Positions 1 through 64,000 of a DNA stretch of 64,000 nt are shown here, piece by piece (within the stretch, counting starts at the first letter, position 1; each line of letters begins with the position of its first letter). The position numbers and the translations under genes were made by a program. The notes below the pieces were generated by a model. It had not been told where the DNA came from, ran no database searches, and was given only the letters and a program-made list of their open reading frames with translations. This DNA comes from Shinisaurus crocodilurus (Eukaryota > Chordata > Lepidosauria > Squamata > Shinisauridae), in NCBI GenBank assembly GCA_021292165.1, contig CM037878.1:190091118-190155117 (forward strand), in the 5' to 3' direction.

Positions 1-48
1 GCCTGGAGCCAGTTTGGCCCTTGGGCTGAAAATGGTTCTCCACTCCTG
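1..48. mobile_element. hAT-like MITE end
   Basis: The sequence TTTGGCCCTTGGGCTGAAAA and the following CCACTCCTG resemble the right end of the element at 6174-6490 (GGCCCTCGGGCTGAAAG, TGCACCCCT). The rest lies before the window. Confidence 0.5.
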
Positions 49-57
49 GTATACAAT

Positions 58-190
58 GTGAAGGTGGTCTAGTGGTTATGACGTTGGACTAGGACTGTGG
101 AGACCCATGTTTCAATGTCTACTCAGCTGTGAAGCTCACTGGGTGACCTTAGTCCAGTCATTCTCTCTTAGCAGGATAAAATAGGAAATG
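58..190 (+). mobile_element. tRNA-derived CORE-SINE (MIR-like)
   Basis: A tRNA-like head (TCTAGTGGTTATGACGTTGG) is followed by the core CACTGGGTGACCTTAGTCCA typical of MIR/CORE-SINEs. The copy is degenerate. Confidence 0.5.
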
Positions 191-415
191 AGCAGTTATC
201 CTGGGAGTGGTTCTTATGGATCAGCTTAAGCTGCAGTCTTGCAAGAATCAATGCATGAGCCTACATCAAAATTCTGTCTTGTTCCCAACCAGCAGGACAG
301 AGTCTGTCTGCTCTGCTTTGCCTTTTAGAAATCCCCGCTACCTTTCTTCACTGTTATTCTTAGTTGGTACAAGCCTGAATCAGGCCCTCTGTCTTCTGGG
401 GGCCACTGAGTGCTA

Positions 416-566
416 CAGCAGCCTTCCCCAACGTGGTGCTCTCCAGATGTTTTGGATTACAACTCCAGTCAACCCTGACTGTTAGCCGTGCTGGTTGTGG
501 AGGGTGGGAGTTGCATCCCAAAGCAGCTGGAGGGCAGCACATTGGGGCAGGCAGAGCTATAGGTTG
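416..566. mobile_element. Palindromic hAT MITE (CAGCCTTCCCCAAC family)
   Basis: It starts CAGCCTTCCCCAACGTGGTG and has inverted inner arms (CCAGATGTTTTGGATTACAA and a degenerate complement near 520). It is an older copy of the family seen intact at 13516, 28059 and 30390. Confidence 0.6.
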
Positions 567-866
567 TCCATGAGGGGGGAACACTGTTCCTGCCAAAGCC
601 ATGATGGCCCTTAGGAAGCACTGTGGTGTGGGGGCCTGGGAGAAGTTCCAGCACAGCAGAGTTAAGACCAGAATCCAGATCCAGCACTCGTCTAAGGAGC
701 AGCAGCACAAAAATCTTTACAGCACCTTCTAGGAACTCTGTGTACTGCCCTATTGACTAAGGGGCTCATTATGTTGGATTGTGGGTCTTATAGTCTCCTT
801 GCAGACGCGCAGAGCCCAAGAGATGCGACTCAGCACCTGCCTTTTCCAAGGGCCTGCTCTTAGTAT

Positions 867-1743
867 CCAGCGCGCCGAAGCAGCTGGATGTGACGCGGTG
901 GCGGCGGCTTCAGCGGCTCCGGCATTGATTCCGGCGGCGGCGGCTAGAGCGGCACGGAGAATGCTCCGCGCCGCTCAGAAGAGCGAAATCGGGCTGCCCC
1001 TGCCAACAGAATCAGGCCATATGTGAGGCGGAGGCAAAGTTTTTTGCGGAGCAGGCAGCCTTGTCCTGCTCTCATCTCTTCCGCTGCCTGCCTGCTCGTG
1101 TCCCTGCTGCCGGGGGGGGGTGCCGCCACCGCGCCAACATTTTTGCGAGCGTGCAGGAGCCCTCCTCTCTTCTGCCGCTCACCCGCTCGCGTCCCTGCTG
1201 CCCGGGGGGGTGCTGCCGCCGCGCCAAAGTTTCCCCGCCCCGCCAAAGTTCTCCCGCCAAAATCATAGCGCGGGGGTCCAGCGCGCCGAAGCAGCTGGAT
1301 GTGACGCGGCGGCGGCGGCTTCAGCGGCTCCGGCATTGACTCCAGTGGCGGTGGCGGCGGCAGCTAGAGCGGCGCGGAGAACGCTCCGCGCCGCTCAGAA
1401 GAGCGAAATCGGGCTGCCCCTGCCAACAGAATCAGGCCACATGTGAGGCGGCGGCAAAGTTTTTTGCGGAGCAGGCAGCCTTGTCCTGCTCTCATCTCTT
1501 CCGCTGCCTGCCTGCTCGAGTCCCTGCTTCCGGGGGCGGGGGGTGCCGCTGCCGCTGCCAAGTTTTTTTCCCTGCAGGAGCCCTCCTCCTGTCTTCCACT
1601 GGACCGGTTGGAGGCACGCAGAGGAAGGTAGGGGGAAAAATATTTGGTTTTTTTCCCCAGCATTCACTCAATAAGACGCACAGACATTTCCCCCTCATTT
1701 TTGGGGGGAGAAAAGTGTGTCTTATGGTGCGAAAAATACGGTA
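867..1743. mobile_element. GC-rich TIR transposon with internal 0.41-kb tandem duplication
   Basis: Two head-to-tail copies begin at 867 and 1278 with the same GC-rich block (CCAGCGCGCCGAAGCAGCTG), period 411 bp, about 90 percent alike by eye. The right terminus near 1716-1743 reads CTTATGGTGCGAAAAATACG then GTA. This is the AAGACGCAC/ATACGGTA-type inverted-repeat end related in style to the element at 41691. The left terminus was not found, so limits are approximate. Open frames here are GC artefacts. Confidence 0.55.
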
Positions 1744-1751
1744 AGTGACAG

Positions 1752-1855
1752 GCGCCCAGGCCAGGCGGCCAGCGGAGTCTCAGACCGGAGCGGAGCCGCG
1801 GCAAAGGTTTGAAAGAGCCGCATGCGGCTCCGGAGCCGCGGGTTGCAGACCCCTG
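1752..1855. mobile_element. hAT element end
   Basis: The region ends GGGTTGCAGACCCCTG, whose complement CAGGGGTCTGCAACCC is a hAT-type terminus. A palindromic GC segment (GAGCCGCATGCGGCTC) lies just inside. Confidence 0.45.
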
Positions 1856-1858
1856 AGC

Positions 1859-1910
1859 TAGACTGACAATGGGCACTCTGTTCCAGATAGACTGATAATG
1901 GGCACTCTGT
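1859..1910 (+). repeat. Short tandem duplication
   Basis: The 23-bp block TAGACTGACAATGGGCACTC is repeated once with a T for C change, seven bases apart. Confidence 0.6.
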
Positions 1911-2105
1911 GGACTAGACTTGGCAGAAGCAGCACTTTGGCTTTCTAGAGGGTGATCCCAATAAAGTAGCTAAGGCAAATCTGATGCAGAATGGGAATGG
2001 CTTTACTTTGCACATTAATAGCACTGAGGAAGTGGAGAAATAGTATTATCAATATGGTAGCACTTTCCAGAATGCCTAAGTTTTGTTTGTTGTCTGTCAT
2101 TATAG

Positions 2106-2271
2106 GCTTTTATGATACTTTGTGACTTACTGATGATTTTAAGTCATCAAGATTCAAGCAACGATGGAACTATTGGGTTACTGGAGTACCTTCCCAGTAC
2201 ATCTCTTCAGTCAAAAATGCTCTTATTTATTCAGGATCATGTTTTCACAGAGGAGGAAGAAGAAACCAAAG
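2106..2271 (+). CDS. STAG-like exon a
   Basis: The acceptor is TATAG before 2106 and the donor is gtcagc after 2271. The exon enters in phase 0 and leaves after one base of a codon. It encodes [15 protein letters not shown] and [14 protein letters not shown], which align with the family sequence AFMLLCDLLMIFSHQ and LQSELLSFxxDHVF. It ends in a Glu-rich stretch. Confidence 0.85.
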
Positions 2272-5200
2272 GTCAGCAATATTTTTCAGTAAGGAAGTAA
2301 ATGTACTGTTCTGATGATGTTTGTTCCTTCCACTTAGCATTCAGTCACCCAAGATAGGCTGGGGTGAGACCAAAAGATTTTGCATAACTAAAGGTTAAAA
2401 GTAACAAATTGATGGAGTCTCATGGGGCTCTTTTTCAAGAAGGTTCTTCCCACAATAAAATGCATCTAATGTAGAAACCTGGACACTTGCACATCTTTGC
2501 TAGTGGCAGTAATCTAATCAAAAGTATTATCTTACCTTTCTTGTTCTGTCCTGCCTATTCATTTGGACCAACTTCAACATGGCATAAAGTGTAATATTAG
2601 TAGTTGTTTGTATAAATTTGGTGGCTTTGAATGTCCAGGTGGTTGCTGTCATACAGGTTTTTACATTTATTATTGTATCTATTTAAAATATTTTTAGGCT
2701 TAAGAAGATAAAAACAACACAATATTGAATATCAGAATTCATAAAAGCCAGTGACAATAATAAAACAGACATTTCACCCCAAAACTAAACAAAAAACCCC
2801 AATTGCAGTCAGAACCATCAGCAGTCACATAAAAAACACAACTCAGGAGAAGGCCATGGAAAATAAATGAGTCTTAAGGGCTTTCCTGAAGGCCTGTAGT
2901 GATAGGGTTTGACAGATTTCAGTTGGTCATGCCTTCCATGGAGGTTTGTAGCTGCAAGTAATAGCTGTAAAATTGTTCAAGGAAGTCTGATACTGTAATG
3001 GGCTGCTTGGTCTTTGTCTCACATTTTCCACAAAACTTGAGAGAAATTTTACTCTGTGAACAATTTTACTCTGTGAACAACATGTGAATCACGTTGAACC
3101 AGCAGAAACTTGGGCTTACATGGCCGCTAACTAGTTCTGAGGAACTTAGCATGAATATGTATTTTAATATCCCCAGTCTTCTCTTGAGGGCCCCATCATT
3201 TTTCATTCCTATGTCATGATTCCTTTCCTACCCTCCAAAATCCCCTCGTCTGTTTTTCATCATAGTATGATCTGCTGTCATCTTTGGGCCATTAGAAGTA
3301 GCCCCTGTGTCTTTTACAATAGGCCAATTCTTTAGCTATGTGCAGATGTTCAGAACATTTGTGCAAGTTGAGTACTAAGATCATACCTGCTTGCCTCACG
3401 CGCCATGCACTGCCTATCCCTAGCTCATATCTGCCTGTTCACAGGTTGCACCATATGTTTGTATAGCTGTCTACACACACGAAGCCCAATCAGCTTAGGC
3501 CTGGACTGCACATCGTATAACACAATTTTGTATGTCCCTATGCAAAGTGATCCAGTGTGCAAAGGCAGGTAGGGTGGGCACACACAGGGGCAGATGGGGC
3601 CAATGCAGTCTCTCCTTGCATGCGTTAACATTAACATAGGCCTTTCAACAATCCTGTTTAATCACCCATCTGTTTGTTGGTTCCCAGGATAAAGGATGTG
3701 TTGACAGTTAGAAATGAGACATGTGGCTAAAATCTAGTGAAGGTTCTAATGCTTGAGATGGAGAATTCACTCCAGAAAAAATTCTAGTGCTATCATGTAT
3801 GTTTGCTACAAGGAGCTCTTTTCAGCACACCTGCATTAGTATTCCCAGCATACAGGTCAGAAGTGCAGAAAAGGCAGCCAGTTCCAGGAAGTGAACTGCT
3901 TAGTTTCCAAGGAAATATTTGCTTGAATCTCCTTCCACATTCATAGTGATGCTACAATTGTGAAATAGTTCGATGTATAGTGAATGAGTTCAGTTTATTG
4001 TTTAGCCAGAGAGAAATAATCAATTTTATGGAAAACATAATACAGCAAGAGACATAATCCAGAAAACATGTCAGTCAAGGTGACCTAAGTGTATATGTGT
4101 ATTTGTTCCTGCTGAATGAGCTAGTCTAGCACAGTCTAAATCAAGTAATATATGAATAGGAAGCCAATCACACTCTTTGTAAATCCTGAATTCATTTGCT
4201 CCTCTTTTGCTGCTTTGTACCTGTTGTTTCGTAGACTGGGTTCACGCGACATGACAAGCCATTGTGACAAGCCACATTGGGGTATCGTGTGGTGAAATTT
4301 TGGACTGTTTCCCACAGGGTGGCTTGTTCGTGGGCAACAAGCCACCCTGACAAATCATGGCTTGTTTTTGGGGTTGTTGAATCCATGATGGGTTGTTGTG
4401 TCATCCGAACCAGGGTGACCGACCCTATTGTGGGTCTCAGGAAGCAGTGAGTGAGCCGCTCGGAAATAGCAACGAAAAACATCTTGTCGCTCTTGCTGAG
4501 CTTGCCTGGGCCACCGCCAGTGACAGCTGCCCCACTGATGCCCAAGCAGCATGGTGCAACAACTGTCACTGGCTAGTGGCTCAGTGTCCCCTGCCATGAT
4601 AGCGAGCCCTTTTTCGCTCTCTGCGGTTTCTCCCCCCTTTTTGGGGGGCCAGATTGCTTTTCATGATCTCCAAGTTGACAGCCAGTGACAGCCCCTCCAA
4701 AATGCCCAGGTAGCACATTAGAGGGGCTGTCACTGGTTTGCCACCCTCTTAAAAAAATTTTTTTTAAGCAGAAGAAATTTGTGCAAATATTTGTACGTTT
4801 TTTTTTTAAAAAAACATTTTTTAGTCAGATTTGCACAAGTGCAAGTGGGGTCCAAAATGGGCAGCCTCGCCTGGGCAATGTCCTGCGAGGTGTCTGCTAT
4901 CAAAGTGCAGCAGGCACCCACCATGGGCATTGACCCAGAGTGGCTGGAAAGAAGTTTATTTTTTTTTACTTCACTGTCGAAAGGTGAGCTGTCGAGGGAA
5001 AGCAAAGCTGCGAGTGATTTTTGCTTATGAAAGGGGGTGACCACTAGATCACCCCTTTTGCGGCAAGATCCTCTAGTTTTTTGGGGTGGACTTGAGTGTT
5101 CTCAGTGTCCTCATACTTTCCCACCCTTTCTTGAAACTCTAGGTGCTCGAGAAGGTAGAAAAGAGCGAGCCGCGCCGCCCCATTTGCAGGGGCATGGAGC

Positions 5201-8200
5201 TTTGACAGCTAGCTGTCAAAATTCAGGCTTCCTTTTAAAAGGGGTTTTTGATAGGGCTACCCAGGTGGTTTTTTCTGACAGGGACATAGACATATCTATA
5301 TGCATATGTTGCTGTCAAAAACCCTCGTTAACCCTGTCAAAAACCCCGGTTTAAAAGAAAGCCTGAGATTTGACAGCGAACAACCAACCTACTATTGGTT
5401 ATTGGCAGGGTGGGTTAGTGTGACATGTGAGCCCACCCACAGTGAGGAGATCATTTGAAATAGCACATGAGTAGAGTTAGCACTGGCTTGTATCCAATGT
5501 TAGTCTAACTTAAGTCCCATTAATTTCAGTGAGTCTACTCTAAGTAGGACTAGCATTCGATGCAACCCTCTGCCATGAGGTTTGAAGAAGAAATAACTCT
5601 CTTACCATCTTAAAGAACAAAACAAAGAAATGCGTAAAGGTGGCATGGCTAGAAAGTTGTCTGTTGATCAGATTAAGATTAGTATTTAAAAGTACTTTTG
5701 AACACAATGTTAGAATGAAACCTAACCAAACTTTCTGTTATAGACTTGACGGAAGAGGAAGAGAGGAAAAAGGAAGGCCAGAAATTGGATGCCTTACACC
5801 TGAAGAGGTGCCTCCTTGCAGCTTATTGCAAGTTAATCATCTATAATGTGGTTGAGATGACTGCAGCAGCTGAAATCTATATGCATTATATGAAGGTAAT
5901 TGAATATTCCTCTTAATGATGCCTTCCAAATGCTTTAAAATTGAACTACATGGGCTCTTGTTTTTAAGCACAGAAACACTGAGTTTATTAGTACTCAGTC
6001 AATCTGATACATGTGTCATAATGGGTACGGACGGATACATTCTGTATTCCAGTCTGTTTTCTTATATAGTTGACTGCTCCTTTAGAAAGATCCTCCTTAA
6101 CACTGTCCTGATTTACATGGTGACAATGAAAAGGAACCAGGTTGTGTCAGGCTGGAGAAATATTTATTTACATCAGGGGTGCAGAACTTCAGGCTCAGGG
6201 GCCGAATCTGGCCCTCCTGGACTACCAATCCATTCTGCCAGGGTTCTCCAGATGGCCACGCCCCTTTCCCCTACTGCAGATTGTTTGGTGGTTTCCTGGC
6301 TTTTGTGCAGTTTTTTCTCATTCTAATAGACTGAAATGCCTCTCCTAAGTTACTGGCTTAGTTACGGGCAGTAAGAGCTTTAAGCTAAAATATGCTGGCA
6401 TTTTGGCCCTGCTGGAATGCGGCTCCCAAAAGCTTCTCCGAAATGGAATTTGGCCCTCGGGCTGAAAGAGCTTCTGCATCTGCACCCCTTATTTACATGA
6501 TTGAAGTTTTCACTTCTTCGAGACAAGCCTTCAAGGGAAGAACCTTTGCAAGGTGTCTGTAGACAGTGGGGCATTCCACACATTTGATACTACCAGTAAT
6601 ACTTCTTTGTGGTCTCTATGGAGGTACGCATATGGGAAACCTGCACAGAGCATCTTTGGAATATTTTAGAGCTAGAACCTAGAGATTTTTGGCAGCAGGG
6701 TATACCCCTCAGGTCTATTGTGTATGCTCCAAGGGGAGGATTCCATGCCTTTCTGCTCAAGTTCTTCCTCGATTGCTACAGTAGTAGCATTGAGAGGAAT
6801 ATTCTTTTGGTCTTTCTGAAGTGAAGCAAGCTAGGGCTGTGGTTTTCTTATCTCTCTTTATTTTTCATCTCTCATTTTGCTTTTTGCATGGATGCAAACT
6901 ATGATCCTAAGTACTCTTGCTTGGAAGTGTATTCTGATAAAACTCAGTGAAACTGATTTCCAATTAAATACCGTATGTACTGAGTGTACTGGACAAATAA
7001 AAAAAAATAGAAACTACTTACAAAGTACAGAACCACCACAGGCTGCAATCCTATACACATTTACCTGTGAGAAATCCCCATTGCACTCTATGGGCTTCCT
7101 TCTGTGTAGACAAGCATAGGATTGTGGTGTAAATATCATCCCCTAAAAGTAGCTGTGAAGGAAATACTTTATTTTTCTGTGTTGGTTTTTTTTTTTTAAA
7201 GCTTGTGATTCTTGTGTGTTTTGATACTACTATCCCTTGACACAAGAGAGTGTTTTCCCCCCTTGCCATTTAACAGGCCTATAATGACTTTGGAGACATA
7301 ATTAAAGAAACTTTGAGCCGGACAAGGCAGAGTGACAAAATTCAAAGTGCAAAGACATTGATCCTCTGCTTGCAGCAGGTGAGAATATTATTATGGGTAG
7401 CTCCAGCTTCGTGTTTTTGTGTTTCAGTAACCTTGTAATGGTTGTTTTTTTTTTTTTTTTAATTTAAAGAGTTTGATAGAGACTGGACACTCTTGTGAGT
7501 GGAAGGAAGAGGGGTGATATTCACCAATTCCCCCTTCCACCTCTAGTGCCATCTCCTGTGCTGTTCCGGAGGGTCCCCAACTGCATTGAATGTAGTGTTT
7601 AGTTTTCACAGCTAGCCTAGGCTGCTTGCTCAGTGCTATCTGTTCAGCAAGCTTCCATGTCATCTCCCAAATTCGGAATGTGCCCCTTCGAATGACTGAC
7701 ATATGAGCCCAGTGGATTTCACACATGTTGTCAAGAGCTTAAGAAGCTCCATGACCCATCCCCTGAAATATGAGATTAGAGGAGGCTCAGTGGTGTTTCG
7801 TGAGCTGTGCTCTGCTCACATAAGTCAGGAGCCTGTGTTTACATATCACATAGGCAACCAGCCCAGTTTGGGTATTGATTGACCTTGAATGTTTGCAGAT
7901 CAAAGCATGCTAATAACTAATTTGTTTGGGAAAAATGGGGCATGCTCTCTCCAGTTGCCAACTGAGAAACTGAATAGCTATGTACTCATTAATGTAATTA
8001 AATGAATGAATATTTCTAGCTTACCTTATTGTGATGGTGCAGAGCAGGTTACACTATAAAAATGCATGGGAAAGTGTCCAAACACAACGAGCAAAATAGG
8101 AAACCCTTACTCAGTTATATGTTTAATCCGGGCCACCAAAATCTTCCTGAGATAGCAAGGTCTTGAAGTGCTTCCAAAAATGGTTTTGGCTTGGGTTTGT

Positions 8201-11200
8201 CAAATCTACAAGGGGAGGAAATTCAGTCATTGTGGGGACAGACACTGAAAGCACCTCTGTGCATGGACTTGCTCTCTAAGAATGGATTCATTCTTTACAT
8301 TTTGGGTGCATTTTTGCTGGACTTACATCTGAGGGCTGTGGCCAATTGTGTTTTCCCATGAATTTATGGACATGACTTTCCCCTTCATGCATTTATGGCA
8401 GCCTTCGCCAACATTGTGCCCAGCATGTAGTGTTTTGGACTACAATTCCCATTACCCCAGAAACTCCCCTCGACCCCCCCCCCCAGAAAGCATCATCCTG
8501 CTACAAATTACCCCTTCTGAAGCTGCTTTGCCTAGAAGAAGAAGCTGTCAGGGTTTTATGATGTGTGTTATTTATTTATATATACACATCTTTATCCCAC
8601 TCTTCTAGTGCCCATGTGCTCAGGGCAGCTTAGAGCAATTTAACATCATATAAAAGAAAATATGCAATAAAAATACGACAGAGGCAGAGACCACATATAA
8701 AAGACAACTTTTAACCAAAACATCAGTTACTTAGCACGGCAAAAGCCTGCCAGAATAAAAACGGCAAGGCAGCTAGAGACACATACTTTGGCCTTCAGAT
8801 ATGCATGTTGCAGGCAATTTTATGCACACCTAGAGGCAAAAGTTACCCAATTCTTTCGTCTTATTGAGCAGAGAGAGGACTTGCTTTCCTTGCAGTAACT
8901 GAAGAGTCCACATCTTAATTGTGTCTGGCATATATTCCAATCTTCCACTTATTTCCCTCTACAGCATTTGGATATTTGTTCAGCCTTATGAGATTCTTAA
9001 AATAAATAATCAGATTACAGGATATGTTGATGCTTAGCTGCGTCCTAAATGAGGAATGTATCAGTTGTAGGGCAGGTATGCCCTCCTGGGGCTTTTTTAT
9101 TGCCCTGGAAAGGGATTATGCCAATGTCTGTTGTCTGCAGCTGTTTCAGAAGCATGTTGAAAGCCAAGATGACGGTGGCAGCAGCAGCATGGATGCCTTC
9201 TCCACCTCCTTCAACAACATTAAAGAGCTTGCACGACGCTTTTCTTTGACATTTGGCTGGGACCAGGTGAAAAGTCGAGAGTCAGTAGCCATGATACACA
9301 AGTATGTGCCAAATCCATGTTACCCTTTGGCCTTCTGTTTGTATGGTGTCCACATTGTAAACCTCTCTTCTCTCTTTACATTTCTTTCTTACTCCTGCTA
9401 AAAGGGAAGGTATTGAATTTGCCTTTCAAGGAGCAGCTGCAATGGAAGGGAAGTGCTTGCCACCCAATCTAAACTTTCTGATCATCCTCAGTGAATTCTC
9501 CAATAAGCTTCTAAAGCCTGACAAAAGACTAGTGTAAGTTTTACTTTGGTGTACATCGCTTCTGGAAAATGAATGCTATTCAATACTGGAGTGACACAGG
9601 AGCCTCTGTGATAGACTCTGTGGTGTTAAATGCATAATGTGTAGAGGAGGTGTATGTGAACTTGAGCATGGCTCCTGTTTACAAGGTTTTTTCCCCCCAC
9701 GTGTGCACTTCATTTATGCTTGAAGTGAGCAAATGACAGTCAAAGCACAAGATTCTGCCAGGGACTTTTAGCATTTCTTCTGCTTCTCTTGTCTTTTGCA
9801 GAGGGGAGACAGTTCTCTTGTCTTTTGAAGAGTGGAGCTAGGTTGTTTGTCATCTGGTTGCTTCTGTTGCTTGTATACATTACACAGCACTTCATATTGC
9901 TTGCATGCTTCTAGGCTGTCCCCTTGACGTCCAAAGCCCTTGCAGACTGATGCAAAAGTGTGAAGAGTTCTGTGCCTATGGGAGGCAATTGCACATGTGC
10001 TGCTGATGAGCATGTGCATGCATGTGTGAGTGTGTGTGTGTGTGTGTGTGTGTATTACACAGTGGTGTAATTAGATAATTTTAGATCCTGTACTTTAATG
10101 GTCTTATGGAAACTTCAGTAATACACATAACGAACTAAAGCACAGAACTAACATTTATCTTCTCCCCTCCCACTGCCATTTCATGCTTTAAAACTGCTTC
10201 TACATTCCTAATATGTAGAACAAAACCAAAACTGTTTGCCAACCCTGATAAAAACAACAACACTGTTCTGAGAATATTCAGTTTTACATTTTCAACTCAG
10301 ATCATATCACCATCATGACTACAGGATTAAAATGGAGTTTGCATCTGCACCTGCCACTTTCTGGTCCCCCTGGGCTGTGGGGCCCTGGTATTTGGCCCCA
10401 AATTCCAGCCCTAGCTGCACTATTGTATATGTATATATGCTGGTGATGAGCGTGTTATAAGAAAAGGATGTACATAATCACTGGGATATGAAAACCACTG
10501 CAACAATACACTCATACTACAATAAGCTGTCACATTTGAAGTTCACTTTGTTATGATGCGATTTCTTGAATGTTTTCTGAGCAGAATTTTTCCTAAATTC
10601 AGGTTGTCTTGTCTATATTGGTTGATGAAAAAGGGGTTGTGAAATAAGGGAAAACTCATCTTCTCAGGGAAGAGTGCCTGATCTTTCAGTTGTATACATT
10701 TCCCCCCATTTTCATGTCTAGATACAGTTACTTAATGAGATATGTACCGGAACCAGCATTTTGTAAAGAAGATTCTTGGTATTCGCTGGGTTGGTACAGA
10801 ACCTCGTTGCTGGCCAGTGAAGATGAGGAGAGTTCTGCTATCAGCAGCTTAAATGAATGGCCACTCATTCGCATTGCTAGGACATCTTCTTTTAAAAGAA
10901 AATTATCTGAAGGTAAGACTTCCTTGCCATTTTGATTGGTGGTCATGTATGTCTATGTGTGCATGTTGTGTAATGGCATAGATGATAACCTAGGACCCTG
11001 GTCTTCACAGCAAGGCCCATGGACCACTGGTGTCTAACCAGATCTCCACTGATGGCTTGCAAAAGCTCAGGTGGTGGAGCAGAAGGAGCGGCGAATTGCG
11101 CGCTCCCTCTCCCTGCCAGGAGGACCTGCCGCTGCACTCCCTCCCTTTGTGGGAGGAGGGGTGTCCCTGGAGTACAGGCTACATTTGGGAGTGGCCACCT

Positions 11201-14200
11201 CTCTGAAGAGCTGCGCCGGATGCTTCTCTGGCTGATGTGGCTCTTCAGAAATCTTGGCTGCCCTGTAGAGCAGGTGGCGGCAGCAGCAGCAGCAGCAGCA
11301 GCAATCTATGGAGGGAAGAGGAAAGGAGACAGGCACAGCGGGCAGGTGGGAGACAGACACAGGGGAAGGCGGGGAGAGACAGATATGAGTGGGGAGGGGA
11401 GGGAGGCTCTTTTTTTTTTTTTTTTTGCCACAGTGGCTCCCACTTGAAAAATAGTGAAGACCACTGACTTAGGGTGACTCCACCTCAAGAAGGATAGACC
11501 TGGGCATGGTTCTCACTGAGGTGATAAATCTGTCTTGACTGTCCAACTTCAGACTCTGGTTCACATGTGAGTCACATGACTGCTGTTAAAAAATTATTCT
11601 GCAAAATAGACCTGTTTCCCCAAGATGCTTGTTCTTTTCTGTATGGAGGAGAATTCAGTCATGGGAACCCCTTTCTGCTGACTGAAGTGGTACCACTCAG
11701 ACATGGGTGTAACATTTCAGTGAAAACTGGAAAATATTGATCCATTACATTCATGGAACGCAAGGTGGCATACTTGGGGTTCAAACACAGTAATCATGAC
11801 CAAGGGTTTGGTTCGGCATGCTTTCCCTCTCCAGCGGGGATGGGGAACATGTGGCCCGCCAAATGTTGGACTGCAGCTCCCATCATCCCTCACCATTGGC
11901 TATGCTGGGTAGGGCTGATGGGAGTTGCAGTCCACCATCTGTAGGGCCACACATTTCCCACCCCTGTTCTAAAGAAAAGCTACGAAGTTTACTGTTTTTC
12001 CTCTCCCTGCTGTTCATCTGTGCTTCAGCTTGTGCTGGTCCCTGTTGTCTATGTAGTTAATAATTCTATCTGGTACTGGTGAGACTGGGCAGTCTGACAC
12101 ATACTGATTCTCATGTGTATCTCCAATTGAAATTGGAGATGTACAAGGAAGGCATTTAGAAAGGTATTCCCCACATGAACCAGGGCTGTTCTGCTTCCCC
12201 TTTCTACCACAGCTCCTCATGATCCCTGAAAAGCCTCTCCTGAAAATTGGGGGCCCTCAGGAGCAGCCTTTCATGTGGTGTAAGCAGCTGCTGCTGGATA
12301 GGGGAAACTGGCTGTTTCCCTGTGCACAAGCAGAAACACTTGAGGTGCACACTTCAGTCTCTTCTGATTCCAGCCAGTGCTTCTGGGGATGTGCTAATAA
12401 GAATGAAAGCATTATAACCTTGCATGTTACCGTGTCGTTTTTCACATTGAGTGACATGTGCATGAAGAAGTATGAAGGATATCATTCATTGTGTTTTAGG
12501 ATCCTGGTCCAAAATCAGTCACCCTGAAACAGCAAACAGAACTTCAGATATTCATTGCCCATCCTATCTCCCTTCCTTGACACTGAGAAGCAAGAAGAGA
12601 CTAAAATCTCATGACAGTTATCACCAAGAATATTCACCATTGCTTGGTCCTGCAACTCTGAAGAGAAAACATAGGTAAGAAGGTGGCTTGGATAATCTTT
12701 ATAATCTGGAATGTGTCTCATGTCTGTAATTGCTGGGACATTTGAGAACTGCAGGTGCACCATATTTTTAAAGTTGCAAAATTTGTACCACCAGATGTGC
12801 AATAGTGGATCAATTAATTTTTTATGCAAAGGCTTTTTCAGGTACAAGAACTAATGCTCCCTTGGACCTCTGGCCTGGAGCTTTCATTACCTTGTACCTT
12901 CCATGTTTCCCAAATAATACTGAAGAGGGGATATCTGGCCCCATTTCTGTTGGTCTTAGTGCTGTTTGTATGTGTGAAGGAGAAAAAGAAAGTACTTTTA
13001 AAGTATCCCTAGTGGAGTTTGCTATGCCCAAAGCTTTGTGTGTCAGTCAGTACCAACAGAGTGAAGGGATCTTCCTGCTTACAATTTATTCCCCCACTCC
13101 AGCCTTCCGAAGGAGTTTGCTCCTCTTCCCTTGATTTAAAGTTGGTCCAAAAATGGTCAGAAACTGTTTGTTCAATTAAAAAAAAAGATTAAGTTGGCTT
13201 CATAAAATTGTCAAACTTTGATGTAAAATAGACAAAATGAATTTAAACAATGTAACTCAAATATATCTATCCGAATGCAAACTGTTCTCCCTGCTGGGAG
13301 CTATATTTATGTCACTTAAGGGCCTATGTGGCAGATTTAGCTTGGTTTGGCAGCAATTCCCTTTTCCCAGGGTACCTTGGAATATGTAGTTCAGTCAAGG
13401 AGCCTGAGCTGCTCAAGAAGCCTCAGCATTTTCACCAAACTATAATTCCCAGGATTCTTTGGTAGAAGCCATGATAGTTAAACTAAGATAAAACTAGTGA
13501 CTGAATAGTGTAGATCAGCCTCCACCAACAAGGCACCCTCCAGATGTGTAGGATTATAACTCCCATCATCCCAAGCCAGCACAGCATGCTGGTTGGGGAT
13601 AATGGGAGTCATAGTCAAACACATCTGGAGGGTACCAGGCTTGGGAAGGCTGGTGTAGATATATCCCAAAGATTTCAAGATTACTTGTTGCTGGAGTTAA
13701 TTGGACATCTAACATCCCTTGGCCACAATACAGAGAACTGCCTACCATGTTGTGTGTGATCAGCAGGGCTTCGGGTTTCTGAACACCACCACAATGCCTC
13801 CTTCCTTTCCTGCTGCATGGTAATCCATTTTTGGAACCTGAAGATGTTTCAAAAGCATGTTTATGTAGGATATTCTGCAAAGCAGTCAAAAGTTCCAGCT
13901 TGAAATATGCAAATTCTTGGGTTTGTCTAAAGTAGCTGTTTAAATTTTGGTGTCTTTTTAATATCTGTTTTGTAGATGCTGTTCTTAAATTACTTTAGAG
14001 CTTTGGCTATTGGGCGGTATAGAAATGTAATAAAAGTAAAATAAATAGAAGTTGTGAGCTATTTTGAGCAGGCAGAGCAGTGAAATATAAATATGTTAAA
14101 GAACATTTCTAATGGAGCTTTCATTGGAGAACATTTGAAGCTATCATGTACTGAGTAAGACCACTGGTTGATTTAGCTCAGTCTTGGCTACTTGGCAGCA

Positions 14201-14482
14201 GCTCTCTAGGGTCTCAGGCAGAACTTTGCACCCTGCCCCTTTCTGTCAATGCTAGGGATGGATCCTGAGACCTTCTCCATGCAAAGAATGTGTTCTGCCA
14301 CTGATCAATGGCCCTTCCCCAAGTGTATTTATTGTCAGCTAAAAGTTCCAAGGCCAGAAGCTAATCCATCTACTTCTCACTTTAGTACCCGAGCTATGGT
14401 CAAAGTAGAGAATACAGTAGAGGTTCCTGCCGAAGATACTGATGTTGATGTTGTTGGTGCTGACCAGGTAAAGATGGCTTGA
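2106..14482 (+). CDS. STAG/SA-family cohesin subunit, 3' part (8 visible coding exons)
   Basis: STAG proteins bind the RAD21/REC8-SMC1-SMC3 cohesin ring in the nucleus and support chromatid cohesion and chromatin looping. Eight exons (2106-2271, 5744-5895, 7277-7378, 9141-9301, 9405-9533, 10722-10912, 12500-12674, 14386-14467) have GT/AG borders and matching phases. Together they encode 386 residues of the C-terminal half, in the HEAT-repeat region and variable tail. Recognisable family blocks are [77 protein letters not shown] and YSYL. Between the blocks and in the tail it diverges strongly from STAG1 and STAG2, which are nearly invariant in vertebrates. It could be STAG3 or a further lineage-specific paralogue; orthology cannot be settled by eye. 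The 5' exons lie before the window. The final exon is uncertain: the last exon either reads on to a stop at 14480-14482 or splices to 15799. Confidence 0.88.
2272..4235. other. STAG-like intron, mostly unremarkable
   Basis: Part of the intron between exons a and b. At about 2678-2990 it holds a decayed L2/CR1-type LINE tail (A-rich, ending in the style of AAGGCCATGGAAAATAAATG). Otherwise no gene, RNA or clear repeat was recognised. Confidence 0.5.
4237..5446. mobile_element. Non-autonomous DNA transposon, CAACAAGCCACCCTGACAA family
   Basis: It contains GGGCAACAAGCCACCCTGAC and TGCCCAAGCAGCATGG followed by ACTGTCACTGGCT, blocks that recur at 51.7-52.1 kb and, inverted, at 23.4 and 24.1-24.3 kb. 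The ends are loosely inverted (GGGTTCACGCGACATGAC versus a terminal GACATGTGAGCCCACCC). There is no transposase frame. Confidence 0.55.
5744..5895 (+). CDS. STAG-like exon b
   Basis: The exon runs from acceptor TTATAG to donor gtaatt, supplying two bases then 50 codons. It encodes an acidic/basic run and then [20 protein letters not shown] and [11 protein letters not shown]. These match the STAG block IEALHKRRNLLAAF.KLIIY and AADIFKHYMK. Confidence 0.9.
6174..6490. mobile_element. hAT MITE with 8-bp target duplication
   Basis: It begins CAGGGGTGCAGA and ends TCTGCACCCCTT, flanked on both sides by ATTTACAT (6166-6173 and 6491-6498). The duplication length is diagnostic of hAT. The copy is inserted in the STAG-like intron. 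Confidence 0.8.
7035..7125. repeat. TGCAATCCTATACA palindromic short repeat
   Basis: It starts GCTGCAATCCTATACACATT and ends near GCATAGGATTGTGG. The two ends are inverted copies. The same unit recurs many times in the window. Confidence 0.6.
7277..7378 (+). CDS. STAG-like exon c
   Basis: The acceptor is TAACAG and the donor gtgaga; the exon is 34 whole codons. It encodes [18 protein letters not shown] and [13 protein letters not shown], the best-conserved STAG block of the window. Confidence 0.93.
8399..8462. mobile_element. Half of a palindromic hAT MITE
   Basis: CAGCCTTCGCCAACATTGTG then GTTTTGGACTACAATTCCCA represent the left arm only. A poly-C tract and unrelated sequence follow. Confidence 0.5.
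8560..8790 (-). mobile_element. L2-like LINE/SINE tail, antisense
   Basis: TTTATTTATATATACACATC then CCCACTCTTC and CAGGGCAGCTTAGAGCAATT form the usual antisense start of these tails. A-rich degraded sequence follows. Confidence 0.45.
9141..9301 (+). CDS. STAG-like exon d
   Basis: The acceptor is CTGCAG and the donor gtatgt; the exon is 53 codons plus two bases. It starts LFQKHVE, has a Ser/Asp/Gly-rich spacer unlike STAG1/2, then [18 protein letters not shown] and [10 protein letters not shown]. The spacer is where this paralogue departs most. Confidence 0.9.
9405..9533 (+). CDS. STAG-like exon e
   Basis: The acceptor is AAAAG and the donor gtaagt. The intron upstream is only 103 bp. One base completes the Lys codon, then [15 protein letters not shown] and [20 protein letters not shown] follow, matching the STAG motif PPNLAFL.xLSEFSxKLLRQDK. 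Confidence 0.9.
10024..10052 (+). repeat. (GT)n microsatellite
   Basis: An uninterrupted GT run of about a dozen units follows GTGTGAGT. Confidence 0.9.
10722..10912 (+). CDS. STAG-like exon f
   Basis: The acceptor is GTCTAG and the donor gtaaga; one base, 63 codons and one base. It begins YSYLMRYV (STAG: xYLEKF) and keeps a WY..SL-type block aligning with the WLPLxSYRNSL region. A Ser/Glu-rich tail is not alignable by eye. Confidence 0.85.
10996..11467 (-). mobile_element. hAT non-autonomous element with CAG repeat
   Basis: The right end GTGAAGACCACTG and left end CCTGGTCTTCAC are inverted copies, giving a terminus CAGTGGTCTTCAC. The interior is GC-rich and carries a (CAG)n run at 11279-11302 and a poly-T tract. 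It lies between STAG-like exons f and g. Confidence 0.6.
11832..11968. mobile_element. Palindromic hAT MITE (GGGGAACATGTGGCC family)
   Basis: The left end GGGGATGGGGAACATGTGGC and the right end GGCCACACATTTCCCACCCC are inverted. Inner arms are ACTGCAGCTCCCATCATCCC and its complement. Confidence 0.65.
12500..12674 (+). CDS. STAG-like exon g
   Basis: The acceptor is TTTTAG and the donor gtaaga; entry and exit phases match the neighbouring exons. It encodes a Ser/Lys-rich tail segment ([16 protein letters not shown]), like the basic, probably nuclear, C-terminal region of STAG proteins but with little direct identity. Confidence 0.75.
13516..13652. mobile_element. Palindromic hAT MITE with perfect 8-bp duplication
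   Basis: The 137-bp element runs from CAGCCTCCACCAACAAGGCA to TTGGGAAGGCTG. GTGTAGAT flanks it at 13508-13515 and 13653-13660. The arms fold into a long hairpin. Confidence 0.85.
14148..14321 (-). mobile_element. tRNA-Ala-derived SINE, old copy
   Basis: It shares GGCAGCAGCTCTCTAGGGT and TCCATGCAAAGAATGTGTTC with the better-preserved copy at 38783-38968. The region immediately precedes the last STAG-like exon. Confidence 0.5.
14386..14482 (+). CDS. STAG-like last or penultimate exon
   Basis: The acceptor CTTTAG is followed by one base that completes the Ser codon left open at 12674. An acidic stretch follows, [20 protein letters not shown] good donor (gtaaag) follows 14467, but reading through it reaches a stop at 14480-14482. 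The conserved STAG C-terminal acidic block and PDFFD motif are not seen. The end of the protein is therefore either genuinely shortened or in unrecognised exons. Confidence 0.55.
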
Positions 14483-15798
14483 TGTGAAGCTTTTGAATAT
14501 TTTGATAGTAATACATACTGGTGAAGGAGGAAAAATTAGGGTATTGCTCCCACAAGAATAAGTTCCCCTGATCATTCTTTTTCCGTTTTACACACTTTTC
14601 CCCCGACAAATGTTGGAACTTTGAGAAGATACATTTGTAACCTGCTTGGTAGCTTATGCCTACCGTTATGCATGCTACCTGGAGAAGATGAGATGTGTCC
14701 CAACAGGCAGGTCCTAAGTTCAAAACCCAACCTTGCCAACAATTCTCTTAACCATTCTTTGCTTCATTTGTCGTTAAATGGATACAATGAAAAGATGGTG
14801 ATAATGACTGAAAATCATTATTTTTTTATGCTTAGAAAGCATACTTTTCATACAACTATAACAGCAATTCAACTGGACAGTAGGATCTGTAGAAAGCTGC
14901 TAAAAGTATCCCTTGTTTAAAAAAAGAGAAGGATACAAATGTAACACTTTCAGGATGTTATCCCCAGGGGCCACAGGAGAATGCAGCCCTCCCTCTCCAC
15001 AGGTAGAGTGGGAGATCTGCTGATGGAAGCCTTCTTGTTTGGACCCAGAAAGCTTCCATGCTATCGGGGGCAGCTTTTGACCCACAACTCCCAGCAGGCC
15101 CTTGAGAGTTGTAGGCCTAAAAACATCTGGGGCCCCAAGGTTGGAGAACACTGCACTAGATTGAAAACCTTCCTATTCCTCCATCCCCCACAAAAGGGAG
15201 AAGAACTACAGCAGCCTTGGAGCTGATTTATTTTCCCTCTCACTGGAAGCAAGGGGAGAGAAAAACAAAAATCATAGGCCAAGGCTGACAAAAAGGTTTA
15301 AGAAAAAGAAAAAAAGGTATGCGCCCCGATTTTGCCCATTTTCTTTGGATTTGATGGTTCTTCCACCACTGATCCTCTCCCACAGGATTACTCTATTCAT
15401 ACAGACTGTTCCTCAGGGAATCTCGAAAAGCAAGCGTCTTAACCTCTTCATTGTCTTAAACTCAGAATATTGACGAGAGGCAGTAGATTGAACTAAATCA
15501 AGAGGATTTCAATTAGCAAAAGAAAATACTGATTTAATCATAGATTTGTTTCCCATTTGTACTTCATATAGTCCCTCAATGAATGCATAGTATTTACCCA
15601 TTAACTGTGCTGATTTACAACAAGGCAGGCAAGTATAAAAGGCTCTACAAGGGTATGCTATCTATATATAATTTCTGGAAAAAGATAGAGCTTCTGTAAT
15701 CAGTTAATTGGGAAGCATATTTTAACGATGTCTGGGCTAGCTCTATATAAAATATTCTTGACTGAAGTATCTTATTCTAACATTTGTTTATTATATAG
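14483..15798. other. Region downstream of STAG-like exon h
   Basis: It holds a MITE half-arm at about 15079-15155 (CACAACTCCCAGCAGGCCC, then CATCTGGGGCCCCAAGGTTG). Otherwise it is A/T-rich with no recognised feature. Confidence 0.4.
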
Positions 15799-16481
15799 GA
15801 GACCTAAGAAACAAAGACAGCTGGACATTAACCTCTGATTTTTCATGGAATTAAGACAAGAACAGACAGGTGGAATGGACTATACCTAGTTTCCCCGGGT
15901 TATCTAGGAGCATAATGTGGTATGACTTGGGTATAAACTGGAAAAGTCAAGTCACATATATAATGACTACAGTTAAGATAATTTCATCAGCCAGTGTTAT
16001 TACACAACTTCTGTAATTTTTGGAGTTATCTACACCCATTTTTCTAAATACACTTGATGTTCATGTTTGTTTTGTTACATTTACTGTCCAAAATGTGACA
16101 CAACTCATTTGTATACAGGGAAACCTACTAGACAGTAGCAGATCAGTATTTTATGAACAGTTGCGCCCGTGGTAAAATGAAAAAAAAGAGCTCTGCAAAG
16201 AGTTTAAGTAGTAAGCAGGCTTCTGTCAGTTTTCTCTCAGAAGAGCACAGGGTAGTAGATTCAAAGGAAAAGAGAAAAAGATGGAATATTTGTGTACAGA
16301 AAAACCTTAAGTATACACAATTTCTACTTTGTATTTCATATACTTCCTTGTGTATCATGATAAGTCTAATGTTGACACCAGAATAGGAGTTTGCTGTGAA
16401 TGATCCATTGTTAATCACTGCAGAGCTTGTAAAACAGCTGTTTGGTTTCATACTTTTATATTCAGATGTTTATAAAATAAA
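15799..16481 (+). other. Possible terminal exon / 3' UTR of the STAG-like gene
   Basis: A TATATAG acceptor precedes 15799. In the phase left by 14467 it would add two codons (Glu, Thr) and a stop. The following 0.65 kb is A/T-rich, free of recognised repeats and carries an AATAAA hexamer at 16476-16481. This is consistent with a 3' UTR, but cDNA is needed. Confidence 0.35.
16476..16481 (+). promoter_or_regulatory. Candidate polyadenylation signal of the STAG-like gene
   Basis: This is an AATAAA on the + strand downstream of the last STAG-like exon and upstream of the convergent PPP2R3B 3' end. Confidence 0.35.
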
Positions 16482-16594
16482 ATGAGTGATCAGTTCAATC
16501 TGGCTAAGTTTCTAAAGCAAGTCATTATTTTCTTACTGTGGAAGAAATGGGAAAAAAAACTACAACAAACCACCACAAAATGAAAGTAACAGTA

Positions 16595-16756
16595 CCTGTG
16601 GCTCACGCTGGCTCAGCTTGTCTGAGCGTGGAAACCTAAGCAGGGTCAGACCTGGTTATTACTTGGATGGGAGACCCGTCCTCTAGTTTCCCGCATTGAG
16701 CAGGGGGTTGGACTCGATAGCCTTGTAGGCGCCTTCCAACTCTATGATCTATGAAA
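16595..16756 (+). mobile_element. 5S rRNA-derived SINE with CR1-like tail
   Basis: The head contains CTAAGCAGGGTCAGACCTGG and ACTTGGATGGGAGACC, the 5S rRNA internal promoter region (A box and C box). It passes into GGACTCGATAGCCTTGTAGG and CCTTCCAACTCTATGATCTA, the CR1-type 3' end. It lies between the two convergent genes. Confidence 0.8.
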
Positions 16757-17179
16757 TCTAGTCCATGTGTAAAAAATTGATGTTTTAATTTCACATCTGA
16801 ATGGAAGGCTACACTTGGAGTACATCCACGTTGCTGCATTTCTACTGCTTTTGTATAGGCATAGCTCTACAGACTAGAATCAACACTGATCTGAATGGAG
16901 CCAAAGTACATTAGATAAGTAGATCAGCATCTAGCCATTCTACAGTGTGAATGCAGTCGAATGTGAAAAATGTCTGGATATTTGTTCTAAATTAAGATGG
17001 TATTATCCAGTGTTATGTATACACCCTGTTTTATTTTTTTTAAGTGACTGCATTGATCTTAAAGGCCACAGTAGTCAAATCAGTTATTCTAATGACTTCC
17101 ATGGTGCTCTGGTGCAGAAAAATATTTTTAAAAGAATAGAATTTTTAAAGGGAATGATCAATTACATATATGAAAAAAC

Positions 17180-18144
17180 TTTATTTGAAAATACCAACAT
17201 GATATATTAAATGTTTAACAGATCTGCACTGCAAACAAAATAGCTTACATCTTTTTTGTTTTACATGAAAATCTAATGGCAAGAATTCTGCTTAAACACT
17301 TATTAGTTTCTCATGTGAACATTGGGATAATTAAGGCACTACAAACCTTATGCTTTTTCAAAAACTGGAGTAACAACACCCATTCCAGTAAGCAGTCTCT
17401 CTCACCTTAAGTAGGCAAGCGAAGCATCAAACTGTTCAGCTGCTCTGACACCATTGGTATGAATATTCATGGAATGTGTCATTAGCTAACCATTGAAGAA
17501 ACACACTAAATGCCCATAACAAGGTTAGTGCACATCACAGATCAAGTAAAACTTACACAAAGTTTAAAAATTGATTCCCTTGACATGGAGTACAACATCC
17601 ACTACAGCCAAGTGCGAGCGATAGAAGCCAGTTTTGTAACGGGAGTCAGGAGGCCAAAATGAAAGCTGAAGGAAAAAGAATAGAAAGAGGGGAAAGGACA
17701 GCTTGTTTCAGGGCAAGTTATCTTTTGCTACGTGCACCAGTGTATCCAGCTTGTCCAGTGACGCTTTGGCAGTTACTAGATGTCTGCTTGGAGACTGCAA
17801 GAACAAGGACTTCTCTATAACACCTAGAGGTGAACGGGAAAATGCTAGTATCTTGTAGGAAAAAAGCCAGCAAATTTACTTTAATCAACAAGATACATTG
17901 TAATTCCTTAAAGGAAAAATAATCTATAAATAATTTAAGTCTATTTTACAAGCAACAATCTACTGAATAAATACAAAAAAGGTGTCATTCCATACAAATT
18001 CACTGTTTTTCCAAAATATCTAAATGATTAAAATATTAAATTTTGCAGCACAAAGAACTATGTTTACTTTTTCTGGAAACAAGTCCTACATAGATTTAGC
18101 AGACCTGCTGCAGGCAGTCCTTATTCTTGTACAAACAGCACAAT
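17180..18144 (-). other. PPP2R3B: Probable PPP2R3B 3' UTR
   Basis: About 1 kb of A/T-rich, largely repeat-free sequence follows the stop codon. An AATAAA on the - strand at 17180-17185 is a candidate poly(A) signal, with a second at 17030-17035. Another AATAAA overlaps the stop codon itself (18144-18149). Confidence 0.45.
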
Positions 18145-18289
18145 TTATTCAAAGTCTTCTTCATAATCAAACTCATCCAAGTCAACATCTGCCAAATGGG
18201 AAGGCATGTCAAAGAAAGGCCTTTTCTCCATCTGATATTTTAGTATGTTGGTCTTTTGATGATCTCCAGGGTTCAGTTCAGCTTCGTAA
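18145..18289 (-). CDS. PPP2R3B: PPP2R3B coding exon 13 (terminal)
   Basis: One base then 47 codons and TAA. It encodes [24 protein letters not shown] and ends in the acidic EEDFE. Human PR70 has EAELSPVEQ, RPFFEAPSPLGAVDL and an acidic end, so this is clearly the B''beta tail. Confidence 0.94.
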
Positions 18290-21200
18290 CTAGGAAAAGA
18301 AAATGGAAATTAACTTGGAGTGCAGATAATTCTGGAAGTATCCTGTACCTATAAAAGCCCATATGCAACTTCCAGACAGTACCAGAAGTGTGGGAAAATA
18401 AAGTATTTTTTTTTAATGTGTAGGGCTATTCCTTGATTAAAGAAATCTTCGAGGCAATTTCCGTGCATGTTTAATCAAAAGCAATTCCCACTGTGTTCAA
18501 TGTCAGTTATTCCCAGTTAAATGTGCACAGGATTGCAGCCTTACAGTGCAATCCTATGCATGTCTACCTTAAGTCTCACCAAGTTCAATGGGGTTACTCT
18601 CAGGTATGTGTGTACAGAATTGCAGCCTTTGTCAATTAAATCTGCATACGAGAAAATACTTATTAGTGTTATAGAACTACTATTTTTGGATGATGCATGT
18701 GTCACAGCAGACATGTTAGAAAAGCATTCTTTCGCAGGATGGAATGCTTTCTTACTCTTTTTTTACAGTGATATGTACCCATCTGTAGAGTTTAATAGTT
18801 ACTTTTACGAAAAATAATATCTGTGTCTAGATTAAGCATCAAAATGGCAAATGAAGCTTAAAGAGCAATTTGGCACGACTTTGTGTCTACAGACACCGAG
18901 AAGTCCATTGCTATGTAGAGCAGACTTACTTAAATCCAGACAGCACACTCCATCCAGTTGTTTAATACAAATTGCTTCCCTGATGCCCAGTGTTGTAGGA
19001 GCTTTCACATTCTAGCTGTGTCGCACATAGCAGAAGGCTAGAAATGAGTGCTGCTGCTGCTCTATATCAAGCCTTTGCTTTCAGCCTTAGCAGAATCAGC
19101 CAACTGCTTGTGCTATCAACATCCTGAAAGAGGGATTGCTGGGCCTACGCAACTCTCTCCAGATAATCCCTGTGAGACGCAATTCAAATGGGCACCTGTA
19201 CTTAGGAGGAAAGAGGTGAACGCCAGCTACCTGAGTGAGGGTACAGGCTGAGTTGAAAGGATATCATGCATAGGATACACAAGCCAGCTCCAGTGAAGAC
19301 CCCATTCACCTGCTTATCAGGAGTATTCTTACCTTTACATTTTTCTCTACATTAGCTGTAGGCAGTGTTAGTGGTAAAATAAACCACAGTTTCTGAAACT
19401 TACAGAAGGGGACAGTTAGTGTTCTGCTTGGCAGCAAGGAATTTTGGTGGAGAATATCCAAAACAGTCAATGAATAGAGCTGTCAAACAACTGCTCATAT
19501 GAGAGTTGTGCTGTTAAGACAAAATTAATTCCTTCACTTATTATGAAGGTGGAAAATGGTTCAACTTTCTTTCATAGATTGAACTCAACACAAAGGGATG
19601 CCAACCTACACTTACCAATCATTCCATTGGTCGCTAGCTGCTTCCTCAGCCACTAGAACATCATACTCTTCGGCAGCGTATTTTTCCCAATCAGTCATCT
19701 CTTGGTTTTCATTTTCAGTGCCCTAAGAATATGATCATAAAGCTTATAATGCTGAAGATTGCTGGATGAATTTATTATCAAGGGCATTTATTAAGCTTAC
19801 GAACTACATCTTGTTCAATACTAATTGCACTTACCCTCAACATAGAAAACTGATCCTTCTGTTCATGGTCTAAATATTTATCGATGTTGAAAAAGGTATC
19901 AAAGAACACATTTGCCATCTTACATTTCTTTAAGTCATGAAGAGTTATTTTCCCTGGAAACAGGATTGGAAACAAGGTTTTAAACATTTGATAAATTTGG
20001 GATTGCAATACAAGTACTGTGGAAAATTTAAAAAGCTGAGGGTGCAATCCTATGCATGTTTAGACAGAAAAAAAGTCCTACAACATTCTGGGAATTGCAG
20101 GACTTTTTTCTGTCTAAATATGCATAGGATTGCACCCTTAAAAACTTTGCTTGTACTGGTTCGTGTGCTGGGACTAGCAGTGAGACTTTTACCCTGATAA
20201 TATAAACAAACTCCCTCGGTTTTGAACAGGGGAGTGAGCTTTGCTCAGGAATTATCTTCTCCTGCATTTAAATCAGAATAGTCCCTTTGGATCTGGCTTC
20301 CTGTTGGGAGGAAGTACAGTACCAGGCATTATAGAACCTGAGGGAAAAGGTGAACATTCTTATTTTAGGAAGCTTTTTATCAATTTTGATTCACACTGGT
20401 AAGTTGATATTTTGCCAATTTTCAGAGTTGGTGCAAATTACAACTGAAAATCTGAAGTAACCAGCAATATCAGACGAATTTCTGTCTGCTAAATGTGATA
20501 ACTAAACATGAAAATTTAGCCAAGGTGAATACATAGAGCAGACAAGTGACAAACACACAATGGCTGTATTATCTCTGTTAGGAAAGAGACTGCAGTAGTG
20601 ATGCTGTTAAGATGGAAAAGAAGCCATCACCTTCACACTCTGGCTTCACAAGATCAAGCATCTGGCAAAGACAATCTTCAAATGGCAGAGGTTCAATGGC
20701 CATGTTGTCCAGCTTTTGACACTGCTCTTCATAAAAGTATTGCAGTTCATACATAGATAATATACCATCCCCATCAAGGTCCATGCAGCGGAACCAGTAT
20801 TCAATGCTGAAATGAGTCATTAAGTAATTTAGCATCCTATTTCAAATTCATTTTTATATCCTATGCATTCTATAAAGAAACACAAAGACCCATTTGCAAA
20901 CGATTGAGAATTCAAGACGTGTCTGTCCCCTAAGTACACTGTCATGGACCAAGAACTTTGGATGCTATGGATCTGGTCTTGAGCTGACACAATGACCGCA
21001 TCTGAAGGATTTCCCACAGGGCGCAATAACGATTTGTTTCTCTGCCCCTCGCCCCATGTGTAGGCAACATGAAGTACTGTTCCAGGGAATAGTAGATCCA
21101 GGGACTCCTTCCTCTATTCCCCATCTAGCCTTCCCTCCCTTCAAGATGTGTATATATGTGTAACTTTCAGAGTGTATGATAAACGATGTTGTGTTAGTAC

Positions 21201-24200
21201 TGAATAAAATAAAGACCTATAAAATAAAATATATTCTAATTACCTAACTTTGGTAACAGAGGAATAATGCATCTGACCCCATGACTGCATAACAGTCATT
21301 TATTCTTACCTGGTTGCTGTCTTTTTGTCTTCTTCTGAAATCAAGAACCATACAAAGTCTGCATAGGTGATTTTTCCTTCTTTCGGTACTTTCCTTCCCC
21401 TTTGAAATGCAGGTTTAAAAAAAGGGGGGGGAGAAGGTACATACACTTGTAAACAGTATTTAATAAGTGTTCTAAAACATAATTACATAGCTGCCAATCT
21501 TACAAAACACAGTAGAGCAGTGTTTTTCTCTCTCACTTGTATCCTGCCCTTCCTCCAAGGACATTAGACTGGCATTCATGAGGCTGTCTTATTTTATCTT
21601 CACAGCCACCCTGTGAGGGAGATTAGCTAAGAGATAATGACTGGCCTAAAGTCACGCAGTGACCTTTATAACTAAAGTGGGTTTTGAACCTGGATTCCCC
21701 ACATCCCACAGTACTGGACAGGCTCTTCACAGGAATACTCGCCACCAACCATTTACAGCTTTACATTTTCCATTGATTTTCTATTAGGAAAATGGACCGA
21801 CCTGAAGAAAATGGGAGGAGTGGTGGTAGTGATTACGGATTCCAGTCAACAATAATAGCTATACTACATAGCTGAAATCCAAAGCCCTGTACACAGAGTG
21901 AGATCCTATTGCCAACTATGGCTGATAGACAGGCACTTTTCCTTGCCAATAACATCAGTTGAGAGCTCAATTTGCACACAAGGGGCTGCACTGCTGGACC
22001 ACAGCATATCTACACAACTGTGATATTGAATGTGGTCAATTAGAGTTACTTGAAAATGCGTATCACACCTACACATGCCTTGCTACAGGAACATTTAACT
22101 CCACCAAATGTCAATTGCACAGGGTGGCCGGGTGACCGGCCAGATGGGCGATTAACAAATATAATAAATAAATAACAGTAACCAAACTGATAATTTTTAT
22201 AGTGGACTTTAATCTTGAAATTTAATATCCATCTGTGGTAGTTAACCTCAGAGAGAGGCCACAGCTTTCCTTATATCTAAACTGAACTTTAATGTATGGA
22301 AAAGACACTAAGAGTTCCACTTTTATCGGAACTCAGCTGTCCCATGTACTTTGCCAATTAATCTTCAAGCATGATGACTAAACAGATATATAATAAGAGA
22401 AAAAAAAGACACCTTGTTACAGCTCCTGAGAAAATCCTCTCTATCATCCGATTAGATATAGCTGTGAAAGAACAAAATGATTACATACAATTCAGTATAT
22501 TTGTGCTAAATCATACCTTTTGAAGTTAAAGTTATGCTAATTCATACACAATTAAAAAAAATGGTGCAGAAACAATTTATTAGAAATATTTCATTATATG
22601 TTTATTCCTAACCCAATATTATAGGTTATGGTGACTTACAATATTTAAAATATTATTAAAATACCCACAACAATTTTTTTTCTTTCCCTGGCCAATAGCT
22701 AGCCTGAATTAAACAAATATATATGGGGTTGGATCCAGGATTTGCCTTCCATGCATCAGGTGCCTCTGCCTTTTTTTGGGGGGGGATCTCCCTTCCCCCC
22801 TGCACACAGTTCACCCCATTTAGCAGAGGCTGGAGGGGCTGCCGTGAGGTCAATTTCCTCATATGTTTTATCTGTCGAAGCAGCAAAGTGGAGTAGGTAA
22901 CATACATGGAAACTGACATGGTGAGCCTGCATATAGGCTAATTCGTACACAGTTGCCAGGGTCCAATTGCTGGGTTGTCAACTGAAAAGCACTGAGGGGT
23001 GGGGGGGAAGTGGCAAACGAGGGGCACCAAAAGGATGGTGGTAGGAAACAATATCTCCCACTTAACAATATAACCATCCCAATTTTAAATGTCTAACAGA
23101 CACTTCTCTGCACCCTCTGCCTTTTCAACACTTCCCCAAGTCTCCAGCTACTCCAGAAAGGGGAGATATTAACTTCCCCACTTTTTGCTGAAACATACAA
23201 GGAAACTGACCAGGCAAGGCTATACAGATGAGACAGCTGTAAGAGCACACTTGCAAAAGACAAACAACAATAATAATAATTAAAATTACGAACACATTTG
23301 CACAATTTTCTCCAGCTGAAAAGGCTGAAAAAGTAATAAAAACAGGTGGCGAACCAGTGGTGGTCACTCTGAAGTGCCACTTTGGTACTGTTGTCAGGGC
23401 TGTCACTGGCGGTAGCAAGGCTGAGATTGCAAAGAGTGGCAGGGGATTTTGCCGCTCTTGCCAAATGGCTCACTAGCAATCCCTGCAATCCATGATTATT
23501 ATTATTATTATTATTATTATTAATATTTATTTATCGCTCATCTGGCCGGCAACCGGCCACCCTGGGCGATGTACATAGAATAAAAACAATAAAATACATT
23601 TAAAACAATATAAAAATTTTAAAATCTTAACCCACCCCATATTCCCGCCTGAATAACCAGGTTTTTAATGAGCAACGGAAGCTCAGCAGAGAGGGGGCAT
23701 GGCGGAGGTTACTCGGGAGAGAGTTCCACAGTACGGGGGCCGCCACAGAAAAGGCCCTCTTCCTCGTCCCCACGTCTAGCTGCTCTGGCTGAAGGGACAA
23801 GGAGAAGGCCATCTGTGGCAGATCTTGTTGAGCGGCCCAATTGGTGTTGCTGGAGACGCTCCTTGAGATAGACTGGACCGGAGCCGTATAGGGTTTTAAA
23901 GGTTAAAACCAACACCTTGAATTCGGCTCGGCAAGCAACTGGTAGCTAGTGCAAATCCTTCAGCACTGGTGTGATGTGATCCCGCCGGCAGCTGCCTTTA
24001 ACCAGGCGAGCCGCCGCGTTCTGTACCAGCTGTAGCTTCCGAACCGTCTTCAAGGGTAACCCCACGTAGAGCGCATTACAGTAGTCTATGATGAAGTTGC
24101 TCTCCCAGGTTTGGACAACCTGACAAACCACTGTGGAGCAACCAAACCCTAGAACAAGCCATAGGTCGTCAGGGTGGCTTGTTACTGAAAGATAAGCCAC

Positions 24201-26983
24201 CCTGTGGGAAGTGGTCTCTGTTCGGAGGACATGACAACCCATCATGGCTAGTTACCCACAATGGGTTGTCACATCATAACAACACTACAGAAGTATTTAT
24301 TCTGTTAAAAGATTTGCAGGTTTAGCAGTAGAGATAGAGAGACCAGCGACAGTGTAAAAGGCATAGGCCAGGATCCAAAAAGCCTTTTAGACTGCAGCTC
24401 CTCATACTACATCAGGAATAGCCCTCAGGATGCAGCATTATTAAACTGGAACAAGCGTTCAGTAGTGCTTCCAACCAAACTACTGTAGTACAATTGGCTT
24501 TTACTGACACAGGATACATTTTGATAACTAGCTCCTCAGTAGAAAAATGCTCAATACAGAAGAAAGGCATAATCACATATTTTAGTTCATCTTTCAAGTA
24601 TTGTCTATACGGTATGGACTTTAGCAAAATATCTGATAAAGCACCACTCAGGAAATTACTTGATAAGCACTGAAAATACTGTTCAAGCATAATGCAAAAC
24701 TGAAAGATTTGGCGGAGCTCCACTAACACTATTTGAGTTTGCGGAATGACATCACTGGATACTGCCCACTGAACACCAAGAAAAGGTTGTACTGAATGAA
24801 AAAGTCAGGTTCTAATTGCTGCTCCTTGGACATCTACCATTCCCCTGCTGCAGGCTCCATAGAGAAGTCGCATAAGAAAGCCCACAGTGATTCTGAGCAC
24901 TATGTGTGCAGGAAAATCTGGCTCCCTAGAAAGGTAGTCACGCTCTGAAATGCACACATAATATTTGCATACATAACTTACACATATCTACATATGATTT
25001 GAAGATTTAATGTGATAAACTGTGTTGCAGGATTAAAGATTGCTCTGCGACACATATTGATACTGTCAGAGAACAGCTAGGAAACTATAAATACATACAC
25101 TCTCCAAAATGAACTAAATTGTTCTGTTTCTCATACCATGATCATTATGCCGAGCTAAATCCTTTGGATCAATATAAAGGTCGTGGTCTGTATCCAGCTC
25201 CCAAAATTTGCAGTAAATTACATAGAAATGCTCATAAGAGAAGTATTCTGTCAGCTGGTTAATATCTACTTCCTCTTCCAATAATGCCACATTCTATTGA
25301 GAGAAAGGGGGGGGGGGGAGAAAGTGTCATTAAGGATGCAATCCTATGCATGTTTAGACAGAAAAAGGTACTGCAACGTGCTGGCTGGGGAATGCTGGGA
25401 GATGTAGGACCTTTACTGTCTAAACTTGCATAGGATTTCACCCTAAGAGAATATGATTCCATTGATCACAGTAACAGCTTGTAGGAGTTCAGTATCTTAC
25501 CCACATGATAAGTTTATTATCAACTGAGTTGATTTACTCAGAAGCTAGCCTACAGTAAAGAACCGAGAGTTAATCCAACAATAAACCATGGGCAATTGTT
25601 GGGTTAACTCTGGGTTGTTTAACCCCTAAACAACCCAGAGTTCTTGGGTTCGGATGTCATGATAATAATTCAGGAGCAGTGTGTTCCTGGGTTGTTGACT
25701 GAAAGCAGAAGTGCACTCTGCCATGGGAGGCTGCTTGTTTGCTTGCACTCAACTATGGCAATTCCTGGGTTAAACAACTCAGAATTGTAGTTACCTACAT
25801 ACGAACTGGGTCAGTCTATACCAACAATGTCTAGAAAATTGTGTGGGAGCTGCAAGAAGCTGTGTTTGCAGGAGTCAAATTTGTATTCTGTTCAAAGCAG
25901 CACTTGTTCTGGGAAAGTTGACCAAAGTTAAAAATAGCTGGAAATGAACAGCATCAACCCTGAATGTGACCATCATGGCAGCAACATGTTAGCCAACCAA
26001 CATGACCTTTTGTTTTCTTCCTGCTCTGGCCACACCTTATGGAACAAAAAAGAATCAGATATCAGCAAGCCCATTTTTTACTGGGTCCCCAGAACTGTTC
26101 AAATCATCTATTTATAATTCAATGGCCAGTCTTTAACAAAGTTAATTTGCAGGTCTTAAACTAACATGCTCCAGTTTAAGCTGCTGCAGTAGTAGCACCG
26201 TAGACAAGGTTTAAGACTTGACACTGAAGTGGGCAAGTTATATTAGCACACATAATTCCTAAGATGTGCATTCAGTATCAGTGTTAAGAAGTGTAAGGCC
26301 CAGTTTGGAAGATCTAAACCAAAGTTTGCTATTCTGGCTTTAGATTCCAAAGTCTGATGTAATGGGAAACTGTAGTTTAGTCCAAAGTGAAGGCAGAAGC
26401 TTTCACTCTCCTCTTCCTGCACAAAAGAGAAGAGGAAGTGTGCAAAACTCACTGTGGCTCATTAGCAATAATCTAACCCATGGTTTAGATAAGGAATATA
26501 CAAGAATTTAATTCCTGTTCGCAAATTATGTGAACATGTCCCATTCACAAACCCGAATGTGAAGAGGAGCATAATTCTCAAGACATTTTCACAATACCTT
26601 GTACTTCACGTTCAAAAGTGCACACTTCTGAAAATGTGCATTCCGCCCTGCAACCACATTTTCATGCTTTAGCCTATAGGATGGAAGTGTGAATTCGGGG
26701 TGTGTGCTTGCAAAAATGCGTATTTTTTGTGTTAAAAAATGCACACTTTTCCTGTTTGGAAAAAAAAAAGTGCTTGCATTTGGGAGTGAGAATGAAGCAA
26801 GACGAGAATTGAGGTTGAAAACTGAGAACCTCTATGTGCTTGAACATGGCTTGTTCTCCCATTCCTAGGTGGGGAACCTTTTTTGGCTCAAGGGCCGGAT
26901 TGCCATCCAGGAAACACTCAGGCACTGCATGGCAGCAGTGGGCATGGCCAAAACCCAACATGGGCATGGCCACCCCATTCGCA

Positions 26984-27019
<36 letters not shown>

Positions 27020-30000
27020 CCCAGCTCTATCTAATAGCTAATCCATGCAGATCTGCTGTGCAGCTGGGCATTTTGCCTTCTCAGTATTGAGAAAGGGAGC
27101 CTCTCTCCGCTCTGGACAGGGAAAAGCTCTTCTCTCCAATTGGCAGCTGACTGGAGAGAAAATCTTTTGCTGGGGGAAAAGCTGGAGGGCTGGATAAGGA
27201 ACCCCCATAGTCTGTATTTGTCCCGTGGGCCAGATGTTCACCATGCCTGGTTTAGATGGTCACTTGAACTGGGTAAAATCTGCAGTGCAAATTTATGTTA
27301 TCAATACCTAACTTGCACAAATATGTCATACACTGCTGCTTCAGTCTTTCAACAAGCCAATGATAACCCAGCTAAAACGATATTAAATCATAAACATGAA
27401 CAGTACATACACATACTCCTAAATGGAAATAAAATCTAAAGAAAAACAGTTGTACCCGCTGAAATAGACCAGCCCTCAGTAATTTTAGTGCCATCTCCCT
27501 GAACAGTTAACCTGTAAGGTTTATGTCGTCACTCAATTTTTTTTACACATATCATACCTGTAAAAAGCTGCTTTTTCTAAGTTCATTACAAGTGATTCTT
27601 CCTGACCAGGACCTATTTACTGTATAAAATATCCTTTGTATTACCTGAAGCAAGAAAATAGAGTATGAATGGTGTACCAACCACACACATTAAAATGGTC
27701 TGGATACTTAAATATGATAGAATTACTTGCTACGTTCTGCTTTCACTTCTGTTATTTATCTGTTCTGTGCAGATACTCAGGATTTACCTGCCAGTGGCAA
27801 TAAATCAGTTGAGGCAACTAATTTTCTTCGTTGTTAGTTTGTGTGTCGTTTTCCATCCCATGACCTTTCCCCTCTATTCAAACTGGGCAAAATTACTCAA
27901 TCCACTATAAATGCCTCCCAAATTTCTCTCAGCTTCAAATTGGTAAGAGGCTTCAGCATGTACATACCTGTGTTAGCTGACCCATAATGCAGCAAGCAGA
28001 ATTTGGAGAAGGAGAAAGCACTCTGACTGTAGGTTAAGCCTGGAAGATCTTTATATTGCAGCCTTTCCCAATCTGGTGTCCTCCAGATGTGTTGGCCACT
28101 GGCCATGCTGGCTAGGAATGACGGGATTTGTAGTCCATCACATCTGGAGGCACCAGGTTGGGGAAGGCTGCTATATTGTTTTATCAGTGAAGGTCTAGAG
28201 TAGGGCTCTCCAACCTTGGGTCCCCAGATGTTGCTGGACTACAGCTCCCAGAATCCCTTGCCATTAGCCATGCTGGCTGGGTATGCTAGGAGCTGTAGAC
28301 CAGCAACATCTGGGGACCCAAGGTTGGAGAGCCCTGGTCTAGAGTGAGTTAAAATACAGCCTGCATCTAGGAGTATTTTTGTCATAGAATCATAGAAAAG
28401 TAGAGTTGGAAGGGGCCTACAGGGCCATCGAGTCCAACCCCCTGCTCAATGCAGGAATCCAGGTCAAAGCATCCATAACAGATGGCCGTCCAGCTTCACC
28501 TTGAATGCCTCCAGAGTGGGAGAGCTCACCACCTTCCTAAGTAATTGGTTCCATTGTCTTATTGCTCTAACAGTCAGGAAATTTGTCTAATCATGTCTAA
28601 CAGTTGCTTGATTCATGCTTGAAAATTCTGGATTTGTATGGGAGATAAATCCATTTAACTGCTTTTCCTTGATCAAGTCATTCTCTCCATTCACATGATC
28701 ACCACAGCTTACCTTATTTAAGAACTGTGGGTTGCGGTGCACGCCAGAGGCTATTTTGAATATTCAAGCTGCAGCAGGTGGTTGCCGTGGCTTATCGTGT
28801 TGTGCAACCCAGCGAGGGTGGGTTGTTGATGTGGTTAACAAACCACCCACAACCCTAAAACAGCCCATGGACTAAATAAGCCAGGGTGGGCTGTGGAGAT
28901 AATGTGAAGTAGCCCTTTTAGCTAACTAACCTAACTTACAAGGAGGTTGTAACAGTAAAGTGAGGATATGTAACTTGAGCCCTCAGGATAGGTTGTAAAA
29001 GATGCCTAACACAAGACACACATACAATTTTGACATTGGTCCCATTGATTTCAATGCATTTAAGATTGGGATTTAGAAGAATAGGAAAATTATCATTCAT
29101 TCCTCAATTGCAAAGACAGTCCCCTAATTTACTGTGTTCAAGTCTGAGAATTAATATTTTATACAGATACTCCAGTGGCACCACTTAAAGTATACAATAG
29201 TTTATTTATTTATCTAGCTGCCCCATAATAAAAGTTCTCTGGGCAGCTCACAATATAAAACACAACATTAAAATAATTAAAACTAAACCACAGTTAAAAC
29301 ATGGATTTTTAGAGGCTCGAACTATAAGTTATTTAAAAGGCCTGGGTGAATAAAAAGGTCTTCACCTGGTGCCGAGGAGACTATAAAGATGGTGCCAGGC
29401 AAACCTATCTGGGAAGGCTGTTCATTATCGGGGTGTCGGGGGCACTCGGAGCAGGGCCTCTGAAGAAGATCTTAAGATTTGGTCAGATCCATAAGTGAGA
29501 AGGCAATCTTTCAGGAAACATGGCCCCAAGCCGTTTAGGGCTTTAAAGGTTAAAACTAGCACTTTAAATTGGCTCCAGTAATAGACTGGGAGCCAGTGCA
29601 GCTGAGAAGGACAGGTGTAATATGGAGAAAGCACCCTGCCCCAGTCAATAACTTTGCAGCCCTATTCTCTGAGTCACAGTGGTCACTTAAGCCTCTAATA
29701 ACAATAAGGATCAATAAGGATATAAATGGAATAATTAGAAATAATAGTAAGCACCCCCAGATTGCTTATTAGAGAGTAAGGGCCAAAGTAGATGTGATGG
29801 CAGCAGATTCACGGATCTGCCCCAAATACCTAGAAACAGGGAGGGGGGCTGTTTTTAAAAGCAAAAAGGGGTGTGCAGTTGAGAAGTGCCAAACCCTTCC
29901 TTTGCCTGCAGCTTATCTCTCTTTAGCAAGGTGCCCCGGGGGCTTTTTTCTTTAGCCAAGTTCTAATACTGGAAGCCTGTTTGGCTGGGAGAAAAGCAAG

Positions 30001-33000
30001 GAGGGTTCAGCACCCTTTTTGCTATTAAAAATGAATATCCCCACCCACTGCTTACTAATATAATTAAGATAGATCCGTGTTTGAACGCATGGGTTTGCCA
30101 CCAGCATATTTAGTCTGGGCACCGACAAAACATTTTTTAGAGACAAGACACTTACTGTTGTAATGTATCGAGAATGAAATTCTGATGCTTCTTTCAAGAA
30201 GACTAGACTAGGATGACTATTGACCACATCCTAAGAAAGAAGCATGAAGGTTAACCGTTAGAGGCATGTAGTTGGTACTCATTGCCAGCACAGTCAACAC
30301 ATAATTTTAATGTGCAATTTCTTCATGGAACCATGTCAACTAACCAAATCATAAGTTGTAATATTAAAGGACATCTTATACTGTATACTGCAGCCTTCCC
30401 CAACCTGGTGCCCTCCAGATGTTTTGGATTTTAACTCCCATCAGCCTCAGCCAGCATGGCCAATCGTCAAGAGAGCTGGGAGTTGTAGTCCAAAACATCT
30501 GGAGGGTACTGGGTTGGGAAAGGCTGCTGTATACTGTTACAACACCATTATCTCATTTATAAGCAAAATGTCCAAACCATTTTAAGATGACGTATCCAGC
30601 AGATTTCAATTTGAGAAAGAAAAATGGAATACAAATTTTAGAAATATGCAAAAAATCCAGTTATTTTGGAATCAACAAAGACAGAAGAGTAAACATAACA
30701 AATAAATAATGCACAGAAACACATTTGTGCGGCGGGGAGGGGAGAATAAGGAATGATAGAGATGGGGGGGGCAGAGCAAACACATGTGACCTGGATGAAG
30801 GTTAGAAAGGAACTGAAGAGACTTCAGAAGGCTGTGGAAATGGGAATGGCCTTCGTGTCAGTTTTGGTTGAGAAGAACAGCACTGTCTCTGTTCAGATGT
30901 TCTAGTAAGCTGGGTGCCTAGGACTAGTTTCAGCTCATCTACCCAGCAGTGAGTATGTCAATGGGTTAGCGCATGAGACCTACCCATCTTTTTTTTTTTT
31001 TTTAAATGATGGAATGTTAACTGATCCAGTAAAGACTTTTTGGGGAGCCAAGAAATAATGGTAGTAATTAAGAAAGTGTAATTTACTTGTAAAAATGGAA
31101 TGAAGTCTTCTTGTACCAAATAGTTACATCCAGGGCTCTTTAGAAGATGAACAAACTTGGCAGCAGCATCATGACAGGTCTGTAGTATCCTGAAAAGCAT
31201 AATTCATCTAATGTGTGCAAGTATAGTAAGTTTATATAGCCTGTTTTTTCAGCAGGAAATGAGCTCAACTCAAGGTTTATTCATAAGCATGAATGAAACC
31301 TCTAATCCAAAATTCCTCAAGCTGCCCTCTATATACCTCACTCAAAGTTAGGAATGTAACAGGCTTAAATGTGTAACTATTTAAACTCAGGAATGCCTTC
31401 TAAACAATCAACCATATCTTATTTTACCTTCTCTCCCTTTTTAAAAATTCAATTTGAAACAATCTAAATTATCTAATGTTATGGTAGTTCTACAGCAAAT
31501 CCAAAATATATATTCTGGGATGTGGGAGGCAATAACATATTCCTCAGCTCTTGCCATTTTCCTTAGACTAACACTGGAATTTTCCTAGAAACATTCAATT
31601 ACTCTATTTAAAACATGATAAAATGGCCTCACAAAGAAATCATACTTACTTCCGCCACATTGCAACAAATTTATGAACCGATATAAATCCTGTTCGCTCT
31701 CCTCCAGCACAATAAAATAGGGGACCTTTCCAGTAAAGAGGACATTCACATGCCTAGAATTAAGGCATATCAAAAGCAAATTTGAGGGTTATTCTTTCAG
31801 AACCAACTTTAGGGCCTTTGGGAAAAAGCAAGACAATCATTTCATTTTTATTACACTATTATCACTGTAGGCAATAAATTGCATTGTGAGAATTATTGAG
31901 TGGAACACATATGCTGCCCTAGATGCTAAGGAACCCTAATTATACTGATTTCAGGATTTAAGTCAGTTCTTTCCACACAGCCTAAAAAAAACCTTTGGAG
32001 CTTGAATTGCTTCGTATTATAAATATTTGTAGGGAAAGGCTACTACATTTCTTTAACACAAGAAAGAGAAATGCTCAATTTTAGTTTCAACAGTTAAAGC
32101 ACAGGATGTGATCCAGAGACCAGCATGCTCAGGTGGGTTTTCTTTTTCTTTCTTTACAATGGGCACATAAGCTGCCTCCTGTAAATAGCAAAGTGTTCAA
32201 ACCAAACCTTTATGGTCACTGAAGAGAGGTTGCTGGAAAAGATGCACAGATAGGCATATATACCACCTATGGCAGCCTTCTCCAAGATGTGTTGGATTAC
32301 AGCTCCCATAATCCTCAGCCAGCATGGCCATTGGCTGATGGGAGTGTGCCAGGTTGGGGGAGGCTGATCTATAGTATGCAGAGCATTGCTGGATTGAGCC
32401 CCTATCACTTTTTCCTGTACCTCATGGGATGTGACTCTTTATATAGGTAAATATATTATTGTCGGTATCTGCAATACATGATTTAACAGATTGTCAACCT
32501 ATACCAGCTATCAGGAGATCATAACTCACTTGAGGTATGATCTGTTTAGTTCCACAAGGTGACTGAATCGATAGCACAAATGATCAGTGGCGTAGTGGTA
32601 AATTTTGACGTATAAAAGCTAATCATGATAGCCCCTTTAGCTGTGCCCCCAAGCAGAAGCCGTAGTCCAGGATCTATCCATCTATCTTTTCTATGATTTA
32701 TACTGAAAGGTGCTAATATTCTGGTTAAAATCTCCATCATAAAACACAAGGCATCCAAAACAAATAACCCACAGTTATGTTTATGGGGCATGTCTGCAAT
32801 CCTATGCATAGTTATCTGGGAGTAAGCTCCACTGAAATAGGTGGTGCCTACTTCTGACTGCATGGGTTCAAATTGTATAACACATCAAGCTTTTAACATT
32901 GACCTCTTATGGTTTTCAGTGAGCTGAAATGCAACCTTTAGCTTTTAATTAGAAATGCAAACCATCTGGCAAAGAAGTGCATTTAAATTGCTAGCATGAA

Positions 33001-35917
33001 ATAGGAACCCTGTCAAAGAAAAGGAAAGACATATCCACGCTTTGCTTATTTTCCTCACTGTCTGAATTCTTCTATGCTAATCTATCACAAACAACACTAA
33101 ATCTTGAAAGCCTTGCTATCACCTCCTTCACTTGCCAGGGCAAGGAGGGTCCCTCTTCAGTGGCACTCCAGAAGATAACATCATTGCTCCTGCTCTGTAA
33201 AAAGACCTAGAGCTGTATTCCTTGCAAACTCCCCTCCACTATACCACTGCAAATGATACACCACAAAGCCTAATTGCGCACAGCCATTTACAGTCCAACT
33301 TCAGTGAATTATGGGCCATACACATAGAATACCTGACTCTTGCAGCATAATTTAGGCCCTGTCCACATGTACTGTTTCCCAAGAAACATATTAAGGCTAC
33401 AAGTACTATGCACACTTATCTGGGAGTAAGCACTACCAGAGATGGAAGTAAGTCTGACTGAGCAAACACACATAGGATTGCAACGCACAACATTTCAATA
33501 CATTTATGAAACTTCATATCCAGCAGGCATGTGCCCAAGAAGAAAAATGCTATCCACTCACCTTTGCAACTTTACCCATATCATCTAATGTTGCTCGCTC
33601 ATTTGGAAACTGGGAGAAGGTTTTCTCTATCTTAGCAATGACGGCATCTATATTCACTTTTTCTTTTGGACAACCATGAGGAAAATAAAATGTTGGAATG
33701 GTTTGGCTTAGAGATGGTGTCAAAGGTTCTTCTTTCTTTGACTGAACCTACAGAAAAAGTGGCACTTTTAAGATGTGATTAAAAAAAACCCAGGCAACTT
33801 GACAGTTCTCTCTCTGATGTCTGAAAAGTGCATTAAGGCTGCAATCCTGCACACAACCTGGGAGTAAACCTCATTGAACACAATGAGATTTACTTCTGAT
33901 TACAGAAGTATAGGATTGCCCTGTAATTTCCCCACCACTATTACACTCTCATGGTAAGAGTTCAATAAACCTTCAACAGGGGGCGGGGAAGGAAAAAGAG
34001 ATTTTTGTAAAACATAACAATGAACATAACATAACAATGTAAAACAATTCACTATCCCCAAAATTGGTGATACAAAAAGCTATCTTTTGCCCAATAACCT
34101 TCTCACCCACATTTAGAAACAGATTTCTAACAAAACATCTGCAATTATTCAAAGGTTATCTATTATTGGAACCAAGATTACCAAGTAATCACAAGCAAAT
34201 AATGAATAGTTTTGCTAAAAGTGACAGGACTACACTGTAATTTCCAGTTGTTTGGTATATCCTTATCTATACTAGCAGAGTGCAAGCTTTCTTTCAAGTC
34301 CAACAGGGAAAACAAGGAGTGGAAAAAATACTGCATCCTTGGAGGAGATGAGGGACACTTGCTTTAAAATAAATCTCAGTTTAAAGAAAAAAAAATCTCA
34401 TACCAACACTATGTATAGATGGCACAGTTACTAGCCCTGGAACATTAAACAAGTGGCATTAACATTTTTGATATGCAATTTAATAAAAAAAAGCTGTGAT
34501 GGAGGATTTGTCTTTTATTCATGTTGCCCCCTAGAGATATGGCAACATACAGCTAAATGTCAACAGATGGAATAAATCAGAGAAGTGCTATTCTAAGGCT
34601 GCAGTCCTATATACCAGTGATGGGGAACCTCCAGCCCATGGACCAGATGCGACCCTTAGAAGATTTCCATTTGGCCCATGGTGTGGGAGGTAGGGACTGC
34701 AAGGTTAACACCTCCCTGCCCACACATCAGGGTCCCAATTCAGATTGGGCCTTCAGTGCCTGCAATTTACACTGGAAATCTCCCAGTGGAGAGAATTGGG
34801 TGTTTTGCCCCCAGTGCAAATTGCAGGGAGGCGTGGTCTTTCTCCCTCTCATAATACTAGAGCCTGGGGTCATCCAAGGAAGCTAAATGGTGGGAAATTC
34901 AGGACCGATAAGAGGAAGTACTTCTTCACACAACACACAGTTAAACTGGATTTCACCACAAGATATAGTGATGGCTACCAACTTGGATAGCTTTAAAAGA
35001 GGATTAGACAAATTCATGGAGAAAAAGGCTATCAATAGCTGCTAGTCATGATGGCTATATACTACCTCCAGTAACAGAAGCAGTATGGCCATGCTGGCTG
35101 GAAATGACAGAAGACACAGTCCAACACATGTGGAGGAGAGAAGGTTGGAGAAATCTGCCCTAGAGAGATAACCTTTCTATCCCAGTCTCTATACCAGGTC
35201 CATGGCCATGAATGACTTTGATAAGCCTTGCTATGTATTGTCAGACTAAGTCTGCAATACTATATACACTTACTTGGGAATAAGTCCATTGAACTCAATG
35301 AGATTTACAGACATATGCAGGATTGCATTGTAGGACAAGTATATAAACATAGCATGATTTGCAATAGCAGCACAAAATATTGGGCATACATTTCTATAGT
35401 CGATTACTGTTTCTTGCTATGGAGACTCACAGTCACAGAAAAAAATGCAATATAAACATCGAAAACTGGGAAGCTCTGGCCCATGAACTAAATGGAGGTT
35501 GGCCTTTCATAAAGGTTCCATGGACTTTGAAGAAGCCCGAGTGCAAGGTGAAAGAGAGAAACGTGCTAAGCGAAAAGCTCGTCAAACGAATCCTTTACAG
35601 GACCATCTTCCATCTGGTAACCTGTGTCCTCACTGTGGGAAGCTGTGTGGATCTAGAATTGGCCTCCACAGTCACTTACAGACCCATCGCTAGAGTCTAC
35701 ACAAATTTTTTTTTACAATTTCCTCCTTTTATAATTTTCTTTTGGTAATTTTTATCCTGGAAGACAATCTTACTCGGTCATGAGTGATCGCCTACTACTA
35801 TGGAGATAATCTGCTGTAAGAAATTGCTGAAAATCTTGAAACTGATTTGCAAATTTACTTGTAAGACACTGCTGAGTTTGATATAATGATCTGCGTTATT
35901 TTTGTCATTCCCTGTGG

Positions 35918-35963
<46 letters not shown>

Positions 35964-36679
35964 ATTAAAAAAAACTTTTGGTGGATACCTTTGCCAAAAT
36001 ATTTGAGAGTTATTGTCCTATGAGACAGCACAAAAGTATCATGGTGATATGTCATCAGCATGCAAGGAATACATCTGCCGGGAACAGTTAAGTTCTGTCT
36101 GCTGTATTTCTGGAGATTATGGTCTGTAGTCTGATTTTTAAATGCGGATACAGCAGGAAGAAAAAAACCCATACATATGTTATCTATGAGATGCAGTCTC
36201 AATCTATGAGTGACTACAGGGTCATAGGTTCAGCATATCCCTTAACGGATAGTTCTTAATGTATTTTTTCTAGATTTTAGGTTTAGATACTAGATTTAAG
36301 ATTTCACACTTTATCTTTCACCAAACCATTTGTGCTATGCCATCTCCTGCTTAAGGCGACTCCTAATCTCTGTTCAAACAACAGCGCTCATCCTCTGGAC
36401 ATACAATGTACTTGTATACAGTGGGAGGCACCGCACAACTGGAGTGTGCCCAGGGCTGGCTCCACATTTGAAGGGGCCCAGGGCAAAGTGCCCTCAGTGG
36501 GCTCCCCCAGCAGCAGCAGCACTCCACTCATCCCACGTTGCTGTCCCTGCTGACATGTTGATTTCCCCATAATGTAAAATGCTATAATGTGTGCTGCTGT
36601 ACATAAAACATTACATTATGGAGGAGTCAACATGTCAGCAAGGACAAGGGTGGAGAATCAAAATGTTGGTGTGTGTGTC

Positions 36680-36734
<55 letters not shown>

Positions 36735-39700
36735 AGCTGCCTTGGCCTGGCACTCCTGTCAGAACTCTTAGCTAGAACTCTGGGATGCTTCTTGGGCAGC
36801 CAGCCTGATGGACAACCAGGCAATACCGGAGGTGGCAGAGGACCAGACAGTGGCTCTGACAGGAGTGTGGGTTTCTGGCAACTGAAGCCACCCTGGCTGC
36901 CATGTTGGTGCCCTCTGGATGAGTCAGACTACAATTCCCATCGTCTCGAGCCAGTATTGGCCCTGCTAGATGGGGATGGTGGAATTGGTAGTCCAACACA
37001 TCTGGAAAGCACCAGGTTGGGGAAAGTTGGTGTAGGCAGTGCTCCGCACTATTTATTTATTTCATTTATACCCCGCCTTTTTTCCTGCAAGGAACCCAAG
37101 GCGGCTTACATAATCCTCCTCTCCATTTTATCCTCACAACAACCCTGTGAGGTAGGTTAGGCTGAGAGTCAGTGACTGGCCCAAAGTCACCCAGTGAGTT
37201 TCATGGCTGAGCGGGGACTAGAACCCAGATCTCTCTAGTCCCAGTCCAGCACTCTCACCACTCCACCTTGGAAAAGCATGAAGTGCTACTTACTGTATAT
37301 GCAAAGGTATATTTCAGACATTAGTCTGAATGTGCATATGGTGTGGAGTAGAGCCTCCTACCACACATGCATTCCTTGTATGTGCAGGGGATGCCCTGTT
37401 GTCTGAACAGGACAACAAATCCTGTTCAGGATACAAATCTGACCCTGGTTTCACATCCTGGTTTGTAATCCGAGATTAAACCACAGTTTCCCAGTTTGGA
37501 TGTAATGGGAAAGTGGTTTAAACAAAGCACTATAAACATGTGCAATCAGTGTGCAAGAAAAGGAGGGAAGGGGTCATGATGCTCATTCTCAGCTTAATAA
37601 ACCATGGTTTATTAAGCTGAAATCATAACATCCGAACCAGCCCAATGCCTCCAGAACAGAATGGGAAAGAGATTACAGGCCTGCGGCTCACGCTGGCTCA
37701 GCTTGTCTGAGCGTGGAAAGCTAAGCAGGGTCAGGCCTGGTTGTTACTTGGATGGGAGACCCCTCCTCTAGTTTCCTGCATTGAGCAGGGGGTTGGGCTC
37801 GATAGCCTTGTAGGCTCCTTCCAACTCTATTATGAATCTATAAATCCTAAGATTTACCACAATTTAAGCAGAAAAACACGACTTCAATCTCTTCAAGATG
37901 TTGCAGTTGTGTCTGATTCAGAATTTTAGCCAAATGGGAAAGGAATGAATAACAGCTCAGAATTTAATGTTGACAAGGACAAAAGAAATTTGTCAAAAAA
38001 CAAAATATGGTTCTTATGTTGGTAAAAGGTGTAGAGCATTAATAAGCATACTGAACATGAATAAGCCTACTTGCTGATAAAACAGATTCTGACAATGATA
38101 TACATCATTGTAATATATTTTATATTAAAAAAGAACTAGTCAAAAGTGATGCATAATTAAATTTAACTTCTAGCTATTTCTGGATCAGCTGAGGCAGAAG
38201 CAAGCCATGCAACCCAACTCTCTCCACTTTCTAAATAATATTTACTAGAATGCTGCCAAGTAGTGACTGTTTTAACTCATTCACTGTTGGTGAACAAACA
38301 GCAGTGCTTTCTTAAATATCTGTTTCTCCACAACTCTTCTTCAGAGTGGATATTAAGCAAAACAGGGAAATGGGAGAAGAAAGGATGGGCACGGTGTCGA
38401 AGCCCCTAAATCTGTAGTTTGAAAGAGTCTAAAAATGGAGTGAAGGTGACAAGTAGACTTAATTGGATTAGCCCCTGCTAGCTCCAAAACTGATCTATCT
38501 GCACCAAGAATTGCTTGGACAAAGAAACAATACTGGCTGTTCTCCCATTTAAAAAAAAAATAAGATCTAGCAGTTACATCTCTCTCCAGCACTAAGGAGA
38601 AGACACAGGTCTCCTGTGAGGCAGAAAGAGGAGCTAAAGAGAAATGTGGTAGCCTTTACGTGGTAGTATAATCTAGTGATTGGTGACTGACTGGAGTTGT
38701 CAAAATGGCAGCCAAGCAGGTTTACTTGCATGGGGCAAGCACTCTTGCCAGTGCCACTATTTTCAAGTGATGGAAGATCATAGAAACATAGGAAGCTGCC
38801 TTATATTGAGTGAAACCATTGGTCCATCTAACCCAGTATTGTTGACACTGACTGGCAGCAGCTCTCTAGGGTTTCAGGCAAGAAACCCTATCTAGAGATG
38901 GCGGGGATTGAACTTGGGACCTTCTTCATGCAAAGCATATGCTCTACCACTGAGCTACAGCCCCTCCACTACGACCTCCTTCAGCTTTAGGATCTCTTTC
39001 CTGAATGGCTAAATATTAATTAATTAATTAATTATATTTACAACCCACTAAGTTGACTGACTGCTGGAATTAATGAGAAGGCATTTTCACATAAGTATCC
39101 TTGTGTTTTGTCCTCAGCTCTTCTTTCATACACTAAGGTATTGAAAAAAATGGCTATAATAGGTGCACATTGGCAAGGCTGTGTGCACTCACAGTTCTGC
39201 AGAAGAGTTCCAGAATTTGTTATTGGGCGAGTCCTGAAAGACTCCACTTTAATTTTAAACTATATATATTTCTAGCCTTTACGGGTGGAAAGAGATTCAG
39301 AAGTACATGGGCAGAATCTCTAAAGCTGGGCTGGAGACGGTGTGTGGACAGTAGTATTTCTAGAAGTCAAGTGTCAAAGCTTCAGTACTCTTCATGGCTC
39401 ATTGCCCCACTCTATGACTAAGAGGAGCATTATTTATAAATGTTGTAGAGTTCTGCCTTTCTTGCCACAGCATTCTGGTATATGTTTTTTTTAGTACATA
39501 AAAGTACACATAGCTTTGCAGATTTAAGCTTCTACTATGAAATGAAAAGTTTGCAAAAGAGATCAACTACAAGCAACTTCATGACAACTTGGGAGTGAAA
39601 TTAACAGCAGCAACAACGCACCATACAATTTAAGCTTGTAAGCATTAATTATTTTCTACTGCAGCCAAACTGAGGACAACTGAGTATAATATGCTAAGTC

Positions 39701-42700
39701 TTTGGAAAAGGTTGATTATATTTAGAATTCCCTTCTTTACAACAGTAGCTTTGCTCCTTACACAATATTAGGCTTGTTAGAGCAAAAGGACACCACCAGC
39801 TGTCTGGAAAAACAAAAACACTATCAGCAGATAAGCCTTTCAGTAAACACCATTTAGGTTTTCAGATTACCGTAGTTGGTATATGCTCACAAATTCTTAT
39901 TGCAAAGGTTCAAAGAAATTATGGGCAAAAGGGGAACAGTTACCTTTAATGTTTTATGTTAAAGAATTAAGTGAATTTGTTATGTGCCACTACTTCACAC
40001 ACGTGTCCTCAACTTGTGACTGAAAAGAAATATAGTTACCCATTACTAGTTTTGTTTTACTATTGATCATAGAAAGAAAATAGGGAAAGGTTTTGTAGCT
40101 GAAGAAAAAAGGTTCCAACGATTTGAAAATAGAACTACCGGTATGTAATGATCAAAGATTTTGAAACCTCATAAACTTTTTTACCACTACTTAGCAAGTG
40201 CAATAACTGGCCTGCATACTAAGTTGCAAAGTAGCCATGGTCAAAGAATGAAAAGCCATTCTGGATCAGACCAAGGTCCATCTAGTCCAGCATTCTGTTT
40301 ACAGTGGCTAACCAGCTGCCCATGGGAAACCCACAAGCAGGACATGATAGCAACAGCACCCTCCCACTCATGTTCCACAGAAACTGGTGTACATAGGCAT
40401 ACTGCCTCTGATACTGGAGGCAGCATATAGGCATCAGGACTAGTAGCCATTGATAGCCTTCCCCTTCATGAATTTATCTATTCTCCTTTTAAAGCCATCC
40501 AAACTGGTGGCCATCACCACATCTTGTGGAAGTAAATTCCATAGTTTAACTCTGTGTTGTGAGGAAGTACTTCCTTTTATCTGTCCTGCATCTCCCACCA
40601 ATCCACTTCATGGGATGACCCCGAGTTCTAGTATTATGAGGGAGAAAAATGTGTCCCTATCCATTTTCTTCATGCCATGCACAATTTTGTACACCTCTAC
40701 CATGTCTACCCTCACTTGCCTTTTTTCTAAGCTAAACAGTTCCAGATGTTACCTTTCCTCATAGGGGAGTTGCTCCAGCTCCTTCATCTGTACTTTTCTG
40801 TTCTCCTGTTCTGTACTTTTTCCAACTCCATAATTTCCTTTTTTAGGCATGGTGACCAGAACTGTACACAGTATTCTAAGTGTGTTTGCACCATAGATTT
40901 GTGTAAGGGCAGTATGATCTTAGCAGTTTTATTTTCAATTCCTTTCCTAATTATGCCTAACATGGAATTCACCTTTTTCATAGCAGCCACACCTTGGGTC
41001 GATGTTTTCATGGAGCTGTCCATAACATTCTCAGATCTCTTTCTTGGTCAGTCACTCATAGCTCAGATCCTGTCAGCGTATATGTGAACTTGAGACTCCC
41101 CCTCCCCCCATGTGCATCACTTTACACTTGCTTACACTGAAGTGCATTTGCCATTTTGATGCCCATTTCCCAGTTTGAAGAGATCCTTTTGTAGCTCTTC
41201 ACCATTCCTTTTTGTTTTAGCCACCTTAATTTATTTGGCGTCATCAGCAAACTTGGCCACCTCACTGTTCACTCCTAATTCTAAATCATTTATGAACAAT
41301 AAATGATCATTCATAAATGAGGATACAATGGAGAGGAGGATTATGTCAGCCACCTTGGGTTCATTGAAGGAAAAAAGGCAGGATATACATTAAATAAGTA
41401 AGTAAAAAGTTGAAAAGCATTGGTCCAAATGCAGATCCCTGTGGGACCCCACTGTTTACATTCCTCCATTGGGAGAAGTTACAATTTATTCCTACTCTCT
41501 GCTTTCTGTTCTTTAACCAGTTACTGATCCATAAGAGGACCTCTCATCTTAATCTGTGAGTTTGCTCAGGAGGCTTTGGTGAGGGACTTTGTCAAAAGCC
41601 TTTCGGAAATCCAAGTAAACAATGTCTATTGGGTCACCCCTGTCCACATTTATTGACACACTCAAATAATTCTAAAAGGTTAGTGAGACTTACCGTATGT
41701 TTCCGTGTATAAGACGATACTTTTTCCTAAAATCGTTAGACTAAAAATTTAGGGTCGTCTTATACACGGAAGTACGGTAAGCCGAGGAGAGAATCAGGAA
41801 CAAGTCCTGCAACTCCCAGCATCCCTGGGGAATGCTGAGAATTGTAGGGCTTTAAAAAAGCAAACATGCACAGGACTGCGCCCTAAATCCCTTTAAAATG
41901 AGGACAATTTGCGTGTACAGCCTCGGGTGTATGGATGGGGGGGATAATGAATGGAGGAGGGGAACATGTGTAACAGTGAACCCCTCTCCCTTGACTTCAC
42001 GTCCGGGCCCCTTCCCAGCCTCCCTCTGGCTGCCACGTCAGGGGGAGAAGCAGAGGAGAGCCCGGTGCACCCCTTGTCCCTTTACAGGCTGCTGCTCACC
42101 ATGGGGCAAAAAACATGATGAAGTGCAGTGCGTTCTGGGCGCCATGGCGAAGCATCTCGGCGTTGTAGAGGTGCCGCGCATGAGGGTCCGTCTCGGCGCC
42201 TGCCGCTGCTGCCTCTTCCGTCTCCTCGGCCCGCACGGGAGCCCCGCGTAAGACCAGGCAGCAGAGCCAGGCAGGAGGCGTAAGAGGAGGCCCCGGGAAG
42301 GAGAGCGGCAACCATGGCGGCGGTGCAAAGGAAGAGAGAACTAAGAAGCCAGCCCGGACCATGTTGCCACTCCCGCAACTCCCAGTGCTGCCCGGGCGGC
42401 ATCTCTTCCAGCCTCCGCCCCCCAGCCCACCTTGGAGAGTCAAAGGATGACGGGGAGGGGGTGGAAGGAAAAGGCTGGCGACGCTAAGGCGAGTCTTGTC
42501 TCACTTTCTTCCCTCAAGCTCTCAGCTCAGGCTGAAGAGGGGCTTGGACCAGTGCTTCTCAAATAGTGGGGCGGGCCCCCCAGGGGGGGCGCGAGGCTCC
42601 GTAAAGGGGGGCTCGTTTGACCTCAGTTAAAAGTTTTTTTTAATATTGTGTTCCTTTAAATCCTGTGCTCCTTTAAATCTTTTCTGCTACAGTTAATAAA

Positions 42701-45700
42701 GCTATTCTTTGTTGTAAATTGATCCACATTTCTTTCTTTTTTTATTCTCTTATACGTTAATAAGGATACAGTGTTATGCAGAGGTGTACTTATAACAATT
42801 TTATAGACAAATGATACTATTTACAGTCGCGCGCGGGGGGGGGGCGCGAAATGTTTTCTTCTTCCTAGGGGGGGCATGACAGAAAATAATTGAGAAGCAC
42901 TGGCTTGGACTGAGGAAGTGGCCCATTGTTCCCTTGTGATGTATACTGTAATATCATAGTACTGGTATGTAAATGTTGCCTAATCACTAAATAAAAATGT
43001 GTTCTGTTTTATGTTTAAAATATTGATTTAAAAAAACGTGTTCTGTTTTATGTTTAAAATATTGATTTCTGAATTTTGAGTCAGAAATGTGGGGGGCGTC
43101 TTATACATGGTGTCGTCTTATACACGGAAACATACGGTAGCTTTGCAGAAGCCATGTTGATTCTTTCTCAGCAGGGCTTTTCCTTCTATATGCTCACTAA
43201 TTTTTTCTTTAATAATGCCTTCAACCAATTTACCTGGAACAGAAGTTAAGCTAACTGGCTTGTAATTTCCTGGATCCCCCTGAAACCCTTTTTAAAAACT
43301 GGTGTTACATTGGCCATTCTCCAGTCCCTTGGTATAGAGGCTGATCTTAGGGACATTACATATTTTTGTCAGAAGATCAGCAATTTCACATTTGAGTTCT
43401 TTAAGAACTCTAGGATGGATACTATCTGAGCCTGGCAATTTATTAACTTTCAATTTGTCAACAAGGTTGAGAACTTCATCTTTTGTCACCTCTCTTTGCC
43501 TCAGTCCCTCAGACTCCCTTCCTGAAAACATCAGTTCAGGCACAGGTATCTGCCCTGTATCTTCTGCAGTGAACACAGATGAAAATAATTCATTCAGTTT
43601 CTCTGCAATCTCCTTATCCTCCTTTAATAATCTTTTAACTCCATTGCCTTGGTGTGAGTATGGAACACTGTGCAGACTCTTTGAACACCGGACCCTTTGA
43701 ATCCACCCCTGAAGAAACTTCTAAATTGAGTCAAAATGTAAATTGAGTAGTTCCTCCCTGATTGAAGGAGTTGCCATTATGGGGTGACCCAAGTTCTGTA
43801 TATACTAAAGATTAGAGAATTTACTCAGAAAACACAAGCTTTCATACATTTGATACATTTTATTGATGTTTGATTTTCTGATAGTTAATGTAAGACTAAA
43901 CACTTTATTTATAAACTAGTTATGTTTAATGAGCATTTCCTTTTGATTAAGTATGCTAAATAATATATTCAACTACTAAAAGGGGAGTTTAAAAGCCCTG
44001 TGTGCACACAGTAAATGAATGACAAGTTAAGATGACCTTCCATCTCCCTTTTGCAGCCTTCAGTATATGGCATTAGCAGAACAGAAGCAAAATTGTTGAA
44101 AATTATATCAAGCATGCTTAGGAGCTGCACAGTGCATACTATGCAACTCCTGTTGCCTTGGTTGGGAGCAATGCTATGCCAAAAGCAAATCACTGACCAT
44201 AGGGACAATCAACTTTGAAGCAATTCTAAATTAAATCTCAAGTACTTCACAGTATACTTAGTTCAAATATATGACTCTTTCATCAATGGAAGACTGTAGA
44301 TGTTCTTTGTTTTAAATACACATACCACAAAATATTATGGGGGTTTCCTTCAATCATCTATGAGTTCTTATAATTGCAAGGTTCAGTCTGCACACATATA
44401 CACAAACATTTCTGCCAGACAGCCCACACACAAAACTTAAAAGACAAGAAAGAAAAATAATCTAGCTATGTGTCTACTTACTGTAGAGGTGGAAGGGAAA
44501 GGAAGGGGGTAATATTGATCTAGGAAAAATGTACTCCGAGTTCAAAAGCATTAGATACATGATTAAAAATGAAACAAAACAAAATCACACAGGAAAACAT
44601 GCAAGACCATAATGTCAAACATTTCTCCTTGAACATTATTTTTTGATAGCTGTGTTATTTTTGGCAACAGAAACCACAATATCATTGTATGCTAAAACAC
44701 ATGTCTGATAAAGCAAATGAAGAAAGCATTATGAAATTTTAAATTAAAGTGGAATTATTTCCCTAGTTTTGTCACGTTTCCAAGAACATGGGAACATGAC
44801 AACATTATTTAAATTAAAATTTATGTCCCGCCTTTCAGGCAAAATGGCCTCTCAAGACAGCTTTTTATTTTTACACAATATTTAAAATTATGAGACTAAA
44901 ATCCAGTGTCTGATCAGAAAATTGGAATAATGTAAAATATGTGGATGTAACAACATTAGGGGTTCACATTTCCTCTATATAGCAATAGAAAAGCAGAAGC
45001 CTTTTTTTACTCCTTTTATATTAATACAATGTCCCACTCAATTCTGGTAGGCTTAGTTTAAAATAATAAACAACTGTTAACTGTAAATTTTTATAGGTAA
45101 AAGAACTTAAGAAATGCTTCACACATTACATTGTTTACTGGTACAAGGAAAAGATTGATGGGTACTCAGAAAACGCAGCAAGTTTTGAGTATTGTATATT
45201 ATTCAGGTATCTATGCCAAGGGACACATTCCCTGTTGAATGTTTACTACCATGTAAACATTAAGCAACTTTAAGAGTAAAAGATTGGTTTGTTGTCTAGA
45301 CCAGTCGTCTTTAACTTTTTAAGACTCAGGATGCACCTTTAACCCCAACCTGTAAAATGGGACCTATACCTCATATGTGTACTCCATATATACCCAGCTT
45401 TCTCCCCCCCCCCCGCCATCTCGTTTTCTCTATATACGGTACATCTGCTCAGAAGTCTCACCTAGTTTAATGTGGTTTATTCCCAGGTAAGTGAGTATAA
45501 GATTGCAGCCTTAAAAACAAACAAACAAACAAACACAAGAAAATAAAAGTAATGGTAGTGTCAGTAGCATAATTGCCCACTTCCTGATCCAACCCGGCAG
45601 TTGAAGTCAATGGTCTAGACTAGAGTCTAAGGGCAGGCAGAAGGTAGATCAGATCACCCAGAGATCTACTAGCAGGCCTGTAGTAGATTGGCAAGTGTTT

Positions 45701-48700
45701 TTTCTTAACAAAAACTATCAGGACTGCTGAAACTAAGAAACCTTGGGGGAAAACTAGGAGTGGATTTGTGTGTGAAAGGATAGGGAGCTCAGTTCTGGTA
45801 CTACAAATACATTCCTGGACTGAGCATGTGCTAAGAGATACCCTGTGTCTTGTGCCTGACCTTCTGAGCCACTTTTTTGCACCTGGATCTGGTTGGTGGG
45901 CCTTCGGGTCCAGTAAAAACCCATAGTAGATCCATGAGCCTGGAGTCTGCTCTGGTGTAGACAACAAGTTAAAATAGCACAGTAAAAAAGTCCATAGAAG
46001 GGCGCAGAGACAAATTTATTTAGCATTGCATTTGTGGCCCAAAATAGCCTTTCATTGGGGAATCTATAAAAACAGGCAAACATTCACTGATATTAGGTAT
46101 ATTTTATAAAATACAAATATGATGATGGGTTATAAATAAAAATTAAGAATGTATTTGCCACACATTAAGAAACCATTAAAAATAGAAACTTTTAAAAGTC
46201 TACACTACAGTGTAAATGTTATAAGTACTTCTTGACTAACTTCTTCAAGAGAGGTGTTGTTTTTTTTTTACAAAAGCAGAAGAGAATTGTCCAATATATA
46301 ACAAAATTGCAAGTCTATTTATATTAAGCAAGTATCTAAGTGTGCGAGAGGGTGCATGTGAGTGTGTGTGAGAGAGAGAGTGCATGAGCTTGCTGCATAT
46401 ACCCCTAGCAAAATCTGAAAATGGGATACTTTTACATCGAATGGGCAGAATTTGCTTGGGGCATGAAGATCACCTCGTAAAAAGGTCCAGCATTCCAGCA
46501 TAGAGCAACCCAAGTCACAACTGGGAAGAAATGTTCAGCTGCAAGAAGAGTTCCACTACCTCGTCACATATTTCAGACTACAATTCCAAGAAGGAATCTC
46601 TTTCTCTCTACGTATGTGTACATACATGCCATTTTTCTCTTTCACCTCAACATATATGAAGCACAAAGTAGTTCAAGTGGGTGCATAAAAGAGTCCTTAC
46701 TGAAAAGTATATAATGTGGATTCCAAAACATTTCAAGCACCAATGTTTATTAGGGGAACTGGGACTCTAGCTTAAAAAAAAGTTCTTCCTTCACACTCGC
46801 CAAAAGGAGCCCTCCTGCAAGTAGTTAACCAGTGAGAAGGGTAGACTATGGATTGTTCCAGGGCAGAAGTGACCGGACTGGATTGTCCCAGAAAGAAGTG
46901 ACCCTTACGCAGGGAGGAGCCAACTGTTTGGATGTAGTGCAATAGGGAGCACTGCATGGACCCCGACCCAGCAAGAATTCACTGGATGCCAGACTTAGAC
47001 TACCCTCTCCCCACTGGCCTCCGGACTGCCAAAAGAGGTAGATTAGAGATTGTGATGAGGTTCTGCTTGATGGACCCAGGTGCTGGTAACCAGCCATATC
47101 TTAAAAGCATCTTCCACTAATCACAGCAACTCATGTACTTGCTAGGTGAAAACTCCATTTTCACAATGATAAATTATTGTAATTTGAATGCTGGGAAATG
47201 TGATTTCACCATAATCAGATATCCCCCATGCAACCGATGAATAACACCCACCATTTAAATAATAATTTAAAAAATCTGGAAAGGTTCACAGAATGGTTTG
47301 ACTTTCCTCTGCTTTCTCTTTTCATAGAGATAAAAGTGAAAAGCAGCAGCAAAAAACCCACATAGTCATGTGCCTCTTGCATATGATTTCCAGATTACTG
47401 CCAAACCCTACTTTTGAGAGATTCAGGTGCCCTTTTACCCCTCTGCAATTAGTCAAGACCTGAAAGGAAGCAGGCTGTGGAAACCCACTACGGTATCTTG
47501 AAGAACAGTGTTGCAGACACTGCTTAATGATGCTACAGTTCCGATCTTTATGTTAACATTACTTGTCCAATCCATATATTTACAGACATGCATAGTACTA
47601 CAGCAGGAAAGCTAGGCTCCTCAGGAACTTGCTATCTTACTCAAGCTCCATGCATGCATGCATGCATGCATGCATATCAAGGCATACAGGCATGCCTTGC
47701 CCCATCTCTTGCCCCAGGGGATAAGGCAAATCACTTGAGGAGAATAGCATTCAGCAGAAAAATATTTCCACTGATACCTATAAAGAAATGAAGTTTGGGG
47801 GTTGAGGGTAGAGAGAGCATACAAGCAAGTGCAAGATAATGGTGGTGGAGGAAAGATGAACTGTAAAGGAAGGAAGGCTCAAGGAATTTAGCATTCAGCT
47901 ATACTATAGCCTACATTCCAGTTGAAATCAAAGCAATAATTAGATTCCTTGCTGTGAGGAAGAGATTTCAGTCTTCTGTCTAACTATACTCTTTGGATGA
48001 TGCCCTCATCAACTTTTGGATAAAGTTTTGTAAGGGTGGGGAAGGGCAAGATGAAAGGATTAAACACTAAAACCAATAGAAGTTGTCAATATGTTATATG
48101 TGGTCATAAATAAGTCAGACTACCATTTTCTCCTGAACAGAATACTGGGAAATGCAGTAGAAAATGCTTATAAGAGGAAGATTTCTGGGACATATGATTT
48201 TTGCAATAAGTGGCTGAAGTTTAAAAGTAATATTTATTCTTTTATAACATTCCTTTAAAATGAAATTTATTTAAGTAGTTAAAAATTATGCAACATGGCC
48301 AGGTTAGAGAAAACATGCAATATTGCCTTTATATATTTATTTGTTTATTTTCAACTGTGCAGTTGTACAATCCAAAGGCTAAAATAAGGAACGGACACCC
48401 ATACTTGGGCTAAGTTATATTGTTTTTCATCCCCCTTTTATATATGTAGTGCCAACAAAAAGCATATCCAAAGGCTAATAGTAACAATAAGGGTAAGAAC
48501 AAGGTAGTTCTCCAAACAGGATTCTTATTCAGGCACATGTGTATTTATTTTATACTAACCTAATAAAATCGTTTAAGTTTTTCAAAAAATTCAGAGTTCA
48601 AATAGCAGAGAAGTAAGGCACATCTGGCTAGTTTCCACTCAAACTGCATGAACATTTCCCCCCCTCAAAAAATTCCGTACACACAGTGCAGCCAAATATA

Positions 48701-51700
48701 TAATGGTAAACAAACCTGGACTTGCTGGAAAGCTTTCAGTCTCTTCTTGAATCTGGAAGGCAGAACAAAATCACATCCCCGAGCTAGCAATGCCAATTCC
48801 TTTCGTAGATCAGGGTCTTGCCGTAAAGAAATCTCCTTTATCCTCATGCTTTCAGATTTCATATGATGCTTGTGTGTGCACCAGCCCAGGCACTTGAGTC
48901 CCAGTAAACAGCAGAGTCCTATTATCACACAGTGCCACTTAAAGCAGCAGCTGCATTTAACTTCTGTGTTATTCTGAGAGTCTGTTCAACTTAGCCTGCT
49001 CCATACATTAAAAGGGAACTTGGCTGGAACTGCAAAGACAGATTGGAAAGTCACTTTGGGAGCCTGCCCCTTACTCCATGCATTCCAATGTCTTAATGGT
49101 ATGGTATAATATGGAAAAGACACAAGCCTGTTATATAAAAGTGGCACTTCAAAGCCATCAATAAAAGAAACTTTCAGTTTAGTAAAAACCAAGCAGGGAG
49201 GAACATGAAAATGCCAGAAGCAGTGGTTTTCTAGTTTCCTCTCTTCCTTTCCTTTTGTCACAAGCCACTCACTGTTCATGTCTCAAAGTAGCCTATTTAG
49301 GGATTAAAGCTTACAGGCTCTTCTGAACTTGCAAAGCCCCTTTAAGTGTTTTGTATGTCAGGTCAGGAGAGCTCTGTAAAATAAGCTGGTATAGAAAATC
49401 AGTTTTGTTAATAAAATAAACCACAGCTATATCAGTGCCAAAGAAAAAAGAAAGAAAAGAAGAAGCTTAACTTCACTTTTTTGGTAGGGTGTGGCAAAGT
49501 ATATTGACGGAATAAAATGGTTATAATCTTCCTTGAGAAAATAAAAACTCACTTCTCCCTGTCTCCCCTTCTCAGAACAAGACTATACGGTATATGACTA
49601 GGAATACAAGTCCCATGATGCTATATTGTTTTTCTTACACATTTGAATGAATAGGAAGCACATCTGCCTGATTAGCCTAGATTTTAATATGTAATTTATG
49701 CACACTGTCTTGGTTTTGTCAATGTCTAGACCTCTCCATTCAGTACAGTACGGCTATATCATCTAATACAGTAAAAACAAACAAACAAACCTAAACTACT
49801 ATATAAATGGGCCTCAAGTGAATCAAACTGTTTCTGGATCCTCCCTAGAAGCTCAGACTGTATGTAGCATATTATTCTTAGCTTATTACTAATATTATTC
49901 CATTCAAAAGCTATTGTTTCACTTAACAAGCTTGGCTTTTTTTAAATTAAAGTTAGTTTTCAGTCTTTGTCAGTAATTCTTCAGGGAAATTCCATAGAAG
50001 ATATTCCTTCATGTGACCTAACAGGCAACATAAATTCTCCAGAATGTTTTTAACATAAGGCTGTGGTTAGAGCTGGCAGCCTGCAATCTAATCCGGCAAG
50101 CAGAAGTCAGCTTGCCATAGTTGCTTTATTGCCCACTAGGTGAAAAATGTAAGCAGCATGTGTGTTTTCCTAATGGAACTTTTACCATAATTTTTAAGCA
50201 GACAAAATGAATCTGTCCTTTATATTATAAAGCATATTGTAACTAAGAATTTTGTAGACCAAGTGTTCTCTAATATTGCCCTAACTTGCCAACTAAACCA
50301 AGGGTTGGGAGGGGCAGATATACTTTAAGATTCCCCAAGATTTACAGCCCCATCTTATGTGCATTTAATTCAGAAGCAAGTCTTGAGTTCAATGGGACTT
50401 ATTCTCAAGTAAGGCTGCATGGGATCACAGCCCAAGGAAAAATGATGTCGCCAACAGCACTCAACTCTCACCCCATGTTTGGCACAGACTAATGAAAATT
50501 TAGTCTGTAAGACAACAGGGGCTCACAGTACTCTTCAAGTTCATAAGGGAGACAGAAGCTAAGGCCAATGAAAGCAGAAGGTGTCTGCACCACAATGAGG
50601 AACCACCACATGCAGATAGCCACAGTCCTCCACCTCCTTCTCTAAATCAACACACAAAAGCCAGACTGAATAAAATGTCCAACCTATTTCAACAGGCCAA
50701 TCTCACACTTAGAACCATTCTATTTACTGGGCTGGAAAATGGTTCGTAACTATCTTAGAAAGCAATCCTATGGATTATGCTCCCCTGAGGAGGAAGCCTC
50801 TGATCTCAGAGGCCTCTGAGTATCCAAGGCCCTACCAGGCTGCTGCCAGCAGGGCAGGAAGAGTGACAGAGGCAATTTTCACCTCTCCGTCCTACTTTTA
50901 CGAACTTGTCCTCTAGACAGTCCTGCCGGGGGCTGGAGAGGCCATAGGATTTCTCTTATCCCGGCCCTCCTCTCCTTTCCCCTCCCCACCCACTGGGACA
51001 CCCCCTTTTCTCTCCCACTGAGGCCGCATTTGCGACCTTGGGAAGCAGCCAGCACGGTTCTTTCCACAGCAGCTATGAGGGGGTGGGGGATCGGAACTCA
51101 GAGCCCCCCTCCTGAGATCATGGCAGTGTCTACAGCCTTGAGAGGGGGACTCCGAACAATCCTATATTCCCAGGGACACTCTGCAGGGCCCATAGCATTG
51201 CTCTTTCTGTTCCTAAAACACTGATGCTATTTTCAAAGGATGCAAAGTTGTTTTTAGGAGAGCTATAAGGAAAGTACTGGTGGAAAACAGTAGTACTCCA
51301 TCTAAAATTATTTCCAGCTTTGGTAATATAAAAACTGCCTAGTTTCTCTCTTCTTCTGTTTTCCATCTTCTAAGGAAACTGTGGGGTTTGCCTATGGAAG
51401 GAGACATTTCTGAGTAACAGCTGGATTCTATATTTTCAATACAGGCAGTCCCCGAGTTAAGAACATCCGACTTCCAGGCAACCCATACTTAAGAACGGAC
51501 TTCTGGGTTCCCCAGCGCTACGTCATTTACGTAGAGTACATAGTGTAGTATACTACGCAATTTGCGTAATTTATGCAATTTGCATAAATGCCAATTTTAA
51601 CGTATAGAACGCTATGCTGTTCCGACTTACATACAAATTCGACTTAAAGACATTCTTAAGAACAGAACTGGTTTGTAACTTGGGGACTGCCTGTAATCAA

Positions 51701-54700
51701 CCACTGACTGCATTCACATGACACAACAACCCATTGTTGGTAACTAGCCACGATGGGTTGTCGTCGTGTCATCCAACTCCATATCACTTTCTTCAGGGTG
51801 ACTGATTTTTTTTTGGGCAACAAGCCACCCTGACAACCCATGGCTTGTTCTAGGGGTTGGTTGAGCCACGATGGGTTGTCGTGTTGTCCGAACCCAGGAC
51901 AGCAATTTCATCATGGGTTGCGGGGACTGGCTAGCGGGCCACTCAGCAAGAACGGCAAAAAAAGCTGCCACTCTTCGTGATCTTGCCCTTGCTGCTGGCA
52001 ATGACAACCCCTCCATCAATGCCCAAGAGGCACTTTGGAGCGACTGTCACTGGGTTCCCTGACAGTTGTAAAATAATAATAATATGCAGATGTGTGCAAA
52101 TTTAATGGCTGAGAAGTAAATGGAGGAGAATTTTGTGTAAATTTAAGGGCTGGGAAGTAAATGGAGGGAAAATTTGTGTACCTGCTTTAACTGCTCCATT
52201 ACTGCAAGTGTGCAAATTTCCCCTCCATTTGCTTCCCAGGCATTAAATTTGCATATATTTCACAGTCCAAAAAAATGTGTGAATATTCCCAACAGTTAAA
52301 AACAAAACCCTTACAGAGGTGGCAAAATGGGATGGAGCAAATGGGGCACCAGCACTAGTGGTACTTACATCCCCCCCCTGGGGCCCCATTCATTCCATAC
52401 CACTCACCTGCCTTATCAGGGTTTTTTCTAGAACTATCGGAACCACAGTAATCGCAGCAGTAAGTGCTCCAAAAAGGAGCTTCAAAAAGTGGGGGGAGCC
52501 AATATCTCCCTTTTCTGGAGTAGCTGAGACTCAGGGAAGTGTTGAAAAGGTGGAGGGAACTGAGAAGTGTCAGTTCAACACTGAACAGCAACAGGATCAC
52601 ATTACTAAGTGGGAGATATTGTCCCCCGCACTTTGGCGCACCTACTTTTGCTGCTCCCCCCCTTTTCAGTGCTTTTCAATGGACAGCTCAGCTATTGGAA
52701 CCTGGCAACTATGCGCAAATTAGCCTATATGCAGTCTTGTCTCCTCAATTTCCAAGTACAGTAATACCTTGGATTGCAAGTAACTTGGTTTGAGAGCGTT
52801 TTGCAAGACAAGCAAATTTTTAAATATTTATTTAATTTTTTTTTACTTGATATACAAGCGACGTCTTGCAATACAAGTACTGTAGATTTTAAATTAAAAA
52901 TCTCTGTACAAATTTTTTGGGGGGGATTTCGTTTTGATATAAGAGTGTTTTGGATTACAAGCACATTTCTGGAACCAATTATGCTCTCAATCCAAGGCAT
53001 GACTGTATCTTACCTGCTCAACTTCCCTGCTCCCTTTGACAGATGAAACATACAAGGCAATTGACCAGGCAAGACTACAGATATCGGACAGCTATAAGAG
53101 ACAGCACACCTGCGAAAGAGTGACAAAAATATTTTTAAAAATTACAAACACAATTGTGCAATTTTCTGGGGCTGGAAAAAACACATAACTCCAATTGCGC
53201 ATTTTTGAGGCTTTGAAAAAATAACAAAAAACAGTGGCTAACGAAAAGGGGTAGCAATCAGAGCAGGGACAGGGAGACAAGCCGGGTTCTGCTGCGAAGG
53301 ACACTGGGGTACTGGCTGAAGGATCGAGGGGGAAGAAGGGAGAGAACAAGCCACAGTGAGCCCGCTCGCATGTTGGATGCATCATGGGTTGTTCCACAAA
53401 CAATCCACACTGCGTAGCTTATTTGCAGTGTGGCTTAGCGTGACATACAACTGCAGCCATTGTCTGTTTGCTCTTCCTACAACCCTTGGGAGGGTCTCAG
53501 GTGCAACCTGAAACCATCCCTGTACCTGGTAGAGCCTAATTTGAATGTCTCCAGCCCTGTCTCATCTTCCATCTTAAGACTGCAACCAAATGTAGACTCC
53601 CTGGATTCAACATCAGTCAGTTTTTCCTCTCCCCCACTTTTTTTTTTGGTTAACTATCTTGCCTGATGAAAAGTTCTGAAGAACTCAAAAGCTTGTAATT
53701 TTTTTTAAAAAAACTGTGCGATGACAAACACACACACATATCAAATTCAAATATAATTGCTGACAGAGGGTAATACATTCAACCTCCCCCCAACTTTACA
53801 GATAAAAATATTGGTGGAATCCACTGGCTGCTTGGAGGTTTTCATTATGGTTCTTCACAATAACAAATTATATTTAGTCTCTTTTCCATAATCTGAGGAA
53901 AGGCTTTGACAAATATTGCTGCATATGTCCCTGATTTGTATATATAATAAAATCATGCTGTACTCTATAAAAATCAGATATTTTGCCTTTAGCCAATTTC
54001 AGTGAGTAAGTCAATTTCTCTGCCACTGCTATTCGTCACAGTTCCATGTGACTTCAGTGTTAGAAGTTCTGAGATTTTCCAGTTTTTAGCTATTACCTTG
54101 CAAAGTGCCATCAGAAGAACAGAAGAAACAGAAAGGGAGGAGAATACATATCTCTGCACAGAAGTACAGGAGGATGAGCTTGGTAGCCCCATCGAGAGCA
54201 TCTGGATTAAAATAAATGGGGCAAAGAATAAAACGAACATGGAGGTTAGAGTCTACTACCGAGCACCCAATCAAGGAGAAGATGAGGATGAAACTTTTGA
54301 AAAGCAAATTGCCAATGTTTCAAGGAGGCATGATGTGGTAGTAACGGAGGACTTTCAATTTCCCCAATATCTGTTGGGAGACAAATTCTGCCAAACATGG
54401 CCCCTCCAAGAAATTCCTGACTTGTGTTGCGGATAACTTCCTCCTACAAAAAGTGGAGGAAGGAACTAGAGTATCGGCTATCCTTGATCTGATTCTAACC
54501 AACAGAGATGACTTAGTGCATAAAGTGGCAGTCATGGGACCCATGGGGGAAAGTGACCATGTTATACTTGAGTTCTTGATTCTAAACGGAAGCAAAAGCT
54601 GAGTGTAGCCAAACGCATACCCTGGATTTTAGGAAAGCCAGTTTTAATAAACTCAGAACAATGATAAGTAAAGTCCTATGGCAAGCGATTCTAATGAGAA

Positions 54701-57700
54701 AAGGAGCCCAGGATGGGTGGGAGTTTAAAAAAAAAGGAAATTCTAAAGGCACAATTACAAACAATTCCCACAAGGAAAAAAAGGCAGAGGGCAACAGAAG
54801 AAGCCAATGTGGCTTCACAAAACACTCAGAGATGACCTGAAAACAAAAAATGACACATAGGGAGTAGAAGGAAGGCCAGGCAACAAGGGAAGAGTACACG
54901 CAAATAGCACAGAATTGCAGGTATAGTGTCAGGAAGGCTAAAGCTGAGAATGAGCTGAGGCTAGCCAGGGATGCTAAAAGCAACAGAAAAGTTTTTTTTC
55001 CAGATACGTGCATAGTAAAAGACAGAGGAAAGAAATGGTGGTTCAACTATGCAATGAGGGCGGCAAAATGATAACAGATGACAAAGAAAAGGCAGAAGTG
55101 TTCAATTCCTACTTTGGTTCGATCTTCTCCTGAAAGAGGGTCTATGTCCCCCCTAGCAAACCTGAAGTACAAGCGGAAGGGGCAGGATTGCAGCTTGAGA
55201 TTGATAGGCAAATGGTCAAGTAACACCTGATTACTTTGAATGAGTTCAAATCTCCACGGCCCAATGAACTGCATCCTAGAGTAATAAAGGAACTGGCAGA
55301 AGAACTCTCAGAACCACTGTCTATTATCTTTGAGAAATCATGGAGGACAGGTGAAGTGCCAGATGACTGGAGGAGGGCAAATGTTGTTCCTATCTTCAAA
55401 AAGGGCAAGAAGGAGGATCCTGGGAACTACAGAACAGTAAATCTGACATCAATCCCTGGGAAAAATCTGGAGCAAATTATAAAGAAGTCAATCTGCAAGC
55501 ACCTTGACAACAATGCAGTGATTACTAGAAGGCAACATGGATTTGTCAAGAACAAATGCTGGCAGACTAATCTGATCTCATTTTTTGATCAGGTAATCTC
55601 CCTTGTGGACTGTGGGAATGCTGTGGACATAATAATTCTTGACTTCAGCAAAGCTTTCAACAAAGTGCCTTATGATATCCTGATTAGCAAGCTAGTGAAA
55701 AGTGGGCTAGATGGAACAACTGTCAGGTGGATCCACAGCTGGTTACAGAATCGGACTCAAAGAGTGCTTAAGTATCAATGGTACCTTCTCAAACTGGGGA
55801 GAGGTAACGAGCAGGGTACCGCAGGGCTTGTTCCTGGGCCCAGTGCTCTTCAACATTTTTATTAATGACTTGGATGAGGAGGTGCAGGGAATGCTTATCA
55901 AATTTGCAGATGACACAAAATTGGGTGGAAAAGCTAATACCCTAGGAAGACAGAAACAAAATTCAAAGCGATCTCAATAGGCTGGAGCGCTGGGCTAAAA
56001 ACAACAGAATGAAATTTAATAGGGATAAATGTCAAGTTCTCCACCTAGGAAAAAGAAACCAAATGCACAGTTACAGGATGGGGGATACTTGGTTCAATAA
56101 TACTACAAGTGAGAAGGATCTTGGAACACTCCAGAGCAGCTTTTGGGGGCACATGGGAGGGCTGCAGTGGAGAGGGAATCACCCCTCTCCCAATTCCACT
56201 GACAAAAGCCATTCTGTCAGTGGAATGTGTTAATTGGATTACACCCTAATGCTGCAATCCTATACACATTAACTGGGAACAAGTTCCATTGAACTCAGTG
56301 GGACTTACTTCTGAGTACATTTGTATAGGATTGCCAAGTAAACATTCATTTAGTTTGGACCTTCAAATTCTCAAGTCAACAATCTCATTTTAATTATAGC
56401 TTCAGAACAGTTTCCTGTGTGTTCTATTCTGCCTCTTCCACAAAGTTCCTACAATTTATGGAATGAAAGCCTGGAATGCAAAGTAAGCTTCTTAAAAACC
56501 ACACATATACATCAATATCTGCTGCTATAAACTGAGTGCACCAGAACTGCAGAAGACTGGTAGAGAAGAGTGTCTATCATAGAATGTAAATATACTATTA
56601 GAACTGAGCCAACTGCCTATCCATAACTAGATCTGAACTCAAAGAAATTTTATAAGCCCCCCCCCCCCCCCAAGCAGCTGTACAAAATGTCCATCAAGTC
56701 TGGTAAAAAGAAATTGCCTAGATTCACTTGTAAAGAAATTAAATTTGTTTTCAGAAGTCGTGACACACACATACAGTAGCCTAGGCACACCTGAACATAT
56801 GTTGTCTATAACCGGAAAATCATTGCTATATAGCACCAGGTTTATAATAGAGCTGGATAATCCACAAAGAAATCAACTTGAGTGGTCTAGAGAAGAGATG
56901 ACAGAAGATGGTGACCTCTGATTTAGATCTAGGGTTATCACCTTTTCCCCTAGTAGGGCTCCTCTGCCTTGAACAGCAGCATAACAGACAGAAATGAATC
57001 AAACACAGCTTTTCCTTGCCTCAATCCAAGATGAAGAGGACCCTCTGAAGATCAAAGGAATTAACAGATGATAGTATTTGGGTGAGTTAAGTGTACTTTA
57101 TGAAACATACTACATGCCCTCTAAATTCGTAATTGTTTAGATCCTAAGAACCACAGGCAGAGTTCTGCTCAATGGGGCTTTCCTGACTCCTCCTTCCTGC
57201 TGAAGCCTCTTGTCGTCTGCCCCCCCCGCCCCCCAAATGGCTGTAGCTGGGAGGGTAATCAGTGGAATTGTAGTTATACACATTGCTGATTCAAGGAACT
57301 TTTTGGATCCAACCCAATATAAAAAAATATAATTATTTGATTTTTAGCAGGGTTAGTAAAAAGAAACCAATCATATTTCAACCTTCGTGCAAGCCCAGTC
57401 GGGACCACCTTGTGCATGCCAAACATTTCCAGACACATATTAAGTGAAGTAGCCTATTGCCCCCTTTTTGTATAGTGGGCAGAAGATGGATCTCCAGGTG
57501 TTTTGGACTTTAACTGCCAGCATTCCTAACTCTTCCATGCTGGCAGGGACTCAAGGGAGATGAAGTCCAAAACATCTGGAGATCTACCTTCTGCCCACCT
57601 CTGACTTAGGGTAACACTTTTCCCTCTCAACATCACCAGCTCTGCACTGAAAATGTGGGGGAGCCTTGTCACTTGGTAAAGACCCCATGCTTTTCCACAG

Positions 57701-60700
57701 ATGAGAATATTTTTCACCATTTGACAACATACAGACAAACAACCACACGACAGAAAATCCTATCATATGGTAAACTGGTTGTCTGTATTCATTCCTTGAA
57801 TACTGTATCTAGGACGCCAAGTGCACAGGATTCAGACACAGCAGATTTTATTTCTTTTCAGAGCACAAATCAGAGGAAAATAAGATCAGCAATTGCAGTG
57901 CTTTTGGTAACACTTTCAACAAACTCAAGATGCTTCTATCAGCGTTACAACTGTAGAGTGCCAGCAGATTTGCAATGTTAGGGCTTATGTGAATAACCCT
58001 ACAAAACAAACACACACCAATTTTGTAGTGTGTATTTTTGTTGGCATGATCCTTCCACAAGCCCTTCAGCCATGGCAGTAATACTGCAACTAATCAGCAG
58101 ACTCTCAAACAGATACGTTTGGAAAAAACTGGGGGGGGAAACCAGAAAAATTCAAGGGGAACAATCCCCCCCACCAACTGTTCCAAAAATCCTTAGGAAA
58201 AGAATGGATTAAAAAAAAAATCTGGTCCCCCACCATTTTTCCGTTGTTTTTTCCCAGGCCTTCACATCTCTACTCCCAAAAGATCAGCTTGCCCATGCTC
58301 ACAAACAATGCTCCCTCTCTCAGTAATTTGCGCCATTTGCAGCTTCATAGCAGCCTGCACTTGCCCTGCAGCAGCAGCTAGCACTTTGTCAAATCAAATG
58401 TCTGCATGCCAGAACTAGACAAGGCACTATCTACTATGGACTTAGAGAACGTGAAGTTTATTGCACTTTTTGGTAAACCTTAAGCATAAATAGTCAATAC
58501 TGCTTCACATGTCCGGGGGCCCTAAACTGATTCTACTGAAACTGCTACAGCATGTTTCTCTCAAGCACGTCTAATACCACAATCAACTATTTGTCCCTTG
58601 TTCTATCTTGCCTATGACCTACCCCTTCTTCGTCCTAATTCTAGTGAAGAGTATGTTGCAACTATAGCTTGATCTTTTAACATCAAAGACATTTTTAGCA
58701 GAACATGAATGTAGTACTTATGTACATATTTTCAGACTACTACTATCAGTTTACTGCAAATTACAAGGGTTGTTTTCAGCATGAAAGTTCACCACAGAAG
58801 CAGTTAGCAGGAAGCTTTTTTAAAAAATGTAGTGCAAGTTAGTGGAAACTTGGACATCCTCCAATCACATGTTTTAGGACTGGTACTATCACTCAAAGTA
58901 TTATGACCACCTATGTGTGGGAGTTACAACAGTATGTGAGTTATGTGTATAAGCTTAAATACACGTTTGTGTACGTTGCAAGCTAGCAGGAAGTTTCTGG
59001 GGTTAGCTGAACATTCCATCTGTTAGTTTGTTGTGACAGTTTATATATGACAATTAAGTCATGCTAACTTGGGACTTATCTTTTTCCTCTCTGTTAAAAG
59101 ATTGTTGTGATCATTAGTAAAGTTTTCTTGTGTGAACTTCAGCTGTGTATTCAAGTTACTTGCTAACACTATGTAGCATATGAACAGAAAGCGAAAACAG
59201 AAGGACCTTCTTGGTACCGGTTAACTCCAGGACACCTCATTCCAAGTGGTTCACCATACATCTAAGCTAATGATTTTCCAGAAGCGTTGCAAGACAGTTT
59301 AAAGTAGGTTTCTAGTGGCTGGGGATAGCTATGCTGTATGTTTCCAAATTGTTGTTCTTCACCCAGAGCCTAATAGGATATGGTTGGTTAGAAATTTAAA
59401 TGAAAAAGCTTTGGCTCCCTAGAGAGCAAAGTGGCAGTTTTAGACTAGTTGTGAACTTATAATACAGACCATTGATTGGTTTACTAGTAAGCTTCAAAAC
59501 TATGAAAACAAATTCATATTATATTCCAAAGACTGCTTCAGGAGAGCATTTCTCAGTGTATCATTCTTAAGAATGTTCTTACTCCAGTTAGAATCAATAA
59601 CCATACTAATAAAAAAAACAAGATTCTGGATAGTTTTAAAAACATTCTATACTGTTCAAAGCCCTTGGTGAATTGAGGAAGCCCTAACAAGCAGAGCGCT
59701 TTTGTTAAAATAGAAGTCATTAGTGAAGCTATGTCTAAGGTTTTGTACCATCACTGATGTCTGGTATGCTATTCACTTGGGAGAGAGAAGACATTAACAG
59801 CTGATGCAGGGGCACCATGCAAGGAAACTAATGCTGACAACTACAAAAAATAAATTTTAGACTATAATTAGTTCATATTTGAAGGAACTGAGGAAATGGT
59901 ATCAGCTTCATGATATTCTGAATATCATCACAGCTGTTAGGTTCCCTGCTCTACTGGAGCTTAAAAGAACTGAAGTTCAACGAAATAAGACTAGTGAAGA
60001 GGACTAGGCCTAAGAGAGGGCTAGTACAGTATCATTGTGTTCAGCAATGAAATACGTTCATGTCAGTGGCCCATGTGAGTACCTGAACTAATTATCCACA
60101 TGGTGACTAGATAGAAGTGGAAGGTATGGGCAATATCTTAGCTCACACACACTAAATTTTGCTTGTTTGCTAATATTACACTGGCATCCCACAACCTGAC
60201 TGTTAAATGCTTGCACAGCAACTTATAGGATTGAGCATTTAGCCATTTCTATTGTTTGTTTGCCAATATAAAGTTAGATACTGTGTATTCCACTTAAGAC
60301 TGCTTTACTGTACAAAACGTGCATTATAGGTGGAGCAGTAGGATTAGCACAGATGGCACACAACTAATTATGGTAGCCCCAAACTCTCGTACTAGCTGGT
60401 ATTTCTTCGGTGTGGTACTTTTTCATTTGACTTCCAGTTCAGCACTACAATCAGTGGGAAAGCAGCTGTTAAGAATTTCCCATGGAAATATGTGTGTTGA
60501 TCACAACTAGATTTTGTTTTAAATGAAGGTTAATTATTTGAAGCAAAGCAGATTCTTGCATGCGTTGACACCTAAAGACCACTTTGTAATTTATTTTAGG
60601 TGCAATGTGTATCAAGGGCTAGAGGCCATGTTTCATTCATAGCAAATGAAACTAACCTTGACAGCATTTTACAGTTGTGTACAAAACAAAATAGCTCAGT

Positions 60701-61109
60701 ACTATAAAGCAAAAAGTCATATCTTACTTAAGTTTAAGATAGCTGATCAAGAAGTAAAGGCACTTACACTTCTGGTGCTTGAAGATCTACGTATTCCTCG
60801 AATATTAGAAAAGCTCCTTGGGCTTGTTGGAGTTCCGAGAGGAAGAGCAGTAGAAAGATGGGGAGGGCTGGTAGGAGTCAAAGGAGACATCAGATTGCCT
60901 AACATGCTTTGCTTGGAGACACAGTTTATCTGAGTAACATGTTCATTGCTCCCAGCATCACCACTACCAATTTCAATCTTCTCTTCATTGGTTATATTTC
61001 TTAAATAGTCCTTGAGCATCACCTGAGTCGCAGTTTCACTCAACCAGCACAAAAAGAGCTCATCCACTTTCATTTTTAGTACAGGCTGCAAAACTTTCAC
61101 AGCTGGCAT
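18145..61109 (-). CDS. PPP2R3B: PP2A regulatory subunit B'' beta (PR70/PR48 type), complete
   Basis: The product is a nuclear/cytosolic targeting subunit of protein phosphatase 2A. It binds the scaffold and catalytic subunits, and family work links PR70 to CDC6 and replication licensing. Thirteen coding exons with consistent phases give 1740 nt, 579 residues (human PR70 is 575). The N-terminus [20 protein letters not shown] and the C-terminal [15 protein letters not shown] are diagnostic of PPP2R3B rather than PPP2R3A. Two EF-hand loops are seen. The first, at about residues 333-344 ([12 protein letters not shown]), is atypical. The second, at 407-418 ([12 protein letters not shown]), is canonical for calcium. 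The first intron of the long form spans 27 kb and is full of mobile elements. The 5' UTR continues upstream through an acceptor at 61193. The gene is convergent with the STAG-like gene. Confidence 0.96.
18528..18635. repeat. TGCAATCCTATGCA palindromic repeat pair
   Basis: ACAGGATTGCAGCCTTACAG adjoins GTGCAATCCTATGCATGTCT. The second ends CAGAATTGCAGCCT. Two units lie back to back in a PPP2R3B intron. Confidence 0.6.
19616..19722 (-). CDS. PPP2R3B: PPP2R3B coding exon 12
   Basis: 35 codons plus two bases: an acidic start, then [20 protein letters not shown], matching PR70 [17 protein letters not shown]. The donor is gtaagt. Confidence 0.95.
19835..19953 (-). CDS. PPP2R3B: PPP2R3B coding exon 11
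   Basis: Two bases complete Gly, then 39 codons: [39 protein letters not shown]. Donor gtaagt. Confidence 0.95.
20033..20143. repeat. Near-perfect hairpin MITE
   Basis: The left arm GGGTGCAATCCTATGCATGT and right arm ATGCATAGGATTGCACCC are complementary. The stem continues through GTTTAGACAGAAAAAAAGTC, giving a stem of about 45 bp and a short loop. It lies in the intron between PPP2R3B exons 10 and 11. Confidence 0.8.
20631..20806 (-). CDS. PPP2R3B: PPP2R3B coding exon 10 (canonical EF-hand)
   Basis: 58 codons: [56 protein letters not shown]. The loop [12 protein letters not shown] has all calcium-coordinating positions of an EF-hand. Confidence 0.96.
21310..21399 (-). CDS. PPP2R3B: PPP2R3B coding exon 9
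   Basis: One base, 29 codons and two bases: [20 protein letters not shown] then SEEDKKTAT. The acceptor (TTTCAAAG) is purine-rich and weak, with an alternative AG six bases downstream. The frame supports the upstream one. Confidence 0.92.
21530..21715 (-). mobile_element. Antisense tRNA-derived CORE-SINE
   Basis: It contains CAGCCACCCTGTGAGGGAGA, GACTGGCCTAAAGTCACGCA and TTTTGAACCTGGATT, the antisense of the SINE core and tRNA B box. A clearer relative is at 37048-37268. Confidence 0.55.
22413..22461 (-). CDS. PPP2R3B: PPP2R3B coding exon 8 (49-bp microexon-like)
   Basis: A short exon of 49 bp: two bases, 15 codons ([15 protein letters not shown]), two bases. Acceptor TTCACAG, donor gtgtct. 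Confidence 0.93.
22890..23490. mobile_element. Fragment of the CAACAAGCCACCCTGACAA transposon family, partly inverted
   Basis: It carries the complement of the block AGTGCTTTTCAATGGACAGC found at 52669, then AAACATACAAGGAAACTGAC in the same sense as 53044. After that comes the complement of the TGTCACTGG block. The internal orientation differs from the copy at 51.7 kb, so the family contains inverted internal modules. Confidence 0.5.
23494..24112 (-). mobile_element. L2-like LINE 3' end, antisense
   Basis: The - strand encodes scrambled frames of the LINE ORF2 C-terminus: [61 protein letters not shown]. It ends in an (ATT)n run. The copy is frameshifted and 5'-truncated. Confidence 0.8.
24113..24290. 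mobile_element. End fragment of the CAACAAGCCACCCTGACAA family
   Basis: GGGTGGCTTGTTACTGAAAG, AAGCCACCCTGTGGG and GACAACCCATCATGGCTAG match subterminal blocks of the copies at 4.2 and 51.7 kb. Confidence 0.5.
25137..25293 (-). CDS. PPP2R3B: PPP2R3B coding exon 7 (first EF-hand)
   Basis: This exon is 52 codons plus one base: [34 protein letters not shown]. The EF-hand loop [12 protein letters not shown] has Asp at positions 1, 3, 5 and 9 but Asp rather than Glu at 12 and no Gly at 6, as in human PR70. Confidence 0.95.
25331..25446. repeat. Hairpin MITE, same family as 20033-20143
   Basis: The arms GATGCAATCCTATGCATGTT and CTTGCATAGGATTTCACC flank TTTAGACAGAAAAAGGT and its complement. It lies 37 bp upstream of the PPP2R3B exon 7 acceptor. 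Confidence 0.75.
25550..25810. repeat. Palindromic AACCCAGAGTT-type element
   Basis: The inverted segments CTGGGTTGTTTAACCCC and GGGTTAAACAACTCAGAATT, with GGTTCGGATGTCATGA, recall the GTTGTCATGTCCGAAC modules of the larger transposon family. The limits are uncertain. Confidence 0.35.
26865..27252. mobile_element. hAT MITE carrying a (CA)n tract
   Basis: The ends TAGGTGGGGAACCTTTTTTG and CGTGGGCCAGATGTTCACC are inverted versions of the GGGGAAC...GGCC hAT termini. A (CA)n microsatellite lies at about 26983-27017. Confidence 0.55.
27558..27644 (-). CDS. PPP2R3B: PPP2R3B coding exon 6
   Basis: This exon is 29 whole codons: [19 protein letters not shown] then [10 protein letters not shown]. Acceptor TTCAG, donor gtatga. 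Confidence 0.95.
28059..28170. mobile_element. Palindromic hAT MITE
   Basis: The 112-bp copy from CAGCCTTTCCCAATCTGGTG to GGTTGGGGAAGGCTG is flanked by TTATATTG and CTATATTG, a 7/8 match to an 8-bp duplication. Confidence 0.8.
28201..28336. mobile_element. Palindromic hAT MITE with perfect 8-bp duplication
   Basis: It is 136 bp with arms AGGGCTCTCCAACCTTGGGT and its exact complement. GTCTAGAG lies at both 28193-28200 and 28337-28344. It is a second, distinct MITE family 30 bp from the previous one. Confidence 0.88.
28383..28590 (-). mobile_element. CR1 LINE 3' end, antisense
   Basis: It starts with the characteristic CR1 terminal repeat ATAGAATCATAGAA, then GAGTTGGAAGGGGCCTACAG and CGAGTCCAACCCCCTGCTCA, and runs into the CR1 3' UTR. 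Confidence 0.8.
28692..28912. repeat. Fragment related to the GGGTTGTT transposon modules
   Basis: GTGGGTTGTTGATGTGG and AACAAACCACCCACAACCC form inverted modules like those at 25.5 and 37.4 kb. The assignment is weak. Confidence 0.3.
29195..29680 (-). mobile_element. L2-like LINE 3' end, antisense
   Basis: TTTATTTATTTATCTAGCTG, then CTGGGCAGCTCACAATATAA. The - strand encodes [19 protein letters not shown], the L2-type ORF2 C-terminal motif. Confidence 0.7.
30156..30230 (-). CDS. PPP2R3B: PPP2R3B coding exon 5
   Basis: This exon is 25 whole codons: [18 protein letters not shown] then HSRYITT. Both splice sites are consensus (TCTTAG, gtaagt). Confidence 0.95.
30390..30527. mobile_element. 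Palindromic hAT MITE with perfect 8-bp duplication
   Basis: 138 bp, arms GCAGCCTTCCCCAACCTGG and the complement at the right end. TGTATACT flanks at 30382-30389 and 30528-30535. Confidence 0.85.
31087..31189 (-). CDS. PPP2R3B: PPP2R3B coding exon 4
   Basis: One base completes Lys, then 34 codons: [16 protein letters not shown] and [17 protein letters not shown]. These are near-identical to the family. Donor gtaaat. Confidence 0.95.
31650..31753 (-). CDS. PPP2R3B: PPP2R3B coding exon 3
   Basis: This exon is 34 codons plus two bases. It encodes [34 protein letters not shown]. The human protein reads FYGAGGERTG; the Cys replacing Gly here is a local oddity. Confidence 0.94.
32271..32376. mobile_element. 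Palindromic hAT MITE, shortened
   Basis: CAGCCTTCTCCAAGATGTG at the left and CCAGGTTGGGGGAGGCTG at the right, with inner CCAGCATGGCCATTGGCTGA. Confidence 0.65.
32795..32880. repeat. TGCAATCCTATGCA short repeat
   Basis: TCTGCAATCCTATGCATAGT followed by CTGGGAGTAAGCTCCACTGA, the typical left half of the unit. Confidence 0.6.
33393..33485. repeat. Short palindromic repeat (GGGAGTAAGC unit)
   Basis: TATCTGGGAGTAAGCACTAC near the start and ACATAGGATTGCAAC at the end mark a degenerate copy. Confidence 0.5.
33562..33747 (-). CDS. PPP2R3B: PPP2R3B coding exon 2
   Basis: This exon is 62 whole codons, acceptor CTGTAG, donor gtgagt. It encodes [21 protein letters not shown] and [15 protein letters not shown], matching PR70 (IPTFYFPRG, DAVISKIESTF). 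It is the common exon that both first exons can join. Confidence 0.95.
33836..33925. repeat. TGCAATCCT short palindromic repeat
   Basis: AGGCTGCAATCCTGCACACA, CTGGGAGTAAACCTCATTGA, and a terminal TATAGGATTGC. It lies 90 bp upstream of PPP2R3B exon 2 on the - strand. Confidence 0.6.
34603..34860. mobile_element. hAT MITE fragment
   Basis: GTGATGGGGAACCTCCAGCC and ATTTGGCCCATGG are the left terminal region of a GGGGAACCT-type hAT element. A GC-richer interior follows. Confidence 0.45.
34866..35095 (+). mobile_element. CR1 LINE 3' fragment, sense
   Basis: AGGAAGTACTTCTTCACACA, GATATAGTGATGGCTACCAA and TTAGACAAATTCATGGAG are standard CR1 3' region sequence. The antisense of the same region is seen at 40.5 kb. 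Confidence 0.75.
35247..35336. repeat. TGCAATCCTATACA short palindromic repeat
   Basis: It begins TCTGCAATACTATATACACT, has CATTGAACTCAATGAGATTT in the middle and ends GCAGGATTGCATTG. Confidence 0.6.
35455..35800 (+). pseudogene. LINE ORF2 C-terminal fragment with CCHH zinc finger
   Basis: At 35499-35693 the frame encodes a basic linker ([13 protein letters not shown]) and [19 protein letters not shown] with TH following, then a stop. This CxxC...SRIGLxSHxxxH finger is typical of the extreme C-terminus of some non-LTR retrotransposon polyproteins. The upstream part is in another frame (ENWEALAHE), so the copy is frameshifted and truncated. The LINE clade is not certain. Confidence 0.55.
35918..35963 (+). 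repeat. (TA)n(TG)n compound microsatellite
   Basis: A TA run of about 9 units is followed by a TG run of about 12. Confidence 0.9.
36668..36732 (+). repeat. (TG)n(AG)n microsatellite
   Basis: GTGTGTGTCTGTG is followed by about 24 GA units. The open frames through it encode only Arg-Glu or Leu-Ser repeats. Confidence 0.9.
36877..37036. mobile_element. Palindromic hAT MITE
   Basis: TTGGTGCCCTCTGGATGAGT, ACTACAATTCCCATC, then the inverted GTAGTCCAACACATCTGGAA and CACCAGGTTGGGGAAAG. Confidence 0.65.
37048..37268 (-). mobile_element. tRNA-derived SINE, antisense
   Basis: It starts TTTATTTATTTCATTTATAC and CCCGCCTTTTTTCCTGCAAG, then ACAACCCTGTGAGGTAGG. It ends in CTAGTCCCAGTCCAGCACTC, the complement of a tRNA-like head with B box GACTAGAACCC upstream. 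Confidence 0.7.
37445..37640. repeat. Palindromic AATAAACCATGGTTTATT element
   Basis: A perfect 18-bp palindrome AATAAACCATGGTTTATT is followed by ATCATAACATCCGAACCAG. TGGTTTGTAATCCGAGATTA opens the left side. It resembles the 25.5 and 26.4 kb elements. Confidence 0.4.
37680..37845 (+). mobile_element. 5S rRNA-derived SINE with CR1-like tail
   Basis: This is a better copy than 16595-16756. GAAAGCTAAGCAGGGTCAGG and TTACTTGGATGGGAGACC match the 5S rRNA gene. GGGCTCGATAGCCTTGTAGG and TCCTTCCAACTCTAT match the CR1 tail. Confidence 0.85.
37846..38782. other. PPP2R3B: PPP2R3B intron, no recognised feature
   Basis: A/T-rich sequence with no repeat or exon that I can recognise. Confidence 0.5.
38783..38968 (-). 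mobile_element. tRNA-Ala-derived SINE, antisense
   Basis: The complement of 38910-38968 reads GGGCTGTAGCTCAGTGGTAG, AGCATATGCTTTGCATGAAG, then GTTCAATCCCCGCC. This is a tRNA-Ala(TGC)-like head with A and B boxes. The body ends at CATAGGAAGCTGCCTTATAT. Confidence 0.8.
39012..39034 (+). repeat. (TTAA)n microsatellite
   Basis: Five to six TAAT units follow GGCTAAATA. Confidence 0.85.
42100..42315 (-). pseudogene. TXNDC5: Captured TXNDC5 first exon (inside TIR transposon)
   Basis: On the - strand the frame ending at 42100 encodes [27 protein letters not shown] and [11 protein letters not shown]. This is the end of exon 1 of TXNDC5 (ERp46, an ER thioredoxin-domain protein; human: DPHSKHLYTADM, FVMFFAPW). 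It is followed by an intact gtgagc donor at the same codon position. A start with ideal Kozak context lies at 42315, but the 216 nt to the donor show a one-base frame error between signal peptide and mature part. Flanking GC-rich DNA (about 42000-42480) is probably its promoter, 5' UTR and start of intron 1. Retention of the donor means a DNA-level, not RNA-mediated, copy. Confidence 0.72.
42550..42902. mobile_element. hAT MITE with perfect 8-bp duplication, nested
   Basis: CAGTGCTTCTCAAATAGTGG at the left and AATTGAGAAGCACTG at the right are inverted. GCTTGGAC is found at 42542-42549 and 42903-42910. It is inserted in the TIR transposon, so it is the youngest layer of the stack. Confidence 0.9.
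43691..48715. other. PPP2R3B: PPP2R3B intron, sparse repeats
   Basis: Mostly A/T-rich unique-looking sequence. Small items are an L2-type tail start at about 44825 (ATGTCCCGCCTTTCAGGC), a hAT-like end at about 45301 (AGTCGTCTTTAACTTTTTAA), a TTGCAGCCTTA repeat end near 45513 and (AAAC)n at 45516-45537. A GT/GA tract lies at 46355-46381. No exon was recognised. Confidence 0.45.
47650..47677 (+). repeat. (TGCA)n microsatellite
   Basis: About seven CATG units in a row; self-complementary, so a potential cruciform. Confidence 0.9.
48716..48847 (-). CDS. PPP2R3B: PPP2R3B alternative first exon (PR72-like N-terminus)
   Basis: An ATG at 48847 opens 44 codons ending at a gtttgt donor in phase 0, so it joins directly to the exon at 33747. 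The peptide starts [18 protein letters not shown] and contains [18 protein letters not shown]. It is nearly identical to the N-terminus of the PR72 isoform of the paralogue PPP2R3A. The predicted isoform has 509 residues. An internal promoter just upstream is implied; no obvious CpG island is seen there. Confidence 0.88.
48848..50335. other. PPP2R3B: Upstream of the alternative PPP2R3B exon, no recognised repeat
   Basis: On the - strand this is the likely location of the internal promoter for the PR72-like isoform. It is not CpG-rich. The open frame continues upstream of the ATG at 48847 without a further in-frame ATG that matches the family. Confidence 0.35.
50340..50436. repeat. Short palindromic repeat (AAGTCTTGAGTTCAATGGGA unit)
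   Basis: TTTACAGCCCCATCTTATGT at the left, TTGAGTTCAATGGGACTTAT in the centre, GGGATCACAGCCC at the right. Confidence 0.5.
50755..51180. mobile_element. GC-rich non-autonomous element with AATCCTAT ends
   Basis: GCAATCCTATGGATTATGCT opens and AACAATCCTATATTCCC closes a block that is much more GC-rich than its surroundings. It resembles 61418-61855 in layout. No coding content was recognised. Confidence 0.4.
51440..51695. mobile_element. Tc1/mariner (Tigger-like) MITE
   Basis: The ends CAGGCAGTCCCCGAGTTAAG and AACTTGGGGACTGCCTG are inverted and flanked by TA on each side; 256 bp in all. There is no transposase. Confidence 0.85.
51708..53458 (+). mobile_element. Non-autonomous transposon, CAACAAGCCACCCTGACAA family, interrupted
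   Basis: This is the longest copy of the family, with GGGCAACAAGCCACCCTGAC, GTTGTCGTGTTGTCCGAACC, TGTCACTGGGTTCC, AGTGCTTTTCAATGGACAGC and GAAACATACAAGGCAATTGA. It ends near GGCTTAGCGTGACATACAAC. A Tigger-like MITE sits inside at 52757-53007. Long internal inverted segments (AAATTTAATGGCTGAGAAG and a later complement near 52240) are present. Confidence 0.55.
52757..53007. mobile_element. Tc1/mariner-like MITE, nested
   Basis: CAGTAATACCTTGGATTGCA at the left and CAATCCAAGGCATGACTG at the right, with TA on both sides; 251 bp. Confidence 0.85.
54100..56135 (+). pseudogene. CR1 LINE ORF2 remnant (endonuclease and reverse transcriptase)
   Basis: Endonuclease pieces appear at 54230-54600 ([13 protein letters not shown], then frameshifts). 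The reverse transcriptase follows at 55236-55980: [76 protein letters not shown] and the catalytic FADDTKLGG (Asp-Asp at about 55905). [16 protein letters not shown] follows at 56012. There are several frameshifts, and it breaks off at about 56135 without the 3' end. It is a dead copy, sense to the + strand and antisense to PPP2R3B. Confidence 0.9.
56250..56337. repeat. TGCAATCCTATACA short palindromic repeat, well preserved
   Basis: GCTGCAATCCTATACACATT, CCATTGAACTCAGTGGGACT, GTATAGGATTGCC: both arms and the internal palindrome are intact. Confidence 0.7.
57472..57603. mobile_element. Palindromic hAT-like MITE (GGGCAGAAG arms)
   Basis: GTGGGCAGAAGATGGATCTC and GAGATCTACCTTCTGCCCAC are inverted, with GTTTTGGACTTTAACTGCC inside. 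It is a third palindromic MITE type. Confidence 0.7.
57604..60767. other. PPP2R3B: PPP2R3B intron, no recognised feature
   Basis: About 3.1 kb of largely A/T-rich sequence next to coding exon 1. No clear repeat, exon or RNA gene was seen. Confidence 0.5.
60768..61109 (-). CDS. PPP2R3B: PPP2R3B coding exon 1 (long, PR70-type N-terminus)
   Basis: This exon is 114 codons from the ATG at 61109 to a gtaagt donor. It encodes [20 protein letters not shown] then a Ser/Thr/Pro-rich linker ending RRSSSTRS, as in PR70. I chose this ATG because the family starts with MPxxKVLQPVL. The open frame upstream has no ATG. Confidence 0.95.
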
Positions 61110-61193
61110 TTTTCCTCTTCTTGATTTACTTTCTTGCTTCAACAGAATTGCTGCAGTTCTCGGTTAAGATTAAATGGTTTTCCACTTTATTTC
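61110..61193 (-). other. PPP2R3B: PPP2R3B 5' UTR segment with upstream splice acceptor
   Basis: On the - strand a pyrimidine-rich tract ending GTTTCAG precedes 61193. The start-codon exon therefore probably begins there and a non-coding first exon and promoter lie beyond the window. Confidence 0.6.
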
Positions 61194-61417
61194 CTGAAAC
61201 ACAAAATTTCTATTTAAAGAGATTTCATTTAAGAACATATTGATTAGGAGTATGTCAAGATGGAACACTGGAATTGGTCTAACAGCATAAAATATGCAAG
61301 AAAAGATATTACTGAATCATGGTAAGGGTTTATTAGCATTACAACCAAGTTTTAGACTGTGAAGGGAAAAGATGTCTGCCTGCTGAGGGACAAGTTTACA
61401 AAGCATTTTATAAGACA

Positions 61418-61855
61418 TTTAGGGCGCAATCCTATGGCTACTAGACAGAGTCTAGACAGCCGTAGGAGAGGTCGGAGTCCCAGCTCCAACCTAAGAAACG
61501 CACTCCGAGGCAGGAGCTGGGACTCTGACCTTGGAGTGCCCTCCCTCTGCCCTTGCAGCTGGCGTGGAAAGAACCGCGCTGGCCACAGCTCTGCAGTCGG
61601 AAGACCGACCTCAGAGCCAGAGGTTTCTTGGCGTTCTGGGAAGTGGGGAAGGGAGAGGCTCTGCCATGATATGTAGTATCCTGGTGGTGCCTCAGCCTGT
61701 CCTCACGCTGTGGGGTGAAAGATTTAGACAGCCATCTAAGCCTTTTGCAGGGTGGGAGGAGCGCGGAGGCGACCTTCGCCTTCATGCTCCTTCCGCTCTC
61801 GATAGGATGCCCATAATCCTCCAAGCTCAGAGGATTATGGGCAGCCACATTGGAT
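61418..61855. mobile_element. GC-rich non-autonomous element with AATCCTAT-type ends
   Basis: AGGGCGCAATCCTATGGCTA at the left and CATTGGATTACACTGCCT at the right look like degenerate inverted ends. An internal inverted pair flanks GTCGGAGTCCCAGCTCC and GGAGCTGGGACTCTGACC. No gene match was recognised. It lies in the 5' intron of PPP2R3B. Confidence 0.45.
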
Positions 61856-62131
61856 TACACTGCCTGGCATATTTATTGAGGAATATGTACTTTTGCAGGG
61901 ATTTGAGCTGGTGTCTACATAGATCACTTTTTGCTGTCTTTCATAACTTCTCATTTTATTACCGTAACTTAATTTTTATTATGATGAAATGGGTATAGTT
62001 ATGACAATCAACGTGGGCACAGAAAGTAGAGCTAGCTATCAGGGCAAATACTGAATATGGCATAGTGTGTAGTGGCTAAGAGCATAAGCCAAGACATCCC
62101 TGAAGGTCTTAGGCATGATACTATTCTCTTA

Positions 62132-62266
62132 GGGCACAATCCTATGCAAGTTTAGGCAGAAAAAAGACCTAGAACTCCCAGCATTCCCCAGCCAGACATG
62201 TTGGCAGGGGAAAGCGCGAATTGTAGGACTTTTTTCTGTCTAGGCTTGCATAGGATTGCACCCTTA
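62132..62266. repeat. Hairpin MITE, same family as 20033-20143
   Basis: AGGGCACAATCCTATGCAAG and CTTGCATAGGATTGCACCCT arms with TTAGGCAGAAAAAAG inside and its complement. Confidence 0.75.
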
Positions 62267-62385
62267 TCCTCAAGTCATTAATGACAGTACCAGCCTGCCT
62301 TACTGTGCTGTTGTAAGGATTGAGGCATGTGCTTTGAATACTGAAAGAGTGCTATGTAGCTTTTTCCACATCCAGATGCACACCC

Positions 62386-62522
62386 TTTCCCAATCTGGTG
62401 CCTTTGCAGATGTTTTGGACTACAACCCCCAGCATTCCTGATCATTGGCCATGCTGGCTGGGGCTGATGGGAGTTGAAGTATAAGCCAAGACATATGGAG
62501 GGCAACAGGTTGGGAAGACTGA
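62386..62522. mobile_element. Palindromic hAT MITE
   Basis: CCTTTCCCAATCTGGTGCC, GTTTTGGACTACAACCCCCA, CCATGCTGGCTGGGGCTGAT, CAACAGGTTGGGAAGACTG. Confidence 0.7.
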
Positions 62523-62751
62523 TGTACGGACATCTGCAGCTGGGTACCAAGAAAAAAGAATGGAAGCACAGCCAGGGTTGTTGCATCCAGTTAGATCCAC
62601 CGTTATCTCTAATAAGGCTTTCTTATACATTGTTTTATTTATGTACTACATTTCTAGACCGCCCAATAGCCAAAGCTCTTCCCTTACTACACCTCCCCTA
62701 GTACAACTGTACTAAGAAAACAGCAGTTTAGTATGTTGAGAAGACTGGTAG

Positions 62752-62838
62752 GTTGAAATCCTAGACCTACTTACCTGGAAGCAATGTCCATTGAACTTGG
62801 TGGGATTTACTTCTAAGTAGATATGTATAGGATTGGGC
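62752..62838. repeat. Short palindromic repeat
   Basis: CCATTGAACTTGGTGGGATT and GTATAGGATTGGGC mark a copy of the TGCAATCCTATACA family. Confidence 0.55.
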
Positions 62839-62839
62839 A

Positions 62840-64000
62840 GTTAATGACTAAAACATTCCCGCTATGCCCCAGAGGATAGCGAAAAGTGGATACAATCTAG
62901 GATGCTTCCAGTTAGACTGTTCCTAATGCTACCAATCAAAATACATTGTGCAGCTATTCTGCTTTCCTCCGTAATTGATTTTTTGTGGAAAGAAAAGGGC
63001 AGAAGTAGTGGTAGGAAAACACAAGAAGGTTACAAGTGGAACACAATGTTGTCTGGATCACCTGTAAAATGCCATGAATGAGACAGGGCGATAACACAAT
63101 AAAGAGCCTTGTCTGGAAGCATCCCCAGTGGGCCAGCAAAAGAAATCAGGTTTTTTTCCTCTTTTTTTTAACAGAGTTAAGGGATAGTCCTACCACAGTA
63201 GAATAGGTTTTATTTTACAGAATACTTTCTGGTAGAATTCTTGATTCCTTACCATAAACAGCAGAGTGTAAACTCCAGCTTTTTTGCCACATATAGGGTA
63301 AAACACAGCTGCCCAAGGGGGCAGGTTAATGGAAAGGAGACAACTCAGGAAGCTGAAAATTCACAAAAATCTCACAGAACACGAGGCAAGCATGTCCACA
63401 TCTTACATAACGTATTTCACAAGCTCTCAGTATAGCCACTGTTCAATGAAACATCACACGGGCGTGTTTTAGGTTTTGCTAAGTGATCATAAGCAACTGA
63501 AGAACCAGAAGTAAGAGGACACGGTAGTGTTGTTGTTTTTTATGTTATTGGAAATGAACACACTATTAGTCTTATTCTAGATTAGATTTGCAAGCATATT
63601 CACAGGTTTATAAAACAGTTAGGCAAAGCTTATAAAGGCATCATTCCTGCTCTTGATTTCTTTCTTTAGGGAACACCAGCTGGAAGTCCATTCCTTAATC
63701 TCAGGATGGGATTAAGGCTGAGGGAATGGGTTCTGTTCTGGGATGGTAAGAAAATGACATTCTTTATTATTTCATTTGTTCCATGGCTGGGGGGGAAGGT
63801 GCTGGAACTGAGCAATAGCTCAAATTAAGCTCTGCCTCAACCTCCTATATATACAATAACCAAGTTTGTCAACACGTGAACCCTAAAACCTACAGAGAAT
63901 ATTCTTGTACTGTAACTTCAAAACTTCCTTTAAAGGCAGCACATCCTCCCCAGCCAGCATGGCCATCTCAGAAAGGGGGAGCACAGTCAGAACACAAGCA
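62840..64000. other. Window end, no recognised feature
   Basis: This is presumed 5' intron of PPP2R3B, A/T-rich. No exon, CpG island or clear repeat was seen. The promoter of the long isoform must lie beyond. Confidence 0.4.

What the first reader, a model, noticed from the sequence alone, without database searches (positions are those of the whole stretch)
41691..43139. A TIR DNA transposon has captured the first exon of TXNDC5, with its splice donor
Two perfect 25-bp inverted repeats with flanking TA enclose a GC-rich segment. On the - strand it encodes the exon 1 end of TXNDC5 (HLYNAEM...FIMFFAPW) followed by gtgagc at the expected codon position. A Kozak ATG is also present. Splice-site retention indicates DNA-level capture, as in plant Pack-type elements; such transduplication is rarely documented in vertebrates. 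It sits in sense orientation inside the PPP2R3B intron, so a captured promoter or exon could be used.
Basis: partly seen in the sequence, partly recalled or inferred. Interest (0 to 1): 0.88.

Follow-up and report, generated by a model that had tools for sequence, protein, structure and literature searches.

The report
Transposon family carrying stolen gene starts
A cut-and-paste jumping gene in a vertebrate genome copied the start of the host gene TXNDC5, promoter and splice site included, and spread it to about forty places; the same jumping-gene family also spread the start of a second host gene.

Summary
Window 41691-43139 is a transposon with 30-bp, 97% terminal inverted repeats in a PPP2R3B intron. 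On the minus strand it carries a copy of 804 bp of TXNDC5: the start of intron 1, coding exon 1 with ATG and GTGAGC splice donor, and upstream sequence. The parent gene, with its further exons, lies on another chromosome of the same genome, without transposon ends.

It is one of 40 loci found with this cargo (29 of 40 keep both ends). 31 of 34 copies compared reach the same two capture limits: one capture, then transposition. Siblings with the same right end hold broken frames of a pogo-like DDE transposase. Others carry the 5' end of a second, MEAF6-like gene with its intron; all 40 loci scored (of 718 candidates) match it. Eight TXNDC5 copies lie in or next to end modules of a related TIR family.

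Use is not supported: no codon-position constraint, CpGs decay in the copies and not in the parent, and the window copy is frameshifted. The kind (Pack-TIR) is in print for animals, with only four multicopy cases in 100 genomes. About 40 copies, two gene cargoes and exchanged ends make this a new variant.

The parts
41691..43139 (-). whole TIR element with TXNDC5 cargo (strand = sense of cargo)
41691..41720 (.). left terminal inverted repeat (starts TA)
43110..43139 (.). right terminal inverted repeat (ends TA)
41691..41795 (+). left module: palindromic 89 bp plus 16 bp, shared with transposase remnant L088 and the MEAF6-type elements, so read as native transposon 5' end
41796..42935 (-). captured TXNDC5 stretch (804 bp in the parent), interrupted by the nested insertion 42550-42902
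41796..42099 (-). start of TXNDC5 intron 1; GT of splice donor at 42099-42098
42100..42315 (-). TXNDC5 coding exon 1, ATG 42315-42313, frameshifted in this copy (216 nt vs 221)
42316..42549 (-). TXNDC5 upstream region (5' UTR / CpG-rich promoter side), first part
42550..42902 (.). nested hAT-like insertion with 8-bp duplication GCTTGGAC (42542-42549 / 42903-42910); 5 other loci at 97-99% identity
42903..42935 (-). rest of the captured TXNDC5 upstream region up to the right capture limit (begins with the second copy of the 8-bp duplication)
42936..43139 (+). right module: 3' end of a pogo-like transposon (3' untranslated part plus TIR)
33562..33747 (-). host gene PPP2R3B, exon downstream of the element (starts in phase 0)
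60993..61109 (-). host gene PPP2R3B, start of the first coding exon, upstream of the element

Best explanation
The element is a non-autonomous, pogo-like (Tc1/mariner) TIR transposon of the Pack type. Shown: it keeps the 5' end (105 bp) and 3' end (about 204 bp) of a transposon whose relatives carry a DDE transposase. Between them it carries one 804-bp stretch copied as DNA from the 5' end of the host gene TXNDC5. Inferred: during repair or stalled replication of a transposon copy the polymerase switched template to the TXNDC5 promoter/exon 1 and back; the hybrid kept both ends, so the transposase of relatives in trans mobilised it to about 40 places. Shown: the same transposon ends also carry the 5' end of a second gene (MEAF6-like, intron kept), and some TXNDC5 elements sit within the ends of a related TIR family. 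Inferred: the copies are now mostly neutral, methylated and decaying. The window copy is one such neutral insertion in a PPP2R3B intron, later hit by a hAT-like element.
For: Parent: TXNDC5 on C5 minus strand; tblastn pieces in order cover nearly all of human residues 59-432. The element consensus has no match to its end modules in the 88 kb around it at E 1e-3. Cargo limits: 31 of 34 copies reach from 1 to 804 of the parent stretch; exceptions L026 1-803, L024 1-774, L041 7-450. Intron-1 sequence is included. A 165-bp insert with 8-bp duplication CACATGTG inside the captured stretch of the parent is absent from the element consensus, and the copies were aligned to the parent with that insert taken out; so the copied stretch reflects the parent before that insertion. 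Family: 40 loci with cargo or part of it, 37 with left end, 30 with right end, 29 with both. In the 39 loci with enough flank fetched (L058 left out), 100-bp flanks match only among the 8 second-generation copies and in one pair, L056/L059. Transposase: L077, L085 and L087 carry the same right end (for L077 108 bp at 93.5% and 73 bp at 88%) next to transposase frames; Pfam on pieces of L077 and L087 gives DDE_1 (E 1.1e-11, 3.5e-10) and HTH_Tnp_Tc5 (E 4e-11). L088 joins the left module and its 16-bp continuation to transposase pieces. Second cargo: L065, and all 40 scored loci (L065 included) of 718 candidates; Pfam NuA4 E 6.1e-10 over the spliced exons of L070; L070-L074, 5 of 5, have the same 89-bp left module, though L071 and L072 share flanks and may be one insertion.
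Against: No copy with an unbroken transposase and both ends was seen: L077, L085 and L087 have broken frames, and no left module was found in the DNA held for them. The TA duplication was not proven by an empty site: the joined flanks found no other CR1 copy across the junction in the DNA held. Template switching is inferred; by eye the junctions share about 1 bp on the left and none on the right. The parent of the MEAF6-like cargo was not located: the protein search for it did not complete, and three loci looked at were ordinary copies. BrkDBD, expected of some pogo-like transposases (recalled), stayed just below its Pfam cut-off (22.2 against 23.4 bits).
Confidence: 0.93

Rival explanations
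1. The copies are segmental duplications or retrocopies of TXNDC5, and the inverted repeats are chance or later insertions.
For: One pair (L056/L059) shares both flanks.
Against: Intron-1 sequence is present, so it is no retrocopy. Flanks of the other copies tested are unrelated apart from the second-generation set. Siblings with the same ends carry other interiors.
Confidence: 0.02
2. The captured promoter and exon are used: the elements disperse working first exons, and the window copy gives PPP2R3B an alternative start.
For: Sense orientation; ATG at 42315 and GT at 42099 kept (GT in 34 of 34 copies). Spliced to PPP2R3B exon 33747 the 216-nt window exon reads in phase 0 without a stop; the phase alone fits by chance one time in three.
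Against: CpG sites differ from the parent at 13-28% in the copies, against 4.8-7.0% at other sites, which suggests germline methylation. Codon positions 1/2/3 vary at 0.037/0.040/0.026, not less than intron 0.023 and upstream 0.018. Only 13 of 34 copies keep ATG, phase and no stop, and several of those 13 read out of frame inside.
Confidence: 0.06
3. The TXNDC5 lineage arose by cargo exchange inside a MEAF6-carrying element rather than by a separate capture into a transposase-bearing or deleted copy.
For: TXNDC5 elements and L065 share the left 105 bp and the long right end. The MEAF6-type family looks larger (718 first-look candidates against 41) and is more diverged.
Against: The TXNDC5 junctions lie further out than the MEAF6 ones of L065 on both sides, which any capture into a transposon copy would also give. 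No element with both cargoes was seen among the loci fetched.
Confidence: 0.35

Closest known systems
Pack-TIR elements of animals (Tan et al. 2021, PMC8277862; seen: outline with abstract, passages, sections 7, 10 and 12)
   Same: TIR transposon ends around a DNA copy of a host stretch with a known parent; TcMariner is their second commonest source; multicopy ones lie far from the parent and tend to take high-GC stretches.
   Different: That survey reports four multicopy cases in 100 genomes (three in western clawed frog, one in American alligator), its frog example with three insertions and 291 bp of a 5' UTR. Here there are 40 loci, 804 bp with upstream region, whole coding exon 1 and splice donor, a second gene cargo in the same transposon and exchanged ends. 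Its main text names neither TXNDC5, MEAF6 nor pogo; whether the alligator case is this one could not be checked (supplement look-ups not available).
Pack-MULEs of plants (as described in PMC8277862; otherwise recalled)
   Same: Multicopy TIR elements carrying gene fragments, related elements with different genes, preference for GC-rich stretches.
   Different: Mutator-type transposons there; pogo-like DDE_1 transposase and short TA-bounded TIRs here; vertebrate host here.
Ssk-FB4 of Drosophila melanogaster (PMC8277862)
   Same: Multicopy animal Pack-TIR with promoter side and gene part, moved by transposition.
   Different: Nearly whole gene, four copies, expressed, with peptide evidence there; first exon only, about 40 decayed copies and no sign of use here.
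pogo-like (Tc1/mariner) DNA transposons and their MITEs (family features recalled)
   Same: DDE_1 and HTH_Tnp_Tc5 domains beside the shared end; TIRs bounded by TA.
   Different: Ordinary deletion derivatives carry no host gene; these do.

Membership tests
Pack-TIR | terminal inverted repeats of a DNA transposon on both sides of the foreign stretch | tested here: met
   window copy 30 bp at 97%; 29 of 40 loci keep both ends
Pack-TIR | foreign stretch has an identifiable parent elsewhere in the genome | tested here: met
   TXNDC5, C5:132096501-132097477; consensus 94% over 639 bp and 88% over 184 bp
Pack-TIR | parent is not itself flanked by the transposon | tested here: met
   the element consensus matches only the captured stretch and one 63-bp piece of it in 88 kb around the parent; no end modules
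Pack-TIR | copied as DNA, not a retrocopy | tested here: met
   intron-1 sequence beyond the GT in the cargo; MEAF6-type cargo keeps an intron between exons 1 and 2 in the 5 copies read
Pack-TIR | moved by transposition: unrelated flanks and target duplication | tested here: inconclusive
   unrelated flanks met; TA duplication not proven by an empty site
pogo-like Tc1/mariner | DDE_1 transposase with HTH_Tnp_Tc5 between the same ends | tested here: inconclusive
   L077, L085, L087 have transposase beside the same right end, domains called on pieces of L077 and L087, but their left ends were not seen; L088 has both ends with transposase remnants, not scanned with Pfam
pogo-like Tc1/mariner | catalytic triad intact in an active copy | not tested
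Helitron | no TIRs, 3' hairpin and CTRR end (recalled) | tested here: not met
   has TIRs and TA bounds

The most novel reading that the evidence does not exclude
A vertebrate pogo-like lineage behaves like a plant Pack-MULE: its ends repeatedly pick up CpG-rich 5' ends of host genes (promoter side, first exon, splice donor), amplify them to tens or hundreds of copies and exchange ends with related families. It thereby scatters ready-made first exons, some of which, as in PPP2R3B, could make in-frame chimeric transcripts.
Probability: 0.4. Interest if true: 0.87.

Novelty: new variant of a known kind. Interest (0 to 1): 0.72.

Why it matters
In the one animal survey read, gene capture by cut-and-paste transposons was nearly always single-copy, which limits study of how capture happens. 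Here one capture is ordered against an insertion in the parent, followed by about 40 copies, and a second gene start rides in the same transposon. That gives replicate events for testing why gene 5' ends are taken and whether scattered first exons are ever used.

Tried and rejected
Considered and rejected: retrocopy (intron present), segmental duplication (flanks unrelated), Helitron (TIRs), chance inverted repeat, GC block native to the transposon (siblings with the same ends and other interiors; parent gene found). A composite of two whole MITEs was considered because the left 89 bp is itself palindromic. It was dropped because the next 16 bp match the 5' region of L088 and of the MEAF6-type elements, and the right end is the transposon 3' end. 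Sign of selection in the copies was sought and not found. A third gene cargo was sought in 13 right-end siblings (10 fetched plus 3 search loci, of 40 scored): MEAF6-like cargo or remnants in 7 of 13, transposase or remnants in 4 of 13, L080 unresolved, L076 a short sibling; no third gene was recognised. Three loci looked at as possible MEAF6 parents were ordinary element copies; the other scored loci that were not fetched could still include it. The PDB did not identify the MEAF6 piece. An empty CR1 site was not found. A search with the left module never got an answer. Paper searches: one with TXNDC5 and one with MEAF6, each with 'transposon' and 'captured', listed two unrelated papers each; more general ones are. 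Only listings were seen for all papers but PMC8277862.
Full report
OBSERVATION. The window holds the inverted repeats 41691-41720 and 43110-43139 (30 nt, 97%), bounded by TA, in sequence that looks like a CR1 LINE (recognised from memory; part of the left flank matches a repeat at 78% in L037). Between them lies a block of up to 0.68 GC that encodes the end of TXNDC5 exon 1 on the minus strand. The host gene is PPP2R3B, minus strand, with exons at 61109-60993 and 33747-33562 on either side.

FAMILY. The assembly that holds the window (G000, 2.19 Gb) was searched with the element and with the exon part. The second search had 41 first-look candidates; 40 were scored and all 40 matched: the window, the parent gene and 38 others. 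With one fragment found by its right end (L068, element 739-1093 only) there are 40 loci with cargo or part of it, the window included; by BLAST to the consensus 37 keep the left end, 30 the right and 29 both. In 39 of the 40 (L058 lacked flank) 100-bp flanks were compared; matches occur only in the two groups described below. The stretch 42550-42902 has an 8-bp duplication and five near-identical copies elsewhere, so it is a later hAT-like insertion. 37 of 40 loci span that point unbroken; the others are the window, L041 (truncated) and L024, which breaks off there and has its right end about 1.6 kb further on.

PARENT. One match, L040, has no TIRs and almost undecayed CpGs (1.8% against 7-24% for the other 34 rows, measured to the consensus). 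A tblastn of human TXNDC5 over 88 kb there found its exons in order on the minus strand, from exon 1 (last base C5:132097000) to the final coding exon, covering nearly all of residues 59-432. The exon 1 / exon 2 junction splits the tryptophan codon as TG|G, and GTGAGC sits at the same codon position in the element. The element matches the parent over one stretch of 804 bp, C5:132096501-132097477, once a 165-bp insert with 8-bp duplication CACATGTG is taken out of the parent. That insert is absent from the element consensus, so the captured stretch reflects the parent before the insertion. Of 34 copies compared, 31 reach from 1 to 804; L026 spans 1-803, L024 1-774, L041 7-450; some have deletions inside, such as L042. 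One capture followed by transposition explains this.

DECAY. Copies differ from the parent by 4.8-7.0% at sites outside CpG and 13-28% at CpG (34 copies). In a tree of 34 rows (L041 left out) the parent groups with L038, L042, L019 and L036 (98/93), which are therefore the oldest-looking copies. ATG, phase and absence of stops are kept in 13 of 34 copies, several of them out of frame inside; GT of the splice donor is kept in 34 of 34. Minor-allele rates at codon positions 1, 2 and 3 are 0.037, 0.040 and 0.026, against 0.023 in intron and 0.018 upstream, so there is no sign of protein constraint. The window copy is frameshifted from its true ATG (216 nt against 221). This happens to put it in phase with PPP2R3B exon 33747, without a stop. 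I treat that as permission, not evidence.

CHASSIS AND TRANSPOSASE. Searches with the right 203 bp (337 candidates, 40 scored) and with the right end of a sibling (546 candidates, 40 scored) reached elements without TXNDC5. Of 13 siblings read (L076-L088, where L076 is the locus of L066), L077, L085 and L087 carry a transposase in broken frames next to the same right end. Pfam calls DDE_1 and HTH_Tnp_Tc5 on frame pieces of L077 and L087. L088 has both ends and transposase remnants. The TXNDC5 element's left 105 bp, including the 16 bp after the palindromic 89 bp, match the 5' end of L088, and its right module starts near the transposase stop codon. The element is thus read as a deletion derivative of a pogo-like transposon in which the middle was replaced by host DNA.

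SECOND CARGO. L065 has the same ends and another GC-rich interior. Read on the minus strand it gives exon 1, a GT-AG intron and exon 2 of a MEAF6/EAF6-like gene. The spliced reading of L070 is [60 protein letters not shown], Pfam NuA4 E 6.1e-10 (the name MEAF6 is recalled). In L065 exon 2 meets a stop, and L071, L073 and L074 lose the MEAF6 reading within exon 2. All 40 scored loci of 718 candidates match the L065 interior, the 39 others at 76-86% in their best piece, many over part of it only. Five of five loci fetched with that search (L070-L074; L071 and L072 share flanks) have the shared left module, as have L090 and L091 but not L089 among three more. L067 and several right-end siblings keep only small pieces of it. 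Its parent gene was not found; the protein search for it did not complete.

END EXCHANGE. L014, L015, L023, L033, L035 and L037 lie next to or inside a second, related TIR (left end TACCGTATTTTCCGGCGTATAAGACGAC), and flanks of L060 and L068 match theirs. In L015, L035 and L037 the right end is replaced as well; L014 and L023 have a longer right side; the right side of L033 is lost. The six fall within one branch of 11 rows (100/98).

MECHANISM. Shown: ends, parent, one set of capture limits, many unrelated insertion sites, transposase in relatives. Inferred: template switching during gap repair or at a stalled fork, as in the models discussed in PMC8277862; supply of transposase in trans; germline methylation from CpG decay. 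Not shown: any transcript or any use by PPP2R3B.

KNOWN. PMC8277862 (outline with abstract, passages, sections 7, 10 and 12 seen) reports 370 animal Pack-TIRs in 100 genomes, four of them multicopy, three in frog and one in American alligator. Its main text does not mention TXNDC5 or MEAF6; the alligator entry is in a supplement that I could not read. G000 is unnamed; its few very large chromosomes (five of 227-321 Mb) suggest a crocodilian, which is recall and inference only. If it is an alligator, that entry may be this family. Searches naming TXNDC5 and MEAF6 with 'transposon' and 'captured' listed no paper on such a capture.

VERDICT. Real, correctly read by the first stage in its main point, and larger than it appeared: an amplified Pack-type family of pogo-like origin with two gene cargoes. 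The kind is known; copy number, first-exon cassette, second cargo and exchanged ends make it a new variant.

Noticed in passing
42550-42902: Nested hAT-like insertion with 8-bp duplication GCTTGGAC; five other loci at 97-99% identity.
   Followed up: partly
L065 5393-6488; L070-L074: Same transposon ends around the 5' end of a MEAF6-like gene (exon 1, intron, exon 2); large diverged family.
   Followed up: partly
L014, L015, L023, L033, L035, L037, L060, L068: TXNDC5 elements next to or inside end modules of a related TIR family: ends exchanged after the first amplification.
   Followed up: partly
C5:132096201-132097977 (L040): Parent TXNDC5 intron 1 has a 165-bp insertion with 8-bp duplication CACATGTG that the element consensus lacks, which orders the events.
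   Followed up: yes
42100-42315 with 33747-33562: If spliced, the window exon would read in frame into PPP2R3B without a stop (216 nt, phase 0).
   Followed up: partly
L056 and L059: Two copies share both 100-bp flanks at 99-100%: recent duplication or assembly duplicate. L071 and L072 of the MEAF6-type likewise.
   Followed up: no
L024 (C5:166708332-166711022): Copy broken at the same point as the window's hAT site, with about 1.6 kb between its two parts; what lies there was not read.
   Followed up: no
L073 2939-3110: 172-bp element with both ends and almost no interior, 0.7 kb from a MEAF6-type copy.
   Followed up: no
L089 (reverse complement, around 1090-1249): Right side joins a piece resembling the transposon 5' region (as in L088) to its 3' end, a further rearrangement seen by eye.
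   Followed up: no
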